DNA of 64,000 bases from Hydrotalea sp. (GTDB lineage Bacteria > Bacteroidota > Bacteroidia > Chitinophagales > Chitinophagaceae), in NCBI GenBank assembly GCA_027364735.1, contig DAHXOT010000032.1:81495-145494 (forward strand). Reading direction: 5' to 3'. The notes below the pieces were generated by a model. That model ran no database searches. It was not told the origin of the DNA and saw nothing but the letters and a program-made list of their open reading frames with translations. Of this stretch, positions 1 to 64,000 are shown in pieces. Within the stretch, counting starts at the first letter, position 1. Each line of letters opens with the position of its first letter. The position numbers and the translations under genes were made by a program.

Positions 1-23
1 ATAATATTATTTTAATGTATGGT

Positions 24-785
24 TTAATCTGCTCGTAAATCGTGACCGGTTAATTGAATAAATACATCTTCTAAACTTGCTTTTTTTAATTCTTTTGGTC
101 GCTCAAAGCCCGAAGCCACTAAATTATCAATTAATTTATCTGGGCTTTCAATTGCAATAATTTTTCCGTTATCAATAATTGCAACTCTATCGCATAACAC
201 TTCCGCTTCATCCATATAATGCGTGGTAATAATTACGGTAGTTCCTTGATTTCGAATATCTTTAATTAAATCCCACAAATTTCTTCTTGCCTGTGGGTCG
301 AGACCGGTAGTAGGTTCATCTAAAAAAATAATTTTAGGTTGATTGATTAAAGTTGTAGCAATTGAAAAACGTTGCTTTTGACCGCCACTCATTTCTTTAT
401 ATTTCGATTTGGCTTTATCTCTAAGATTTACTTTGTCTAAAAAAAGGTAAGGATCAATATCTTGGTTATATAATCCTGCAAATAAGTTTAGTAACTCAAT
501 TAAATTTAATCCCGGATAATAGCCACTTGTTTGTAACTGAACACCAATTATTTGCTTAATTTTATTAGGATGTGTATCTAAATTTATTCCATCAACGATT
601 ACTTCTCCTGAAGTTTTAGATCGTAATGTTTCGATGATTTCTAAAGTAGTAGATTTACCGGCACCATTTGGGCCTAATAACCCAAAAATCTCCCCTTCAA
701 ATACATCAAAATTAATTCCTTTAACGGCTTCAAAATCGCCATAGTTTTTAACTAAATTTTTTACTTCAATAATTTTTCTACTCAT
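24..785 (-). CDS. ABC transporter ATP-binding protein (DrrA/ABC-2 type)
   Basis: This is a cytoplasmic ATPase subunit that would energise a membrane permease. At 253 aa it is a complete single nucleotide-binding domain. Walker A (GPNGAGKST) lies near residue 38, the ABC signature (MSGGQKQR) near 133, Walker B (IIFLDEPTTGLD) near 153, and the H-loop (TTHYMDEAE) near 188. The C-terminal SLEDVFIQLTG motif is typical of the multidrug/polysaccharide ABC-2 export group. It is the last visible gene of a minus-strand operon, one base downstream of an exported protein gene that itself follows fbp. The matching permease is not in the window and would be expected just beyond base 1. The substrate cannot be inferred. 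Confidence 0.93.
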   Translation of the reverse strand: MSRKIIEVKNLVKNYGDFEAVKGINFDVFEGEIFGLLGPNGAGKSTTLEIIETLRSKTSGEVIVDGINLDTHPNKIKQIIGVQLQTSGYYPGLNLIELLNLFAGLYNQDIDPYLFLDKVNLRDKAKSKYKEMSGGQKQRFSIATTLINQPKIIFLDEPTTGLDPQARRNLWDLIKDIRNQGTTVIITTHYMDEAEVLCDRVAIIDNGKIIAIESPDKLIDNLVASGFERPKELKKASLEDVFIQLTGHDLRAD

Positions 786-786
786 A

Positions 787-1269
787 TTAAAAATTAAAAG
801 TTAAACCAATACCATTACTGGTGATGCTGGCATTGGCACTAATAGTGTTATGTTTTTGATTAAATAAAAAAACAGCTTTCTGCAATGCCTGATAAGCTTT
901 AGTAATTTCTATTGTACCTGCAATCATAGCAAAAACTCCACCCACTGCTCCTATCCATTTTGAATTGTTTGATACATTATTTCCTAAAAGTGCTACATAA
1001 GTACTTGCAATACCCGCAGAAAAAACAATTTGACCAATTATTTTATTAGTTTGATGCTGATGATATAAATGTATTAATTGAGCATCGCCGGTTCTTAGAA
1101 AAAGTTGTTTAAATTGTTTTGCCCCCATATATATGGTATCGTTATAAAAAATATTATACGGCTTGCCATTAGTAAAATAATTCATTTGCTTGGGGTTTAT
1201 TTTAATTTGTGCGTGCAAACACATTGAACCCATTAGCATGAAAACAATAAATACATATACTCTATTCAT
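787..1269 (-). CDS. Exported or membrane protein of unknown function
   Basis: I do not recognise this 160-aa protein. It begins with a signal peptide (hydrophobic core to about residue 18, ending HAQ). Two hydrophobic stretches at roughly 82-98 and 106-121 look like a transmembrane hairpin with glycine/alanine-rich helices. The C-terminus (NGIGLTFNF) ends in aromatic residues, as many outer-membrane proteins do, but the chain is too short for a typical beta-barrel. The gene is packed between fbp (2 bp upstream) and the ABC ATPase (1 bp downstream), so it is almost certainly co-transcribed with both. A role with the ABC exporter is possible but unproven. Confidence 0.7.
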   Translation of the reverse strand: MNRVYVFIVFMLMGSMCLHAQIKINPKQMNYFTNGKPYNIFYNDTIYMGAKQFKQLFLRTGDAQLIHLYHQHQTNKIIGQIVFSAGIASTYVALLGNNVSNNSKWIGAVGGVFAMIAGTIEITKAYQALQKAVFLFNQKHNTISANASITSNGIGLTFNF

Positions 1270-1271
1270 AA

Positions 1272-2282
1272 TTAAGCATTCAAATAGTTGTCAAGTTCGT
1301 GCATCATTTCGCTGCTACCAATAAATAATGGCGAGCGTTGATGCAAATCGGTTGGTTGAATTTCTAAAATTCTATTTTTACCATCAGTAGCTTTACCTCC
1401 GGCCATTTCAATAATAAATGCAAATGGATTACACTCATACATTAATCGAAGTTTGCCATTTGGTTTATCGGTTGTTGCTGGATACATAAAAATTCCACCT
1501 TTAATTAGGTTTCTATGTACATCGGCAACCATACTTCCAATATATCGTTGCGTGTAAGGCCCTCCGGTATTTTTATCCTTTTTTTGGCAACCATCAATAT
1601 ATTTTCTTACACCTTCGGCGTATTGAAAGAAATTGCCATGATTTACCGAATATATTTTGCCTGAAGGAGGGCATTTAATATCGGGATGACTTAAACAAAA
1701 TTCTCCAATTGCAGGATCTAAGGTAAATCCGTTTACACCTCTTCTGGTTGCGTATACTAACATGGTAGAGGAGCCGTACACAATATAACCTGCAGCAACT
1801 TGTCGTATTCCGGGTTGCAAAAAATCTTGTTTTTCACAAGGCTCTCCTATTTTAGTTATTCGCCTGTATACTCCAAAAATTGTTCCTATAGAAATATTAA
1901 CATCAATATTACCACTGCCATCTAACGGATCGAAAGTAACAACATATTTACTATTATTACTAACATCATCATTAAATACAATAATATCATCTAATTCTTC
2001 ACTGCCAATACCTGCACAACTAATTCCATGCTGCAACACACCCATTAATTGATTATTGGCATATACATCTAATTTTTTTACATCCTCGCCCTGTACATTT
2101 ACCGCTCCTGCATCTCCCAAAATATCTACTAATCCGGCTTTATTAACTTCTACATTAATTCTTTTCGCAGCTAATCCAATATCTCGTAATAAACTACTTA
2201 ACTCGCCGGTTGCGGTAGGAAATTGTCTTAACTGATGAATGGTAAACTCATCGAGCGTTAAAATTTTTCTATTGATAAACAT
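1272..2282 (-). CDS. fbp: Fructose-1,6-bisphosphatase class 1
   Basis: This enzyme hydrolyses fructose 1,6-bisphosphate to fructose 6-phosphate, the committed step of gluconeogenesis, in the cytoplasm. Its 336 aa match the usual class 1 length. The metal and phosphate motif DPLDGSGN is at residues 118-125, preceded by the acidic SEELDD metal site near 94-99. The substrate-binding segment GSMVADVHR lies further on and the MYECNPFAFIIE motif is near the C-terminus. It is the first gene of a three-gene minus-strand operon (exported protein, ABC ATPase). It is divergent from lysC across a 121-bp gap, so both promoters must lie there. The start is an ATG at 2282. Confidence 0.96.
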   Translation of the reverse strand: MFINRKILTLDEFTIHQLRQFPTATGELSSLLRDIGLAAKRINVEVNKAGLVDILGDAGAVNVQGEDVKKLDVYANNQLMGVLQHGISCAGIGSEELDDIIVFNDDVSNNSKYVVTFDPLDGSGNIDVNISIGTIFGVYRRITKIGEPCEKQDFLQPGIRQVAAGYIVYGSSTMLVYATRRGVNGFTLDPAIGEFCLSHPDIKCPPSGKIYSVNHGNFFQYAEGVRKYIDGCQKKDKNTGGPYTQRYIGSMVADVHRNLIKGGIFMYPATTDKPNGKLRLMYECNPFAFIIEMAGGKATDGKNRILEIQPTDLHQRSPLFIGSSEMMHELDNYLNA

Positions 2283-2350
2283 GGAAAAGAATTTTTATAA
2301 AGATAACAATAGAGCGGTTATAGAAATTACGAAATTATAAAAATTAAAAC

Positions 2351-2385
2351 TTTGTTTTTCTACAACATTACCCAACTTATCTTTG
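2351..2385 (+). promoter_or_regulatory. Bacteroidota-type promoter for lysC
   Basis: A TTTG (-33 type) at 2351-2354 is followed after 23 bp by TATCTTTG at 2378-2385, an exact match to the Bacteroidota -7 consensus TAnnTTTG. The spacing is within the 17-23 bp range I recall for Flavobacterium promoters. The lysC ATG lies 18 bp downstream, so the leader would be very short. Confidence 0.6.
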
Positions 2386-2403
2386 CCGCCAATTAAGTGA
2401 AAA

Positions 2404-3660
2404 ATGAAAATTTTTAAATTCGGCGGAGCCAGCGTAAATAGTATTGAAAGAATTAAAAGTATGGCTGCCATTGTAGATCAATATTCGAATGAACAAATAT
2501 TAATTATTGTTTCGGCAATGGGTAAAACAACCAATGCCTTAGAAAAAGTTGTTGAAGCTTTTTATGCCGGAAATAAAGAACAAGCCCTTCAATTATTCGA
2601 TACAATAAAAAAACAACACCTTACTACTTCAAAATATTTGTTGGTAACTACCTTCAATCATTGCATGGCTCAGTTAACTGAATTTTTTACTGAAGTAGAA
2701 TGGCTTTTGCACGATAAACCGGTAAGAGAATTTGATTATTATTATGACCAAATTGTTTCTATTGGCGAACTGTTTAGCACGTCTATCATTAGTCATTATC
2801 TAAATGAAGTTGGCCTTGAGAATAATTGGATAGACGTACGCGATTTGGTAAAAACGGATAATAATTTTAGAGATGCTACGATAGATTTTATAGAAACATC
2901 CGATAAAATTAAAAAAGCCATATCTGTTGATGGCAAAACCAGGTATTTAACTCAAGGCTTTATTGGCTGCACCGATGAAAATGAAAGTACCACATTAGGA
3001 AGAGAAGGTAGCGATTTTACTGCTGCCATATTTGCCAATATTTTAAATGCAGAAAGTGTAACTATATGGAAAGATGTAGAAGGCGTTATGAATGCAGATC
3101 CTAAAGAATTTCCTGATGCACAACTTATTGAAGAATTAAGCTTTAACGAAGTAATAGAAATGGCCTATTATGGTGCTCAGGTAATTCATCCTAAAACTAT
3201 TAAACCACTCCAAAACAAACAAATACCGCTATTGGTAAAATGTTTTTTACAGCCTCATTTGCCAGGAACTATTATACACAATACCAAAAATAAAAACCTG
3301 CCACCGATTATTGTAAACAAACAAAATCAAGTTTTAATTGAATTAGTTAGTCAAGATTTTTCGTTTGTTGGCGAAAAACACATGGCAGAATTGTACCAAA
3401 TACTTGCCCATATTAAAATTAAGCCTAACCTTATTCAAACAGGTGCTATTAATATTCAGATTTGCTTAGACGATAAAGTGGAAAAAATTGATCAACTGGC
3501 TATAGTGGCTTCTACAATTTTTGATACCCATATTGAAAAAGGATTAAAATTATTAAGCATAAGGCATTATACTACCAATAGCATAGAAAACTTATTGAAA
3601 GAAAAAGAAGTTGTACTGGAACAAAAAACGAAATCTACCATTCAGGTGTTGTACAAATAA
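2404..3660 (+). CDS. lysC: Aspartate kinase (monofunctional)
   Basis: The enzyme phosphorylates aspartate to aspartyl-4-phosphate, the first step toward lysine, threonine, methionine and diaminopimelate. It is 418 aa. The N-terminal kinase motif KFGGAS is at residues 5-10 and the TLGREGSDFTAA substrate motif is near residue 198. The segment AYYGAQVIHPKTI, which closes the kinase domain, is near 254. The last 120 or so residues are ACT-like regulatory sequence. No homoserine dehydrogenase domain is fused, unlike thrA-type enzymes. Its TAA stop abuts the stop of the convergent histidine kinase gene with no gap (3660/3661). Feedback control is expected from the family, but the effector cannot be read here. 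Confidence 0.93.
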   Translation: MKIFKFGGASVNSIERIKSMAAIVDQYSNEQILIIVSAMGKTTNALEKVVEAFYAGNKEQALQLFDTIKKQHLTTSKYLLVTTFNHCMAQLTEFFTEVEWLLHDKPVREFDYYYDQIVSIGELFSTSIISHYLNEVGLENNWIDVRDLVKTDNNFRDATIDFIETSDKIKKAISVDGKTRYLTQGFIGCTDENESTTLGREGSDFTAAIFANILNAESVTIWKDVEGVMNADPKEFPDAQLIEELSFNEVIEMAYYGAQVIHPKTIKPLQNKQIPLLVKCFLQPHLPGTIIHNTKNKNLPPIIVNKQNQVLIELVSQDFSFVGEKHMAELYQILAHIKIKPNLIQTGAINIQICLDDKVEKIDQLAIVASTIFDTHIEKGLKLLSIRHYTTNSIENLLKEKEVVLEQKTKSTIQVLYK

Positions 3661-5034
3661 TTAGTTTAATTTAAAATGCACGGTAAATCTATTAATATCG
3701 GGTTTAATAGCCGTGTAATCAAAAGTGCCGGCATGCAATGATACAATACGATGCACTATTGAAAGTCCTAAACCAAAACCTTTTACCGCAACTGCATTGC
3801 TGCCTCTAAAAAAAGGAACTTTTAGTTTTTCTATTTCTGAAGCAGAAAGATGCTGCCCATAATTATCTACCAGTACATGAATATATTTATTACTGGCATC
3901 AATACTTAGCATTACTTTTTTATTAACTGAATATTGCCAAGCATTTTTAATTAAATTAGAAAAAGCCACTTTCAATAAAGCTTCATTTCCATGAAGCATC
4001 AAATCTTTTTCATCATCCGGAATATTAATAAAATCGAGGTCAATTTCAATTCCATTCAACATTCTTCTGGCGCTTCCAATAGTTTCCATTAATAATTCAT
4101 CTATTCTAACCAACGGCCATTGATTGGTAACATTAATTCTCTCGTATTGCGATAATAATAATAAAGAATTGGTTAAATCAATCATCGCAATTTGATCCTC
4201 ACGCAAGGAAGATAATAAGGTACGATATTCATTCTCGGAAAGATTTTTACCTAATGCCAATTCGGTTTGAGAAAGCATAGTAGCCAATGGTGTTCTTAAT
4301 TCATGCGAGGCATGATGAACAAAATTTTTTTGCGATTCGAAAGATTGATTTAACCGTTCAAGCATTGCATTAAAACTTTTGGCAATTTGGTGTAATTCAT
4401 CCCGATGTTTTCCTTCATTCAATCGGTCGGTTAAATTCAATTCGGTAGTTTTTTGCATTTGTGCACTTAAGCTCATTAAAGGCCGAAATAAAGATTGTAC
4501 AAACAAATACGAAACAAATGCCGTTAATAGTATTCCCAATAACAGTATCCAAAGTAAAAACCACTGTAAAAAATGTTGCCTTTGCAATCCATTTTTATCA
4601 ATTGCAGAAACAATAAAAAAATATTTATCTCCAGCATTAATAGCTATGCCATTTCTTTTGCCATCAATAAATCTATACTCTTGGTTTGATAAAGTAATAG
4701 CCTTATCGAATACCGAATAGTAAACATTTAAGTTAATGGAAGATGGTTCTGCATATAATATGTTTTTGGAAGAATCGAATAAAATCAGTTCTTCTTCGTA
4801 ATAAGAGTTTCGATGAATATTTAGTTGCTGTAATAATAGTTTCGATGAATCGGGTTTTATATTATTGATAGCATTATACTGATCGTACAACAAAATACCT
4901 TCATCACGTAATCTTCTATAAAAATCGGTAGTTCTATATCGAACATAAAAAATATAAATACCTGAAGAAATAATCAGTAATAATACAGAAACAAAAATGG
5001 TAAAAGTTGTTGTAAACTTAAGCTTCAAGCTCAT
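3661..5034 (-). CDS. Sensor histidine kinase (HAMP, HisKA, HATPase)
   Basis: This membrane kinase of 457 aa pairs with the OmpR-family regulator encoded 5 bp upstream. Transmembrane helix 1 spans about residues 10-30 and helix 2 about 156-179, bracketing a periplasmic sensor domain of some 125 residues. A HAMP linker follows (about 180-232). The phospho-acceptor motif HHASHELRTP places the active histidine at 244. The ATPase N box (NLIKNAWQY) and G box (GFGLGLSIV) are intact. The layout matches CusS/ArlS-type kinases, but the ligand is unknown. Its stop codon directly abuts that of lysC. Confidence 0.93.
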   Translation of the reverse strand: MSLKLKFTTTFTIFVSVLLLIISSGIYIFYVRYRTTDFYRRLRDEGILLYDQYNAINNIKPDSSKLLLQQLNIHRNSYYEEELILFDSSKNILYAEPSSINLNVYYSVFDKAITLSNQEYRFIDGKRNGIAINAGDKYFFIVSAIDKNGLQRQHFLQWFLLWILLLGILLTAFVSYLFVQSLFRPLMSLSAQMQKTTELNLTDRLNEGKHRDELHQIAKSFNAMLERLNQSFESQKNFVHHASHELRTPLATMLSQTELALGKNLSENEYRTLLSSLREDQIAMIDLTNSLLLLSQYERINVTNQWPLVRIDELLMETIGSARRMLNGIEIDLDFINIPDDEKDLMLHGNEALLKVAFSNLIKNAWQYSVNKKVMLSIDASNKYIHVLVDNYGQHLSASEIEKLKVPFFRGSNAVAVKGFGLGLSIVHRIVSLHAGTFDYTAIKPDINRFTVHFKLN

Positions 5035-5039
5035 AAAAA

Positions 5040-5723
5040 TTATTTAATAAAATAACCAAAGCCCGGCTTTGTTTGAATGAGTTTTTCTTCGAATGGTTTA
5101 TCTATTTTATTTCGCAGAAAACTAATATAAACCTCTATTGTATTGGTGCCGGTATCGAAACTTAAATCCCATACTTTTTCTAATATTTCTTGTTTGGAAA
5201 TTACTTTTCCTCTGTTTTGAGATAGCAAAACCAACAATGCAAATTCCTTAGCCGTAAGTGGAATTTCGGTACCGGATCGACTAACGGTTTTGGTTAAGAA
5301 ATCTATATGTAAATCTTCTACATCTAAAAAAGCAAGTTGAGGTTCCGGAGTGTCTGTTCTTTTAATAGAAACTTTTATGCGTGCAAATAATTCATCAAAA
5401 TGAAAAGGCTTAACAATATAATCATCTGCTCCTAAATTAAAAGCATCCATTTTGTCTTGTATTTCGCCCAAAGCGGTTAGCATAATAATGGGAACAGTTT
5501 TATTGCTTAATCTAAACTCTTTGCATAAGGCTAATCCATTTTTGTAGGGCAAATTAATATCGAGTAATATTAATGAATATTGGTTTTGCCTAAATAATTT
5601 TTCTGCAACCTGACCATCATAAGCTACATCGGTTGGAAAACCACGCCGTGTAAGTTCTTCTTGAATTACCTGACTAAGTTTTGGCTCATCTTCTGCCAAA
5701 AGTATCCTGTAATTTTTTTCCAT
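5040..5723 (-). CDS. OmpR/PhoB-family response regulator
   Basis: This 227-aa DNA-binding regulator is the partner of the downstream kinase. The receiver domain spans residues 5-118, with the acidic pocket EDE at 11-13, the phospho-acceptor Asp55 (LLDINLP) and the conserved Lys in IVKPF. The C-terminal winged helix (about 130-227) contains LTAKEFALL and ends GFGYFIK, typical of the OmpR class. A strong hairpin terminator separates it from the upstream head-GIN gene, so the regulator/kinase pair probably forms its own operon. Target genes are not evident. Confidence 0.94.
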   Translation of the reverse strand: MEKNYRILLAEDEPKLSQVIQEELTRRGFPTDVAYDGQVAEKLFRQNQYSLILLDINLPYKNGLALCKEFRLSNKTVPIIMLTALGEIQDKMDAFNLGADDYIVKPFHFDELFARIKVSIKRTDTPEPQLAFLDVEDLHIDFLTKTVSRSGTEIPLTAKEFALLVLLSQNRGKVISKQEILEKVWDLSFDTGTNTIEVYISFLRNKIDKPFEEKLIQTKPGFGYFIK

Positions 5724-5741
5724 TATTTTGGTTTTAAATTT

Positions 5742-5786
5742 TAAAAAGCTGAATAACTACTTTGGTAAAGTAATAATTATTCAGCT
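5742..5786 (-). terminator. Nested hairpin terminator after the head-GIN gene
   Basis: A perfect 10-bp inverted repeat (AGCTGAATAA at 5747-5756, TTATTCAGCT at 5777-5786) encloses a second 6-bp stem (TACTTT/AAAGTA) with a 3-nt loop. On the minus strand the outer stem is followed by a T-rich tail. It sits between the head-GIN gene and the response regulator and should separate their transcripts. Confidence 0.7.
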
Positions 5787-5846
5787 AATATAAACAAGAC
5801 AGGATTATACTGTTTATTACAGTTAATAAACGCCAAGTAACCCATT

Positions 5847-6569
5847 TTATTGCAATTGCTTTATTGTTCCACTTCCTGCTATGTGTTGTTCAACTGTTGC
5901 TTTTCCTTTATAATACACATCGCCGCTTCCCGCAATATGTACATCTAATTTATTATCGGCAAATACGCGTACATTTCCACTTCCTGCAATATGCACAGAT
6001 GCATTTTCCGATTTTAAGTTTTCTCCTTTAAAATCTCCATGTCCTGCAATTTTTATTACCAAGTCTTTTGTTTCTCCACTAAGGTTTATATTTCCACTTC
6101 CTGCAATTTCTGCCAAAATTTTTGGAGCATCTAATAATAAAGTTGCATCGCCACTTCCAGCAATTTTTAATTCAATAGCAGAGCTGGTACTAAATTTATC
6201 ATTAGAAAAAATATTACCGCTTCCTGCCAACGTAACCGATTCAAGCTGGTTGGTAGTAACAATTACTTTTATTTTATTCGAAGGTATAAGATTGCAATGT
6301 TTTTTAGATCGAATGACCAACCAATCGTTTTCATTACGAGTAACTAAATAAGGCAAAATATTTTCATCAGTTTCTATGGTAACAGATGGCGTAGTACCAT
6401 TTACTAATTCAACATCAAAACTTCCTGCTAATTTTATTTTATCGGCAAAAGCAATAGTTCTTTTTTCGGAAGCAATAGTTCCATCTCCTTTTATTCTTCT
6501 GCCCAGAATTAATTCGCAAGAAGAAAAAAATAAAGAAATAAACAGTAAAATAAGTGTTAGTTGTTTCAT
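5847..6569 (-). CDS. Head-GIN domain (DUF2807) lipoprotein
   Basis: This 240-aa predicted envelope lipoprotein has a signal peptide ending in the lipobox LFFSSC, with Cys18 as the lipidation site. The body is a putative auto-transporter adhesin head-GIN domain. It is built from eight repeats of an (I/L)AG(S/H)(G/F)-type motif, usually IAGSGD or IAGSGN, spaced about 18-25 residues apart, which predicts a right-handed beta-solenoid. Such proteins are very common in Bacteroidota, but their biochemical role is unsettled. It is divergent from guaA across about 100 bp. The start is an ATG at 6569 directly before the lysine-containing n-region. Confidence 0.88.
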   Translation of the reverse strand: MKQLTLILLFISLFFSSCELILGRRIKGDGTIASEKRTIAFADKIKLAGSFDVELVNGTTPSVTIETDENILPYLVTRNENDWLVIRSKKHCNLIPSNKIKVIVTTNQLESVTLAGSGNIFSNDKFSTSSAIELKIAGSGDATLLLDAPKILAEIAGSGNINLSGETKDLVIKIAGHGDFKGENLKSENASVHIAGSGNVRVFADNKLDVHIAGSGDVYYKGKATVEQHIAGSGTIKQLQ

Positions 6570-6661
6570 GCTAAGAATTATATCACCAAGTTAGATAAAA
6601 AAAGTTATAAAATTTAAACCCTTCTTAGTTACATGCAACCACTAATCAAACTAAATTAATT

Positions 6662-6669
6662 TATCTTCG
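6662..6669 (+). promoter_or_regulatory. Putative -7 element of guaA
   Basis: TATCTTCG resembles TAnnTTTG with one mismatch. It lies 4 bp before the guaA ATG, which would make the transcript nearly leaderless. No convincing -33 TTG is seen at the proper distance. Confidence 0.4.
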
Positions 6670-6673
6670 CCGC

Positions 6674-8218
6674 ATGACCGAAAAAATACTCATCCTCGAT
6701 TTTGGAAGCCAATACACTCAATTAATTGCACGTGCTGTTAGAGAAGCGAATGTATATTGTGAAATTATTCCGTACCACAAAAAAATATCTTTCCCGAACG
6801 ATACCGTTAAAGGGATTATTTTAAGTGGCTCTCCTTTTAGTGTAAACGATGAAAATGCTCCAATTGTAGATGTTCTTTCTTTCATACAATTTGTTCCGGT
6901 TTTAGGCATTTGCTATGGAGCACAATTAACTGCAAAAATTTTTGGCGGAAAAGTTGATAAAAGTAATAAAAGAGAATATGGACGAGCAATAATGATACAA
7001 CAAAAAGACGATTTATTATTACAAAATATAAGTAATGCTACACAGGTTTGGATGAGCCACAGCGATTCTATTGCTTCATTACCAGAAGGTTTTGATATAT
7101 TGGCAATTACCGAAAGTATTCCCATAGCTGCATTTAAACAAAAATCAAATAACGGAAATGCCAAGGATTTATACGGCTTACAATTTCATCCGGAAGTATA
7201 TCATTCTACCGAAGGAAAAAAAATTATCCATAATTTTCTAACGAATATTTGTTCATGTAAACAAGATTGGACACCGGCTAATTTTATTCAGGAAACAGTT
7301 GAACACCTAAAACAATTAATTGGCAATAAAAAGGTAATTATGGCATTAAGCGGTGGCGTAGATAGTACTGTTGCCGCAACACTTATTAGCAAAGCAATTG
7401 GCAAAAATCTTTATGGCATTTTTGTAGATAACGGAGTACTTAGAAAAGATGAATTTGAGCAGGTGATTGAAAACTACAAACAACTCGACTTAAATGTAAA
7501 AGGCATTAATGCTAAAGAACATTTTTACACAAAATTGGCAGGCAAAACAGATCCTGAAGAAAAAAGAAAAATTATAGGTAAAACATTTATCGAAATATTT
7601 GATACCGAAGCTCATAAAATAGAAGGCATTGAAATGTTAGGTCAAGGTACTATTTACCCCGATGTAATTGAAAGTATTAGTGTTCATGGGCCTTCTCAAA
7701 CAATTAAATCGCATCATAATGTGGGAGGATTACCCGATACAATGAAATTAGATTTGGTTGAGCCTTTACGATTTTTATTTAAAGATGAAGTAAGAAAGGT
7801 TGGTGCAGAATTGGGCATTCCGCATGAGTTACTATCTCGGCATCCTTTTCCCGGACCAGGTTTAGCTATTAGAATTTTAGGAGAAGTTACCGAAGAAAAA
7901 GTAAAACTATTGCAAGAAGCAGATGCTATTTATATCAATGCATTAAAACAATATGATTTATATAACAAAGTTTGGCAAGCCGGAACCATTTTATTGCCGG
8001 TAAAAAGTGTAGGAGTTATGGGCGATGAAAGAACCTACGAGTTTACAATAGCTTTACGTGCTGTAACCAGCGTTGATGGAATGACTGCAGATTGGGCTCA
8101 TTTACCTTTCGACTTTTTAGCTGCTATTTCTAATGAAATTATTAATAATGTTCGCGGAATTAATAGAGTAGTATACGATATAAGCAGTAAGCCTCCGGCA
8201 ACTATTGAATGGGAATAA
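6674..8218 (+). CDS. guaA: GMP synthase (glutamine-hydrolysing)
   Basis: It converts XMP to GMP using ATP and glutamine-derived ammonia in the cytoplasm. The protein has 514 aa, full length for the two-domain enzyme. The N-terminal class I glutamine amidotransferase carries the triad Cys80 (GICYGAQ), His172 and Glu174 (QFHPEV). The ATP pyrophosphatase P-loop SGGVDST is at 226-232. The dimerisation domain includes the [11 protein letters not shown] motif and the C-terminus ends PPATIEWE, both diagnostic of GuaA. The ATG at 6674 follows a candidate -7 element very closely. The next gene on the same strand starts 29 bp after its stop and may be co-transcribed. Confidence 0.97.
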
Positions 8219-8247
8219 TACTATCCATTAACTTATACATTTCTTTA

Positions 8248-9438
8248 ATGAAACCTACACATTATTCTGCTGGCATTTTTACGCTTTCATTACTTTGTTT
8301 ATTATCATCAACTAAAGTATGCTCTCAGCAGCATCAATTAAAGGTTGCTGTATTTGCACCTATTTATATAGATTCTGCATTTTTGGGAAATAATTTTAAA
8401 TTTACTAATGCTGCCACACTTCCTAAAAATATATTGCCCGGTTTAGATTTTTATAATGGTATTACACTTGCCATAGATTCGTTACAGGCAGAACATATTC
8501 AAGCCGAAGTTTTATTTTACGATACCAAAGATGATGCACAACCCATAAGCAATATTCTTAAAAAAAGTGAGATGAATGATGTATCTCTTATCATTGCATC
8601 ATTCACCAATAATAAAGAAATGAAGCCTTTGGCCGATTTCGCTGCTACTAAAAAAATACCACTTATTTCTGCCACTTTCCCTAATGATGGAGGCATCATT
8701 AATAATCCTTATTTTATCATTCTTAATTCAACCTTAAAAACGCATTGCGAAAGTTTGTATAAATATTTGCAACGATATTATGCTACCGAAAATATAGTAT
8801 TACTGAAACGAAAAGGATTGATTGAAGATTTTATACAAGCTGTTTTTATACAATCAGGTAAAACAACGCCCGGTATTCCGCTTAAAATTAAATCCGTACA
8901 ATTGAATGATACATTTACCGCTCAAGAATTATTAAATAATTTAGATAGCAATAGAAAAAATGTACTTATTTGTGCCACTATGAATGAAGCCTTTGCTGTA
9001 AATACAGTAAAAACTTTAAGTACTGCTTCTTTGCATTATACAGCTACTGTTATTGGAATGCCTAATTGGGAAAATATAAAAGAATTAGATAACACCAGTT
9101 GTAAAGATGTTGATATTATTTACTCAACTCCTTATTTATTTTCAAAGGCAGATAAAGAAGTAAATAAATTTATTGCTACTTATAATGCTACGTTCTCGGC
9201 CAATCCCAGCGAATGGGCATTTAAAGGTTTCGAAGCAATGTATCATTTTACCAAAATAGTTTTAGACTACGGAGAATTATCTACCCATTTCTTATCCGAA
9301 AAAAAATATAAACTATTTAATGAGTTTTCTATTCAGCCGGTATATAATAAATATAACAAGCTGTCAATAAATTATTTCGAGAACAAAAAACTATATTTTA
9401 TTAAAAAAATTAGCGGTAAAATTAAATTAATTAATTAA
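8248..9438 (+). CDS. Periplasmic-binding-fold (type 1) receptor-like protein
   Basis: This is a predicted periplasmic protein of 396 aa. The ATG at 8248 is preferred over the upstream 8209 candidate because it is followed by a signal peptide ending near KVCSQQ. The rest resembles the leucine-binding/ligand-receptor family: an N-terminal lobe opening LKVAVFAPIYIDSAF, then a segment around VSLIIASFTNNKEMKPLADF typical of Rossmann-like lobes. A second lobe with WAFKGFEAMYHF follows near the end. No transporter genes lie nearby, so it may be a stand-alone sensor or binding protein. The ligand is unknown. It converges on an IscA-type gene with a 5-bp gap. Confidence 0.7.
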   Translation: MKPTHYSAGIFTLSLLCLLSSTKVCSQQHQLKVAVFAPIYIDSAFLGNNFKFTNAATLPKNILPGLDFYNGITLAIDSLQAEHIQAEVLFYDTKDDAQPISNILKKSEMNDVSLIIASFTNNKEMKPLADFAATKKIPLISATFPNDGGIINNPYFIILNSTLKTHCESLYKYLQRYYATENIVLLKRKGLIEDFIQAVFIQSGKTTPGIPLKIKSVQLNDTFTAQELLNNLDSNRKNVLICATMNEAFAVNTVKTLSTASLHYTATVIGMPNWENIKELDNTSCKDVDIIYSTPYLFSKADKEVNKFIATYNATFSANPSEWAFKGFEAMYHFTKIVLDYGELSTHFLSEKKYKLFNEFSIQPVYNKYNKLSINYFENKKLYFIKKISGKIKLIN

Positions 9439-9443
9439 TTGCA

Positions 9444-9791
9444 TTAAACAGCAAAGCTGGTTCCGCAACCACAAGTTTTTGTTGCATTTGGATTTTGAAA
9501 AGTAAACCCACGGCTATTAAGTCCATCCTTCCAATCTATTTCCATTCCGTATAAATACAATTGATGGCTATTATTCATAATAAATTCTATTCCATCAACT
9601 ACATACAATTCATCCTCATTATTATTTTTTTCATCAAACCCTAAAATATACGTCATACCACTACATCCACCTCCTTTAACACCCACTCTCAAATACTGAT
9701 TTTGTTTACATTCTCCCCTACTAATTAATCTTTTTATTTCTTCAATAGCCTGATTAGTAAACTTTACAGGAACAACAGTTGCTATATTCAT
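9444..9791 (-). CDS. HesB/IscA-family iron-sulfur cluster assembly protein
   Basis: This small A-type carrier (115 aa) helps deliver Fe-S clusters to apo-proteins in the cytoplasm. The three invariant cysteines are present: one in GGGCSGMTY and two in the C-terminal TCGCGTSF. The domain fills the chain. I set the start at the ATG at 9791 (MNIATVV); a longer reading from a TTG at 9812 would only add a weak tail. An exact TAnnTTTG element lies about 20 bp upstream. No suf or isc genes are adjacent, so IscA, SufA and ErpA cannot be distinguished. Confidence 0.9.
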   Translation of the reverse strand: MNIATVVPVKFTNQAIEEIKRLISRGECKQNQYLRVGVKGGGCSGMTYILGFDEKNNNEDELYVVDGIEFIMNNSHQLYLYGMEIDWKDGLNSRGFTFQNPNATKTCGCGTSFAV

Positions 9792-9809
9792 AAATACACT
9801 ATTTGATAC

Positions 9810-9817
9810 CAAAAATA
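9810..9817 (-). promoter_or_regulatory. -7 element of the IscA-type gene
   Basis: On the minus strand this reads TATTTTTG, an exact match to the Bacteroidota -7 consensus TAnnTTTG. It lies 18 bp upstream of the ATG at 9791. No clear -33 TTG was found at 17-23 bp. Confidence 0.45.
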
Positions 9818-9911
9818 CAAATCATTTTCTTTCCTATCTCATTTCTCATTTTCGGATAAGGAAAAGATTAACTACTGAAGGTTTACTATAAATTTGTACA
9901 AAACAATAGGA

Positions 9912-10409
9912 ATGGATAATTACAGTTATTTTTTTATAGCAGCATTATTTATTTTTTTAGCAGGTTCTTTTGCCTATCTTTTTAAAAGAAAAAAAAATAC
10001 ACCAATTAGCGAATCTTTAATTAATTCAAAACAATTGCAATTGCAAGCTTATGAAAGATTGTTATTATTAGTTGATAGAATTGCATTAGCCAACGTAGTA
10101 TCGCGACTAAACAATAGTGAATTATCTGCAAAAGAGATGCAATTATTACTTACGCAAACTATTAAACAAGAATATGATTATAACATTACACAACAAATTT
10201 ATGTTAGTAATGATGTGTGGACGGTTATTAAAAATTTAAAAGAACAAAATATTTACATCATCAATAAAATTGCAGCTATGTTACCAATAACTGCCACTGC
10301 ATTTGATTTGAACAAAAAAATAGTAGAATTTATTGGAACAGATGAAAAAGGAAAACTTAATGAAGCCGTTAGTAAAGTAATAAGTTTTGAGGCAAAAAAA
10401 TTATTATAA
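9912..10409 (+). CDS. Single-pass membrane protein of unknown function
   Basis: I do not recognise this 165-aa protein. It has one N-terminal transmembrane helix (about residues 5-24) followed by a lysine-rich RKKKN stop-transfer segment, so the remainder should be cytoplasmic. The soluble part is mostly helical, with a repeated pattern of hydrophobic residues, and contains the segment [19 protein letters not shown] start it at the ATG at 9912 (MDNYSYFF), because the helix follows directly. The gene ends 19 bp before the methylmalonyl-CoA mutase start and is probably co-transcribed with it. A functional link is not shown. Confidence 0.65.
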
Positions 10410-10428
10410 AATTTATAGAACGATTGAC

Positions 10429-11991
10429 ATGCTACAAACTAAAAAAACTACAGATTCCGGAATTGAAATACAAGAAGTGTATACACCTTCTATGTTGCAA
10501 AACCAAGCAGCCATAGAACTACCGGGCAAATGGCCTTTTACTCGTGGCGTTCAGCCGGATATGTATCGTGGTAAATTATGGACCATGCGCCAATATGCCG
10601 GATTCTCAACAGCAGAAGAAAGCAATAAAAGATATCATTACTTATTATCGCAAGGAGTAAGTGGATTAAGTGTAGCATTCGATTTGCCTACTCAAATTGG
10701 TTATGATAGCGATCATGTATTAGCCGAAGGCGAAGTAGGAAAAGTAGGTGTTTCTATCAATAGCATTGAAGATATGCAACGTTTATTTAAAGATATTCGA
10801 TTAGAAGATATTTCTACTTCAATGACTATTAATTCTACAGGATTTATCTTGCTAAGTTTTTATGTAGCATTAGCCAAACAACAAAGTGCCAATTTAAAAA
10901 TGTTATCGGGTACAATTCAAAATGATATTTTAAAAGAATATGCTGCACGCGGCACTTACATTTATCCGCCCAAACCTTCCATGCGCATTATTACAGATAT
11001 ATTTGAATGGTGTACCAATGAATTACCCAAATGGAATACCATCTCTATATCTGGATATCATATTCGCGAAGCAGGAAGTACAGCCGTACAAGAAATTGCT
11101 TTTACTTTAAGCAATGGTAAAGCCTATGTAAAAGCAGCATTAGAAAAAGGGTTAGATATCAATGTTTTCGGTAAACGGCTCTCCTTCTTCTTTAATGCTC
11201 ACAATAATTTATTTGAAGAAGTAGCCAAGTTTCGTGCTGCAAGAAGAATGTGGGCAAAGATGATGAAAGAATTAGGTGCAACAGATGAAAAAGCCATGAT
11301 GCTTCGTTTTCATACTCAAACAGGCGGTAGTACTTTAACTGCTCAGCAACCATTAAATAATGTATCGCGGGTAACTATTCAAACATTGGCGGCAGTTTTG
11401 GGTGGCACACAAAGTTTGCATACCAATAGCTTTGATGAAGCACTCAGTTTACCTACCGAAGATAGTGCCCGAATTGCATTAAGAACACAACAAATTGTAG
11501 CGTATGAAAGTGGCGTAGCAGATACAGCAGATCCACTGGCAGGCAGTTACTTTGTTGAATCGCTTACTAATGAAATTGAACAAGAAGCGTGGAATTTAAT
11601 TGCTAAAATTGATGCAATGGGCGGTAGTGTAACTGCTATTGAACAAGGCTTTATTCAAGATGAAATTGCACGAAGTGCCTATAAATACCAGCGACAAATA
11701 GAACAAAACGAAAAAATAATAGTTGGTGTAAATAAATTTGTAGCTGATAAAGAAGAAAAAATTCCGGGATTAAAGATTGATGACAATATTAGATCTGTGC
11801 AAATAGAACGTTTAAAAAAATTGAAAGCAGAAAGAAATACCGAAACTGCTGAGAAAGCTTTATTGAACTTATCAATAGCTGCCAAAGAAAATAGCAATAT
11901 AATGCCTCATGTAGTATATGCTGTTGAAAATAATTGCACATTGGGCGAAGTAGCAGATACTTTAAGACAAGTTTTTGGTGAGTTTAAATAA
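10429..11991 (+). CDS. Methylmalonyl-CoA mutase, catalytic subunit only
   Basis: This is a coenzyme B12-dependent acyl-CoA mutase subunit of 520 aa (ATG at 10429). It contains the complete substrate-binding TIM-barrel region but ends at LRQVFGEFK, just where the fused enzymes continue into the B12-binding domain. The residues that set specificity point to methylmalonyl-CoA rather than isobutyryl-CoA: Tyr56 in RQYAGF (Tyr89 of the Propionibacterium enzyme) and Arg174 in ARGTYIYPP (Arg207 there). The catalytic His211 in SGYH (His244 there) is also present. A separate B12-binding subunit (DxHxxG motif) must exist elsewhere, because none is encoded in the window. The enzyme interconverts methylmalonyl-CoA and succinyl-CoA in propionate and odd-chain metabolism. 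Confidence 0.9.
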
Positions 11992-12112
11992 AATTATTCA
12001 TTTAGCTCTATTTCTTAATTGCTAAAAAATTAGTGCAAACAATGATCATTATCCTATATTTATCTCTCGTTTCAGAACAGTAAGTTTATTAATTTCAATT
12101 GTAATTTTTTTT

Positions 12113-13639
12113 ATGAGAAAACTATTGCTAAGTTTTTTTTCTCTCGCATTATATTCTTTAACAACTGCTCAACCAGTTTTTATAAAAGACAGTTTAAATG
12201 AGTATATTCAACAAGGGATGAAAGATTGGAATATTCCCGGTTTAGCTATTGCAATTGTAAAAGATGGTAAAATTATTTTCATGAAAGGCTATGGAGTTCG
12301 CGATATTATAAGCCAAGAACCGGTGAATGAAAATACTTTGTTTATGATTGCCAGTAATAGCAAACTTTTTACTGCAACAGCCTTAGCACAATTAGAACAT
12401 GATAAAAAACTATCGTTAAACGATAAAATTATCAGCTATTTTCCCGATTTTAAATTATATGATGAACATACCACCCAATTAGTTACTATAAAAGATATGC
12501 TATCGCATCATTTAGGTACTAAAACATTTCAAGGTGATTTTTCTTTTTGGGACAGCAAATTAAGCCGAAAAGAAATTATGTATAAAATGAGGTATTTAAA
12601 ACCCGCCGGTGAATTTAGAGTTGATTATGGCTATTGCAATAGTTGTTTTTTAACTGCCGGTGAAATTATTCCAAAAGTTACAGGAAAACCATGGGAAGTG
12701 TATGTTTACGATAGTATTATTACACCATTGGGAATGGTTAATACACATACATTAGGCTATGGAATGGCACAAATGCCCAATGCTGCCAAACCTTATACTA
12801 CTTCATTTTCAAATCATTTAACCGAATTGCCCTATGATATGGTTGACAATCTCGCTCCTGCCGGAAGCTTGGTTAGTTGTGTTAGCGATATTGCCAAATG
12901 GTTAATGCTGCAATTAGATAGTGGTCGTTATCAAGGAAAAACTATTTTACCTTGGAGTGTTTTGCAAAGAACCAGAGATATTAGTACTGCCATATCAAGC
13001 AGAAAAAATGCTTACTTGCCAACTCATTTTTCGGGTTATGGATTGGGTATTTTTGAAAATGATTATGCCGGTAAACAAGTTTTTTCTCATACCGGCGGTG
13101 CTTTTGGTTTTGTAACCAATACTTGCTTTGTTCCTGAAGAAAAATTAGGAATTAGTATTCTAACCAACCAAGATAATCAGCAGTTTTTTGAACTATTGCG
13201 GTATCAAATTTTAGATGCTTATCTTGGTGTTGCTTATATCAATAGAAGTAAACAGTTTTTAAATGGATTTATCCATCATCAGGCCGATAATACTTCAACA
13301 ATAAAAGCCCTGCAACAAAGAGTTGTTGGCAATACAACTCCTCTTCCAATAAAAGCCTATACAGGCACATACGAAAATGAATTATACGGAACAATAACCA
13401 TTACTGCTAAAGAAAATAGTTTGTATGTTAAATTTAATAATCATGCAAATTTATCAGCCATTTTACAATACATGGATCATAACGATTGGTTACTGACATA
13501 CAACAATATTGCTTTCGGAATATTTGCCACAAATTTTACTATTGAAAATAATAAAATTGTTGCTGTTACAATTAAAGCAAGCGATTTTGTTGAATACGAG
13601 CCCTATACTTTCACTAAGAAAAATGATAGCAATGAATAA
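12113..13639 (+). CDS. Exported serine hydrolase (beta-lactamase/PBP-like, class C fold)
   Basis: This is a predicted periplasmic serine hydrolase of 508 aa with an N-terminal signal peptide (cleavage near TTAQ). The penicillin-binding fold motifs are all present: SNSK (S-x-x-K) near residue 82, YCN (Y-x-N) near 175 and HTG near 329. After the hydrolase domain (about 20-380), some 120 residues resemble the DUF3471-type beta domain often found C-terminal in these enzymes. Substrates in this family range from peptides to esters, and beta-lactam hydrolysis should not be assumed. The next gene overlaps its end by 8 bp, indicating translational coupling. Confidence 0.88.
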   Translation: MRKLLLSFFSLALYSLTTAQPVFIKDSLNEYIQQGMKDWNIPGLAIAIVKDGKIIFMKGYGVRDIISQEPVNENTLFMIASNSKLFTATALAQLEHDKKLSLNDKIISYFPDFKLYDEHTTQLVTIKDMLSHHLGTKTFQGDFSFWDSKLSRKEIMYKMRYLKPAGEFRVDYGYCNSCFLTAGEIIPKVTGKPWEVYVYDSIITPLGMVNTHTLGYGMAQMPNAAKPYTTSFSNHLTELPYDMVDNLAPAGSLVSCVSDIAKWLMLQLDSGRYQGKTILPWSVLQRTRDISTAISSRKNAYLPTHFSGYGLGIFENDYAGKQVFSHTGGAFGFVTNTCFVPEEKLGISILTNQDNQQFFELLRYQILDAYLGVAYINRSKQFLNGFIHHQADNTSTIKALQQRVVGNTTPLPIKAYTGTYENELYGTITITAKENSLYVKFNNHANLSAILQYMDHNDWLLTYNNIAFGIFATNFTIENNKIVAVTIKASDFVEYEPYTFTKKNDSNE

Positions 13640-14936
13640 AAAAATACTGTTGATTCTCTTAATTACATTACCACTAATTTCTTTTGAACAAACAATTGAA
13701 GCAAGCATTAATAAAAATGCCCTTGCTATTAATGATTCGGTAATTGCATGGAGAAGGTATATTCATCAAAATCCAGAATTATCTAACAGAGAATTTAAAA
13801 CTGCTGCATTTATTGCCGCTCATTTAAAAGCATTAGGATTAGATGTAAAAACAGGCATTGGAAAAACAGGTGTTGTTGGTATTTTAAAAGGTGGCAAACC
13901 TGGTCCGGTAGTGGCATTGCGAGCCGACATGGATGCTCTACCAGTAGTAGAAAGGGTGAAAATATCATTTGCTTCTAAAGTTACAGGTGAATATAACGGG
14001 CAACCCGTTGGAGTAATGCATGCCTGTGGACATGATAGTCATGTTGCTATTTTATTAGGAACTGCAACAGCCTTAACCAAAATGAAAACCGATGTTCCCG
14101 GAACAGTTGTATTTATTTTTCAACCAGCCGAAGAAGGTCCTCCGGGAAATGAAGAAGGCGGTGCACCTTTAATGATTAAAGAAGGTGTAATGGTCAACCC
14201 GAAAGTTGATGCCATATTCGGTTTACATATTAATTCGCAAACCGAAATTGGAAAAATTCGTTACAAATCAGGCTCAACAATGGCATCCAGCGATTGGTTT
14301 ACAATTAAAATAAAAGGAAAACAAACGCATGGCTCTCAGCCTTGGGCCGGCATTGACCCAGTTGTTGTTGCAGCTCAAATTATTAACGGATTACAAACTA
14401 TTGTAAGCAGACAAGAAGATTTAACAAAAGCTCCGGTAGTAATAACTGTAGGGAAAATTTATGGCGGAGTTCGCTCTAATATTATTCCCGAAGTAGTTAC
14501 ATTAGAAGGAACTATTAGAACATTAGATAGTAAGATGCAAAAAGACGTGCATGAAAGAATTAAAAAAACAGCTATTAATATAGCAGAAGCTTCAGGAGCA
14601 ACTGCTGAAATTAGTATTGATACGAAAACAGAGGTGACTTATAATAATCCGGAATTAGTGAAAGATGTGTTGCCCTCATTGGAAACTGCAGCAGGAAAAA
14701 ATAATGTAATTGCTACAGATTGGACAACAGGCTCTGAAGATTTTTCATATTTTGGCGATAAAGCTCCCGCTTTCTTTTTCTTTTTAGGAGGTATGCCTAA
14801 AGGAATGGATCCAAGAAATGCTCCTCCACATCATACACCCGATTTTTATATTGACGATAGTATGTTGTATGTGGGAATTAAAGCTTTTTGCAATATTATT
14901 TTCGATTATGCCAAGGTAAAAAATATTAAATCTTAA
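13632..14936 (+). CDS. Exported M20-family amidohydrolase
   Basis: This zinc-dependent amidohydrolase/carboxypeptidase of the M20D type has 434 aa. I use the ATG at 13632 because it opens a clear signal peptide (MNKKILLILLITLPLISF), whereas the upstream 41 codons overlap the previous gene without signal-like character. Metal-ligand motifs include HACGHDSHV, QPAEEG and the HHTPDFYID segment at the end. The insert dimerisation domain lies in the middle. Relatives cleave N-acyl or indole-acetyl amino acids. It is coupled to the upstream serine hydrolase (ATGAATAA overlap), suggesting joint degradation of exported peptides or amides. Its 3' end overlaps the convergent regulator gene by 11 bp. Confidence 0.9.
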   Translation: MNKKILLILLITLPLISFEQTIEASINKNALAINDSVIAWRRYIHQNPELSNREFKTAAFIAAHLKALGLDVKTGIGKTGVVGILKGGKPGPVVALRADMDALPVVERVKISFASKVTGEYNGQPVGVMHACGHDSHVAILLGTATALTKMKTDVPGTVVFIFQPAEEGPPGNEEGGAPLMIKEGVMVNPKVDAIFGLHINSQTEIGKIRYKSGSTMASSDWFTIKIKGKQTHGSQPWAGIDPVVVAAQIINGLQTIVSRQEDLTKAPVVITVGKIYGGVRSNIIPEVVTLEGTIRTLDSKMQKDVHERIKKTAINIAEASGATAEISIDTKTEVTYNNPELVKDVLPSLETAAGKNNVIATDWTTGSEDFSYFGDKAPAFFFFLGGMPKGMDPRNAPPHHTPDFYIDDSMLYVGIKAFCNIIFDYAKVKNIKS

Positions 14937-15561
14937 CAATATCATTTTTTATAGCATATAATACCAACCCAACTCTTGATGTGGCACCTAACTTTTCAAA
15001 CAGTGCATCTCGGTATCCATCAACTGTTCTGGGACTAACATTCATATCTTCTGCAATTTCTTTATAGCTTTTCTCAGAACAACACAACTGAAGAAAAGCT
15101 AATTCTTTTTCGTTAAACATCATATCTGCAGGTTTTATATCTGCACTCATATTATTTTTCCAACTACCACTAAAAAATTCATTAAAATAATATCCTTTAT
15201 TGTATACATCTAAAATACATTGCTGCAATTCCGAAGGTTCACAATCTTTTAATAAATAGCCTTTAGCACCATTCTTCAGCATTCGAATAACAATCATATC
15301 ATTCTTCATCATACTAAGGGCAATTACTTTTATATTAATATTATTCATTTTAAGATATTTGGTTGTTTCCAGCCCATCCATCACTGGCATGGTAACATCC
15401 ATCAACACCACATCCGGCAAATTATTTACATCAATACTATCAATAAATTCTTTACCATTATTTGCTTCTAATACCACTTCAAAATGTTTTAACATGCCAA
15501 GCAAAATGGCAAGGCTTTTTCTTAATACTACATGATCATCAACTAATGCTACTTTTATCAT
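14926..15561 (-). CDS. NarL/LuxR-family response regulator
   Basis: A 211-aa response regulator. The receiver domain opens IKVALVDDH (acidic pair D8, D9), with phospho-acceptor Asp55 (VVLMDVTMP) and the conserved lysine in GYLLKD. The C-terminal LuxR helix-turn-helix includes KEIAEDMNVSPRTVDGYR near residue 172. The ATG at 15561 is one base after the stop of the kinase gene, so the pair is surely co-transcribed. A longer reading from a TTG at 15615 is rejected, because it runs through the kinase C-terminus. It overlaps the end of the convergent M20 gene by 11 bp. Confidence 0.94.
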   Translation of the reverse strand: MIKVALVDDHVVLRKSLAILLGMLKHFEVVLEANNGKEFIDSIDVNNLPDVVLMDVTMPVMDGLETTKYLKMNNINIKVIALSMMKNDMIVIRMLKNGAKGYLLKDCEPSELQQCILDVYNKGYYFNEFFSGSWKNNMSADIKPADMMFNEKELAFLQLCCSEKSYKEIAEDMNVSPRTVDGYRDALFEKLGATSRVGLVLYAIKNDIVKI

Positions 15562-15562
15562 A

Positions 15563-16339
15563 TCAGTTTTTAAAAATGAGTTTAACACGAGTTCCTTTTC
15601 CAGGAGCTGTATCAATAATAATTTTTGCGTTTATTTTTTCAGCTCTTTGTTGTATACTTTGCAATCCCATTCCATTATTTGCATTCACATTGTTTATATC
15701 AAACCCTTTTCCGTCATCCTCTATATAAATATGTATCCATTTATTTTCGGCGAAAATAGTAATACCAATATTTTTAGCTTCGGAGTGTTTTATAATATTG
15801 TTTAATATTTCCTGAACCATTCTATAAACAAATATTGTTTTGTTTTTATCAATTACCTCATTTGTAATTGACGATTGAAAAGAAATAGTGTAAATACCTG
15901 TTTTTTTAAGCTGATTAATTTCGTGCTGAATGGTAGCCAATAATCCGTTTTCAACTAATTTATCAGCATAATAACTTGCTGTTAAATCACGTAAATCTAC
16001 AATAGCTTTACTCACCAAATCTTTAATAGTTAACAGCATTGTATTATCGGTGTTTTGAAAAGATAATATGTTAAGATTAAGTTTAGCAAGACTAAGAACC
16101 TGACCAACATTATCGTGAATTTCTTGGCTGATTTTTTTAAGCGTATGATCTTGAATTTCTATTTGAGATTGTAATAATTGCTGATGAAAACTTAATTCTT
16201 GCTCTTGTTTTTCTATTAATATTTTTCGCTTTCTTTTAATGAAATTAGCTATTACCATAATCATCAATAATCCAAATAATATGATAAACAAAACAGTTAC
16301 AGTAATGGCTAATAAGATGTCGTTGTTTTTGGTTTCCAT
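15563..16339 (-). CDS. Sensor histidine kinase, NarX/DegS type (HisKA_3)
   Basis: This 258-aa kinase has a single N-terminal transmembrane helix (about residues 9-32) and almost no periplasmic segment. A coiled-coil linker leads to the dimerisation motif ISQEIHDNVGQ with the phospho-acceptor His75. The HATPase domain carries the N box (EILNNIIKHSEA) and G boxes (DDGKGF, NGMGLQSI). With no sensor domain of its own, it probably takes its input from elsewhere. The upstream seven-helix membrane gene overlaps it by 31 bp and is the obvious candidate. The start is the ATG at 16339; the TTG at 16363 is less likely. Confidence 0.92.
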   Translation of the reverse strand: METKNNDILLAITVTVLFIILFGLLMIMVIANFIKRKRKILIEKQEQELSFHQQLLQSQIEIQDHTLKKISQEIHDNVGQVLSLAKLNLNILSFQNTDNTMLLTIKDLVSKAIVDLRDLTASYYADKLVENGLLATIQHEINQLKKTGIYTISFQSSITNEVIDKNKTIFVYRMVQEILNNIIKHSEAKNIGITIFAENKWIHIYIEDDGKGFDINNVNANNGMGLQSIQQRAEKINAKIIIDTAPGKGTRVKLIFKN

Positions 16340-16971
16340 ACAATCAATGCAATTGTTATGCAACTATATAAAAATACGCTTAATATTTGGGTGAAAAAAG
16401 TATGTACCGGTGTATCGAATATATATACTTTATTTTTTGAAGTAAATGGGTGTAATGTAATTACTATACTATATCCCGAATAAAAAAGTAAAACACCCGA
16501 AGCAATCCAAAATCCCGATTTATGTATTAAAAGCTCTTCTAAATTATCATTAATAAATTCGGTATATAAATAATAACAGGCAATGCCACTTAAAAATATT
16601 CCAGAAACAATACGAATTCTATAACTGTCCTCAACTGAATCTGATATAAAAAAGTGATTATATAAAATAAGCAGTACAATAAGCAATAAAAAAGTAAGTA
16701 ATATTTTTTTTAAATATCGTTTTCCCATTCTAAATACATTATAAAATATATAGCAATAAAAAAAGTTACTTGCAATTTGATACGTTAAATGAAAATAGGT
16801 TGGAGCTGTTTTAGTTGTATAGCCAAAATAGATGTCAATACTTTCTACAAAAACAATATAAAACAAGTAAATGCTTATCCATTGCATAAATGTGCCTTTA
16901 GTTTTTTTATAGGTAACTAATGAAGCAATAAATGCAATCATCTGAAAAATTACGGCAATATGCCAATGCAT
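16309..16971 (-). CDS. Seven-helix integral membrane protein, putative signal input
   Basis: This 220-aa, very hydrophobic protein belongs to no family I can name. I count seven likely transmembrane segments, beginning near residues 4, 30, 59, 90, 118, 153 and 187, with short polar loops. The fourth and fifth are separated by the longest loop. It is the first gene of a three-gene operon and overlaps the start of a kinase that lacks a sensor domain. The arrangement looks like a 7TM receptor module split from its kinase. This is inference from gene order and topology only. Confidence 0.65.
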   Translation of the reverse strand: MHWHIAVIFQMIAFIASLVTYKKTKGTFMQWISIYLFYIVFVESIDIYFGYTTKTAPTYFHLTYQIASNFFYCYIFYNVFRMGKRYLKKILLTFLLLIVLLILYNHFFISDSVEDSYRIRIVSGIFLSGIACYYLYTEFINDNLEELLIHKSGFWIASGVLLFYSGYSIVITLHPFTSKNKVYIFDTPVHTFFTQILSVFLYSCITIALIVWKPKTTTSY

Positions 16972-17014
16972 AACATTGAAATTTTGATAAAAATAGACGA
17001 ATGCTATAAAAATA

Positions 17015-17047
17015 AAAAAACGGTACCAAGTTTCGATACCGTTTTTT
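17015..17047 (-). terminator. Hairpin terminator downstream of trxB
   Basis: An 11-bp stem (AAAAAACGGTA / TACCGTTTTTT) with an 11-nt loop, flanked by A- and T-runs so that it could act on either strand. It lies 18 bp after the trxB stop on the minus strand and before the membrane-protein operon. Confidence 0.8.
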
Positions 17048-17064
17048 AACCCAATTTAAAATTG

Positions 17065-18012
17065 TTATACCAACCCTTTGGCACTTAAATATCTTTCTGC
17101 ATCTAATGCTGCCATACATCCGGTTCCGGCTGCTGTAACAGCTTGTCTGTAATGCTTATCCTGTACATCTCCGGCTGCAAACACCCCTTCGATATTTGTT
17201 TTTGAAGTTCCCGGAATTGTTTTAATATAGCCTGTTTCATCCATATCAATAAATCCTTTAAAAATATCGCTATTGGGTTGATGGCCAATTGCAACAAAAA
17301 ATGCACTTACTTTTATCTCAGTTTTTTCTCCGGTTTGCGTATTCTTTAATCTAACTGCTTCTACTCTATTTTCACCAAGTATTTCATCGGTTTCGCTATT
17401 CCAATGAATGATAATATTGGGCGTATTGATTACTCTATCCTGCATTATTTTACTGGCTCGCATTTGATCTCTTCTAACAATCATATTTACTGTAGTACAA
17501 AGTTTAGATAAGTACAAGGCTTCTTCGGCAGCAGTATCTCCGGCTCCTACAATGGCTACATCTTTCCCTTTAAAGAAAAAACCATCGCAAACAGCACAAG
17601 CACTTACGCCCATTCCATTTAATTTTTGTTCACTTGGTATGCCTAACCATTTTGCAGAAGCCCCAGTGGCAATAATAATTGCGTTGGCTTCAATTAGTTT
17701 TTCATCATCTATCCAAACTTTATAGGGTTGAGATGAGAAATCTACTTTTGTAGCAATACCATATCGTATATCAGCACCCATTCTCACTGCTTGTTTTTCA
17801 AAATCTATCATCATTTCGGGGCCTTGAATACCATTGGCATAACCCGGATAATTTTCTACTTCAGTAGTAATAGTTAATTGTCCGCCGGGCTGAATTCCTT
17901 GATATAAAACCGGTTTTAAGTTTGCTCTTGAAGCATAAATAGCTGCAGTATAACCCGCAGGACCAGATCCAATAATTAATACAGATACTTTCTCGTTCAA
18001 TTCGTTCAACAT
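17065..18012 (-). CDS. trxB: Thioredoxin reductase
   Basis: This cytoplasmic FAD-dependent enzyme transfers electrons from NADPH to thioredoxin. It has 315 aa, the standard low-molecular-weight form. The FAD dinucleotide motif GSGPAGYTAA is at about 15-24 and the redox-active disulfide is Cys139/Cys142 (CAVC). The NADPH motif GAGDTAAEEA follows near residue 156. The C-terminal FAD motif GVFAAGDVQDKHYRQ is near 279. It is monocistronic as far as I can see, with its own hairpin terminator downstream and the rpoD gene about 150 bp upstream. Confidence 0.97.
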   Translation of the reverse strand: MLNELNEKVSVLIIGSGPAGYTAAIYASRANLKPVLYQGIQPGGQLTITTEVENYPGYANGIQGPEMMIDFEKQAVRMGADIRYGIATKVDFSSQPYKVWIDDEKLIEANAIIIATGASAKWLGIPSEQKLNGMGVSACAVCDGFFFKGKDVAIVGAGDTAAEEALYLSKLCTTVNMIVRRDQMRASKIMQDRVINTPNIIIHWNSETDEILGENRVEAVRLKNTQTGEKTEIKVSAFFVAIGHQPNSDIFKGFIDMDETGYIKTIPGTSKTNIEGVFAAGDVQDKHYRQAVTAAGTGCMAALDAERYLSAKGLV

Positions 18013-18112
18013 ATTTCTTTTTTAGATTGTAAAAGTAAATATCATTTTGAGAACCATTTGTGATGTTTTTCACAAGTAATTTTAATTGGGGATAATATTT
18101 CTATTACACAAA

Positions 18113-18140
18113 AAAACCTTTGAAAAATTTCAAAGGTTTT
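18113..18140 (-). terminator. Strong hairpin terminator downstream of rpoD
   Basis: A 28-nt near-perfect palindrome has arms AAAACCTTTGA and TCAAAGGTTTT, followed on the minus strand by a run of seven T. It begins 23 bp after the rpoD stop. Confidence 0.88.
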
Positions 18141-18162
18141 GAGTTTTACTTACAATGCCTTA

Positions 18163-19020
18163 CTATCCCAAATATGCTTTCAATGCGTTGCTGTATCTTG
18201 CCTTTTGCAAACGCTTGATGGCTCTTTCTTTAATTTGGCGAATACGTTCTTTGGTTAAATCGTATTTCATACCAATTTGTTCAATTGTAACGCCATTTTC
18301 TCCATCTAACCCAAAATAAGCATTTACAATTTCGGCTTCTCTTGGACTTAATGATTTTAATACTCTGCGAATTTCTTCACGTAAAGAATCTTTCATTACA
18401 TCATCATCGGTATCATCACTTCCTTCTAATAAATCGCCCATAGCTACATCTTCCGCTTCATGAACAGGTGCATCTAAAGAAGTATGGCGTGTGTTACTTT
18501 GGAAAATATTATTAATTTCAGTTTCACTCATTTCCAAAATTTCGCTTAACTCTTCTGTTGATGGTTCACGTTCATGTTCTTGCTCAAACGCCATGTATGC
18601 TTTATTGGCTTTATTATAGGTTCCAATTTTGTTTTGAGGCAAACGAACCAATCTGCCTTGCTCTGCCAATGCCTGTAAAATAGATTGACGAATCCACCAT
18701 ACGGCATAAGAAATAAATTTAAATCCTTTTGTTTCATCAAAGCGTTGTGCCGCCTTAATTAGGCCGAGATTTCCCTCGTTGATGAGATCGCTTAAAGATA
18801 AACCCTGATGTTGATACTGTTTTGCAACCGAAACCACGAAACGTAAATTGGCTTGCACCAATTTGTCTAATGCTCTCTGATTACCCATTTTGATTTTCTG
18901 TGCCAGTGTTGTTTCCTCTTCGGGAGTGATCATCGGAATTTTAGAAATTTCCTGCAGATACTTTTCTACGGCCTGAGAATCTCTGTTGGTAATTTGGGTT
19001 GCAATTTTAAGCTGCCTCAT
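18163..19020 (-). CDS. rpoD: Primary RNA polymerase sigma factor (sigma-70/RpoD)
   Basis: At 285 aa this is the short form of the primary sigma factor typical of Bacteroidota, lacking the long region 1.1 and the non-conserved insert of proteobacterial RpoD. Region 1.2 opens SQAVEKYLQEISKIPMIT. Region 2 contains NLRFVVSVAKQY and the promoter-melting segment FKFISYAVWWIRQSI. Region 3 follows. Region 4 has the helix-turn-helix TIEQIGMKYDLTKERIRQI near the C-terminus. This factor recognises the TTTG/TAnnTTTG promoters seen through the window. It has a strong terminator downstream and a candidate promoter about 105 bp upstream. Confidence 0.97.
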   Translation of the reverse strand: MRQLKIATQITNRDSQAVEKYLQEISKIPMITPEEETTLAQKIKMGNQRALDKLVQANLRFVVSVAKQYQHQGLSLSDLINEGNLGLIKAAQRFDETKGFKFISYAVWWIRQSILQALAEQGRLVRLPQNKIGTYNKANKAYMAFEQEHEREPSTEELSEILEMSETEINNIFQSNTRHTSLDAPVHEAEDVAMGDLLEGSDDTDDDVMKDSLREEIRRVLKSLSPREAEIVNAYFGLDGENGVTIEQIGMKYDLTKERIRQIKERAIKRLQKARYSNALKAYLG

Positions 19021-19124
19021 AGTCTATTGTTACTGATTAATATTATTAACGATTTTAGACAGAAAAAGTTGTGAAACTAATGCATTACTAAACGTTAAAT
19101 GTTGTACTTTTTGACGAAAGTTGG

Positions 19125-19132
19125 CAAAATTA
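19125..19132 (-). promoter_or_regulatory. Candidate -7 element of rpoD
   Basis: On the minus strand this reads TAATTTTG, an exact TAnnTTTG match, 104 bp upstream of the rpoD ATG. The nearest TTG is too close to be a -33 element, so the call is moderate. The rest of the 19021-19265 gap shows no gene or RNA that I recognise. Confidence 0.4.
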
Positions 19133-19265
19133 GCTTAAAACAACCGAATTACATAGTTTTTCCGAAATTTATTACCCACAGTGTTAAAAACTGCAAAAAG
19201 AAATTGTAGGAGGAATAACTAACACTATCATCGAAAAAAATTGGTGTATTACTTACAACCACTTA

Positions 19266-19448
19266 CTACTTCTTCCTTTTCTCTCTAATCTTCTTTACAC
19301 CATAACCTACACCACCGGCAATTAATAAACTTAAGCCGCCGTCAACAGGGGCTGCATTGGGCGGTGTTGGTTGAGCCAATAAGGGTAATGCCGGTAATAA
19401 AAAACATACCATTAGTAATAGTATATTGATGAGTTTTCTGTTTTTCAT
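19266..19448 (-). CDS. 60-residue exported mini-protein with CTERM-like tail
   Basis: This 60-aa protein consists of little more than two sorting signals. Residues 1-25 form a signal peptide ending LPLLAQ. A short linker TPPNAAP leads to PVDGG, then a glycine-rich hydrophobic segment (LSLLIAGGVGYG), then a strongly basic tail (KKIREKRKK). Motif, hydrophobic helix and basic tail in that order is the tripartite CTERM plan used by exosortase- or rhombosortase-type systems. From memory, similar Bacteroidota tails are annotated PID-CTERM. No exosortase gene is in the window. It is 33 bp downstream of the large SBBP cargo gene and is probably in the same operon. Function is unknown. Confidence 0.7.
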   Translation of the reverse strand: MKNRKLINILLLMVCFLLPALPLLAQPTPPNAAPVDGGLSLLIAGGVGYGVKKIREKRKK

Positions 19449-19481
19449 GTTGACTATAATTTTTTTAATAATTTATACCTG

Positions 19482-22400
19482 TTAGTTCTTAATTGCTTTT
19501 AATACCGGTAAAGCTGTGCCATCCCCTGTTAGTTTAAAATAAAAACTGCCTGCCGGTATATTTCCTCCATTCACTTTATCACTACTTCCTTTAACTACAT
19601 TTTTAAATATTCCATTCGCTATTGTTTTTCCAACTCCATCTACCAATTGCCACTGTAATTGATTATAACTATGCCTGCTAAATAGTGTAAAACTGCCGGT
19701 ATTTGTTGGATTATTTAATAAGATAATTGGCAAATCAACACTACTATTAGTGGTTAATTTTGGATTAATTACCACCGAAAACCTCGTAAAAGATTGCGAC
19801 TGTGCATCGGATGTTACCAAAAAAGTGTACACCTTAGTATTTCCATCAATTAATGTATATTCATTCCGATAACTATCGTATAAGTATGCGTTATTTCCAT
19901 TGGCTATACCCGATAATAAATTAATCCCTATCTCATAAGTACCTTCCTCCAGTTGTTTTATTCCCAATTGCACTTTACGGTTTTCTTCATCGCTGTTTTT
20001 TAATGCTGCACCATGAAAAATAGAATACACTGTTTTATCATTGCCAATAACCGATAAATCCGGCCCCGTTGCCCTGCCCAAATCATATCCATCAAATTGC
20101 AAATCAAAACTATCAGTTGCCGCAAAGCCACCACCCCATCTAACTATTACTTCATCGGCATATTTATCTCCCTGTTTCAATAATGCTAATTTGATAATAC
20201 TTTTATTATTGCCCATTGTATTATCGCCAATGCCATTAGTTGCAATAGTTCCCCTGTTTTGAATGTTCATCATTGAAGCAGTTACTGCACTTGTTGTTTT
20301 ATCACTCTCAGTAATTGATAAATTAGAAGCACTTGTTGCCTGTACAAAAAACGCTGATCCATTTTCTAAAACATTACCCTGATTGCCTATTTGCGAAACA
20401 GTATTTGCATTGTACGAACCATACGCTGTTGTATTCGGATCGTAACGATACACAGTGGCTGCAATGTTTGCACTGTTAGGCGTATAAATACTTGTCCAGT
20501 TTAAATTAGAAGGAAAAGGATTGGCAATAAGGTTCCAACCATTTTTTGCTTTTGTTAATGCTATGGTTTGCGTACCCGTATTAATTGGCCCCGTAAAATT
20601 AATTATTGAACCTGGTGTTCCACCAATTAATAAAATACCATTCTTGGCCGAAGTTGTTCCGCTGGTAAATTGTGTCCATCCTGCATTTACAGTACCGTTA
20701 TTGCCATAATGTGTTTGATCATCTGCTCCTTCATTATAAGTGTATGCATTATAGCCACTGGTATAAAAGCCCGCTAAAGTACTTTGTGCAATCGTTGTTG
20801 CCTGTGTAAATGGAAAACCGATCATTCTCCATTGTGCAGAACTGCCTATATATCGCTGAACAGTTACATTCCCACTTAAATAACTACCGCTTCCTTGCGC
20901 AATACTGGCACTGCCACTGCCGCTTGAGGTTAATACTAAATTTCCATTTGTTGTTAATGTGCCCGATGTTGGTGTTATTGTTCCCGTAACCGATTGTACA
21001 GTATTGCTAACAGCTATATTTACACCGTTTGAATTGTTAATGGTAAGATTATTGATTGTTCCTGTACCCACAATATTTTGGGAAACAGATCCATTCAATT
21101 GTAAACTACCAGAACCGGATATGGTTCCCGGATTATAAACATCATAAGCTGTTTGCAAAGTATTGGTTGTGGCAGTTATACCTAAGTTATACAAATTACC
21201 GCTTAAAGTTAAAGTTGAAGTAACATTTAAAGATGCTCCAGATTTCACTACCAAATTCACTAATGATTGAGAAGATGATAAACTTGGGCTATTACTTGTA
21301 CCTGATGGTATTACCGCAACACCAGTACTTGTAGGAACAGCCGCCCCACACCAATTACTTGCAGTTGACCAAGCTGTACTTGTTCCTCCTGTCCATCTGT
21401 AAAAACTATTATCACATTGCGTATATCCTGCAACAAAAATTGATCTGCCCGTTCCCGCACTGATAGTATTAGAACCTGATGGATTAAAGTTAACATTGCT
21501 GCTTGCAAATACTCCTGTTGTTAAAACATTACCACTTATATCAACATTAATTCCATAACTTATGTCTGCACCACTTCCACCCAAAGCATACGCATAACTA
21601 TAAGCTCCACTATTTGTATATCTGGCAACAAACGCATCTGTACTTCCACCTGCACTTAATGTATGAGTGCCTGATGGATCAAAGTTGATAGAAGAGTTCA
21701 TAAACTGCCCTGACACATATACATTCCCGCTTGGGTCTAATGAAATACTGTTACCTTGAGTTGCAAGGGTAGATGTTGAACCGGTTACTTTTAAAGCCCA
21801 TTGATAAAAAGAGGTACTGCTGGGTGTATAATTAGCATTATACTTTGCTACAAAAACAGCACCATAACCATTGGTTGTTAAATTATGAGTACTACTGCTT
21901 GGGTCAAAATCAAGGGTAGAAGTGTAGCTGTTAGGTACTGCACCATCGTAATCTCCAAACATCCCAGTTATATATATATTTCCACTGGCATCTGCAGCTA
22001 TATCATTCACCCAATCAAAATCCCATGAGGATAAAGTAAATGCCCATTGAAAAGTACCATTGCTATTATACTTTACCACATATCCATCAGGCATTGATAA
22101 GTTTGATGTTGCATTAGTTGGTGTTCCAAATTGATAAGTAGTACCCGCAGTTCCGTTACTAAAATCTACATAACCGGTATTACCTGTTAATCCAGGTGGT
22201 GTTGCATTACTGCCATCATTTGCAAAAAAGCCACCTACTGTATAAACATTACCTGAACCATCTACTGCAATTCCCCTGCTACCATACCATACCTGACCGT
22301 TACCTCCAACATCTGATGATGTTGTTTTTGCCCATTGATAAAAAGAGGTACTGCTTGGTGTAAGGTTGGCATTATACTTTGCAACAAAATAACCAAAAAA

Positions 22401-23078
22401 GCCAGAGCCAAGTGTATGCGTATTACTACTGGGATCAAAATCGAAATTTTCATCTACAATAGCACCGGAAACATATAAATAACCTGCATTATCTAATGCA
22501 ATACCAAAATTTCTATAAATAGGAGAGGCAGAATTCGAACACCGTCCCAAACAAAAATTCCATAGGTAAAAAGATGTACTCGATGGCGTTTTAGTACCAT
22601 CAAATTTAATAATGTAGTTTGAAGTACTTGAACCGGTTAAAGTTAAATTATTAGTATTAGAACTTGGGTCAACATCAAAAGCTGTAGTACTGTTTGTAAA
22701 GCCTATTACATAAATGTTACCCACTAAATCAGAAGCAATTTTTACTGCCGTTGTTTGTTTTCCTGAATATCCATAATTAAATGCCCATTGATATACACCG
22801 CTGCTGTTATATTTTACTACAAATGCATCAGTAGTACCAATAGCAGTTAAAGAGGCAGAACCAGATGGATTAAAATTTACCGTACCATTAAATGCACCTG
22901 ATACATAAATGTTGCCTTGACCGTCTTTTGCAATACTATAACCGGTTGTAAACATATTATCTGCATTAGGAGCAAGTGATAATGCATAATTGAAAGTAGG
23001 CTGCGCCTGAAGGAAATTTTGCTTAGCTGCAATTATACTTAGAATGCAAAAAAACAATAAATGTTGGGTAATTTTCAT
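19482..23078 (-). CDS. SBBP-repeat surface protein with T9SS type A sorting domain
   Basis: This 1198-aa exported protein carries an N-terminal signal peptide (to about residue 26). About seven beta-propeller (SBBP-like) repeats follow, each with a D-x-x-GN-(I/V)-Y-V-x-G core and a (D/N)F(D/N)PS turn. The segment TPSSTSFYQW or a variant recurs in three of them. Next come a W-TG-x-S-x-A-W-x-x-x-x-N-W adhesin-type module (about 560-660) and beta-rich sequence. The C-terminal 80 residues carry the features of a Por-secretion type A domain (NNPTNTGSFTLFS, GKTIANG, IPAGSFYFKL). It should cross the outer membrane by T9SS and be released or anchored at the surface. Ligand or adhesion target is unknown. 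Codon-level near-repeats reflect internal duplication. Confidence 0.88.
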   Translation of the reverse strand: MKITQHLLFFCILSIIAAKQNFLQAQPTFNYALSLAPNADNMFTTGYSIAKDGQGNIYVSGAFNGTVNFNPSGSASLTAIGTTDAFVVKYNSSGVYQWAFNYGYSGKQTTAVKIASDLVGNIYVIGFTNSTTAFDVDPSSNTNNLTLTGSSTSNYIIKFDGTKTPSSTSFYLWNFCLGRCSNSASPIYRNFGIALDNAGYLYVSGAIVDENFDFDPSSNTHTLGSGFFGYFVAKYNANLTPSSTSFYQWAKTTSSDVGGNGQVWYGSRGIAVDGSGNVYTVGGFFANDGSNATPPGLTGNTGYVDFSNGTAGTTYQFGTPTNATSNLSMPDGYVVKYNSNGTFQWAFTLSSWDFDWVNDIAADASGNIYITGMFGDYDGAVPNSYTSTLDFDPSSSTHNLTTNGYGAVFVAKYNANYTPSSTSFYQWALKVTGSTSTLATQGNSISLDPSGNVYVSGQFMNSSINFDPSGTHTLSAGGSTDAFVARYTNSGAYSYAYALGGSGADISYGINVDISGNVLTTGVFASSNVNFNPSGSNTISAGTGRSIFVAGYTQCDNSFYRWTGGTSTAWSTASNWCGAAVPTSTGVAVIPSGTSNSPSLSSSQSLVNLVVKSGASLNVTSTLTLSGNLYNLGITATTNTLQTAYDVYNPGTISGSGSLQLNGSVSQNIVGTGTINNLTINNSNGVNIAVSNTVQSVTGTITPTSGTLTTNGNLVLTSSGSGSASIAQGSGSYLSGNVTVQRYIGSSAQWRMIGFPFTQATTIAQSTLAGFYTSGYNAYTYNEGADDQTHYGNNGTVNAGWTQFTSGTTSAKNGILLIGGTPGSIINFTGPINTGTQTIALTKAKNGWNLIANPFPSNLNWTSIYTPNSANIAATVYRYDPNTTAYGSYNANTVSQIGNQGNVLENGSAFFVQATSASNLSITESDKTTSAVTASMMNIQNRGTIATNGIGDNTMGNNKSIIKLALLKQGDKYADEVIVRWGGGFAATDSFDLQFDGYDLGRATGPDLSVIGNDKTVYSIFHGAALKNSDEENRKVQLGIKQLEEGTYEIGINLLSGIANGNNAYLYDSYRNEYTLIDGNTKVYTFLVTSDAQSQSFTRFSVVINPKLTTNSSVDLPIILLNNPTNTGSFTLFSRHSYNQLQWQLVDGVGKTIANGIFKNVVKGSSDKVNGGNIPAGSFYFKLTGDGTALPVLKAIKN
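21796..22389 (-). repeat. Pair of near-identical ~60-bp segments inside the SBBP gene
   Basis: Segments at 21796-21855 and 22330-22389 share an identical first 26 bases and remain closely similar after that. They encode the TPSSTSFYQW-type motif and its flank in two propeller repeats. High nucleotide identity suggests recent duplication or gene conversion between repeats rather than selection on protein alone. A more diverged third copy lies near 22560. Confidence 0.7.
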
Positions 23079-23106
23079 TTTTTAAAATGCTAAAAGTTTG
23101 TAGATA

Positions 23107-24249
23107 TTAACTATTTACAGGTGTTGGGTTTACACCGCCGCTCCAATATACTTTGCAAGTTTCGGCATCTTCGTTCAGAGCTAAAATATTCTCCGAATTA
23201 TAAAAATCAGCAAACCTGATAACGCCAATAGCAATGGGTTCTGCATATAAATTTTGAGCATTGTAAGAATAACCGCCACCTACACTAAAAGCAAACGATG
23301 TTGAACCGACTTGTAATTCTGTATTTCCATTCAAAATACTTGCATCAGGCATATTGGTAATAGTTAATCTTGGAGGAACAGGTGATCCATCAAGTATAAA
23401 AGCAGCTACAAGACAATAATCGGCAACAGCCATAACCTTATTCATTGGTTCATCAAGAATATTGAAAGAAGCAGATTGCTCGGAATTGAATATTGAGATT
23501 ACATTAGATTGATAAAGCAATAAACTTGGCAAATACAAGCTAACAGCCACAGCAAACGATAAATTATTTTGGAATATTACTGTACCTGATGTATTACTAT
23601 TTATCTTTTTCTTTGCGCCATTTTCCCTTATTTCACTTGCACTATAAACGTATTGCCATATTGCAGTAAATAAGTTATCTTGTTGTTCTGTAGTTAAATT
23701 GTTAGATACTATTGCATTATAGTAAGAGTTGATAATAGCTTGCGATAAAAATACTTGCGAAAGATCTGCTACAATGAATGTACCGTTTGAATTATTTACA
23801 AATCCAATGTTCGAGGCGGTATTCATGTTATCGGAATTATAGGCATACCATGTAATTTGTGTAGGACTAATTTGTGCATTCCAATCCTGATTCATATTTA
23901 CACCTATTACCATTGGTGTTGAAAAATTTGCACTTAATTCAAATCCGAAATAATGTGCAGAATTTGTATTGCTTCTTCCCATAAAATGTATTTGTTGGGC
24001 ATTGGAAGAATTGCCAAAAGCAAATACTGAATCTGCACCATCATCTTCATCACTGGCACCCGATAAAAATTGTAAATCAAAACAATCAGTTGATTGTGCA
24101 TTAACTAATAAAGTACCGGGTGTTGTATTAAACCATTGTGACATTTGGTAAGTATTGTTTATCCAGTTATTACTTCCACTTGGGCCTACAACTATATTTT
24201 GTGAAGTAGCATTCACAATGGTCACATCTGTAAATCCTGCTGGTTGCAT
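23107..24249 (-). CDS. Unrecognised 380-residue protein
   Basis: I do not recognise this family. The protein is rich in Asn, Ser and Thr with alternating hydrophobic residues, suggesting a beta-sandwich. It opens DVTIVNATSQNIVVGPSG, and contains an acidic segment (SGASDEDDGADSVFAFG) near residue 64 and a charged ENGAKKKIN stretch near 213. There is no obvious signal peptide from the ATG at 24249 and no in-frame upstream start that supplies one. There is also no T9SS sorting domain. It lies 28 bp upstream of the SBBP cargo gene on the same strand, so co-expression is likely. Only two to three cysteines are present. A lectin-, aegerolysin- or pore-former-like fold is conceivable but unsupported. 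Confidence 0.6.
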   Translation of the reverse strand: MQPAGFTDVTIVNATSQNIVVGPSGSNNWINNTYQMSQWFNTTPGTLLVNAQSTDCFDLQFLSGASDEDDGADSVFAFGNSSNAQQIHFMGRSNTNSAHYFGFELSANFSTPMVIGVNMNQDWNAQISPTQITWYAYNSDNMNTASNIGFVNNSNGTFIVADLSQVFLSQAIINSYYNAIVSNNLTTEQQDNLFTAIWQYVYSASEIRENGAKKKINSNTSGTVIFQNNLSFAVAVSLYLPSLLLYQSNVISIFNSEQSASFNILDEPMNKVMAVADYCLVAAFILDGSPVPPRLTITNMPDASILNGNTELQVGSTSFAFSVGGGYSYNAQNLYAEPIAIGVIRFADFYNSENILALNEDAETCKVYWSGGVNPTPVNS

Positions 24250-24334
24250 GATTGAAAAGTTATAAGTAAATATAAAATATTATTTAAGAAATAGGATATA
24301 GACTGTTTCTCCTGCTCCGATCAACTGCCCGAAA

Positions 24335-24371
24335 GATCAATAAACCAGCTCTTAAAAACGTCTTATTGATC
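24335..24371. other. Dyad in the 302-bp gap between divergent genes
   Basis: The gap 24250-24551 separates two divergently transcribed genes and holds no gene I can support. It contains a perfect 9-bp inverted repeat, GATCAATAA (24335-24343) and TTATTGATC (24363-24371), around a 19-nt spacer. It could be an operator or a weak hairpin. No T-run follows. Confidence 0.35.
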
Positions 24372-24551
24372 AAAGTTTCGTAAGCGGTTAATGGGTAACT
24401 TGATACTGCTACTAAATAAATAATTTTTTTATTCGTTTAATTTCTTGTGGGACTGATTCCGCTATTTCTTGTAGTTAAAACATCGGTTTATTGTGGACGA
24501 AAAAATTACATTCCTGCAAAATGAACCGTACTTTGCAGGGGTTAATTCCGT

Positions 24552-25307
24552 ATGATGAATCAATTACCTGAACAACCTATTCAAATACTGATTATCGAAG
24601 ACGATCCCATCAGTGCAGAAAGCATGGTGCTTACACTAGAAGAGTTTGGATTTGGTATTAAAGGCGTTGCACACTCTGTCGAAACGGCACTGGTTTTATT
24701 GAACAGGGAAAGTTTTGATATTGCATTGGTGGATATTGATCTTAACGGCAGTCGAAGTGGTATTGAAATTGGCATCATGCTGCATAATTTATACCACCTG
24801 CCTTTTATTTTTATCACCGGCATTTCGGATAATGCTATTATTGCCGAAGCAGTAAAAGCCAAGCCTGCTGCCTATTTGCAAAAGCCTGCAAGCCCTGCTA
24901 CGTTATTCGCCTGCATTCAAACTGCCATTCAAAATTTTGATACACGGAAAGAAGCAACCTATAAACAACACAATGATGCTGATTTCTTTTTTATTAAAAC
25001 CCGCAATAAATTAAAACGCATTGAGTGGAAAGATGTTGTTGTACTGAGATCTGCTGATAATTATACCATAATAACATTGGTAGATAAAACAGAGTATTAT
25101 TTACGCAGTTCTCTGGCAATGACACTGAAGTTTCAAATACCTGCCCAACTGCAAACTAATTTTATACAGGCAAACCGAGGCGAAGCAGTACAATTGAGCT
25201 TTGTTACGGAAGTAATAGAAGAAGAAATTATTACCTCTGTAAAAAAAATAACCATCTCGCCATCCTATATGAAAGAAGTAAAACAAAGATTAAAAATATT
25301 GGGCTAA
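24552..25307 (+). CDS. LytTR-family response regulator
   Basis: A 251-aa regulator. The receiver domain (about residues 10-125) has the acidic pair in IIEDD, the phospho-acceptor Asp61 (ALVDIDLNG) and the lysine in AYLQKP. The LytTR DNA-binding domain (about 145-250) begins FFIKTRNKLKRIEW, includes VVLRSADNYT and YYLRSSLAMTL, and ends with KQRLKILG. It converges with the TPR histidine kinase gene across only 5 bp, and the two may form a functional pair although they are not in one operon. LytTR regulators in Bacteroidota usually work with membrane kinases of other classes. The second Met codon (24555) is an equally good start. Confidence 0.9.
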   Translation: MMNQLPEQPIQILIIEDDPISAESMVLTLEEFGFGIKGVAHSVETALVLLNRESFDIALVDIDLNGSRSGIEIGIMLHNLYHLPFIFITGISDNAIIAEAVKAKPAAYLQKPASPATLFACIQTAIQNFDTRKEATYKQHNDADFFFIKTRNKLKRIEWKDVVVLRSADNYTIITLVDKTEYYLRSSLAMTLKFQIPAQLQTNFIQANRGEAVQLSFVTEVIEEEIITSVKKITISPSYMKEVKQRLKILG

Positions 25308-25312
25308 TACAA

Positions 25313-27376
25313 TTAAGACAAAGGCAATTCAACACTAAAAACAGAACCCTCTCCTTCTTTACTTACTACATTAATTTTGCCTTTATGTGCTTCAACTATT
25401 TGCTTGCAAATAGATAAGCCTAAACCATTGGATGGTTCATTATGTGTGCCCTTTCTTTTTACAGTAATAGTATTGGTAAATAGTTTATCCATCATACTTG
25501 CAGGAATACCCATACCAGTATCTTTTATTTCAATAATAATATTTGTTTCTTTTTTAAAAAGCTTCACTTCAATAGTTGCATTTATAAAACTAAACTTAAT
25601 GGCATTATCTAAGAGGTTTACCAATACCCTTTGTAACTTCTCTTCATCCACATTTATCATTGCATTTTCTATGGAAGCATTCAATACAATATTTTGTTGT
25701 TTGGCAATGGTTTTATATTGTACCTGCTGAATGGATTGTTTTATTAATTGAACTGCATTAGTGGATGAAAGGTATAGTTCTAATTCGCCCGATTGTATTT
25801 TATTTATTTCCAATAAATCATTAATCAGATTAATTGACCTAACTGCTGCCTGCTGACTGTTATTTAATATTTTTTTCTCCTCTTCGCTGTGTGCATATTT
25901 TACCTGAACAATATCCAAAAAATTGGCAATAGCCCCAATAGGGTTTCTGAGATCATGTGCCACAACATTCATGATTTTGTCTTTATCACGATTGGCTCTT
26001 TCCAATGCTGTTTTTTGTTCGCTGATCTGTTCATTCAACTTTGTTAAAGCAATATTTGTTTTTCTTGTTTTACGATAATTGACAACCACGAACGCAATAA
26101 TATTTAATGCCACCAGTATTAAGCCAATGGTTATTACCAAATATAATTTGTTTAACTGGTTATCTTTTTTTAATAATTTCAGATCGGATTCCTGATTCTT
26201 TAACTGAAGGTCTTTTACTATATTACTTTCCTCATCTTTTTGATTAACCATATTTAAAGAATCTTCCATAAGTTTAAAAGACTTTAAATAGGTAAATGCT
26301 TTTTCAGGCCTACCTATCGCATCATAATAATCAGCCATCTGCCTGTTCCAGTTTAACTCCGGTTCTGTATTCGGCAAACTATCTAACCCTTTTCTTAAAG
26401 ATTGTAATTCTGCATACATTTTATTCCATTGCAGCTTTTCGTGATACATATCTATCAACCGCATTTGTACTAACTGGGCATTTCTTTGTTCGCAACAGAG
26501 CACACTCGTAACCGCAATACTTTGATTACTTAATATAATAGCGGTATCCAATTTTCTTTTATCTCTGTAAATAAGTGCCAGATTACCTAATACAACACCC
26601 TTTGATTTATTGGCAGCATTTCTATTTTCCTGCATGCCTGAAATATAAGGGGCAATATTATTTTTATGTGCCTCCAGTAAACCTATGGCTGTTTTATAAT
26701 AAACAATAGCAGAATCATTATTGTGCAGTTTATAAAAACAAAGAGCAATATTATCGAGAGATTCTGCCTTTTTATAAAAGTCCTTTTGATCAAATAATTG
26801 GTGTAAGGCATAACTTTCTTTAAAACTTGCCAATGCCTGCCTGTAATTTTTTTGACGATACGCTATATATGCCAATTGCTCTGCAACCGAAAACTGTACA
26901 GTGATGCTGTTATGTTGCTTACTGAATTGTTGGGCATAAAAAAACAATTCATTTGCTTTTTCAGGCTGATGCAATGTGAACAGCAAAGAGGCTTTTTGTA
27001 AAAGAACGTTTGAATAACACTCTGCGCCCGGTTTCTGAAGATGCTTTTTTTCAATGAGTGTAATAGCTGAATCTATATACGACAAATAAAAATCATTATC
27101 TCCTTTATTTTCATAAACAATGGATTTTGAAATAAGATATACCAATCCCTGAACAGTAGATTTATGAGGCAATGTTTTATATAAAGAATCTATAGATAGC
27201 AGTACATCAGTAAACGACCTTTTATTCATCATATCTATCACAGGCTGAAAATATCGAAATTCTTTATTATACTGTTTTTCAAACTCCTCTTTAGATACAA
27301 CAGTTTGTGAGCATGAAAAAAACAACAATGCGTTTATACCGGTAAAAACAATATATGATAAAATATTTTTTTTCAT
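25313..27376 (-). CDS. TPR-containing sensor histidine kinase
   Basis: This 687-aa kinase has an N-terminal signal with a lipobox-like FFSC (Cys22), then about 340 residues of tetratricopeptide-type helical repeats (roughly 60-370) that should lie in the periplasm. One transmembrane helix spans about 411-433 and a coiled coil about 436-465. The HisKA motif VVAHDLRNPIG has phospho-acceptor His474. The HATPase domain carries NLLDNAIKF, DTGMGIP and GLGLSICK. A lipidated N-terminus combined with an internal membrane helix is unusual but recurs in Bacteroidota TPR kinases. It converges on the LytTR regulator gene with a 5-bp gap. Confidence 0.92.
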   Translation of the reverse strand: MKKNILSYIVFTGINALLFFSCSQTVVSKEEFEKQYNKEFRYFQPVIDMMNKRSFTDVLLSIDSLYKTLPHKSTVQGLVYLISKSIVYENKGDNDFYLSYIDSAITLIEKKHLQKPGAECYSNVLLQKASLLFTLHQPEKANELFFYAQQFSKQHNSITVQFSVAEQLAYIAYRQKNYRQALASFKESYALHQLFDQKDFYKKAESLDNIALCFYKLHNNDSAIVYYKTAIGLLEAHKNNIAPYISGMQENRNAANKSKGVVLGNLALIYRDKRKLDTAIILSNQSIAVTSVLCCEQRNAQLVQMRLIDMYHEKLQWNKMYAELQSLRKGLDSLPNTEPELNWNRQMADYYDAIGRPEKAFTYLKSFKLMEDSLNMVNQKDEESNIVKDLQLKNQESDLKLLKKDNQLNKLYLVITIGLILVALNIIAFVVVNYRKTRKTNIALTKLNEQISEQKTALERANRDKDKIMNVVAHDLRNPIGAIANFLDIVQVKYAHSEEEKKILNNSQQAAVRSINLINDLLEINKIQSGELELYLSSTNAVQLIKQSIQQVQYKTIAKQQNIVLNASIENAMINVDEEKLQRVLVNLLDNAIKFSFINATIEVKLFKKETNIIIEIKDTGMGIPASMMDKLFTNTITVKRKGTHNEPSNGLGLSICKQIVEAHKGKINVVSKEGEGSVFSVELPLS

Positions 27377-27731
27377 GAATTTCCTGAGTGAGGTAAGCTA
27401 TAATGAAAGTAAAATAATACTGACAACTAAAAAAATTAAGACTGTTTGTGCCATGTAACAGATCTTCCTTTTCGGTTATTGATTAAGAATGATATCAAGT
27501 TGAACATTCAACAAGTCTTTAACCTTCTTTTTGAACTTGCCGAAATTTCCGATAAACTGAAGATTTTACCAATTCTCCACCATTGTCAACTCTTTTCCTT
27601 TCAGTACAAAACATTGTATGACATTAGTATTAACCTTCGTAACTGGTAAAAAGCGTGCATTCATCAACCCAATTTTTCACTTTTATCCCCATCCTCACTA
27701 ACAGATAAATATTACGCTTTATCTTCGCAGC
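27377..27731. other. 355-bp gap without a supported gene
   Basis: This region divides the TPR kinase (minus strand) from threonine aldolase (plus strand) and should carry both promoters. A 67-codon open frame (27446-27649) has no signal, motif or start context that would support it. A small perfect dyad, GTTGAA-CA-TTCAAC, sits at 27499-27512. TATCTTCG at 27720-27727 may be the aldolase -7 element. Nothing else stands out. Confidence 0.4.
27720..27727 (+). promoter_or_regulatory. Putative -7 element of threonine aldolase gene
   Basis: TATCTTCG, one mismatch from TAnnTTTG, lies 4 bp before the ATG at 27732. It is the same sequence and the same distance as at guaA. Confidence 0.4.
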
Positions 27732-28757
27732 ATGAATCAGGATTGGATTGATTATCGCTCCGATACAGTTACCCGCCCTTCTACCGCCATGCTGGAATAT
27801 ATGCTTCATGCAAAAGTTGGGGATGATGTTTTTGGTGAAGATATTACCACTAATGAATTAGAAAATCGAATAGCAGCTTTATTTAATAAAGAAGCCGGAT
27901 TATTTTGTCCAAGTGGCACCATGAGCAACCAAATTGCTATAAAAGTGCACACGCAGCCGGGCGACGAAATTATTTGTGATACACTCTCGCATATCTACCA
28001 ATATGAAGGCGGCGGAATTGCATTTAACAGTGGTTGTTCGGTTAAATTATTAAACGGAGACCGAGGCCGAATTACAGCCCAACAGGTATTAACCGCCATT
28101 AACCCTACAGATATTCACAAACCAAATACCCGTTTAGTTTCTCTAGAAAACACTGCCAACAGAGGTGGTGGAAGTTGCTATCATTTAACTGATATTGAGC
28201 AAATTAAAGAAGTATGTATCAAAAACAACTTAAAGCTACATTTAGATGGTGCCAGAATATTTAATGCTTTAATTGCCCAACAACAAAAACCCGAACAATA
28301 CGGTAATGAATTTGATTCTATTTCTATTTGTTTAAGTAAAGGATTAGGCACACCGGCAGGTAGCATATTAGTGGGTAATAAAGAATTTATTTACAAGGCA
28401 AGAAGAATAAGAAAAGTTTTTGGAGGAGGAATGCGTCAAACGGGTTATTTAGCAGCCGCAGGAATTTATGCTATTGAAAATAATATAGAAAGATTACAAG
28501 AAGACCATCTTCATGCTCAACAAATTACTCATGCACTTTTACAAAAAAAGTTTATAGGCAATATCTTTCCTGTAGAAACCAATATTATCATTTTTGAACT
28601 AAAAGATATTTATACTGCTGCAACATTTGTAGCAAAAATGAAAGAACAGGGTATTTTAATGATTGCCATTTCTCCAACTCAAGTTAGAATGGTTTTACAC
28701 TTAGATATTTCTGAAGAAATGGTTCAAAAAACTATTCGCACAATTCAATCGTTATAA
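27732..28757 (+). CDS. ltaE: Low-specificity threonine aldolase
   Basis: This PLP-dependent enzyme of 341 aa cleaves threonine or allo-threonine to glycine and acetaldehyde in the cytoplasm. The N-terminus DYRSDTVTRPSTAML is diagnostic of the beta-eliminating lyase family. GEDITTNELE and LFCPSGTMSNQIAIK follow. The PLP-binding lysine lies in SICLSKGLGTPAGS near residue 206, and the RKVFGGGMRQTG motif follows it. It is followed 21 bp later by pgi and is likely in an operon with pgi and a GNAT acetyltransferase, although the three share no pathway. Confidence 0.93.
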   Translation: MNQDWIDYRSDTVTRPSTAMLEYMLHAKVGDDVFGEDITTNELENRIAALFNKEAGLFCPSGTMSNQIAIKVHTQPGDEIICDTLSHIYQYEGGGIAFNSGCSVKLLNGDRGRITAQQVLTAINPTDIHKPNTRLVSLENTANRGGGSCYHLTDIEQIKEVCIKNNLKLHLDGARIFNALIAQQQKPEQYGNEFDSISICLSKGLGTPAGSILVGNKEFIYKARRIRKVFGGGMRQTGYLAAAGIYAIENNIERLQEDHLHAQQITHALLQKKFIGNIFPVETNIIIFELKDIYTAATFVAKMKEQGILMIAISPTQVRMVLHLDISEEMVQKTIRTIQSL

Positions 28758-28778
28758 AAAAAATTAAAATTAGAGATA

Positions 28779-30437
28779 ATGTTACCGAGAATTAACCCAA
28801 CCAATACACAAGCTTGGATTTTATTGAAAAAACATTTTGAAGAAGAAATGAATCGTACGCAAATGAAAGATTTGTTTGCAAAAGATCCGAATAGACAATC
28901 TAATTTTTCTGTTACTTTTCAAGATATATTTTTCGATTATTCTAAAAACATCATCAACAAAAAAACTTTACAATTATTACTTCAATTAGCAAATGATTGC
29001 GAATTAACAACGGCTATTAAAGCCCTATTTGAAGGCGAAAAAATTAATGAAACAGAAAACCGTTCGGTATTACATACCGCTTTAAGAAATTTTGCTAATT
29101 CACCAATAATGGTAGATGGGAAAGATGTATTGCCTGTAATTAAAAAAGTGCAAAACCAAATGAAAGCTTTCTGCGAAAAAATTCATAGCGGAAGCTGGAA
29201 AGGTTATACCGGAAAACCTATTAAATACATTGTAAACATTGGAATTGGTGGCAGCGACCTTGGACCGGTAATGGTTACCGAAGCTTTAAAACCTTATTGG
29301 ATAGAGGGCATCCAATCGTACTTTGTAAGTAATGTAGATGGAACCCATATTGCTGAAACACTAAAAAAAGTTACCCCAGATGAAACATTATTTTTAGTAG
29401 CATCTAAAACCTTTACTACACAAGAAACCATGACCAATGCACATACTGCACGCAATTGGTTTTTAAAACATGCTACCAATGAAAAATTTATATCGCAACA
29501 TTTTGCAGCTTTAAGTACCAACGAAAAAGAAGTTGTAAAATTTGGAATTGATAAAGCCAATATGTTTGAATTTTGGGATTGGGTTGGTGGAAGATATTCT
29601 CTATGGAGTGCCATTGGTTTATCTATAGCTTTAACTATTGGCTATACTAATTTTGAAGATTTATTAAAAGGTGCTTTTGCCACCGATGAACATTTTAAAA
29701 CAGCCAAATTTGAAAGTAATATTCCTGTTTTAATGGCACTAATTGGTTTATGGTATACTAACTTTTTTGGAACACAAAGCGAAGTAATTCTTCCTTACGA
29801 TCAATACTTACATCGCTTTGCAGCATACTTTCAGCAAGGCAACATGGAAAGCAATGGCAAAAGTGTTGATAGAAATGGAAACCTTGTAAATTATGCAACA
29901 GGACCCGTAATTTGGGGCGAACCCGGTACCAATGGTCAGCATGCATTCTATCAATTAATTCATCAAGGAACTATTGTAATACCCGCCGATTTTATTGCTC
30001 CTGCCATTAGTCATAATCCTATTGGCGATCATCATGTAAAATTGTTATCCAACTTCTTTGCCCAAACCGAAGCATTAATGAATGGCAAAACAGAAAAAGA
30101 AGTAAAAGAAGAATTACTACAAGCAGGCAAATCGGAAGAAGAAATTAAGAAAATAGCAGCATTTAAAATGTTCGAGGGCAATAAACCTACTAATTCAATT
30201 CTTATTAAAAAAATTACGCCTTATACTTTGGGTAGTTTAATTGCACTGTACGAGCATAAAATATTTGTACAAGGTGTTATCTGGAATATTTTCAGCTTCG
30301 ACCAATGGGGGGTGGAATTAGGCAAACAATTAGCTAATAAAATTTTACCCGAATTAGAAAATGAAAAACCAATTACAACTCATGACAGCTCTACCAATGG
30401 ATTAATTAATTTGTTTAAACAGTTCAGAAAAGAATAA
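28779..30437 (+). CDS. pgi: Glucose-6-phosphate isomerase
   Basis: It interconverts glucose 6-phosphate and fructose 6-phosphate in glycolysis and gluconeogenesis. The protein has 552 aa, the long eukaryote/proteobacterium-like form. Signature motifs include [13 protein letters not shown] (near residue 154), the SKTFTTQET phosphate-binding loop, the catalytic segment [21 protein letters not shown], and GVELGKQLA near the C-terminus. [18 protein letters not shown] contains the catalytic glutamate and histidine region. The stop is one base before the start of the acetyltransferase gene. Confidence 0.97.
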
Positions 30438-30438
30438 C

Positions 30439-30930
30439 ATGGAAGAACCCATTATTATTAGAACCATTGAGCCAACCGATAATGCAATTTTGGCTTCTAT
30501 TATAAGAACTTCTTTAGAAGAATTTAATGCCAATAAACCCGACACTGTTTATTTTGATGAAACTACCGATAACTTATACCAATTATTTAGCAGCACAGAT
30601 AAAAGCATTTATTTTGTTGCCGAAAAAAATGGAAAAATACTTGGTGGTGGTGGAATTTTTCCTACCGAAAATTTACCGGAAGGTTTTTGCGAGCTTGTAA
30701 AAATGTATCTTACCAAAAACGCAAGAGGCAAAGGTTTGGGAAGAAAAATGCTGGAACATTGTTTACAAGCAGCCAAAGACTTAGGTTATACAACTGTTTA
30801 TCTTGAATCGATGCCGGAATTGAGTACAGCTTTAAAAGTATATGAAAAATTGGGGTTTGAATATATTAACTTCTCATTAGGCAGAAGCGGCCATTGTGGA
30901 TGTGATATCTGGATGCAGAAAAAATTATAA
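30439..30930 (+). CDS. GNAT-family N-acetyltransferase
   Basis: This 163-aa protein is a single GNAT domain that would acetylate an amine on a small molecule or protein using acetyl-CoA. The acetyl-CoA loop ARGKGLGRKML (R-x-x-G-x-G) is near residue 95, preceded by the beta strand ELVKMYL. The C-terminal GRSGHCGCDIWMQK contains two closely spaced cysteines. The substrate is unknown. It begins one base after the pgi stop and is followed by a strong bidirectional terminator, so it closes the ltaE-pgi operon. Confidence 0.88.
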   Translation: MEEPIIIRTIEPTDNAILASIIRTSLEEFNANKPDTVYFDETTDNLYQLFSSTDKSIYFVAEKNGKILGGGGIFPTENLPEGFCELVKMYLTKNARGKGLGRKMLEHCLQAAKDLGYTTVYLESMPELSTALKVYEKLGFEYINFSLGRSGHCGCDIWMQKKL

Positions 30931-30936
30931 CCTAAA

Positions 30937-30968
30937 AAAAGCCGTTCAACTTTTATTGAACGGCTTTT
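30937..30968. terminator. Bidirectional hairpin terminator
   Basis: Perfect 13-bp stem AAAAGCCGTTCAA / TTGAACGGCTTTT with a 6-nt loop, between the convergent acetyltransferase and glutamate dehydrogenase genes. A- and T-runs on both sides let it serve either strand. It is the only convergent junction in the window with a dedicated intergenic terminator. Confidence 0.9.
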
Positions 30969-30999
30969 AAATAAAAGTACGTTGTATAATTACTCCCCC

Positions 31000-32421
31000 C
31001 TATGGGAAAATACCTAATTCAATATAACTTAAAGCAACTTTATTAATTGCATTAACATAAGCTGCAGTACGCATATTGGGTATTTGCGGATTATCTTTCC
31101 ATATATCCATAATTTCTTTGGTAGCAGAAATCATTGTTTCTTCCAGCCCACTGTACACTAAATCAATTTCATCTGCTCCATGTAATATAAAATCTTTATC
31201 TCTCTCTCCTACCTTTCTACCCGATGTAGACTCTATTTGATTGAGAATATGTTTGTTCATGTTTTCCTGAAAGCGTTTTTCCATTCTTCCAAATCGCATG
31301 TGCGATAAATTCTTTAACCACTCAAAATACGAAACTGTAACACCGCCTGCATTTAAGTACATGTCAGGTATTACCAAAACGCCATTTTCAACAAAGTATT
31401 CATCTGCTTCCGGAGTAAGCGGACCATTAGCTGCTTCGGCTATAATTTTTGCTTTTATGTTGGGTGCATTTACACCATTAATTACATTTTCTAAAGCGGC
31501 CGGAACTAATATATCACATTCAAGCTCTAAAGCTGAGGAAGAATTTTCTATATTGGTTGCACCTGCAAAATTTAAAATACTTCCTGTACGTTTTCTGTGC
31601 TGAAATAGATCTTCTTCATTTAATCCATTTTCATTATATACAGCACCTTCAAATTCAGCAATTGCAATTACTTTAGCTCCATGCTCTCTAAAAAATTTCG
31701 AGCAATGATAGCCCACATTTCCCATTCCTTGCACAATAACACGTTTGCCTTCAATACCTAATGCCAAGCCTAACTTTTTCATAATATCGGGCATATTGCA
31801 CACTTCTCTGGTACCATAAAATACGCCTAACCCGGTTGCTTCTTTTCTACCATGAACACCACCCTGACTAATTGGTTTACCGGTAACACAACCGGCAGCA
31901 TCAATATTTCCCGGGTTTAAACTTTGGTAAGTATCTACAATCCATGCCATTTCTCTTTCTCCTGTACCATAATCGGGTGCCGGCACATCAATACCAGGGC
32001 CAATAAAATTTTTTCTTACCAATTCAGCAGTATAACGGCGTGTTATTTTTTCTAATTCATACGCACTATGGTTACGTGGATTAATTTTAATACCGCCTTT
32101 TGCTCCGCCGAAAGGAACATTAACAATAGCACATTTATACGTCATTAAACTTGCCAATGCTTTTACTTCATCATCATTAACAAATTCGCTGAACCGAATA
32201 CCACCTTTACAGGGAGTTTTATGTTGTGAATGCTGTACTCTAAAAGCCTCAATTACTTCTATTCGTCCATCATCCATTTTAACAGGAAAGTTCATACTGT
32301 ACACACTGTTACATGCTTTTATTTGTTCCAGTAAACCTTTATCCCATTTGGTAAATTTTGCAGCTTTATCAAAGCTTTTTTCTACACTTTCAAAAAAACT
32401 GTAGGTGTTTGTAGTTGACAT
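31000..32421 (-). CDS. gdhA: Glutamate dehydrogenase (Glu/Leu/Phe/Val family)
   Basis: It catalyses reversible oxidative deamination of glutamate to 2-oxoglutarate. The protein has 473 aa. The catalytic region contains [28 protein letters not shown] (catalytic lysine) and the [14 protein letters not shown] segment. The dinucleotide-binding motif is [15 protein letters not shown] near residue 237, and [15 protein letters not shown] follows. The length is greater than for hexameric NADP enzymes of the GdhA/E. coli class and fits a Bacteroidota subgroup. Cofactor preference (NAD or NADP) cannot be settled from the motif alone. It is monocistronic. Confidence 0.95.
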
Positions 32422-32553
32422 AACTTTTCTTATTTAGCGTTTTTTATATGGAGCAATCTATCGTTTATTAACTGCATTGGCAGTGCAATTTTGTATTCTT
32501 GTGTATTAGTAAATACAGTGCATTATTCAGTTTTTACAAAAAGCTTAATCACA

Positions 32554-32763
32554 TTATTTTTCTAACTTACTTATCTTCTTATCTAAGTTCAATAGGTATA
32601 AAAATAAACCTGCAATAATTACAATAACCACCGTCATTACCACATAAATTTTACCGTTACTTTTCATAATACCTTCAGTATTATTAGCAACATCTTGGGC
32701 ATTGGCCAATACACTAACTAATGCAAAAGCAATTGTTGCTGCAATGCGTTTTAATTTATTCAT
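32554..32763 (-). CDS. CcmD-like small membrane protein
   Basis: This 69-aa protein has an N-terminal signal-like segment ending NAQ, then a single transmembrane helix (about residues 41-59), then a charged tail KKISKLEK. Bacteroidota cytochrome c maturation loci carry such a CcmD-family protein directly after ccmC, and here the two genes overlap by 8 bp. CcmD helps release haem-loaded CcmE from the CcmABC complex. The sequence itself is too short to identify, so the call rests on size, topology and position. Confidence 0.72.
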   Translation of the reverse strand: MNKLKRIAATIAFALVSVLANAQDVANNTEGIMKSNGKIYVVMTVVIVIIAGLFLYLLNLDKKISKLEK

Positions 32764-33439
32764 TGTTTAATTTCTTTTGAAAAATAAATTGATATCTTAT
32801 TCGTAAAGTAGCTATCCAAACTCCTAATAAAGTCCACCCTATTACAGCAGGCCAAAATACCAACCGCATGGAGGGAGCTAAATCTTTTCCATTCAACGCC
32901 GGATTACCATCACTTCCTTGACCACCCGGATGAAGGCTTCCTGTTAATCGGGGCAAAATCCAAATAGTTGGAAATAACATAAAAAAAGCAAAAATATTAT
33001 ATACCGATCCTATTCTGGCTTTCTTTTCATCATCGTTTAAACTACCTCGTAAAACAAAATAAGCAAAGTAAATAAGCAATGCAATAGCAGCTCCATTTTG
33101 TTTTGGATCTCCACTCCACCAAGCTCCCCATTGATATTTTGCCCAAACCGATCCGGTAATTAATCCTAAAATACCAAATACGGTTCCGGTACGAGCAAAT
33201 TCTAGTGAATAAGTATCATAAATTTTGTTGGGAGATTTTAAATATTTAACTGCATATACCAATGATACCATAAATAATACATTCATGCAAAACCACATTG
33301 GTACATGAAAAAATAAATTACGGATGCTTTGTTGCAATGGAACGCCCGGCGGATTAGGCACATTCACTAAAAACCCCATTACGGCTGTATACATTAACAA
33401 AATAAAACTGAGTAATTTCCACCAAGGTTTTCGAATCAT
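32756..33439 (-). CDS. ccmC: Cytochrome c maturation haem-handling protein CcmC/CcsA
   Basis: This integral membrane protein of 227 aa has about six transmembrane helices. It presents haem for cytochrome c assembly on the periplasmic side. The tryptophan-rich motif QWGAWWSGDPKQNG, diagnostic of the haem-handling family, is near residue 106. Conserved histidines occur in FFHVPMWF (near residue 44) and SLHPGGQG (near 171). Its length fits CcmC, not the longer CcsA/ResC. The ccmD-like gene overlaps its end by 8 bp. An exact -7 element lies about 55 bp upstream. Other ccm genes are not in the window. Confidence 0.92.
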   Translation of the reverse strand: MIRKPWWKLLSFILLMYTAVMGFLVNVPNPPGVPLQQSIRNLFFHVPMWFCMNVLFMVSLVYAVKYLKSPNKIYDTYSLEFARTGTVFGILGLITGSVWAKYQWGAWWSGDPKQNGAAIALLIYFAYFVLRGSLNDDEKKARIGSVYNIFAFFMLFPTIWILPRLTGSLHPGGQGSDGNPALNGKDLAPSMRLVFWPAVIGWTLLGVWIATLRIRYQFIFQKKLNNE

Positions 33440-33493
33440 ATAAATCGTTTACAATGTATCTGAAGTATTTTTTTTGAGCAACAATCGAGGCGA

Positions 33494-33501
33494 CAAAGTT
33501 A
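33494..33501 (-). promoter_or_regulatory. -7 element of the ccmC operon
   Basis: On the minus strand this reads TAACTTTG, an exact TAnnTTTG match, with TTG candidates 14 and 24 bp further upstream. It lies 54 bp before the ccmC ATG. Confidence 0.45.
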
Positions 33502-33610
33502 GGGGGATTAGCTTACAAAATTTGCCAATACTATTCACTATTATTTGCAATTGATGTTAGTTTATTCCACAACTTTTATAATTTAACTACTATCATAAAA
33601 TGCATTCCCT

Positions 33611-33618
33611 TACCTTTG
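33611..33618 (+). promoter_or_regulatory. -7 element of queA
   Basis: TACCTTTG is an exact TAnnTTTG match, 35 bp before the queA ATG. No -33 TTG is seen at 17-23 bp. Confidence 0.45.
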
Positions 33619-33653
33619 CAAACTTTAATCACCTTTAAAATTCATGCCGTAAC

Positions 33654-34703
33654 ATGAAATTAAGTCAATTCCGATTCGATCTTCCACTAAATTTAATTGC
33701 CCAAAATCCAACAAAGAAGAGAGAAGACAGCCGTTTAATGGTTGTAAATAGAAAAACAGGGCAAATGGAAAACAAACATTTTTATAACATCTTAGACTAT
33801 TTCGATGATAAAGACGTGTTTGTAGTAAATAACACCAAAGTTTTTCCGGCTCGCATGTATGGGCGTAAAGAAAAAACAGGAGCTAAAATTGAAGTTTTTT
33901 TATTAAGAGAACTAAATAAGCCCAATAAATTATGGGATGTAATTGTTGATCCCGCAAGAAAAATTAGAGTTGGTAACAAATTATATTTTGGCGATAATGA
34001 AGAATTGGTTGCCGAAGTAATTGATAATACTACCAGCCGCGGACGCACCATTCGTTTTTTATGGGATGATGATGATACCAGTTTTAAAGCTATGCTGGAA
34101 TTTTTAGGAGAAACCCCATTGCCTAAATATATTAAGCGTAAACCCGATGATGAGGATAAAGAAAGATACCAAACCGTTTATGCCAAATATGAAGGTGCAG
34201 TTGCCGCTCCTACAGCAGGTTTACACTTTAGCAAAGAATTAATTAAACGTTGCGAAATTAAAGGTATTCGTTTTGCAGAAATTACTTTACATACCGGATT
34301 AGGCACTTTTCGCCCAATTGAAGTGGAGGATTTAAGCAAACATAAAATGGATGCCGAATATTATAATATACCGGAAGAAGCATGCAATATTGTTAATAAA
34401 GCAAAAGAAACGGGGCATCGCATTTGTTCTATTGGTACTACTACCATGCGAGCAATGGAAACAAGTTTTACTGCTCAAAAACTATTAAAACCAAGTGAAG
34501 GCTGGACCAATCATTTTATCCACCCTCCATACGATTTTAGTGTTGCTGATAGTTTGGTTACCAACTTTCATTTACCCAAAACAAGTTTATTAATTATGAC
34601 TTGTGCTTTTGCAGGGTATGATTTAGCAATTGAAGCGTATAAAAAAGCTATCAAGGATAAATATCGCTTCTTCAGCTACGGAGATGGCTTATTAATAATT
34701 TAA
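33654..34703 (+). CDS. queA: S-adenosylmethionine:tRNA ribosyltransferase-isomerase
   Basis: QueA transfers and isomerises the ribosyl moiety of SAM onto 7-aminomethyl-7-deazaguanine in tRNA to form epoxyqueuosine. The 349 aa match the family. Signature segments are DFDLP-like [14 protein letters not shown] at the start, [29 protein letters not shown] (near residue 155) and AAPTAGLHF (near 182). [14 protein letters not shown]-type sequence and [18 protein letters not shown] near the end complete the set. A perfect hairpin terminator lies 20 bp after the stop. No other queuosine gene is nearby. Confidence 0.97.
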
Positions 34704-34723
34704 GTACACTAAGTAACTATAAT

Positions 34724-34754
34724 AAAAAATCCTGCAATACAAGCAGGATTTTTT
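34724..34754. terminator. Terminator downstream of queA
   Basis: Perfect 12-bp stem AAAAAATCCTGC / GCAGGATTTTTT with a 7-nt loop, beginning 20 bp after the queA stop. Confidence 0.92.
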
Positions 34755-34869
34755 ATTAGAAAAATAATTTAGGTTTACAGAAATTTACATACTTCATTAC
34801 AAATTAAAAAAGTGATAAATGTTACTTATTTAATTACGTATGTAAATGTTATTTGCAAAAAAATTTAAC

Positions 34870-35289
34870 ATGAAAAATATCATACTCATTTTATTAGTTG
34901 TTCTTGTAAACAGTTGCACTAATGCACAAGAGCCTTGGAAATCTTCTCAATTAATGGAACCATCTGCACTTGCAACAAGAATTACAGAAAATAAAGCGCC
35001 GTTAATAGTATGTATTGGACCCACAGCCATAATCCCTAATTCGGTTTTTATTGGCATGGCAAGTGAAGAAGATAATTTAGGCAAACTAAGAACTTTTTTG
35101 AAAGGCGTTCCTAAAGACAAAGAAATTGTTATTTATTGCGGTTGTTGCCCTTTTGAACATTGCCCGAATGTTAGACCGGCATTTCGTTTATTAAACTCTT
35201 TAGGATTTAAAAACCACAAACTATTAAATCTTTCTAATAACATTAGAACCGATTGGATTAATAAAGGATATCCAATTAAACAGCTTTAA
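34870..35289 (+). CDS. Rhodanese-like domain lipoprotein
   Basis: This is a predicted envelope lipoprotein of 139 aa. The ATG at 34870 directly precedes a lipoprotein signal (lipobox VNSC, Cys16), so I prefer it to the upstream Met at 34846. The mature part is one rhodanese-like domain. The active-site loop follows a VIYC strand and reads CGCCPF, with a further cysteine in EHCPNVRP. Three cysteines within four residues is more than the single nucleophile needed for sulfur transfer, and suggests metal or persulfide handling. This form is known to me in Bacteroidota, but I know of no assigned role. Confidence 0.82.
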   Translation: MKNIILILLVVLVNSCTNAQEPWKSSQLMEPSALATRITENKAPLIVCIGPTAIIPNSVFIGMASEEDNLGKLRTFLKGVPKDKEIVIYCGCCPFEHCPNVRPAFRLLNSLGFKNHKLLNLSNNIRTDWINKGYPIKQL

Positions 35290-35290
35290 A

Positions 35291-35653
35291 TTATTCGCCC
35301 ATTTCGGCTAAAATTTTTTTCATCAAAGGAGTTGTAGCCATTGCTTGCAACTCTTTTGATGTTCTGTTATTATTTAAATAAGAACGCTTTTTAGGTTTTA
35401 ATAGTTTTATTGTAATTAATAACATAGTATTTATAGCTATCCAAAAAGAAAAATCAGTTAATAAATTATCAATAAAAAAGTTGGTTTCAATAATTTTTCT
35501 TTCTTCAAATACAACCTTAAAAAAAGGATATGGCCATCCGTACAAATCGAAACCATAAGAATAAGTATGCCAAACTGCAGTATACGAAACAGTAATAATG
35601 AACATTACTACTGATAAGAAAAAAACAATTGAAATTTGTTTGGCTAATTTCAT
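35291..35653 (-). CDS. Two-helix membrane protein of unknown function
   Basis: This 120-aa protein is not recognised. It has a hydrophobic N-terminal helix (about residues 6-27), an aromatic-rich periplasmic stretch (HTYSYGFDLYGWPYPFFK), a second helix (about 70-86) and a basic C-terminal tail (KPKKRSYLNNNRTSKE). The ATG at 35653 is chosen over 35680, because the latter adds only a short non-helical extension. Its stop lies one base from the stop of the convergent rhodanese gene. Confidence 0.62.
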   Translation of the reverse strand: MKLAKQISIVFFLSVVMFIITVSYTAVWHTYSYGFDLYGWPYPFFKVVFEERKIIETNFFIDNLLTDFSFWIAINTMLLITIKLLKPKKRSYLNNNRTSKELQAMATTPLMKKILAEMGE

Positions 35654-35748
35654 AGCAAATATTGAATTGATTTTATTCAAAAGTAAAACTCAGTTATAAA
35701 ACGTACTAACTTTCCTATATATTTTCATCAAATCTTAATGTTTTTATA

Positions 35749-36222
35749 ATGAAAATTCAGTTCTGGTCAATTGGTAAACCGCATGAAAAATATATTAAAG
35801 AAGGAGTAACCGATTTTTCACAACGCATTCAAAAGTATTTTTCTGTAGAATGGGTAATTATTCCATCTGCTAAGAATGCAGCTTCCTTAACAGAAGAAGC
35901 ACTTAAAAAAGCAGAGGCAAGTATTATTTTAAATCAACTAAAAAAAGAAGATTATTTAATTCTATTAGATGAAACCGGTAAACAAATTTCTTCTGTAGAA
36001 TTAGCTCAACTCATTCAGCAATTGGCTAATGAAAGTATAAAGAAAATTATTTTTTTAATTGGAGGTGCTTTTGGTGTTGATGCTGTAATTCAACAAAGAG
36101 CTAATTATACTTGGAGTTTATCGAAACTTGTTTTTCCACACATGTTAGTTCGACTGATTTTAGCAGAACAAGTATATAGAGCTTGCAGTATTTTAAAAAA
36201 TGAAAAATACCATCACGTATAA
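35749..36222 (+). CDS. rlmH: 23S rRNA pseudouridine-1915 N3-methyltransferase
   Basis: This small SPOUT-fold methyltransferase of 157 aa methylates pseudouridine 1915 in helix 69 of 23S rRNA. Characteristic features are the N-terminal MKIQFWSIGKPHEKY, the DYLILLDETGKQISS strand-loop, the knot segment IIFLIGGAFGVD (near residue 103) and the C-terminal LVRLILAEQVYRACSIL. It ends with the usual YHH motif. The length is typical. The rhomboid gene follows 21 bp later. Confidence 0.95.
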   Translation: MKIQFWSIGKPHEKYIKEGVTDFSQRIQKYFSVEWVIIPSAKNAASLTEEALKKAEASIILNQLKKEDYLILLDETGKQISSVELAQLIQQLANESIKKIIFLIGGAFGVDAVIQQRANYTWSLSKLVFPHMLVRLILAEQVYRACSILKNEKYHHV

Positions 36223-36243
36223 TTAAGTTTTATCTTGCCAAGT

Positions 36244-36885
36244 ATGACAACTATTACCATTGCCATTATAGTATTAACCTGTATAATTTCCATATCGGCC
36301 TTTTCGAGAGAAAAAATTATTGATGATTTTATTTTTTATCCTCCTGCAATAACCAATCAGCATCAATGGTATCGGTTTGTTACTTGCGGGTTTATTCATG
36401 CCGATATTCCTCATTTACTTTTTAACATGTACTCATTTTATATGTTTGGCGAAGTGATAGAAGATGCATTTGATAAAATATATGGAAGTAAAGGAAAGTT
36501 ACTTTTTTTATTACTTTATTTTTCGGCATTGGTAGTATGCCTATTACCTACTTATTTTAAAAATAAAAATAATTATTATTATAAAAGTTTAGGTGCATCC
36601 GGAGCTGTTTCTGCAATAGTATTTGCTTTTATTTTTTTAGCTCCTACCGCTAAAATAGGTTTAATGTTTATTCCTATTCATGCTCCGGCTTTTTTATTTG
36701 GTATTATTTATTTGGGCATTTCGTATTATTTGGCTCATCGAGGAGAAAGCAGAATTAATCATTCGGCTCATTTTTGGGGTGCCGTTTACGGAATTATTTT
36801 TTTAATTGTTACCGCACAACTATTAAGCGAATTTAGACCGGTTGATAATTTTACTATTGATATAATTAACTATTTTAAAAAATAA
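36244..36885 (+). CDS. Rhomboid-family intramembrane serine protease
   Basis: This membrane protein of 213 aa has about six transmembrane helices. The catalytic serine lies in GASG (SLGASGAVS, near residue 120) and the histidine in NHSAHFWGA (near 176), so the dyad is intact. The family motif HLLFNMYSFYMFGE is near residue 57. It would cleave transmembrane substrates within the bilayer; the substrate is unknown. The ATG at 36244 is used instead of a TTG at 36235. Its stop is 2 bp from the convergent tilS stop. Confidence 0.9.
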   Translation: MTTITIAIIVLTCIISISAFSREKIIDDFIFYPPAITNQHQWYRFVTCGFIHADIPHLLFNMYSFYMFGEVIEDAFDKIYGSKGKLLFLLLYFSALVVCLLPTYFKNKNNYYYKSLGASGAVSAIVFAFIFLAPTAKIGLMFIPIHAPAFLFGIIYLGISYYLAHRGESRINHSAHFWGAVYGIIFLIVTAQLLSEFRPVDNFTIDIINYFKK

Positions 36886-36887
36886 GC

Positions 36888-38249
36888 TCACCCATTTACT
36901 TCTATTTTTAATACATTGCTAGTTAATGGTAATAATTTAAACCTGTCATCAATTCTTAACCCTATAACCCATACAATTCGTTTATTACTTTCTATTACCC
37001 ATACTTTTTCTTTTTCGGTAAGAGATAATTTTTGATCGATAAAAAACTTACTTAATTTCTTTTTCTTTTTCATGCCCAAAGGATAAAAATAATCTCCTTG
37101 CTTCCACTTACGCAATAACAATGGAAACTCAATTGCATTTGCATTCAATAAAGCTATATTAGGCGAAGGATTTATTTTAAAATCTTTAGCAGCAAAGGTT
37201 TCTAATACCAATACTCTTTCTGCAAAAAATACTTTTTTTTGTTCTTTTTCTATTAAAATATTGGAATTGGAATCAGATACAAGGGGAGCAATAATTAACC
37301 ATGCTCTATTTTTAAATATTTTATGTGTAGCAGATTGAATATAGCTCCCGTTTTGAGCTTTGAATAATTTAATTACTTCATCTATTTGAGATGGCATGAA
37401 GGAATACAATTTAATTATTTCCCATACAATTGTTTCAATGGGTTTGGTTTTTTGCAGTTGCAAAATGGCAATATGCAATTCCTCTCCTATTTGCTTAATT
37501 AATTTTTTCTTCTGAAAATCAATTGCCTGTTGATATAAAATTTCTATCTCGTTAAAGCGATGAATATTTTTTAAAAGATTTATTTCAACATCTTTAAATA
37601 TTTCTTTTGCCGATGGAATTAAATGATGCCGAATATAATTTCGGGTATACTTATCTAAACTATTCGATGAATCTTCTACCCAACTTAATTTATTTTCTTT
37701 TGCGTACGCAACAATATCTGCTCGTTTTGCAAATAATAAAGGACGAATAATTTTATTTTCTTTATCGAACTCGGGAATAGCAGTTAATCCTCTAATACCC
37801 GTTCCTCTAAAAAAATTAATCAACAAGGTTTCTATATTATCATCGGCATGATGTGCAGTAAGTAAATATCTTTTACCAATTAACTGGCTCAAATTATTAT
37901 CGTTAATTAATTCATTAAACCAATTATAACGTAGTTTTCTGGCAGCTTCTTGAATACTTAATTTGTTTTGTACAGCAAATTGCTGGGTATCAAAATGTTT
38001 TGTTACCACTTTTTTATTGTATACAGTTTCGAGCGATTTTACAAAATTTTCATCTCGCCAACTTTCATCGCCTCGTAATTGAAAATTACAATGGGCAACA
38101 ATACAATCAAATCCCATTTTTGTTATTAAATCAAGTAAAACAACACTATCAACTCCACCACTTACAGCCATAATAAATTGAGTAGACTTAATAGAAATAT
38201 GATTAAATTTTTGCTGCCAATTAGTTTCAAAATTTTTTAATACATCCAT
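36888..38249 (-). CDS. tilS: tRNA(Ile)-lysidine synthase
   Basis: TilS adds lysine to the wobble cytidine of tRNA-Ile (CAU), changing decoding from AUG to AUA. The protein has 453 aa from the ATG at 38249. The PP-loop SGGVDS is at residues 30-35, with CNFQLRGDESWRDE and LTAHHADDNIETLL following. The C-terminal domain near residue 380 has the LLRKWKQGDYFYPLGMKKKKKLSKFF motif region. A longer reading to 38300 would run through the glnS terminator hairpin, so I reject it. It may be separately transcribed from glnS. Confidence 0.94.
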   Translation of the reverse strand: MDVLKNFETNWQQKFNHISIKSTQFIMAVSGGVDSVVLLDLITKMGFDCIVAHCNFQLRGDESWRDENFVKSLETVYNKKVVTKHFDTQQFAVQNKLSIQEAARKLRYNWFNELINDNNLSQLIGKRYLLTAHHADDNIETLLINFFRGTGIRGLTAIPEFDKENKIIRPLLFAKRADIVAYAKENKLSWVEDSSNSLDKYTRNYIRHHLIPSAKEIFKDVEINLLKNIHRFNEIEILYQQAIDFQKKKLIKQIGEELHIAILQLQKTKPIETIVWEIIKLYSFMPSQIDEVIKLFKAQNGSYIQSATHKIFKNRAWLIIAPLVSDSNSNILIEKEQKKVFFAERVLVLETFAAKDFKINPSPNIALLNANAIEFPLLLRKWKQGDYFYPLGMKKKKKLSKFFIDQKLSLTEKEKVWVIESNKRIVWVIGLRIDDRFKLLPLTSNVLKIEVNG

Positions 38250-38251
38250 TT

Positions 38252-38284
38252 TAAAAAAATAAAAGCCGAAGTTACTGCTTCGGC
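38252..38284 (-). terminator. Terminator downstream of glnS
   Basis: Stem GCCGAAG (38265-38271) / CTTCGGC (38278-38284) with a 6-nt loop, followed on the minus strand by a T-rich run. It lies 35 bp after the glnS stop and just upstream of the tilS ATG. Confidence 0.75.
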
Positions 38285-38318
38285 GGTATAGATAATTCAT
38301 CCGTTTACTGATAACCTA

Positions 38319-39980
38319 TTATTGCTTTTTAATTTCTTTAGCCCAAGTATCTTTTAAAGTAACTGTTCGGTTAAAGATGAGTTGATTATTACTTGCATCT
38401 TTATCGAGTGTAAAATATCCTTTTCTTAAAAATTGATACCGAGCTGAAATATTAGAAGCTTGTAATGCAGGCTCGGCATATACTTTAGCAATAGTTGTTA
38501 AAGACTTCTCATTAATAAAGGTTTTAAAATCATCTGTTTCATTTGCAAGATCTTCAACGGTAAATAATCGATCGTACAACCTAATTTCGGCGGTAATAGC
38601 ATGTGCAATACTTACCCAATGTAAAGTTCCTTTTACATGTAAACCACTGGTATCTTGTCCACTTTTACTTTCCGGAATATAGGAGCAATGAATTTCTACA
38701 ATATTGTTGTTGGCATCTTTTATTACTTCATCGCACTTAATTATATACGCACTTTTTAAACGAACCATTTGGCCCGGAGCTAAACGAAAATATTTTTTAG
38801 GCGGATTTTCCATAAAATCTTCCCTTTCGATATAAATTTCTTTACTGAAAGGAATTTCTCGAAAACCTCCATTACTATCTTCCGGATTATTTTCGCTTTG
38901 TAGCAGTTCAACCTCATTGTGATAATTGGTGATAATAATTTTAATAGGATCGAATACCACCATTCTTCTTAATGCAATTTTATTTAAATGCTCACGTACA
39001 CAAAATTCCAATAAGCCAACATCAATTAAGTTTTCTCTTTTAGCTACGCCAATTTTATCGCAAAAGTCACGGATACTTTCGGGCGTATATCCTCTTCTTC
39101 TCATGCCGGTTATAGTAGGCATTCTGGGATCATCCCATCCGGTTACATAGTTTTCGTTTACTAATTGTAAAAGTTTGCGTTTACTCATTACCGTATAAGT
39201 CATATTTAATCGTGCAAACTCATATTGGTGAGAAGGGAATATTTCTAATTTTTCAATAAACCAATCGTATAAAGCACGGTGTGGTACAAATTCTAATGTA
39301 CAAATACTATGTGTAATATTTTCTAAAGAATCGCTTTGTCCATGTGCAAAATCGTACATCGGATAAATACACCAATTATCTCCGGTTCTATGATGATGTG
39401 CATGTTTAATACGATACAAAATAGGGTCGCGCAATAACATATTGGCATTAGCCATATCTATTTTAGCACGTAATACTTTAGCACCATCTGCATACTTGCC
39501 ATTTCGCATATCGGTAAATAATTGCAAATTCTCTTCAACAGTTCTTAGTGCATATTGATTTCGCTTTCCGGTAATAGTGGGTGTGCCTTTTTGCTCAGCT
39601 ATTTCTTCACTGGTACTATCATCTACATAAGCTAATCCTTTATGAATGAGTTGTATAGCATACTGATATAAGTTCTCGAAATAATCGGACGCATAAAACT
39701 CATTTGCCCATTTAAAGCCTAACCATTCTACATCTTCTTTAATACTGTTTACATATTCGGTTTCTTCTGTGGAAGGATTGGTATCATCGAAACGCAAATT
39801 AGTTTTTCCTCCATATTTTAATGCTAACCCAAAATTGAGACAAATACTTTTAGCATGCCCAATATGCAAATATCCATTTGGCTCTGGCGGAAAACGGGTA
39901 AGAATGTTGGTATAGTTTCCTTCGGCTAAATCTTTTTCAATAATTTCTTCTATAAAATTTAAACTCTTTTCGTCGCTCAT
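38319..39980 (-). CDS. glnS: Glutaminyl-tRNA synthetase
   Basis: This class I synthetase charges tRNA-Gln with glutamine. It has 553 aa, full length. The HIGH-type motif is in PEPNGYLHIGHAKS near residue 32 and the KMSKS-type motif appears as VMSKRKL near 265. RFDDTNPSTEE and DPRMPTITGMRRRGYTPESIRDF are typical of GlnRS rather than GluRS. The C-terminal part forms the anticodon-binding beta-barrels. Presence of GlnRS suggests direct glutamine charging, although GatCAB may also exist elsewhere. The start is the ATG at 39980. Confidence 0.97.
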   Translation of the reverse strand: MSDEKSLNFIEEIIEKDLAEGNYTNILTRFPPEPNGYLHIGHAKSICLNFGLALKYGGKTNLRFDDTNPSTEETEYVNSIKEDVEWLGFKWANEFYASDYFENLYQYAIQLIHKGLAYVDDSTSEEIAEQKGTPTITGKRNQYALRTVEENLQLFTDMRNGKYADGAKVLRAKIDMANANMLLRDPILYRIKHAHHHRTGDNWCIYPMYDFAHGQSDSLENITHSICTLEFVPHRALYDWFIEKLEIFPSHQYEFARLNMTYTVMSKRKLLQLVNENYVTGWDDPRMPTITGMRRRGYTPESIRDFCDKIGVAKRENLIDVGLLEFCVREHLNKIALRRMVVFDPIKIIITNYHNEVELLQSENNPEDSNGGFREIPFSKEIYIEREDFMENPPKKYFRLAPGQMVRLKSAYIIKCDEVIKDANNNIVEIHCSYIPESKSGQDTSGLHVKGTLHWVSIAHAITAEIRLYDRLFTVEDLANETDDFKTFINEKSLTTIAKVYAEPALQASNISARYQFLRKGYFTLDKDASNNQLIFNRTVTLKDTWAKEIKKQ

Positions 39981-40000
39981 ATCATTTATAAGTAAGTGTA

Positions 40001-40008
40001 CAAATGTA
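40001..40008 (-). promoter_or_regulatory. -7 element of glnS
   Basis: The minus strand reads TACATTTG, an exact TAnnTTTG match, 20 bp before the glnS ATG. It sits inside a short palindrome (GTACATTTGTAC). No -33 element is evident. Confidence 0.4.
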
Positions 40009-40150
40009 CGTTTTTTACAGTTGTTATTGAATGAAATTGACTTATTAAAATAGTGTAGTTAATAGCCGGTATTTTGTATCGGCAGTTTTTTTTAATGTTA
40101 AAAAAAGTATTAGTAAGCAGCAAAACAATACATTTACAACCTCATTATAG

Positions 40151-41869
40151 ATGATGAAAAAACTGCTGTTTTTATACTTGTTTTTATTGTTAATACAGTT
40201 GTTGCAGGCACAATCTGTTTGCCCTATTAGCTCGTTAGGACAGAACCCCAGTACAGCATTTCCTGTTTGTGGTGTTAAAAGTTTTTCACAAGGTTCAGTT
40301 AATCTTTGTGGAAATACAGTTGTTCCGGTTCCGGCGTGTAATGGAACAGTTACTTATACCAACATCAATCCCTACTGGTATAAGTTTACATCCTACACAT
40401 CGGGCACTTTAGAATTTGTAATTACACCTAATAATTTAACCGATGATTATGATTGGCAAATTTTTGATATAACCAATAGCCAAAATCCAGATTTTGATGT
40501 GTTTAATAATACAAGTTTATTTGTTGATTGTAATTGGTCAGGCGTAACCGGGCAAACCGGAACTTCCGATACAGCCTCTGCCAATAACCAATGTGCCTCT
40601 CCAACTACTTATGCTGCCGGTGGTGTTTCTCCTTTTAGCAAACCACCCAATTTAATAAAAGGCCATACCTATCTTTTATTGGTAAGTCATTTTACTAATA
40701 CGCAGAGTGGTTATTCACTTTCCTTTACAGGCGGAACTGCCAGCATTACCGATCCAAGTATTCCGAACTATATTAAAGCTTCCGGTATTTGTGGAGGCGA
40801 TAAAGTTTCCATTAAACTTACAAAAAGAATTTTATGCAATACCATTGCTGCTAATGGAAGCGATTTTGCCATAACACCTTCCAATGGTTTTAGCATTTCG
40901 AATGCATCTGGATATAATTGCAATAGCAGTTTCGATACCGATTCAATTATTGTTCAACTAAATGGTTTACTATCTCCTGCCAATTATATTATTCAACAAC
41001 AAATAGGTACTGATCAAAATACTTTGTTAGATAACTGCCAAAATGCTACACCGGTTGGCACATCTACTCCATTTAATATTGTATCGCAACAACTAATAAA
41101 AGCCGATTTTAATTACACTATTCGCTATGGTTGCGTAATTGATACCATAAATTTTTATTTAGGAGGAAGAAATGTAGTTAATTGGACTTGGATATTTGAT
41201 AGCTCTATTGTTAATACAACAACAGTTAACCCAATTCTTTATTACACAACTTATGGCAAAAAAACTGCAAAGCTAATCGCCCAAAATACAGTTTGTACCG
41301 ATAGTGCATTTATAAGTTATACGCTAACCAACTCACCTTCAAAAGCAGCATTTTCATCTGCTAATTTTGCTTGTCCATCCGATACGGTTTCGTTTCAAAA
41401 TAACAGTATTGGCCATATTGCTTCTTGGTATTGGGATTTTAGTAACGGGCAAACATCTACCAATAAAAACCCTGCAACACAAATATTTCCGGCATCTAAT
41501 AGCTTAAAAGAATATCCTGTAAGTTTAGTAATTACCGATTCAATTGGCTGTTCCGATACAACCTATAAAATTATTACTGTAGCTCCTAATTGTTATGTTG
41601 CAGTTCCATCGGCTTTTACCCCCAATGGAGATGGAAGAAATGATTATTTATATCCATTAAATGCTTACAAAGCAAGTAATCTTATTTTTAGAGTATTTAA
41701 TCGGTTTGGTCAATTAATTTTTGAAACGCAAGAATGGACTAAAAAATGGGATGGAAAACTAAATGGTATTGATCAACCGGCAGGAACGTATGTTTGGTAT
41801 TTGAATTATACCGATACTGATACTCATAAAAATGTTTCTTTAAAAGGCACAACAGTTTTAATAAGATAA
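40151..41869 (+). CDS. PKD-like surface protein with T9SS type B (gliding-type) C-terminal domain
   Basis: This 572-aa exported protein has a signal peptide ending LLQAQ. The N-terminal half contains beta-rich sequence with several cysteines. PKD-like domains follow around residues 310-390 and 395-475 (for example WYWDFSNGQTSTNKNP). The last 90 residues form the CHU_C/gliding motility-associated domain: AFTPNGDGRNDYLYP, FRVFNRFGQLIFE, WDGKLNG and PAGTYVWYLNY. That domain directs export by T9SS, with type B cargo usually kept at the surface. The ligand is unknown. The tRNA-Arg gene follows on the same strand. Confidence 0.92.
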   Translation: MMKKLLFLYLFLLLIQLLQAQSVCPISSLGQNPSTAFPVCGVKSFSQGSVNLCGNTVVPVPACNGTVTYTNINPYWYKFTSYTSGTLEFVITPNNLTDDYDWQIFDITNSQNPDFDVFNNTSLFVDCNWSGVTGQTGTSDTASANNQCASPTTYAAGGVSPFSKPPNLIKGHTYLLLVSHFTNTQSGYSLSFTGGTASITDPSIPNYIKASGICGGDKVSIKLTKRILCNTIAANGSDFAITPSNGFSISNASGYNCNSSFDTDSIIVQLNGLLSPANYIIQQQIGTDQNTLLDNCQNATPVGTSTPFNIVSQQLIKADFNYTIRYGCVIDTINFYLGGRNVVNWTWIFDSSIVNTTTVNPILYYTTYGKKTAKLIAQNTVCTDSAFISYTLTNSPSKAAFSSANFACPSDTVSFQNNSIGHIASWYWDFSNGQTSTNKNPATQIFPASNSLKEYPVSLVITDSIGCSDTTYKIITVAPNCYVAVPSAFTPNGDGRNDYLYPLNAYKASNLIFRVFNRFGQLIFETQEWTKKWDGKLNGIDQPAGTYVWYLNYTDTDTHKNVSLKGTTVLIR

Positions 41870-41885
41870 TAATTATAGAATTAGG

Positions 41886-41917
41886 TTTGCTAAAGAGATA
41901 TTTTTTTGCTTATTTTG
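41886..41917 (+). promoter_or_regulatory. Promoter of tRNA-Arg
   Basis: TTTG at 41886-41889 is separated by 21 bp from TATTTTG at 41911-41917, a one-base-short version of TAnnTTTG. The mature tRNA starts 14 bp downstream. Confidence 0.5.
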
Positions 41918-41930
41918 CGGCTCTGCTAAA

Positions 41931-42004
41931 GGTCCGGTAGCTCAGCTGAATAGAGCAACAGCCTTCTAAGCTGTGGGTCATTGGTTTGAATCCAATCCGG
42001 ATCA
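41931..42004 (+). tRNA. tRNA-Arg (anticodon TCT)
   Basis: The cloverleaf folds fully by eye. The acceptor stem GGTCCGG / CCGGATC has one G-T wobble and the D stem is GCTC / GAGC. The anticodon stem ACAGC / GCTGT carries loop CTTCTAA, giving anticodon TCT. The T stem is ATTGG / CCAAT with loop TTTGAAT. The discriminator base is A. CCA is not encoded, since the next bases are CTA. It reads AGA (and possibly AGG) codons, the favoured arginine codons in such AT-rich genes. A hairpin terminator follows at once. Confidence 0.96.
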
Positions 42005-42006
42005 CT

Positions 42007-42036
42007 AAAGTGAAGTTATTATAACTTCACTTTTTG
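42007..42036 (+). terminator. Terminator of tRNA-Arg
   Basis: Near-perfect palindrome with arms AAAGTGAAGTTA / ATAACTTCACTTT and a tight loop, followed by T-rich sequence. It starts 3 bp after the tRNA and ends before the ung start codon. Confidence 0.88.
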
Positions 42037-42066
42037 TTTTATGTACATTCGTGCAATTATACAATT

Positions 42067-42738
42067 ATGGATGTAAAAATTGAACAAAGCTGGAAAGATG
42101 TGTTACAAAATGAATTTAGTAAACCCTACTTTTTACAAATTGCTGCTCATTTAAAAACCGAGAAAGCAATTGGCACCACCATTTATCCACCGGGTTCGCT
42201 CATTTTCAACGCATTCAATCAAACCCCATTTCATGCTATTAAAGTAGTCATCTTAGGTCAAGATCCTTACCATGGTGCAGGTCAAGCAATGGGTTTAAGC
42301 TTTAGTGTTCCCAATGGCATCGCTTCGCCCCCATCCTTAATTAATATTTATAAAGAATTACATTCCGATATTGGTATGCCCATTCCAACATCGGGTAATT
42401 TAACTAAATGGGCAGCACAAGGCGTTTTATTACTAAATGCCGTATTAACCGTACGAGCTAACGAACCTGCCAGCCATAGTAAAATAGGTTGGATGAATTT
42501 TACCGATACAGTTATTAAAATAATTTCGGATGAAAAAAAAGGAATTATTTTTTTGCTTTGGGGAAAATTTGCACAAGAAAAACAATACTTAATTGATGAA
42601 ACAAAACATTTTGTATTAAAGGCGGCTCATCCATCTCCCTTTAGTGCAGATAAAGGTTTTTTTGGATGCAAACATTTTAGTAAAACCAATCAACTATTAA
42701 TGCAACAAGGATTAAATCCTATCGATTGGCATATTTAA
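42067..42738 (+). CDS. ung: Uracil-DNA glycosylase
   Basis: Ung removes uracil from DNA to start base excision repair. The protein has 223 aa from the ATG at 42067. The Met codon at 42040 lies against the tRNA terminator and adds no conserved residues. The water-activating loop GQDPYHGAGQA is near residue 66 and the uracil-binding stretch LLLNAVLTVR near 121. The minor-groove leucine loop HPSPFSA with its catalytic histidine is near 188. These identify family 1 UDG. The plsC gene follows 11 bp downstream and is probably co-transcribed. Confidence 0.96.
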   Translation: MDVKIEQSWKDVLQNEFSKPYFLQIAAHLKTEKAIGTTIYPPGSLIFNAFNQTPFHAIKVVILGQDPYHGAGQAMGLSFSVPNGIASPPSLINIYKELHSDIGMPIPTSGNLTKWAAQGVLLLNAVLTVRANEPASHSKIGWMNFTDTVIKIISDEKKGIIFLLWGKFAQEKQYLIDETKHFVLKAAHPSPFSADKGFFGCKHFSKTNQLLMQQGLNPIDWHI

Positions 42739-42749
42739 AATTTATAATT

Positions 42750-43487
42750 ATGAAAAAAATATTTGTTGAAATTTTTGCTCGAATATGGGCAGCATGGGGC
42801 TTACTAACTTTTATTATAACTTTCCTTCTATTTCTTATACCATCATTGTTGTGCTATTTCATACCCGGCTATAAGGGACAACATATTTTTATTCTTATCT
42901 CGAAAATATGGATGAAACTTTGGTTAACTATTATTGGTTGCAGGGTAATTGTAAAAGGTAAAGAAAACTTTAAAAAAAATACGGCTTATATTGTTACCTG
43001 CAATCATAATGCTTTATTAGATATACCATTATCCTCTCCATTTATTCCGGGTGGCAATAAAACAATAGCCAAAACATCATTTGCCAAAATTCCCATATTC
43101 GGGTTATACTATAAAAAAGGTTCGGTATTGGTAGATAGAAGAAATGATGCAAGCAGAAGAAAAAGTTTTGAAGAAATGAGAAAGGTTTTAGCACAAGGTA
43201 TGCATATGTGCATTTACCCTGAAGGAACAAGAAATAGAAGTCAAGAACCTTTAAAAAAGTTTTATGATGGAGCCTTTAAACTATCGGTAGATACTGGGGT
43301 AGCCATAATTCCTGCTGTTATTTTCAACACTAAAAAAGCAATGCCTATCAATAAAAAATTTTACTTGCTTCCCAAAGTATTACAAATACATTTTTTAGAA
43401 CCCATATTGCCAAAAGGTTTATCGTTCGAGGATTTAAATAAAAAAGTATATGCCGTAATGAAAGATTATTATTTAACTCATCAATAA
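42750..43487 (+). CDS. plsC: 1-acyl-sn-glycerol-3-phosphate acyltransferase
   Basis: This membrane-associated enzyme of 245 aa acylates lysophosphatidic acid to phosphatidic acid in phospholipid synthesis. The start is the ATG at 42750, directly before a hydrophobic N-terminal helix. The catalytic HX4D motif is in CNHNALLDIP near residue 86 and the substrate-binding EGTR motif in YPEGTRNRS near 154. A second hydrophobic helix precedes the catalytic domain. Its 3' end overlaps the convergent lptD-like gene by 7 bp. Confidence 0.9.
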   Translation: MKKIFVEIFARIWAAWGLLTFIITFLLFLIPSLLCYFIPGYKGQHIFILISKIWMKLWLTIIGCRVIVKGKENFKKNTAYIVTCNHNALLDIPLSSPFIPGGNKTIAKTSFAKIPIFGLYYKKGSVLVDRRNDASRRKSFEEMRKVLAQGMHMCIYPEGTRNRSQEPLKKFYDGAFKLSVDTGVAIIPAVIFNTKKAMPINKKFYLLPKVLQIHFLEPILPKGLSFEDLNKKVYAVMKDYYLTHQ

Positions 43488-46183
43488 CTGTAATAACTTC
43501 TATTTCTGTTTATTCGCAAGTCGCGTAAGATACCCGATTTAGGGCTAATTGTAATACTAAAAGATCGATAAGGACCAACCGGAGTTACATTTACATTCAT
43601 TTGCCAGCAATGCATTTCTCTAGAAAACCATAAAGTAAATAATTGTAATTTGCCGGCTGTAAGATCGAAATAGCCATTACCACCTGTTTTCCATTTTGGG
43701 GTTAAACTAAAACTTCCTGAAAAGTTTACGCTCGATGTAATTACCGTCATATACGAATAGCTACCCAACAAATTAGAAGTAACTGTTTTAGAATATCTCA
43801 ATGCATAAGATAAACTTAAATCCCAGGGTATATTAAAATCGGTAAATTCAGCAGGATTGGATCTTGCATATTGCAGTTGCCTCATTTGTTCATCGGGAGT
43901 CATAAACGGATCGGGTGCAAGCCTTTCCTTATCGGCTTTTTCATCTTTTGGCTTACTTTTAAATGAGGTAGAAATTGCAATATTGGCATTGGTAATTCTT
44001 CCCAACTTTCCATCTGCCAACATTAATTTATTGATATGATAGCCAAAATTATCAACTTGATACGGATCTAAAGTAGCATAAGTAGTAATATTAATTTTTT
44101 CGAATAAAGTACTTCGCATATAAAAATTTACCGGAGCCATTGCAAAACTATCTGCTAATAAATCGTAGGCAGAATTAAATCCAAAACCATCTATTAATTT
44201 TATTTTTTTGGTAGCAGAAGCCGATGTATCGCTCTTATCTTTCACTTTCATTTCTAATAAATTGTCAATGCCAAATGTTACGCTACCGCTGCTTTTGGGC
44301 AGTATTGGCGTACCCGATGCACCTAATCCGAGCTGAGAGAAATACATCTTATGCCCAAATGTATCTACCTGTACTGATTGATAATTTTTTAAGGTGAGAT
44401 TGGGCGTATAACTAAATCCTATTGTTGGTCGCATTTCATGACGAATAGCTTTAACAAATGAATTTTTAAATTTTAGTGTCCCAAAAACTCTTGTGCTGGC
44501 ACTCATTCCAAAGCTTACATTACGCAAAGCATAAATACCTTTAGTTAAAGTAGTATCTACTTTTTTAAGAGAGGTATCCCAATATCTATTTAATTTTTGT
44601 GCTAACCATTGTTCCGAATAACCAATACTTGGTGAAAATGTTACAGGACCTAATTGGGGTAATGTAAAAGTAATAGGTACTGTATGGGTTACTGTCCATT
44701 GGGCAGTGTCTAACATTTTTTTGAAATTAAAAGCAGTATCGTAATAAGAAAATTGGTTTTGAAAGTTAGTACTATACCCTATCCCAAAACTTTCGTACCA
44801 TTTAGGAGTACCAATTTTATCTTTTTTTTGAAAAGGATACACTGTAGCCATATTAAAAGAAATATTAGGCAAGTTTAATGATACTAAACGGGTAACGCTA
44901 TTCTGGCTAGTGTTAAGGTTTACCGATAAATTAGCTTTTCCTTTAAAATCTTTACTATAACTGATATTAGAGTTTAAGTTATTGTTAATGTTAAGTATTG
45001 GGGCATTAGGAACTAACTGATTATATCTGGTACTACCAAAATTTACACTAGCAGAAAAATTAGTTCCCGGTCTGGCTCTATTATCTCTTGTATGACTCCA
45101 ATTGAGCATAAATGTAGAGAACTTTGAAAATTCGTTTTGTGTAAAATTATACGGCGTATTATTTAATGATACTGTTTTTTGAATGGTAATATTTAATGCC
45201 CCACTATAATGATAGCGTTTAATATATTTAGGATTAACATTTAATCTCCATCCGCCATAAGAATAAATATCGGCCATACTGGTAACATCCAAATTGTCAT
45301 TCACTACTTTATAGTAACCTAAATTAGTTAATCCAAAGCCCATAATATCGTTGGATGCAAAAGCAGGTGCAATTAACCCTGAATGTCTTCCTTGAGTTAA
45401 AGGAAAAATACCAAACGGAATACCAATTGGAATAGGCACTCCTTCAAATTCAGGAGATGCCGGACCACTTACTGCTATTTTATTATTAATGAGTTTAATT
45501 CTTCGAGTTCTAATGGCAAAATGTGGTGTATCTAAATTGCAGGTAGTAATTAATGCACCTCGTCCATAAAATACATCGGCACTAACTTTTTTAAGTTCTT
45601 GTGCATTTACGTGCATTTCGCCTTCCATATAGTGCGTGTTTTTCGTAATTCCCTTCATACTTTTCATATTAAAAAGTATAGAATCGCTCACCGATTTCAT
45701 TTGAGCTTGCACCAACTTGGGTTTACTCATAGGGTTATTGGAAGTATCAACCATTCCATAAGCTCTAATTAATTGAGATTGCTGATCGTAATTAATAGTA
45801 GCTGCATCTAAAGTAATATCCTTATATTTTGTATTCGATTTTCCATACAGTACAAATTGCTTGGTAGACATAATTAATACTCCCGAATCTTTGGCAGAAT
45901 AATTAACAGGAGCATCTAACGAGTCTTTCGACACAAGTGTATCAACAGTTTTTATTACACTATCTTTACGATGAATAGAATCTTTTTCAGCTAAAGAATC
46001 TGCAGAAGTTGCTATTACTTTTTCTGCAACAACAGGAATTGTATCAGAAAAAGAAGTTAAAGCTGACGAAACCACTTTTTTATTTCCTTTGCTTGCTATT
46101 AATTGCAAAGAAAATAGAATCAGTATTGTGGTTACAATACTACCAATAATTGTTTTTACGTTAAGTTTAGGTACAATTCTCAT
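43481..46183 (-). CDS. lptD: LptD-like LPS-assembly outer membrane protein
   Basis: This large outer-membrane protein of 900 aa (ATG at 46183; a TTG at 46198 would add five residues) should insert LPS into the outer leaflet. It begins with a basic n-region and a hydrophobic signal/anchor (about residues 11-31), then a Ser/Asp/Lys-rich linker. An OstA-type jelly-roll segment follows (about 110-230, KDITLDAATINYDQQ). The LptD beta-barrel starts around IGIPFGIFPLTQGRHSGLIAPAF, the best-conserved family motif. The barrel ends with the short RSYYSY tail. Bacteroidota LptD proteins are divergent but share this layout. The 3' end overlaps plsC. Confidence 0.88.
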   Translation of the reverse strand: MRIVPKLNVKTIIGSIVTTILILFSLQLIASKGNKKVVSSALTSFSDTIPVVAEKVIATSADSLAEKDSIHRKDSVIKTVDTLVSKDSLDAPVNYSAKDSGVLIMSTKQFVLYGKSNTKYKDITLDAATINYDQQSQLIRAYGMVDTSNNPMSKPKLVQAQMKSVSDSILFNMKSMKGITKNTHYMEGEMHVNAQELKKVSADVFYGRGALITTCNLDTPHFAIRTRRIKLINNKIAVSGPASPEFEGVPIPIGIPFGIFPLTQGRHSGLIAPAFASNDIMGFGLTNLGYYKVVNDNLDVTSMADIYSYGGWRLNVNPKYIKRYHYSGALNITIQKTVSLNNTPYNFTQNEFSKFSTFMLNWSHTRDNRARPGTNFSASVNFGSTRYNQLVPNAPILNINNNLNSNISYSKDFKGKANLSVNLNTSQNSVTRLVSLNLPNISFNMATVYPFQKKDKIGTPKWYESFGIGYSTNFQNQFSYYDTAFNFKKMLDTAQWTVTHTVPITFTLPQLGPVTFSPSIGYSEQWLAQKLNRYWDTSLKKVDTTLTKGIYALRNVSFGMSASTRVFGTLKFKNSFVKAIRHEMRPTIGFSYTPNLTLKNYQSVQVDTFGHKMYFSQLGLGASGTPILPKSSGSVTFGIDNLLEMKVKDKSDTSASATKKIKLIDGFGFNSAYDLLADSFAMAPVNFYMRSTLFEKINITTYATLDPYQVDNFGYHINKLMLADGKLGRITNANIAISTSFKSKPKDEKADKERLAPDPFMTPDEQMRQLQYARSNPAEFTDFNIPWDLSLSYALRYSKTVTSNLLGSYSYMTVITSSVNFSGSFSLTPKWKTGGNGYFDLTAGKLQLFTLWFSREMHCWQMNVNVTPVGPYRSFSITISPKSGILRDLRINRNRSYYSY

Positions 46184-46256
46184 TTTAAGTATCGGCAAAA
46201 ATAAGTGCTTATAAGTATATATACATTTTATAAACTTCCTTTAACGATTTGATATA

Positions 46257-47189
46257 ATGATATACAAAAAAATAATATTCCTTTTCCTTTTATCTATTAC
46301 GGCTAAAAACGTATTGGCATTGCCTAATGGAGATGATAAAAAATTTCAGAAAAAACCTCTTAAACGAATTGTAATTGATGCCGGGCATGGAGGCAGCAGC
46401 AGCTTTGCAGGAAAGTTTTATGGTGCATCGAGTAAATTTGGAGAAGAAAAAGACATTACGCTATCGGTAGCTTTAAAACTACAAGAAGCCATAAAAAATG
46501 AAATCCCGGATGTAGAGGTAATTATGACAAGAACCAGCGATATTTTTGATAGCCCGATTATAAAAGCCAATAAAGCCAATGACGCAAAAGGAGATTTGTT
46601 TATTTCCATTCATTGTAACGATGTTTCACCCATTGTACATCACGAAATAATTGGTTATACCACTAAAACAATTAAGCGGAAAGGGAAGAAAACAACCAAA
46701 AAAATACCTAAATATCATATTTATACCACTCCAAATCCGGCAAAAGGAACTGAAACTTATATTTGGGGAGTTGGTAAAACCAAGGATAAAGAAGATGCTT
46801 TAATTGAAAATGATTTTATAGACACAACCAGCGGCGATTTAAAAGGTTTTGACCCAAACGATCCGGTGCAAAAAGTAGAAATATCTTTACGCACACAACA
46901 ATATTTTGAAAGAAGCAGAAAATTAGCCGAAACAGTTGAAGAAGAATTTGTGAAAGGAGGAAGAATAAGTAGAGGTGCTAAACAAAGAGATGAAAAAGGC
47001 ATTTGGGTTTTGCAAGCTGTTAATATGCCGGCCATTTTAATAGAGATTGGTTTTTTATCGAATGATGAAGAAGGGGAATATATTACCAGTGAAAAAGGCC
47101 AACAAGAAATTGCTGCATCTATTGTACAAGCTATAAAACGTTATAAATTTTCTTTAGACAATAAAATGCAAAACGGCAGTAAAGGATAA
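46257..47189 (+). CDS. N-acetylmuramoyl-L-alanine amidase (Amidase_3)
   Basis: This exported zinc amidase of 310 aa cleaves the bond between N-acetylmuramic acid and the peptide stem of peptidoglycan, usually during cell separation. A signal peptide (to about residue 21) precedes the catalytic domain. Zinc ligands are the histidine of VIDAGHGG (near residue 44), the glutamate of FGEEKDITLS and the histidine of ISIHCND (near 120). The catalytic glutamate lies in ILIEIGFLSN (near 263). A lysine-rich insertion of about 80 residues sits between the last two motifs, as in other Bacteroidota amidases. It is divergent from lptD. Confidence 0.93.
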   Translation: MIYKKIIFLFLLSITAKNVLALPNGDDKKFQKKPLKRIVIDAGHGGSSSFAGKFYGASSKFGEEKDITLSVALKLQEAIKNEIPDVEVIMTRTSDIFDSPIIKANKANDAKGDLFISIHCNDVSPIVHHEIIGYTTKTIKRKGKKTTKKIPKYHIYTTPNPAKGTETYIWGVGKTKDKEDALIENDFIDTTSGDLKGFDPNDPVQKVEISLRTQQYFERSRKLAETVEEEFVKGGRISRGAKQRDEKGIWVLQAVNMPAILIEIGFLSNDEEGEYITSEKGQQEIAASIVQAIKRYKFSLDNKMQNGSKG

Positions 47190-47193
47190 TAGT

Positions 47194-48366
47194 TTAAAAC
47201 AAATTATTCATTAATTCAAGAGGCGGAAAATAGTCGAAGGGCAATATTGTATCAAAAGTAGTTGTTCTCCAAAAACCATCTATTACTAAATCGGTAGGCT
47301 CAAAATACATTCCGTTAGATTCTATTCTTAGTTTTCTGGTGGATAATAAGGAAATATATGATTCTTGAGGTTGCCAATTAAAACTGGCTGCTTGATAGCT
47401 AACTTGAAAAATATCATCTGAGGCAAAGAAAATTTCATGCAAACCTCTATTCTTTTCTAAAATATCTTGCTCAATAATATTTTGTTTATTCAACATATCA
47501 ATATATTTCAGATTGGAAGGAATACGCAAAGCACTATTCAAAAGTTTAGGCTGTTCTAAATATTCACCATACTTTTTACTTACAGATTTGTACAATTCCG
47601 TTCCTTCAAAAACATGATCTACTTTATGCAAACTAAATCCGTTAATAGCTAACTTTTCATCGTACAACGATCGGATAAAATGTAATAACGAACCTTTATA
47701 CACATTTAATCTTCTATAATCTCTATCTCGCTTTGCATTATCATTTTTGTACGAAAGTGGTTTAAAATAATAAAAGCCATTGAATTGAATAATATTAGAA
47801 CTGATAGTTAAATTATTGATGTAGATAACTGCCATGTAGCCTAAAAATTCATTTAAAAAAAATAATTTATCTACTGTTTTTACTGTTACCGAAGAAGAAG
47901 TAGAATCGTATTCAAATCGTAATACAGTTGGATTAATTAAAGAATTATATCCTTCAACTAATTGATTACTCAACAACCACTTTTCGAGTACGGGTTTAAA
48001 AAGAGTATAATTTTTAGTGGCAATACTATCGGGTTGAATGAATAAGTTATCAGGAGTGAGAGGAGTTAGTTGAAACACAATTTTTTGATTTGAAGAATCT
48101 TTAGAAACCCTATATGCTACATAATTATAGCCCTTTGCAGCAACAATCAAATCACTATAATATTCATCGCTTGCATTTAACTGAAAATTACCATTACTAT
48201 CCGATTCGCTGTATTTTGTAGTTCCATTAATAAATACATCTGCAGCTAGTATAGATTTATGCGTAGCAGCATCAACTATTTTTCCTTCAATAGTAAATGC
48301 CTTAGCATTAAATGCTAAGAAGAAAAAACAACAAAGGTTGAAACAAAATAACTTATACTGTAGCAT
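47194..48366 (-). CDS. Exported carboxypeptidase-regulatory-like domain protein
   Basis: This is a predicted periplasmic or outer-membrane protein of 390 aa. After a signal peptide (to about residue 23), residues 24-100 form a CarboxypepD_reg-like beta-sandwich (IEGKIVDAATHKSILAADVFINGT, YSESDSNGNFQL), the module that begins many TonB-dependent receptors. The remaining 290 residues lack a TonB plug or barrel motifs and are not recognised, although the length and pattern fit a known class of uncharacterised Bacteroidota proteins. It follows serA by 8 bp on the same strand and is probably in the same operon. Confidence 0.78.
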   Translation of the reverse strand: MLQYKLFCFNLCCFFFLAFNAKAFTIEGKIVDAATHKSILAADVFINGTTKYSESDSNGNFQLNASDEYYSDLIVAAKGYNYVAYRVSKDSSNQKIVFQLTPLTPDNLFIQPDSIATKNYTLFKPVLEKWLLSNQLVEGYNSLINPTVLRFEYDSTSSSVTVKTVDKLFFLNEFLGYMAVIYINNLTISSNIIQFNGFYYFKPLSYKNDNAKRDRDYRRLNVYKGSLLHFIRSLYDEKLAINGFSLHKVDHVFEGTELYKSVSKKYGEYLEQPKLLNSALRIPSNLKYIDMLNKQNIIEQDILEKNRGLHEIFFASDDIFQVSYQAASFNWQPQESYISLLSTRKLRIESNGMYFEPTDLVIDGFWRTTTFDTILPFDYFPPLELMNNLF

Positions 48367-48374
48367 TATTAAAA

Positions 48375-49610
48375 TTAATATAACATTCTCACTTTTATAG
48401 TTTCCTTTACATTTTTTAAGAGTTCTACCGCTTGCTTCGATAGTTTTTTATCTACATCTAATACAACATAACCAATACTTTCATTGGTTTTTAAATATTG
48501 CCCAACAATGTTTATTTGATGTTTAGATAATTCGGTATTAATAGCACTTAAGACTCCCGGTACATTATTATGTATATGTAAAATTCTATGTGCACCTTCA
48601 ACGGCAGGCAAACTTATGGGCGGTACAGTATGTGAGCCGTAAGTAATTCCTTTTTCTAAATAATTAAACAGTTTAATACTTACATCTTCGCCAATATTTT
48701 GTTGTGCTTCTTCGGTTGAGCCACCAATATGAGGGGTTAAAATAACATTAGGCAATCCTTGCAAAGGCGTAGTAAATTTATCTCCATTTTTTTCAGGCTC
48801 CCATGGAAACACATCAATTGCAGCTCCTACAATGATTCCTTCGAGTAAATATTTTTTTAAAGCATCTAAATCAACCACTTCACCTCTTGCATAGTTAATT
48901 AAAATAGAGCCTTTCTTAAAATATTTAAGATTGGTTTTATTGATGAGATTTTTTGTTTGAGGTGTTTCGGGAACATGTAAGGAAATAATATCCGATTGAC
49001 TTAATAAATCTTTCAAACTTTTAGTAGGTACTGCATTACCCAAAGGCAATTTCGTTTCAATATCATAAAACATTACACGCATGCCTAAGGCTTCGGCCAA
49101 TACACTAACTTGAGATCCGATATTTCCATAACCAACTAAACCAATTGTTTTACCACGCAATTCAAAACTACCTTTAGCATCTTTCATCCAAATACCTTCA
49201 TGTGCAGCTTTATTTTTATCGGATATTCTTCGAATTAATATAATCGATAATCCTATTACCAATTCGGCAACACTTCGTGTATTACTATACGGAGCATTAA
49301 AAACCGTAACTCCATTTTTAGTAGCTGCTTTTAAATTCACCTGATTAACTCCAATACAAAAACAACCAATTGCTTGTAATTTATTGGCAGCATTAAGCAC
49401 CTTTTCGGTAATATTCGTTTTAGAACGTATGCCTAATAAGTGTACATCTTTCACTGCATCAATTAATTGTTCTTCGCTTAATGCTCCTCCTATTTTTTTA
49501 ACATTGGTATACCCGTTTTGCTTAAATAGTTGTACTGCTTTATCGCTAATATTTTCTAAAAAAAGAATGTTAATTTTTTCTTTGGGATAACTGGTTGTTT
49601 GCTGATTCAT
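48375..49610 (-). CDS. serA: D-3-phosphoglycerate dehydrogenase with ACT domain
   Basis: It oxidises 3-phosphoglycerate to 3-phosphohydroxypyruvate in serine synthesis. The protein has 411 aa, matching the E. coli-type enzyme with one C-terminal ACT domain. The NAD motif GLVGYGNIGSQ is near residue 155. The active-site arginine is in YARGEVVD near 238, and the glutamate and histidine lie in the following stretch ending PHIGGSTEEAQ near 297. The ACT domain (about 337-411) has HNNVPGVLSAIN, so serine feedback inhibition is expected from the family. A TATTTTCG element sits about 5 bp upstream of the ATG. Confidence 0.95.
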   Translation of the reverse strand: MNQQTTSYPKEKINILFLENISDKAVQLFKQNGYTNVKKIGGALSEEQLIDAVKDVHLLGIRSKTNITEKVLNAANKLQAIGCFCIGVNQVNLKAATKNGVTVFNAPYSNTRSVAELVIGLSIILIRRISDKNKAAHEGIWMKDAKGSFELRGKTIGLVGYGNIGSQVSVLAEALGMRVMFYDIETKLPLGNAVPTKSLKDLLSQSDIISLHVPETPQTKNLINKTNLKYFKKGSILINYARGEVVDLDALKKYLLEGIIVGAAIDVFPWEPEKNGDKFTTPLQGLPNVILTPHIGGSTEEAQQNIGEDVSIKLFNYLEKGITYGSHTVPPISLPAVEGAHRILHIHNNVPGVLSAINTELSKHQINIVGQYLKTNESIGYVVLDVDKKLSKQAVELLKNVKETIKVRMLY

Positions 49611-49699
49611 ACAACGAAAATAAATGTTATTTTAAATGTAATTACTCAATAAGTTTTCCACGAACAGTTTAAACTTAAATGCAAAGAAACATATTCTTT

Positions 49700-49707
49700 T
49701 ATATTTG
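49700..49707 (+). promoter_or_regulatory. -7 element of the serine hydrolase lipoprotein gene
   Basis: TATATTTG is an exact TAnnTTTG match, 21 bp before the ATG at 49729. No TTG is seen at 17-23 bp upstream. Confidence 0.45.
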
Positions 49708-49728
49708 CCGCTTTCAATAAATAAAAAT

Positions 49729-50952
49729 ATGCTACGACTATTTTATATATTTTGCTTTTCATTTTTGTTTTTTTCGTGCCACTCGCAACAAAACAATGAT
49801 AAAAAGAATTCTACTCTTAGCGGTTATACTTTCAAACCACTTAGCGAAGTTTCGAAAGAAAAATATACCGAAGCCATAGAACCATTATACGAAAAAATGT
49901 TACTAAAAAAGGACTTTAATGGAGCTATTTTAATGGCAAAAAATGGAGAAATTGTATTTGAAGATTATCATGGCATTTACAATCAAAAAACAAAAGATAG
50001 TATCACAAAAGATACTCCATTTCATTTGGCTTCCATTTCTAAAACATTTACGGCAATGGCGATTTTGCATTTATGGGAGCAAGGCAAACTTTCTTTAGAC
50101 GATTCTATTCAATCTTACTTTCCAAATTTTCCATATAAAAATATTACAATAAAAAATTTATTATCGCATCAAAGTGGCTTACAGAATTATGCTTATTTTA
50201 TGGATAATCATAAAACCGAAGTAATTAAGATGAGAAATAAAAGAGGAAAATTAGTACGGGTTTATAAAACAGTTAAACTAAAAGATGTACCAGAAATAAA
50301 AGGTTTTATATCGAATGAAGATGTGCTGCAATTTTTAATTAACAAAAAACCTCCTGTACAAGCTTTACCGGGTCGTGTATTTAATTATTGTAACACCAAC
50401 TATTCTATTCTTGCATTAATTATTGAGAAAATAACTAAGCAACCATTTCCTAAATACATGAAAGATAGTGTTTTTACGCCATTAGGAATGACCCATACAT
50501 TTATTTTCAATTTGGCAGATACAGGAAAATATATACCATCATACAACTACAATAAAACGCCTTTTAAACTCGAAAAATTTGATTGTATTTATGGCGATAA
50601 AAATGTATACAGCACTGTAAGAGATTTATTGCTTTGGGATAAAGCATTGTATTCTGGCACTTATATTAAACCATCTACCTTAGAAATGGCCATGCACCCA
50701 TTTAGCAATGAAAGAAGAAAAGGACATTATTATGGATTAGGTTGGCATTTATTAGTGGATGATAGCGGTGAAGATACTATTGTATACCACAATGGCTGGT
50801 GGCATGGCAATAACACTGTTTTTGCCAGATTAATTAACGATACTGCTACCCTTATTATATTGGGAAATAAATTCAATAAAAATATTTATCATGCACGGCA
50901 ATTGGCTTCTGTATTTTCTACTATTACAGATACAACCAATGTAGAAGAGTAG
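49729..50952 (+). CDS. Serine hydrolase lipoprotein (beta-lactamase/PBP-like)
   Basis: This predicted envelope lipoprotein has 407 aa from the ATG at 49729. The signal ends in a lipobox FFSC, which supports this start over the TTG at 49705. The penicillin-binding fold motifs are SISK (S-x-x-K) near residue 97, YCN (Y-x-N) near 222 and HNG, the HTG/KTG counterpart, near 353. It is the second such hydrolase in the window but shares only the fold motifs with the one at 12113, so they are not recent duplicates. The C-terminus ends soon after the catalytic domain. Substrate unknown. Confidence 0.88.
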   Translation: MLRLFYIFCFSFLFFSCHSQQNNDKKNSTLSGYTFKPLSEVSKEKYTEAIEPLYEKMLLKKDFNGAILMAKNGEIVFEDYHGIYNQKTKDSITKDTPFHLASISKTFTAMAILHLWEQGKLSLDDSIQSYFPNFPYKNITIKNLLSHQSGLQNYAYFMDNHKTEVIKMRNKRGKLVRVYKTVKLKDVPEIKGFISNEDVLQFLINKKPPVQALPGRVFNYCNTNYSILALIIEKITKQPFPKYMKDSVFTPLGMTHTFIFNLADTGKYIPSYNYNKTPFKLEKFDCIYGDKNVYSTVRDLLLWDKALYSGTYIKPSTLEMAMHPFSNERRKGHYYGLGWHLLVDDSGEDTIVYHNGWWHGNNTVFARLINDTATLIILGNKFNKNIYHARQLASVFSTITDTTNVEE

Positions 50953-51003
50953 GCAGCTATACTTATTGAGCTAAAATTAAATTTTACTTCATTGGTTTTG
51001 CCC

Positions 51004-51011
51004 TATTTTTG
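51004..51011 (+). promoter_or_regulatory. -7 element of hppA
   Basis: TATTTTTG is an exact TAnnTTTG match, 35 bp before the hppA ATG. A -33 TTG at the right distance is not seen. Confidence 0.45.
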
Positions 51012-51046
51012 CCGACCTATCAAAAAACAAAACACAACTCGCTTTT

Positions 51047-53431
51047 ATGAACAATTTGTTTTACTTGGTTCCCGCAATGGGATTAGTGGGATTAATCTAC
51101 ACGTATATCAAATTTAATTGGGTATCAAAACAAGATGCCGGAACCGAACACATGAAAAAAATAAGCACCTATATTGCCGAAGGTGCTATGGCTTTTTTAA
51201 AAGCCGAATGGAAAATACTTTCGTATTTTGTTATAATAGTTGCATTATTATTGGGTTTTATGGCAACTAAAAACGCCAACTCGCATTTTTCTATTGCTTT
51301 TGCATTTATTGCAGGTGCAGTATGCAGTGCTTTTGCCGGTTATATAGGAATGGTTGTTGCAACAAAAGCCAATGTACGTACTGCTAATGCTGCTAGAACT
51401 AGTTTATCTAAAGCCCTAAAAGTATCATTTACCGGCGGTTCGGTAATGGGATTAGGCGTTGCCGGATTAGCAGTATTAGGATTGGGAAGCTTATTTCTTA
51501 TTCTAAAATCAGTATTTGCACCAGCCTCAGTTGATTCTGCTGCAATGGTTAAAACTATAGAAGTATTAACAGGGTTTTCTCTCGGTGCAGAATCAATTGC
51601 CTTATTTGCTCGTGTTGGAGGTGGTATTTATACTAAAGCTGCCGATGTTGGTGCAGATTTAGTAGGAAAAGTGGAAGCAGGTATTCCTGAAGATGACCCT
51701 CGTAATCCAGCAACTATTGCAGATAATGTAGGCGATAACGTAGGTGATGTAGCAGGTATGGGTGCAGACTTATTTGGATCTTATGTTGCTACGGTATTAG
51801 CCACTATGGTATTGGGACAAGAAACCAAATCAATAGACAATTTTGGAGGATACGCTCCCATTTTATTACCCATGCTTATTGCAGGTATTGGTATTATATT
51901 TTCAATTGTAGGTACTTTTTTTGTGAGAGTAAGCGAAACTGCCGGTGTTACTACCAATAATGTACAAAAAGCATTAAATATGGGTAACTGGGGTTCTATC
52001 ATTTTAACTGCCTTAGCATGTGTTGGATTAGTATACACCATTTTACCCGAACAAATGGAATTAAGGCATATTACATTTACCAGAAATGGTGTTTTAGGTG
52101 CAATTGGGGTTGGTTTGGCAGTAGGAACTTTAATGAGCATCATTACCGAATATTATACAGCTATGGGTAAAAGACCCGTTCTATCTATCATTCGTCAATC
52201 GTCAACCGGCCACGCTACCAATGTTATTGGCGGATTAGCAATTGGTATGGAATCTACCTTTTTACCTATATTGGTTTTAGCGGGTGGTATTTGGGGCTCA
52301 TTTGCTTGTGCAGGATTATATGGTGTTGCTATTGCTGCAGCCGGAATGATGGCCACTACTGCTATGCAATTAGCTATTGATGCATTTGGACCAATTGCCG
52401 ATAATGCAGGCGGTATTGCCGAAATGAGTGAATTACCAAAAGAAGTTCGTGAAAAAACAGATGTTCTTGATGCAGTTGGAAATACTACGGCAGCTACCGG
52501 AAAAGGATTTGCAATTGCTTCTGCTGCACTTACTGCTTTGGCATTATTTGCTGCTTATGTTGGCGTAATTAATAATAATGGATATGCTATGAGTGGCATA
52601 GATATTTATAAAGCAAAAGTATTAGCAAGTCTATTTGTTGGAGGAATGATACCTTTTATATTTTCATCATTGGCTATCCGTGCTGTTGGTCAAGCAGCTA
52701 TGAGTATGGTTGAAGAAGTTCGCAGGCAATTTAAAACCATTCCCGGAATTATGGAAGGTACCGGCAAACCCGAATACGATAAATGCGTTGCAATTTCTAC
52801 TCAAGCATCTATTAGAAAAATGATGTTGCCAGGTGCTATTGCCATTATATCTCCATTAATAATTGGATTTATTTTAGGGCCCGAAGCATTAGGTGGTTTT
52901 CTTGCAGGTGCTACCGTTAGCGGTGTTTTAATGGGTATGTTTCAAAATAATGCAGGCGGGGCATGGGATAATGCTAAAAAATCTTTTGAAAAAGGTACTG
53001 AAATTAATGGCGAAATCTATTATAAAAAATCAGAACCACATAAAGCATCGGTTACGGGCGATACAGTTGGAGATCCTTTTAAAGATACATCCGGACCATC
53101 CATGAATATCCTGATTAAATTAATGTCTATTGTTTCTTTAGTTATAGCTCCCACTTTGGCTCAAATTCATAAAACCAATATTCAACCTACTAATACGGAA
53201 AATAAAATTGAAGTAAAAATTATAGAAACAAAAAATACCGATTCGGCAGCAAGCAGCAACTTAAGTGAGAAAAGTTCAAACATACATCTTATAGAAGATG
53301 CTTTAAGAAAAGATGGTTTATTAAAAGGTAATGATATACAAATAGAAATTAAAAACGGAATAATTAGCATCAACGGAAAAGAATTATCGGCACAAGAATC
53401 TGCTAAGTATCTTTCTACCACAAAAAAATAA
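51047..53431 (+). CDS. hppA: K+-dependent membrane pyrophosphatase with C-terminal extension
   Basis: This ion-pumping pyrophosphatase of 794 aa has about 16 transmembrane helices. It couples PPi hydrolysis to H+ or Na+ export. The catalytic motif [11 protein letters not shown] is at 200-210 and [16 protein letters not shown] at 226-241. The cation signature [10 protein letters not shown] (478-487) has alanine (482) where K+-independent enzymes have lysine, so K+ dependence is predicted. The pumped ion cannot be decided. The usual enzyme ends near [13 protein letters not shown]. Here 87 more residues follow (708-794): a Thr/Asn/Ser-rich linker, then a folded-looking module [17 protein letters not shown]... 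[10 protein letters not shown]-PPase C-termini face the periplasm, so this module should too. Confidence 0.95.
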
Positions 53432-53475
53432 AAAATTTTAAGTTAATACAATAAGAAATAGAAGTACAACGTTAT

Positions 53476-53509
53476 AAATCTCCACCCTTGTTGGTGGAGA
53501 TTTAGTTTT
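53476..53509 (+). terminator. Terminator of hppA
   Basis: Perfect 11-bp stem AAATCTCCACC / GGTGGAGATTT with a 6-nt loop, followed by a T-rich stretch, 44 bp after the hppA stop. It separates hppA from the first microprotein gene. Confidence 0.85.
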
Positions 53510-53559
53510 AACCCTTTTTAACCGTAGTCTTAAGAAAACAAACTTAAAATGCCATTCTT

Positions 53560-53832
53560 ATGATTAATCGGTTAAAAATTAATGTACTTGTTGTACTAAT
53601 TGCCTCCTTACTAATTGCAGGTATAATTGCTAAACCATATACCTATATTGCAGGAAAAACATATTATTCCAATCAAGATTATACTTGTTGCAAAGGCAAC
53701 CAATTATATGTGCATCATTTCTATATTGAACATTTTCTTTGGATACGAGTTGCCAGCGGATATACTACAGAATCGATAGGTAAACCGAATGATGAAGGTT
53801 GTAATATTCAATGTACAGATGATATAAAATGA
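53560..53832 (+). CDS. Exported four-cysteine microprotein, copy A
   Basis: I do not recognise this 90-aa protein. A signal peptide or membrane anchor covers residues 1-24 (INRLKINVLVVLIASLLIAG). The remaining 66 residues are small, aromatic and histidine-rich, with four cysteines: an adjacent pair in DYTCCKG (43, 44) and two in GCNIQC (81, 85). QLYVHHFY adds a His-His. It aligns without gaps to the next gene: I count 44 identities in the first 86 positions, including every cysteine. Each gene has its own terminator, so they are separately transcribed. The mature form may be disulfide-bonded or metal-binding in the periplasm or outside. It resembles small exported Bacteroidota proteins in size, but I can assign no family. 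Confidence 0.8.
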   Translation: MINRLKINVLVVLIASLLIAGIIAKPYTYIAGKTYYSNQDYTCCKGNQLYVHHFYIEHFLWIRVASGYTTESIGKPNDEGCNIQCTDDIK

Positions 53833-53876
53833 CTACATTTTTATAAATTCATTCCTACAACAGTTTAAAAAAAGAT

Positions 53877-53906
53877 AAAATCCCGAGTATTTCGGGATTT
53901 TTTTAT
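53877..53906 (+). terminator. Terminator of microprotein gene A
   Basis: Stem AAAATCCCGA / TCGGGATTTT with a 5-nt loop and a T-run, 44 bp after the stop. Confidence 0.88.
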
Positions 53907-53980
53907 TAAAAAAGGATAAAGTCGATATTAAATTAACCTGAAAGCTGGATGATACTTACCACTCTACTAAATAGCCTTTA

Positions 53981-53988
53981 TACCTTTG
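53981..53988 (+). promoter_or_regulatory. -7 element of microprotein gene B
   Basis: TACCTTTG is an exact TAnnTTTG match, 44 bp before the ATG at 54033. No TTG is seen at 17-23 bp. Gene A does not have an equally clear element. Confidence 0.45.
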
Positions 53989-54032
53989 TGGTATCCCAAT
54001 TTTCTATAATTAACCGATAAAACTAATTTCCT

Positions 54033-54296
54033 ATGTTCAGCAGACTTAAACTTAATGTAGCCATTATTATTATAGCATTATCGCTTGTTACTGTAACTGT
54101 GGCAGCTCCTTACACGAATATGTTTGGCAAGCATTATAAAGCTTCTTTAGATTATACTTGCTGCAAAGGAGATCAATTATACATTCACCATTTTTATACT
54201 ACGCAATTCTTTTGGGTTGAAATGGGCAATGGTTATTCAGTTGAGGCAATTGGTAATCCAATACCAGGCGGTTGTAATATTCAATGTAGCGAATAA
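54033..54296 (+). CDS. Exported four-cysteine microprotein, copy B
   Basis: This 87-aa paralogue of the preceding gene is about half identical to it and collinear without gaps. It keeps the basic n-region SRLKLNV, a hydrophobic signal (to about residue 24), PYT, DYTCCKG (Cys43, Cys44), QLYIHHFY, a tryptophan at 61, GY-x-x-E-x-IG-x-P and GCNIQC (Cys81, Cys85). Variation concentrates in the membrane segment and in residues 56-66 and 75-79. Conservation of the cysteines, histidines and aromatics while the rest drifts is the pattern of a real, selected protein. It is followed by its own hairpin terminator and then by the BlaI/M56 operon. Function is unknown. Confidence 0.8.
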   Translation: MFSRLKLNVAIIIIALSLVTVTVAAPYTNMFGKHYKASLDYTCCKGDQLYIHHFYTTQFFWVEMGNGYSVEAIGNPIPGGCNIQCSE

Positions 54297-54311
54297 ATTT
54301 TTCAGCATATT

Positions 54312-54353
54312 TTTACAAAAAAACAACTTTATAATAAGTGGTTTTTTTGTAAA
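54312..54353 (+). terminator. Terminator of microprotein gene B
   Basis: Long stem TTTACAAAAAAAC-A-ACTT / AAGT-G-GTTTTTTTGTAAA with one mismatch and a 6-nt loop, 15 bp after the stop. Confidence 0.85.
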
Positions 54354-54407
54354 TTCACACGCAACTATAAAAATTAGATTTATTTTTAGAAAGTTTGCCT
54401 TAAATTG

Positions 54408-54427
54408 CTTACGAAAAAAATCGTAAG
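54408..54427 (+). promoter_or_regulatory. Candidate BlaI operator at the start codon
   Basis: A perfect 7-bp inverted repeat, CTTACGA-(A6)-TCGTAAG, ends directly before the ATG of the blaI-type gene. BlaI/MecI repressors bind dyads as dimers and usually control their own operon, so this is a natural autoregulatory site. No second full copy was found near the microprotein genes. Confidence 0.5.
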
Positions 54428-54811
54428 ATGAATATATCCAAACCGATAAAGCCCACAGAAAGTGAATTAGAAATTTTAAGAATACTTTGGGATAAACAAC
54501 AAGCTACAGTTAGAGAAGTGCATGAAATACTTGCCGAACACAAAGATGCAGGATACACTACTACCCTTAAACTGCTTCAAATAATGTTTGAAAAAGGATT
54601 GGTAAACAGAAATGACTCAACCAAAACACATATTTACTTTGCTGCAGTAAGTAAAGAAAGTACTCAACAGCAATTTGTAGGAAGGATGATTCAGGCTCTT
54701 TTTAGTGGATCTCCCACTCAATTAGTAATGCAGGCATTAGGAAATCATACTCATAGTAAGGAAGAACTTGCACAAATTCAAGAACTTTTAAATACCCTAA
54801 AAAAGCAGTAA
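54428..54811 (+). CDS. BlaI/MecI-family transcriptional repressor
   Basis: This 127-aa protein has an N-terminal winged helix (about residues 8-75). TESELEILRILWDKQQATVREVHEIL is followed by GYTTTLKLLQIMFEKGLVNR, the family's recognition region. The C-terminal dimerisation helix (about 85-127) includes the MIQALFSGSPTQLVMQAL segment and a cleavable-looking linker. Family members are inactivated by proteolysis when a partner M56 sensor is activated. That partner follows 3 bp downstream. The gene is preceded by a perfect dyad at its start codon. Target genes other than its own operon are not visible; beta-lactam response should not be assumed. Confidence 0.93.
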   Translation: MNISKPIKPTESELEILRILWDKQQATVREVHEILAEHKDAGYTTTLKLLQIMFEKGLVNRNDSTKTHIYFAAVSKESTQQQFVGRMIQALFSGSPTQLVMQALGNHTHSKEELAQIQELLNTLKKQ

Positions 54812-54814
54812 AGT

Positions 54815-56437
54815 ATGCAAGTAATAGCTAATTCGGGAGTATTATATGCACTTAGCTTGACTTTACTTAATAGTATATGGCAAAGTGGTTTATTATGGCT
54901 ATTATATTTATTCATTACCCGAATAATAAAGCTTACATCACACATAAAATATTGGATAGCTGTTTTATTACAATTAATAAGTTGTATAATTTTTATTTTT
55001 TCAGTTGCAGCAAATACCATTTCGAAAAAAGCATTTTTTTATGGTTTTAATGCCAGTCAAAGCAACACCATATTTTTACCAACTAATACAAGCAATATAT
55101 CTCAAATTTTACCTTTATTAGCACTTCTGTATTTACTATTAACTTCATTTTTTTTACTTAAACTAATTTACACTTATCAGTTTTCTCTAAAAATATATCG
55201 AAGACATTTAATTGAGATAGATGAAAGATGGCTAAATTTTATAGCCAACTATATAAAAAAATGGAATATACAATCTACCATAAAAATATTTGCTTCGGTT
55301 GAAGTTGATAGTCCATTAACCTTTGGCATATTAAAACCTATAATCATAGTTCCATTAGCCAGCATCAATTACCTCAGCACAGAACAAATGGAAGCTGTTT
55401 TACTACATGAATTATCGCATATTAAAAGAGCCGATTATTTTATAAACCTATTATTAGTATTGATTGAGACTATTTTATTTTTCAACCCATTTAACCAATT
55501 AATCAGCAAAATAATATTACAAGAAAGAGAAAGTGCTTGTGATGATGTTGTATTATCTTTTTCTTATTCACCAATAACTTATGCAGAAGCCTTGTTTCAA
55601 TTAGCGGCCAATTCTGTAAGAAAAGATAGTTTGCAACTTTCAATGAAGGCTATTAATAACAATACTTATTTATTAAAAAGAATTGCAAGAATTACAGGCA
55701 CTTACCAATATAAGTCTGATTTTAGTTATCTAAAAAGTATAAAAATTATAGCACTACTATTAATAAGCATCAGTACAGCCTTCTTAACTTTTTTTAATTT
55801 TACTTCTACTAACAATAATAACCAAAAATCAACTCAATTAATATCTTCCATTAAGGAAAATAAAAATAATGTTGCTATAAAAAATAGCTATTCAAAAAAG
55901 TTTGAAAATAATAGCCGCATAATTCACTCCAAAAAACATTTTAGTCATACAACAAAATATACCATTACCGATAACGACCTTAACGCTATTGTAGCAACCT
56001 TAAATAGTTTTCCAATTGAGCAAGTAAACTATACTTCTATAGAATCTAATTTGAAAAATAAAATTAATAGAACCACCTATTCTCTTTCTTCAAAAAATTT
56101 AAAAGAAAAAATAAAAAAATATTTAAGTAAGAAAAATATTTCTGTTGCAGATTTTAAAGATAAAATAGACTCTCTGAAAACAATGCTTCAAAAGCAACAA
56201 TTACTTGTACATTTTGCTGCATTCACAAAGAACAATGCAGTTATCTTACCATCTATTTATATTGAGAAAGATTTAAATGAAAGTACCGATTCAACCAATG
56301 TAAGTTCTAATGATACCACTGCAACAAAAGCCTCATCACAATTGTATATGATAATTAATTTAAAAACAGAAAATAAAGATTCGGCATACCTTATTATTCC
56401 ACTAAAGAGAACATTGTATCCTTCTTCTGCAGACTAA
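54815..56437 (+). CDS. BlaR1-like M56 membrane metallopeptidase
   Basis: This 540-aa sensor-protease is the partner of the BlaI-type repressor. Transmembrane helices are predicted at about residues 8-36, 46-66, 97-119 and 307-327. The zinc site HELSH is at 198-202, with ERESACDD further on, so the cytoplasmic protease loop is intact. After the last helix, about 210 residues face the periplasm. They are Ser/Asn/Lys-rich with coiled-coil character and show no penicillin-binding motif (S-x-x-K, KTG) of true BlaR1. The signal sensed is therefore unknown. Its stop lies 6 bp from that of the convergent PorP/SprF gene. Confidence 0.9.
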   Translation: MQVIANSGVLYALSLTLLNSIWQSGLLWLLYLFITRIIKLTSHIKYWIAVLLQLISCIIFIFSVAANTISKKAFFYGFNASQSNTIFLPTNTSNISQILPLLALLYLLLTSFFLLKLIYTYQFSLKIYRRHLIEIDERWLNFIANYIKKWNIQSTIKIFASVEVDSPLTFGILKPIIIVPLASINYLSTEQMEAVLLHELSHIKRADYFINLLLVLIETILFFNPFNQLISKIILQERESACDDVVLSFSYSPITYAEALFQLAANSVRKDSLQLSMKAINNNTYLLKRIARITGTYQYKSDFSYLKSIKIIALLLISISTAFLTFFNFTSTNNNNQKSTQLISSIKENKNNVAIKNSYSKKFENNSRIIHSKKHFSHTTKYTITDNDLNAIVATLNSFPIEQVNYTSIESNLKNKINRTTYSLSSKNLKEKIKKYLSKKNISVADFKDKIDSLKTMLQKQQLLVHFAAFTKNNAVILPSIYIEKDLNESTDSTNVSSNDTTATKASSQLYMIINLKTENKDSAYLIIPLKRTLYPSSAD

Positions 56438-56443
56438 ATATTA

Positions 56444-57520
56444 CTACCAAAAAAGTTTAGGATTCGTATTACCATACCGATTATTTATCATAAACCCAAT
56501 TAACAATTCATGAGTTCCTTTACTAACGGTATTGAGTAAAGATGTACTTAGATCGTACGAATAACCAATTAAAATATCTTTAGCTGCATGAATGCCTAAC
56601 ATTGCAGCAAAGCCATTTTGATAACGATAAGAAAATCCTGCCCACAAAATATCTTGATATTGAAATTTGGAATTAATATCAAAAGAAATTGGCAATGGAT
56701 TAATATAACGAACCATTACAGAAGGAAGAAAACTAACATCATCCGATAAAGGTATTTTATATCCGGCAGTGAAAAAAGTATGCGGCAAAAGTTTGCCCGA
56801 TTGCAATGCTACCGTATTATTAGAAAACGCAACCTGCTCAGGAATAATTTGCTGCATAGATAATCCTATAAAATACTTATCGGAGTACAATAAAACTCCG
56901 GCACTCATATCCGGCTTAATTGAATTGATGATTCCACTTGTACCAACAGCAGGATCTACAGGAGTTGCAAAACTAAGTTTATCGGCATTTAAACTTAACT
57001 GAGTAAACCCAATTGAAATACCTACAGATAAAGATGTTTTAGGTGCAATGCCAATGTGATAAGCATAAGAACCATAAGCTGCAAAACGGTTTAAAGGACC
57101 AGTAATATCATTAATTGCCGTAAATCCAACACCTGCATGAGATTCGGGAACTGAATAATTTTGCCATAATGCATCCCCCAACGGATTTTCTCCGGGTGCA
57201 TGAAAAGTGGTAGCCGTTTGTCTATCATAATCGCTCTTCGAAAGTGGCCCATTAATAGTAATATATGTTGTAACCGGAGCATCTTGCAAACCAACCCACT
57301 GCGTTCTATAACTTGCTCTTGCATCCCAATAATTTTCAATTCCGGCAAATGCAGGGTTTATTAAATACTGGTTTAAAATATATTGTGTGTAGTAGGGCCT
57401 TTGCTGTGCGTTGCCATGAAAACAATACAACAATAGCATTACTAAACCAACTACCAATTTATTATAAACAAACCGATTGTTTCTTTGAGCATAAAAAATA
57501 TTTTGAACAATCAACAACAT
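56444..57520 (-). CDS. PorP/SprF-family T9SS outer membrane protein
   Basis: This is an outer-membrane beta-barrel of 358 aa. The long n-region (RNNRFVYNK) and hydrophobic core lead to a cleavage site near GNAQ. The mature protein opens with the family motif QYILNQYLINPAFAG, then ASYRTQWVG. Repeating amphipathic strands follow, with motifs such as VSVGISIGFTQLSL and IGYSYDLSTSLL. PorP/SprF proteins partner with T9SS cargo, particularly type B cargo, at the cell surface. None of the flanking genes is such a cargo, though two T9SS cargos occur elsewhere in the window. A shorter start at the internal Met would destroy the signal peptide. Confidence 0.92.
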   Translation of the reverse strand: MLLIVQNIFYAQRNNRFVYNKLVVGLVMLLLYCFHGNAQQRPYYTQYILNQYLINPAFAGIENYWDARASYRTQWVGLQDAPVTTYITINGPLSKSDYDRQTATTFHAPGENPLGDALWQNYSVPESHAGVGFTAINDITGPLNRFAAYGSYAYHIGIAPKTSLSVGISIGFTQLSLNADKLSFATPVDPAVGTSGIINSIKPDMSAGVLLYSDKYFIGLSMQQIIPEQVAFSNNTVALQSGKLLPHTFFTAGYKIPLSDDVSFLPSVMVRYINPLPISFDINSKFQYQDILWAGFSYRYQNGFAAMLGIHAAKDILIGYSYDLSTSLLNTVSKGTHELLIGFMINNRYGNTNPKLFW

Positions 57521-57610
57521 ACACTGTAATACTAAATCCTGTTTTAGATTATTGAGTAAAATAATAATAAATACAATTCACTAAATATAATTCATACGAA
57601 AGATACATAG

Positions 57611-58240
57611 CTATATGTTAATAGAATTTATTATTTGAGAAGCAGCAGGCCCCTCACAAAATAATATATCTATAATACTTAAGTTATGTTGAAAACCAAT
57701 TTTATGCTGAAATACTTGTGTATACGTAACTAAAGACTCCTGATTTTGAAAATTTTTAGGCACCCATTTATTGCGATAATCATTTATAGTAGAATGATAT
57801 TCTTTAATAAAATTTTGAGAAGTAACAATAGTAGTTTTTAATTTAAGTTGTTGTAATGCCCATTGCAACAACTGCTGATTTAGATCAATTAAATACACAA
57901 ATTGCTTTTCTACCAAAATAGCATACAGCTTGTCTTTATAAAATTCAAAAAATGGAGATTTGCCATAACACGAGATAATTGTTTTCCAATGCATTTTTTG
58001 CCAATGCTGGTTATAATTAATTTTAATATCTTTTATCAATCCTTTCTGTTCTCTCCCATTTAAAATTGGAATGGTTAATGTAATTAACCCATTACTACCT
58101 GCAATAACTGTTCTATTTCTAAAACTAATTTTTTGCCAATTTTCCATGAGCTCAATAGTAGCAGTATGATGTTGAGCCAATGCAACAAAATATTGAATGC
58201 TACCAAAATATTGAGTTTCAATTATCATATTATCGTTCAT
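57611..58240 (-). CDS. WbqC-family protein
   Basis: This 209-aa cytoplasmic protein has the WbqC layout. The N-terminal IETQYFGSIQYF gives the substrate-binding YFxxxxYF-like start. NWQKISFRNRTVIAGSNG follows, then TIPILNGREQKGLIKDIKIN, and W-x-x-K-H-W-x-x-I-x-x-x-Y-x-K-x-PFFEFY closes the first half. WbqC homologues are implicated in O-antigen or sugar-amide biosynthesis and may use a glycine-cleavage-related fold, but the reaction is poorly defined. ATG at 58240 or 58228 are both plausible; the first codon of a longer reading would be TTG. No O-antigen cluster is present here. Confidence 0.85.
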   Translation of the reverse strand: MNDNMIIETQYFGSIQYFVALAQHHTATIELMENWQKISFRNRTVIAGSNGLITLTIPILNGREQKGLIKDIKINYNQHWQKMHWKTIISCYGKSPFFEFYKDKLYAILVEKQFVYLIDLNQQLLQWALQQLKLKTTIVTSQNFIKEYHSTINDYRNKWVPKNFQNQESLVTYTQVFQHKIGFQHNLSIIDILFCEGPAASQIINSINI

Positions 58241-58328
58241 CAAAACATATTATTCCTATCAAAAATAAACCTTAGTTGGTAGTAATAATTGCCTGTTTCA
58301 ATTTTCGTTACTATTTTGCAAATAAAAC

Positions 58329-58778
58329 TTGAAAAAAATAGTATTACTTTCCGTTAGCACCTTTATTCTACTTACCTCTTGCCATAAACCTTTATCCTTT
58401 GAATATAAAGGCATAAAAAATTTTAAACTTGATCAATTGGGTTTCAACAAAAGCAAAGTGTCAATGGATTTAATTTATTTTAATCCCAACGATTTTGGAG
58501 TTGAATTAAAAAAAGTGGATTGTGCTATTTATATTAATAATAGTTATTTAGGAAAATATTTATTAGATACTACTCTTCGCATTAATAGAAAATCGGAATT
58601 TATTTTACCTTCTTCAATGGAAGTAGATATGAAAGATATATTTAAAAACGGAGTTGCCTTTTTATTAAACAAAGAAGTATTAGTAAAAGCAGTAGGCACT
58701 TCAAAGGTTGGCAAATCGGGTATATTTTTTACGGTTCCTATTAATTACGAAGCAAGGCAAGCTTTAGCCTTATTTTAA
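58329..58778 (+). CDS. LEA type 2 domain lipoprotein, TTG start
   Basis: This predicted lipoprotein of 149 aa begins MKKIVLLSVSTFILLTSC, with the lipidated Cys18. The only in-frame start that preserves this signal is a TTG at 58329; the next Met is 46 codons later. The mature part is an LEA14-like immunoglobulin fold: YFNPNDFGVELKKVDCAIYINNSYLG is the typical N-P-N-x-F-x-x-x-L core. Such domains are thought to bind lipids or surfaces, but no activity is established. The end overlaps the convergent secreted HMA gene by 4 bp. Confidence 0.82.
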   Translation: MKKIVLLSVSTFILLTSCHKPLSFEYKGIKNFKLDQLGFNKSKVSMDLIYFNPNDFGVELKKVDCAIYINNSYLGKYLLDTTLRINRKSEFILPSSMEVDMKDIFKNGVAFLLNKEVLVKAVGTSKVGKSGIFFTVPINYEARQALALF

Positions 58779-59191
58779 TGATATGGTGCTAAATGGCAAG
58801 GTTTACCCTTTTGTGGGCCGCCACCATCTTCGGCTCTTTTGCAAATGGGTGGCAATTTTTTATATGCTTCTTCATCGGCTTTTGTGCTATCGGCATCATA
58901 CCCTGCATTATTTAATACAGTGCGAATTACATCGGGCGTAACTCTATCGGGTACATATTGAATTCTTATTTCCCCCGACAATAAATTATATTTCCGTTGT
59001 AACATACCACTTTCCATTTCCGATTCATTTGCATTGGCTAAATATCTATCCAATCTTTCTTTACATTCCCAGCATTTAAGATTATCGGATTTGATGGTTA
59101 TCCATTGTGCTTTTGAAGCCATTACTTGTGCATGAAGCACAGCAACAGAACATACAAGCAGTATTGCTATTATAAAAAGTTTAATTTTCAT
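58775..59191 (-). CDS. Secreted HMA-like (CxxC) protein
   Basis: This exported protein of 138 aa has a signal peptide ending HAQ. The central 75 residues form a ferredoxin-like heavy-metal-associated domain, with the metal-binding motif CWEC near residue 40 and EIRIQYVPDRVTPDVIRTVLNNAGYDAD as its second half. The C-terminal tail adds cysteines in PPICKR and KPCHLAPYH with a histidine, giving a possible second metal site. Copper or another soft metal is the natural guess; a periplasmic chaperone role is inferred. Its end overlaps the LEA2 gene by 4 bp. pyrE lies 13 bp upstream, so they may share a transcript. Confidence 0.82.
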   Translation of the reverse strand: MKIKLFIIAILLVCSVAVLHAQVMASKAQWITIKSDNLKCWECKERLDRYLANANESEMESGMLQRKYNLLSGEIRIQYVPDRVTPDVIRTVLNNAGYDADSTKADEEAYKKLPPICKRAEDGGGPQKGKPCHLAPYH

Positions 59192-59204
59192 TTAATTATT
59201 TTAA

Positions 59205-59834
59205 TTATACACTCCATTGAGAAGGATTATCCTGCCATTGTTTTAATACCATTTCTCTCTCTTTATTTACATATCCTTTACTTACAGCTAATTCAATTAA
59301 TGAATTATAATTAGTTAAAGAATAATAAGGAACCTTTTTTTCTTCGAAAGCTTTGTGTGCTACATCAAAACCGTAATTAAAAATTGAAACCATACCATCA
59401 ACTACTAATCCGGCAGCTCGTAATACATCTACAACTTGCAAACTGCTTTTTCCGGTTGAGATAAGGTCTTCCATTACAATTACGCGTTGACCCAATTCGT
59501 AAAATCCTTCTATCTGATTTCCCAACCCATGTTCTTTAGGTTTTGGCCTAACATATATATAAGGTAATTTTAATTGATCGGCAGCCATGGCACCCCATGC
59601 AATTCCTGCTGTAGCTACTCCGGCAATAAGTTGGGCTTCCGGAAATTTTTCAAAAATTACATTACATAATTCACTCTTTATAAAGTCTCTAACAAAAGGG
59701 AAAGATAATATTCTTCTATTATCACAATAAATAGGACTAAGCCAACCACTTGCCCAAGTATAAGGTTTATCACTACTTAATTTTACAGCCTGTACTTGCA
59801 ATAATTTTTCTGCAACTGCTTTTTCGTTTGTCAT
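59205..59834 (-). CDS. pyrE: Orotate phosphoribosyltransferase
   Basis: PyrE joins orotate to PRPP to make OMP in pyrimidine synthesis. At 209 aa it is a standard form. The PRPP motif VIVMEDLISTGKSSLQ is near residue 117. TWASGWLSPIYCDNR and the flexible-loop region YVRPKPKEHGLGNQIEG (with the catalytic lysine) are typical. It is separated from pyrB and pyrR by three unrelated genes, so the pathway is only loosely clustered here. Confidence 0.96.
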   Translation of the reverse strand: MTNEKAVAEKLLQVQAVKLSSDKPYTWASGWLSPIYCDNRRILSFPFVRDFIKSELCNVIFEKFPEAQLIAGVATAGIAWGAMAADQLKLPYIYVRPKPKEHGLGNQIEGFYELGQRVIVMEDLISTGKSSLQVVDVLRAAGLVVDGMVSIFNYGFDVAHKAFEEKKVPYYSLTNYNSLIELAVSKGYVNKEREMVLKQWQDNPSQWSV

Positions 59835-59898
59835 ACTGCTAAGATAAAAAGCGATTTGATACTTTTGATAAACAATTGTATATAATTACTTAAAATTG

Positions 59899-60321
59899 AT
59901 GAATATGAAAAGAACCATAATTGCAGCCGGTGGAGTAGTTAATAATGCTGACAATAATATTTTGATGATTTATAGAAAAGGATATTGGGATTTACCAAAA
60001 GGAAAACTCGATGAAGGAGAATCTATTGAGCAATGTGCCATACGAGAAGTACAAGAAGAAACCGGATTACAAACTATTCATTTAGGAAAATTTATTTGCA
60101 CTACTTATCATGAATATTTAGACCCTTTTTTACAAGAAGAAGTAATTAAAGAAACGCATTGGTTTAGTATGAAGATAACAGATAATCAACCATTAGTTCC
60201 ACAAGTAGAAGAAAATATAACAGCAATAGAATGGGTTGATTCGATGAAACTAAAGAATAATTTACAAAATACTTATCCAAATATTATTACTGTAATTGAA
60301 AATTATACAGCAAAAAAGTGA
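59899..60321 (+). CDS. Nudix hydrolase
   Basis: This 140-aa Nudix-fold pyrophosphohydrolase has the complete box G-x5-E-x7-REVQEETGL (GKLDEG then E, SIEQCAI, REVQEETGL) near residues 37-59. The N-terminal AAGGVVNNADNNILMIYR and WDLPKGKL are typical of the MutT/Ap4A branch. HWFSMKITD follows, as in NudF/NudH-like proteins. The substrate cannot be told from the sequence. I start at the ATG at 59899; an ATG six bases later and a TTG three bases earlier are alternatives. Its stop is 2 bp from that of the convergent thioesterase. Confidence 0.9.
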   Translation: MNMKRTIIAAGGVVNNADNNILMIYRKGYWDLPKGKLDEGESIEQCAIREVQEETGLQTIHLGKFICTTYHEYLDPFLQEEVIKETHWFSMKITDNQPLVPQVEENITAIEWVDSMKLKNNLQNTYPNIITVIENYTAKK

Positions 60322-60323
60322 AT

Positions 60324-60752
60324 TTATTTTTTAGGTATTATTGCTACTGTTAGCCGACTAATACAAATTAATTTATTTTCTTCATTCTTAATTTTTATAT
60401 CCCAAACATGTGTTCTTCCACCGATATGCAAAGGTGTAGCAGTTGCAATTACATGCCCGGATGTAATACTTTTAATATGATTGGCATTAATATCTAAACC
60501 AACACCTATAAACTTATCAGTATCAATAATTAACGAAGATCCAACACTGCCAATAGTTTCGGCCAATGCAACACTTGCACCTCCATGCAGCAATCCGTAG
60601 GGTTGATGTGTTCTCTTATCAACCGGCATAGTAGCTTTTAAAAAATCATCGCCAATTTCAATAAACCGAATATCTAACAATTCGGACAATGTATTTTTAT
60701 TCCAATTATTACAATCGTTAATAGTAACATCTTTCTTCCACCAAATACTCAT
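60324..60752 (-). CDS. PaaI-type hotdog-fold thioesterase
   Basis: This 142-aa protein has the hotdog fold of acyl-CoA thioesterases. The motif LLHGGASVALAETIGS (near residue 55) contains the helix-start HGG and the catalytic Glu of the PaaI/YbdB class. GLDINANHIKS and TATPLHIGGRTHVWDIKIKNE give the central strand. Relatives hydrolyse aromatic or DHNA-CoA thioesters, and menaquinone synthesis (DHNA-CoA hydrolysis) is one option, but no men gene is near. The gene overlaps the end of coaD by 4 bp and is translationally coupled to it. Confidence 0.88.
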   Translation of the reverse strand: MSIWWKKDVTINDCNNWNKNTLSELLDIRFIEIGDDFLKATMPVDKRTHQPYGLLHGGASVALAETIGSVGSSLIIDTDKFIGVGLDINANHIKSITSGHVIATATPLHIGGRTHVWDIKIKNEENKLICISRLTVAIIPKK

Positions 60753-61228
60753 AATATAAGTTTAGCCTTAATGGAATCTGTAACCTGATTAGGTAAGAAA
60801 AAAGAAGCATCTCCTCCATTACGCAAAATATCTCTAACAATTGTAGATGCTATGGAAGTATATTTTGGTTCTCCGGTTAAAAAAATTGTTTCAATTTGTT
60901 TATCTAAAATTCTGTTGGCATCGGCAATTGTTTTTTCATATTCAAAATCGCTAACATACCTAATGCCTCGCAAAATAAATTTTGCTCCAATTTTTTTGCA
61001 AAAATCAATTGTCAATCCATCATACATTACACTTTCTACACGTGGCTCATCTTTATAAATATCGTGCAACCACTGAACACGTTGCTCGGGAGTAAACATG
61101 GGACTTTTAGATACGTTTACACCAATACCTACTACTACTTTATCAAATAAAGGCAAAGCACGGTTAATAATATCAACATGCCCTAATGTTACAGGATCGA
61201 AGGTTCCGGGAAATAAACAAATTCGCAT
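60749..61228 (-). CDS. coaD: Phosphopantetheine adenylyltransferase
   Basis: CoaD makes dephospho-CoA from 4'-phosphopantetheine and ATP, the penultimate step of CoA synthesis. It has 159 aa, standard. The nucleotidyltransferase motif is in FPGTFDPVTLGHVDI (T-x-G-H) near residue 6. SPMFTPEQRVQWL, FILRGIRYVSDFEYE and the SSTIVRDI-type motif as ASTIVRDILRNGGD complete the signature. It begins an overlapping pair with the thioesterase, which presumably acts on CoA esters. Confidence 0.96.
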   Translation of the reverse strand: MRICLFPGTFDPVTLGHVDIINRALPLFDKVVVGIGVNVSKSPMFTPEQRVQWLHDIYKDEPRVESVMYDGLTIDFCKKIGAKFILRGIRYVSDFEYEKTIADANRILDKQIETIFLTGEPKYTSIASTIVRDILRNGGDASFFLPNQVTDSIKAKLIL

Positions 61229-61324
61229 AAAATAAGTTGTGCGTTAAATATTGTGTATCCTAAACTATAGATAATAATTAATAATCTTCAAACTTACCAA
61301 TTGTATTATTTCAGTATCTATGGC

Positions 61325-62251
61325 TTAGTTCTCTCTATTAGCCAACAAATATAGTACAGCCATTCTAACAGCAACACCATTTTCAACTTGATGTAAAATG
61401 ATAGAATATGGGCCATCGGCAACATCACTATCTAATTCAACCCCTCTATTAATGGGTCCGGGATGCATGATTGTAATTTCTTTTCCTAAACTTTCTAACA
61501 GCTTTTTATTAATTCCATACGCTAAATTATATTCTCGTAAGGATGAAAATAAAGGCTGATTTTGACGCTCTAATTGAATACGTAATACATTGGCAACATC
61601 GCACCATTGTAATGCCTTTTTTATATTGTATTCTACTTTTACACCAAATGCTTCGGTAATATATTTAGGAATAAGTGTAGGTGGACCGGCTACTACAATT
61701 TCTGCACCCATTTTTTTAAGTAAATAAATATCGCTTAAAGCTACTCTACTATGCATAATATCGCCAATAATTGCCACTTTCAATCCCTCTAATTTTCCAA
61801 ATTTTTCTCGCATAGAAAATGCGTCCAATAGCGCTTGTGTAGGATGTTCGTTAATACCGTCTCCCGCATTTATAATAGCAGCGGGAATATGTTTTGCAAG
61901 AAAGTGAGGAGCTCCGCTGGCACTGTGCCGCATTACAACCATATCTACTTTCATGCTCAAAATATTATTTACGGTGTCTAATAATGTTTCTCCTTTTGCA
62001 GCAGAAGAACCGCTAACGGTAAAATTAATGGTATCGGCACTTAATCGTTTTTCAGCTAATTCAAAAGAAATTCTTGTACGAGTTGAATTTTCATAAAATA
62101 AGTTTACAATAGTTACATCGCGTAAAGAGGGTACTTTTTTTACCGGTCGCTGTAAAACTTCCTTGAATTGTGCGGCTGTGGAGAGAATAATCTCTATGTC
62201 TTCTTTTTGAAGGTCTTTAATACCAAGAAGGTGTTTGGTAGATAGTTTCAT
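61325..62251 (-). CDS. pyrB: Aspartate carbamoyltransferase catalytic chain
   Basis: PyrB condenses carbamoyl phosphate and aspartate to carbamoyl aspartate, the committed pyrimidine step. At 308 aa it is full length. The carbamoyl phosphate motif NSTRTRISFE is near residue 55. MRHSASGAPH, INAGDGINEHPTQALLDAF and MHPGPINRGVELD follow in order. No pyrI regulatory chain is adjacent, so the enzyme is probably a simple trimer as in Bacillus. It follows pyrR by 28 bp and should be co-transcribed with it. Confidence 0.96.
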   Translation of the reverse strand: MKLSTKHLLGIKDLQKEDIEIILSTAAQFKEVLQRPVKKVPSLRDVTIVNLFYENSTRTRISFELAEKRLSADTINFTVSGSSAAKGETLLDTVNNILSMKVDMVVMRHSASGAPHFLAKHIPAAIINAGDGINEHPTQALLDAFSMREKFGKLEGLKVAIIGDIMHSRVALSDIYLLKKMGAEIVVAGPPTLIPKYITEAFGVKVEYNIKKALQWCDVANVLRIQLERQNQPLFSSLREYNLAYGINKKLLESLGKEITIMHPGPINRGVELDSDVADGPYSIILHQVENGVAVRMAVLYLLANREN

Positions 62252-62279
62252 TAAAGTGCGAAGATATAGTATTCATTAA

Positions 62280-62807
62280 TTAAGAATCCAATAATTCTAC
62301 ACATTCTTTTCCATCATTTTCGAACCAATTTACTTTTACTTTTTGAGATTCGAATGTATCAATGGCTTCACCACAATAATCGGGTTGTATTGGAAATTCA
62401 CGACTAAATCGCCTATCAATCAACACACATAATTCAACCTTAGCAGGTCGTCCATAATCTAATAATGCATCTAATGCAGCTCTGGTGGTTCTTCCTTTAT
62501 ACAACACATCATCTATTAGAATTACATTTTTATTTTCTATACTAAAAGGCAATAAAGTAGTATTGGCCACATGCAACTGTTTTCTAATATCATCTCTATA
62601 AAAAGTAATATCTAATTTTCCATATTGAATGGTGGCAGTATTTACCAATAACTTTAATGCATCTACAATTCTATCGCTTAAAAATACACCTCTGGGTTGG
62701 ATACCTAAAATTACAGTATCATTTAAATGCAAATGATTTTCGTGAATTTGATGTGCCAACCGCTTTACGGTTAGTTTTATTTGTTGCTCTGTAAGAATGG
62801 GTTTCAC
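62280..62807 (-). CDS. pyrR: PyrR bifunctional regulator / uracil phosphoribosyltransferase, GTG start
   Basis: This 175-aa protein of PRTase fold is a homologue of Bacillus PyrR, an RNA-binding attenuator that can also have uracil phosphoribosyltransferase activity. The PRPP motif is VILIDDVLYKGRTTRAA near residue 91. LGIQPRGVFLSDRI and LIDRRFSREFPIQPDYCG are typical. The start is GTG at 62807; no ATG alternative keeps the first helix. Directly downstream is pyrB, its expected regulatory target, but I see no PyrR-binding loop or attenuator hairpin in the 85-bp region upstream, so control here may be different. Confidence 0.93.
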   Translation of the reverse strand: MKPILTEQQIKLTVKRLAHQIHENHLHLNDTVILGIQPRGVFLSDRIVDALKLLVNTATIQYGKLDITFYRDDIRKQLHVANTTLLPFSIENKNVILIDDVLYKGRTTRAALDALLDYGRPAKVELCVLIDRRFSREFPIQPDYCGEAIDTFESQKVKVNWFENDGKECVELLDS

Positions 62808-62892
62808 TTACTTATTTTTACTATAAAAATACAGCTTAAAACTATTCGGCAATATTACGTTTGTAATTACTATCCCTTTACTTTGCACCTAC

Positions 62893-63972
62893 ATGCTTAA
62901 ATTGGAAAAAATATCTGTTTATCAGTTTAAAAATTATGCCGAAAAGCAATTTGCATTTTCTGAAAATATTATTGCCATTTGCGGATTAAATGGCAGTGGA
63001 AAAACGAATTTACTCGATGCTATTTATTTTTTATGCTTTACTAAAAGTTATTTTACCAAAGATGCTCAAACAATTGAATACAATAAACAAGGATTACGAA
63101 TTGAAGGCTATTTTTTTAAAAACAACTCTCCTCAAACACTAACTTGTATTATAAGAGAAAATAATAAAAAAGAATTTTTGTTGAACAATGATGAGTATAA
63201 AAAATTTTCCGATCATATTGGTAAATTTCCAAGTGTTATGGTAGCTCCGGATGATATAGATGTAATTAATGGCAATAGCGATTTAAGGCGAAAATTATTA
63301 GATACTATTCTTTCACAAGTAGATAAAAAATACTTGCAATATTTAATTAGCTATAATAAACTTTTATTACAAAGAAACAGCGTATTAAAAAATATTAACG
63401 AGCAGCATCAAACAGATGATTTTTTAATGGATACTTTGAATGAACAATTAACCGAAAAAGGCGAATATATTTATGTTGCAAGAAAAAAATTTTTAGAACA
63501 ATTGATTCCACTATGCTTAAATGCTTATCGGCATATTGCTCAATCTGATGACGGGATTGAAATTAAGTATGAGAGCCAATTAATGAGTATGTCTTTTAAA
63601 GAACTATTGCATCAAAATAAACAAAAAGATATTTTATTAAACCGAACTTCAGCAGGTATTCATAAAGACGATATTGTTATTACCATTAACCAACAACCAT
63701 TTAAATTTAATGCATCGCAAGGGCAGAAAAAAAGTTTATTATTTGCTCTTAAATTAGCCGAGTTTGAAACATTACAACAGCATAATAATTTTTCTCCTAT
63801 TTTACTATTAGATGATATTTTTGAAAAGTTAGATACGGAAAGAATGCATCACTTATTACATCGTGTATGTATTGAAAATGATGGTCAGGTTTTTATTACC
63901 GATACAGATGCTGAAAGGGTATCAACAGCATTAAAAAAAATTTCGGTTCCTTTTCAGCTAATTGTTTTATAA
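62893..63972 (+). CDS. recF: DNA replication and repair protein RecF
   Basis: RecF is an SMC-like ATPase that loads RecA at gaps through RecOR. The protein has 359 aa, the normal length. Walker A, GLNGSGKT, is at residues 31-38. The signature region SAGIHKDDIVITIN is near 255 and SQGQKKSLLFALKLAEF near 275. Walker B, ILLLDDIFEKLD, is near 303. The middle is helical coiled-coil sequence. A TTTACTTTGC element just upstream resembles the local -7 box, with TTTG at 62860-62863. No dnaA or gyrB neighbours are seen, unlike in many bacteria. Confidence 0.96.
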   Translation: MLKLEKISVYQFKNYAEKQFAFSENIIAICGLNGSGKTNLLDAIYFLCFTKSYFTKDAQTIEYNKQGLRIEGYFFKNNSPQTLTCIIRENNKKEFLLNNDEYKKFSDHIGKFPSVMVAPDDIDVINGNSDLRRKLLDTILSQVDKKYLQYLISYNKLLLQRNSVLKNINEQHQTDDFLMDTLNEQLTEKGEYIYVARKKFLEQLIPLCLNAYRHIAQSDDGIEIKYESQLMSMSFKELLHQNKQKDILLNRTSAGIHKDDIVITINQQPFKFNASQGQKKSLLFALKLAEFETLQQHNNFSPILLLDDIFEKLDTERMHHLLHRVCIENDGQVFITDTDAERVSTALKKISVPFQLIVL

Positions 63973-64000
63973 ACCATTAACAAACGATAATTTTACAGTA

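Follow-up and report, generated by a model that had tools for sequence, protein, structure and literature searches.

The protein of 60 residues encoded at 19266..19448 of the window (by which we mean the whole 64,000-nucleotide stretch of Hydrotalea sp. DNA analysed here) belongs to a family of C-terminal sorting tails, its genome holds an exosortase, and its gene is paired with that for a large protein bearing a module common to the partners of such mini-proteins; across genomes, mini-protein, exosortase and module co-occur. We propose, at what we judge to be an even chance, that an exosortase processes the mini-protein, the lesser partner in a pair of genes, and that its short peptide partners the module protein. 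This pairing of mini-protein and adhesin suggests that two protein-sorting systems cooperate on the surface of the cells.

Anatomy of the mini-protein

Features in and around the gene, all on the minus strand:

19266..19448, minus: PID-CTERM mini-protein gene, 60 aa (open reading frame MKNRKLINILLLMVCFLLPALPLLAQPTPPNAAPVDGGLSLLIAGGVGYGVKKIREKRKK), with a match to NF046080 and two further tail proteins in the genome
19374..19448, minus: predicted signal peptide of the mini-protein, residues 1-25, cut between LPLLA and Q, read by eye from the sequence
19350..19373, minus: linker of the mini-protein, residues 26-33, QPTPPNAA, varying among relatives
19269..19349, minus: PID-CTERM tail of the mini-protein, residues 34-60, of which 34-57 match NF046080, near invariant in 31 close relatives
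19482..23078, minus: partner gene, 1198 aa, with signal peptide, SBBP beta-propeller repeats, module and a divergent T9SS-like tail
19740..20996, minus: module of the partner gene, ~400 residues, common to mini-protein partners and without a Pfam or NCBIfam family
19485..19739, minus: C-terminal ~85 residues of the partner gene, T9SS type-A-like, weak (9.6 bits without own-genome rows)

The coding strand is the minus; the plus strand of 19266..19448 has stops throughout. The product comprises a signal peptide and a linker of 7-8 residues, then PVDGG and a hydrophobic segment rich in Gly, and ends in basic residues. This three-part plan, with no cargo domain, had been read from the sequence in the initial annotation and compared there with exosortase-type sorting signals; both the anatomy and the comparison stand, as residues 34-57 of the 60 match NF046080 (PID_CTERM, NCBIfam) at 46.5 bits (E 2.2e-12), over the cut-off of 26, with the match at the C-terminus and a signal peptide ahead of it. 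Pfam yielded no matching family. The cut of the signal peptide is placed before Gln on the strength of the Bacteroidetes ‘Q-rule’, which we assume to apply here. The layout is retained in relatives whose best segment is 47-91% identical, which, taken with the family match, indicates that this open frame is more than a product of chance. The mini-protein is a genuine member of a named tail family, a name that does not in itself imply pairing with a module gene. On the same strand, 33 bp separate its gene from the 1198-aa gene upstream, and no terminator-like site was found near or behind it.

An exosortase in the same genome

The initial annotation had singled out, as what would speak against it, a genome with no other proteins of the same tail and no sorting peptidase; both are present. 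In the host genome (2.77 Mb, 99.9% complete) the PID tail exceeds its cut-off at three places, each a mini-protein behind a large gene, that of the window being joined by two others. The generic exosortase model, PF09721, has zero matches in this genome at E<=10, and the notion of a host without exosortase, to which this null gave rise, is ruled out by A1, a profile made from 46 short exosortases, which finds an exosortase of 194 aa at C29:34351-34893 (E 2.5e-35). Cys and Arg columns are invariant in the A1 alignment, with His kept in at least 90%, and the host enzyme has the corresponding DGCNALEL, NVSRLA and IAHHYIF; we take these conserved residues to be the catalytic ones. It scores over the cut-off of TIGR04178 (exosortase/archaeosortase family; 45.8 bits, cut-off 23), and below those of NF046081 (exosortase X; 123 bits, cut-off 170) and TIGR04128 (XrtF; 80.2 bits, cut-off 90). 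The exosortase gene is overlapped by a gene for a membrane protein of 155 aa without a family match, and lies away from all three mini-protein genes. Among solved structures, no chain matched the exosortase profile.

In a survey of 296 genomes of the class Bacteroidia (completeness at least 90%), 131 had both PID tail and A1 exosortase, 3 the tail only, 45 the exosortase only and 117 neither; counted by genus, the figures were 82, 1, 17 and 66. The exosortases behind A1 come from the very genomes surveyed and many adjoin PID mini-proteins, so that this count leans towards agreement, and kinship is handled at genus level only; the 45 exosortase-positive genomes without a PID match turned up despite that bias. 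The T9SS machine is uninformative as a co-occurrence marker, because SprA is present in 288 of the 296 genomes.

The cargo-free form is the norm

The 134 genomes with a PID tail are those with a match at E<=1e-3; 125 have one over the NF046080 cut-off. Among the matches listed for the positive genomes, all are open frames of 33-194 aa with the sole exception of one of 995 aa. The cargo-free mini-protein is the norm for the PID tail, and the window protein is therefore not odd for missing a cargo; the suggestion in the initial annotation that this form is exceptional does not survive the comparison.

The 995-aa frame corresponds to a multi-helix protein of 973 aa with the PID-like tail VPIDGEVWVLLAGG (genome G169, L094, 6983..9904, minus strand), the one large carrier among the matches listed. 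It was considered as a fusion of PID tail to large cargo and rejected: it carries no T9SS tail in the list from our own profile, and so does not join cargo and PID tail. Several mini-protein paralogs apiece were seen in uncultured Chitinophagaceae genomes. By a crude pattern count, 47 of 136 mini-proteins scanned (L039, L041 and L107, for example) have a Cys pair, as in CWPPPC, in the linker just ahead of PIDGG.

In the 31 close relatives the tail is near invariant and the linkers differ in both sequence and length (7-14), with a mean pairwise identity in this close clade of 0.90 for the tail versus 0.49 for the linker. We considered the linker as a contact site for the partner, but a Mantel test of distances to the partner gene (r 0.67 for the linker, 0.63 for the signal peptide and 0.38 for the tail) gave this no support: linker and signal peptide are not separated by it, so the pairs are inherited or copied together, with the linker not singled out as a contact.

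A recurring gene pair with a common module

Neighbourhoods of the mini-protein genes came from 120 + 20 genome stretches, which cover a part of the matches listed; our own PID profile kept 137 mini-proteins there and missed at least one (that of G172, L184), and the 3 of the 137 with less than 600 bp upstream were dropped, to give n=134 for neighbour counts. With lenient gap limits, 75/134 have a gene for a T9SS type-A-like tail protein directly upstream and 53/134 an exosortase gene directly downstream, 23/134 having both neighbours and 29/134 neither. Under stricter limits, a T9SS-tail gene stands ahead of 68/134 mini-protein genes versus 39/1369 control genes in the same stretches (Fisher 6e-52, uncorrected for kinship). 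In an outside check, 39/43 of the upstream proteins match TIGR04183. For the close relatives, where 400 bp or more of upstream sequence was required and 6 mini-proteins at contig edges were set aside, a module gene is ahead in 19/21 and a T9SS-tail gene in 17/21. The T9SS-type neighbour is half of a recurring pair, not a coincidence, and the initial annotation holds in that the gene directly ahead of the window mini-protein is of a T9SS-cargo type, although its tail is weak (below).

The genes upstream of the mini-proteins have differing N-terminal sides (SBBP, kelch, G8, PKD, ice-binding and others) and share, ahead of the tail, a module of ~400 residues. It is found in 69/72 mini-adjacent T9SS-tail genes versus 8/54 other T9SS-tail genes, 6 of these 8 having a mini-protein within the same stretch, and in 27/29 mini-adjacent genes held out of the training of its profile. 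When 58 module sequences were scanned alone against Pfam and NCBIfam, scattered weak matches only were returned. The structure model is all-beta (pLDDT 81), with 0 matches in the PDB at E<=0.001.

In the window, the module of the partner gene reaches 194 bits against a profile made without rows from the host genome. The T9SS-tail profile was first seeded with three own-genome tails, and was rerun without these rows; the best domain of the partner gene then scores 9.6 bits versus 50 and 41 bits for the two host counterparts, and its tail has no match in Pfam or NCBIfam, TIGR04183 included. These scores place the partner gene in the module family, with a T9SS tail that is divergent or reduced. 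It had been claimed that the mini-protein follows a T9SS cargo gene: the module does tie this neighbour to T9SS cargos, but with so weak a tail the assignment is less certain than stated there. Searching the host genome with the module gives four matches in three genes (one gene in two frames), and these are exactly the genes ahead of the three mini-proteins, each module gene adjoining one, which fits the paired reading. At L086 (G000:C30, ~1470-3738) the partner gene runs over two frames, with the module in two pieces and the mini-protein gene behind it intact; the assembly may be wrong at this point, or the gene may be broken.

The module, to which neither Pfam nor NCBIfam assigns a family, is thereby marked in 178/296 genomes. 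Module and exosortase occur together in 162, the module only in 16, the exosortase only in 14 and neither in 104 (by genus 92, 9, 7 and 58), as counted with a module profile that, like A1, is drawn largely from the same 296-genome set; module, exosortase and PID mini-protein are found together in 127.

Three further genes of the window may be recorded here. A 380-aa protein is encoded at 23107..24249 on the minus strand, 28 bp ahead of the partner gene, whose transcript it may share, and neither Pfam nor NCBIfam matches it at E<=1. On the plus strand, 40151..41869 encodes PKD-like sequence with the C-terminal tail SAFTPNGDGRNDYL..., which, recognised by eye, we take to be gliding/T9SS type-B-like. 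A rhomboid-like gene lies at 36235..36885, 17 kb away from the mini-protein gene.

Divergent mini-proteins and unpaired module genes

Were a mini-protein the regular companion of module and exosortase, PID-negative genomes that hold both would be expected to have divergent mini-proteins. We looked at 20 stretches from 13 genomes with module and exosortase and without a PID match, and in 7/13 (G103, G019, G035, G133, G014, G191 and G145) there is a divergent mini-protein behind a module gene, four of the seven being detected by profile at E<=2.9e-5 and three by eye; the prediction is borne out in part. In G077 and G270 a match to the mini-protein profile adjoins the exosortase, with no module gene in the stretch, and in G153 the exosortase is directly behind one module gene. 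No mini-protein was seen at the module genes of G054, G143 and G068, or at second places of G133, G153, G103 and G145; in all, ten stretches or genes of this 13-genome check have a module gene without one. A further 17 genomes provided 30 loci, 28 of them with a module gene, accompanied by a tail-type mini-protein in 10 (mostly called by eye), by one of a second kind (below) in 2, and by none in 16. Many module genes stand alone; one mini-protein may serve several of them, or none.

A model for the pair and its alternatives

We propose a model in which removal of the Sec signal peptide would leave a short Pro/Gly/Asp peptide in the inner membrane, held there by the PID-CTERM helix. The exosortase of the genome would then cut the mini-protein at or near PVDGG and join the short peptide, by the C terminus thus freed, to an acceptor, perhaps a lipid or a glycan, such that the attached peptide could reach the outer surface or matrix. 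We suggest that the large neighbour, exported by T9SS, would use its ~400-residue module together with this peptide, and that the two might serve in attachment, or help to assemble a layer of the surface or of a biofilm. Cleavage, acceptor, surface location and peptide-module binding are drawn here from the exosortase literature and from the anatomy of the mini-protein. Counted against the paired reading are a host exosortase that adjoins no mini-protein and falls below the XrtX and XrtF cut-offs, the weak T9SS tail in the window, the unpaired module genes, the mini-proteins with neither neighbour, and the exosortase genomes that are PID-negative.

The mini-protein could instead stay whole, as an inner-membrane helper or regulator for export of the co-expressed T9SS cargo, with the exosortase merely turning it over; were the signal peptide to remain uncut, it would take the shape of a hairpin. 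Conservation of the tail and not the linker in the close clade, and the adjacency of mini-protein and cargo genes on one strand, speak for such a role. However, an exosortase is kept in 131 of the 134 PID-positive genomes, the position of 53 of 134 mini-protein genes directly upstream of one fits a substrate, and a conserved tail behind varied N-terminal parts resembles a recognition tag, so that we consider this alternative unlikely.

Another setting for the mini-protein is polysaccharide export, with the peptide attached by exosortase to EPS and the link to T9SS secondary. In 28/134 mini-protein loci there is a gene for a protein with a Tyr/Gly tail, as defined by a pattern of our own, which we presume to be Wzc-like; 22 of these are among the 53 loci with an exosortase directly downstream. 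Such genes fit the known tie between exosortases and exopolysaccharide, exosortases being known from EPS clusters (in those parts of PMC1569441 on which we draw), but none of the three host mini-proteins, nor the host exosortase, has a Wzc-like neighbour in the stretches read, and the module co-occurs with exosortase genome-wide. We regard a role centred on polysaccharide as quite improbable.

A second kind of mini-protein lies directly behind module genes in 7/7 cases, from two genomes of the same genus (G238 and G125), and consists of an N-terminal helix followed by a short peptide end such as ASPEPPGGGF. The pattern is ITRKEALxKIGxYGKYTA..PKKAQA then SPExPGxGF (L334, L333, L332 and L331 in G238; L309 in G125), and the one scanned against NCBIfam has no family. 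That the released peptide is a signal or secreted factor, with the large partner as its receptor or carrier, would accord with these second-kind mini-proteins, which probably yield no more than a ~10-residue peptide and 6 of 7 of which are in a genome (G238) without an A1 exosortase match. They occur in 2/296 genomes only, however; main-kind linkers, unlike a conserved signal, differ from one another in both length and sequence, and the role of receptor is conjecture. We give this reading very little credence.

Comparison with known systems

The paired reading, in which an exosortase-cut mini-protein partners a module-bearing protein, can be set against several known systems. GlyGly-CTERM with rhombosortase is alike in its Gly-rich motif, helix and basic end, and in the many-to-one pairing of tail and intramembrane protease, but the co-occurring enzyme of the PID tail is an exosortase; identity with this system was considered and rejected, no GlyGly-CTERM model appearing among the mini-protein matches at E<=1. 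For PExPT-CTERM/XrtJ (TIGR04200), a model length of 57 positions suggests that its target is also a cargo-free mini-protein, whereas the window mini-protein, at 10.8 bits, falls well short of its cut-off of 40. The three-part C-terminal signal recalls PEP-CTERM/EpsH, as does the EPS neighbourhood of a part of the mini-protein loci; the motif, however, is another, the PID tail is carried on cargo-free mini-proteins, and PF09721 misses the host exosortase.

Closer is the system described by NF046080, NF046081 and NF046082: the window tail is over the cut-off of the first, the host exosortase is nearest to XrtX, and many XrtX loci have a membrane protein gene overlapping that of the exosortase (NF046082 being the XrtX-associated membrane protein), as the host does with its 155-aa protein. 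Unlike that system, the host exosortase lies below the NF046081 cut-off and its neighbour is without a family. The term ‘PID-CTERM’ was not found in the literature searched, and among the matches listed there is none on a biological use of XrtX or XrtY.

The XrtF system of Flavobacterium johnsoniae (TIGR04128, TIGR04127) is similar in having a short exosortase with an overlapping membrane protein, and XrtF-type genomes in our survey also hold the module, but the host exosortase is below the XrtF cut-off (80.2 of 90). In a Flavobacterium-like genus of the XrtF-type group (the name is a guess), no mini-protein was seen beside the module genes read. For F. johnsoniae, the parts of PMC10936215 on which we draw report that deletions of xrtF, of its neighbour Fjoh_1449 and of the hypothetical gene Fjoh_0651 (FJOH_RS03415) reduce sand colonisation, give far less biofilm and abolish zorbs, and group them in one table row with the deletions of porU and porZ. 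That row also contains FJ0334, a mutant in a polysaccharide gene, and the phenotype is thus not specific on this evidence. A fragment of 434 bp, presumed promoter included, complemented Fjoh_0651 (same parts of PMC10936215), from which the gene must be short, and the authors leave the exosortase substrates open in those parts. Our guess is that Fjoh_0651, a gene known here from the literature only, encodes a mini-protein of the PID kind.

Taken at its broadest, and as a tentative idea that we think rather less than probable, this would amount to a two-part form of surface sorting, in which exosortase-cut mini-peptides dock or assemble module-bearing T9SS adhesins to build one surface in many Bacteroidia, with Fjoh_0651 as the missing XrtF substrate. 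The pairing offers PID-CTERM mini-proteins as candidates for short exosortase substrates in Bacteroidota, and module-bearing T9SS proteins as candidates for their partners, and it bears on why xrtF mutants of F. johnsoniae resemble T9SS mutants in the portions of PMC10936215 considered here.
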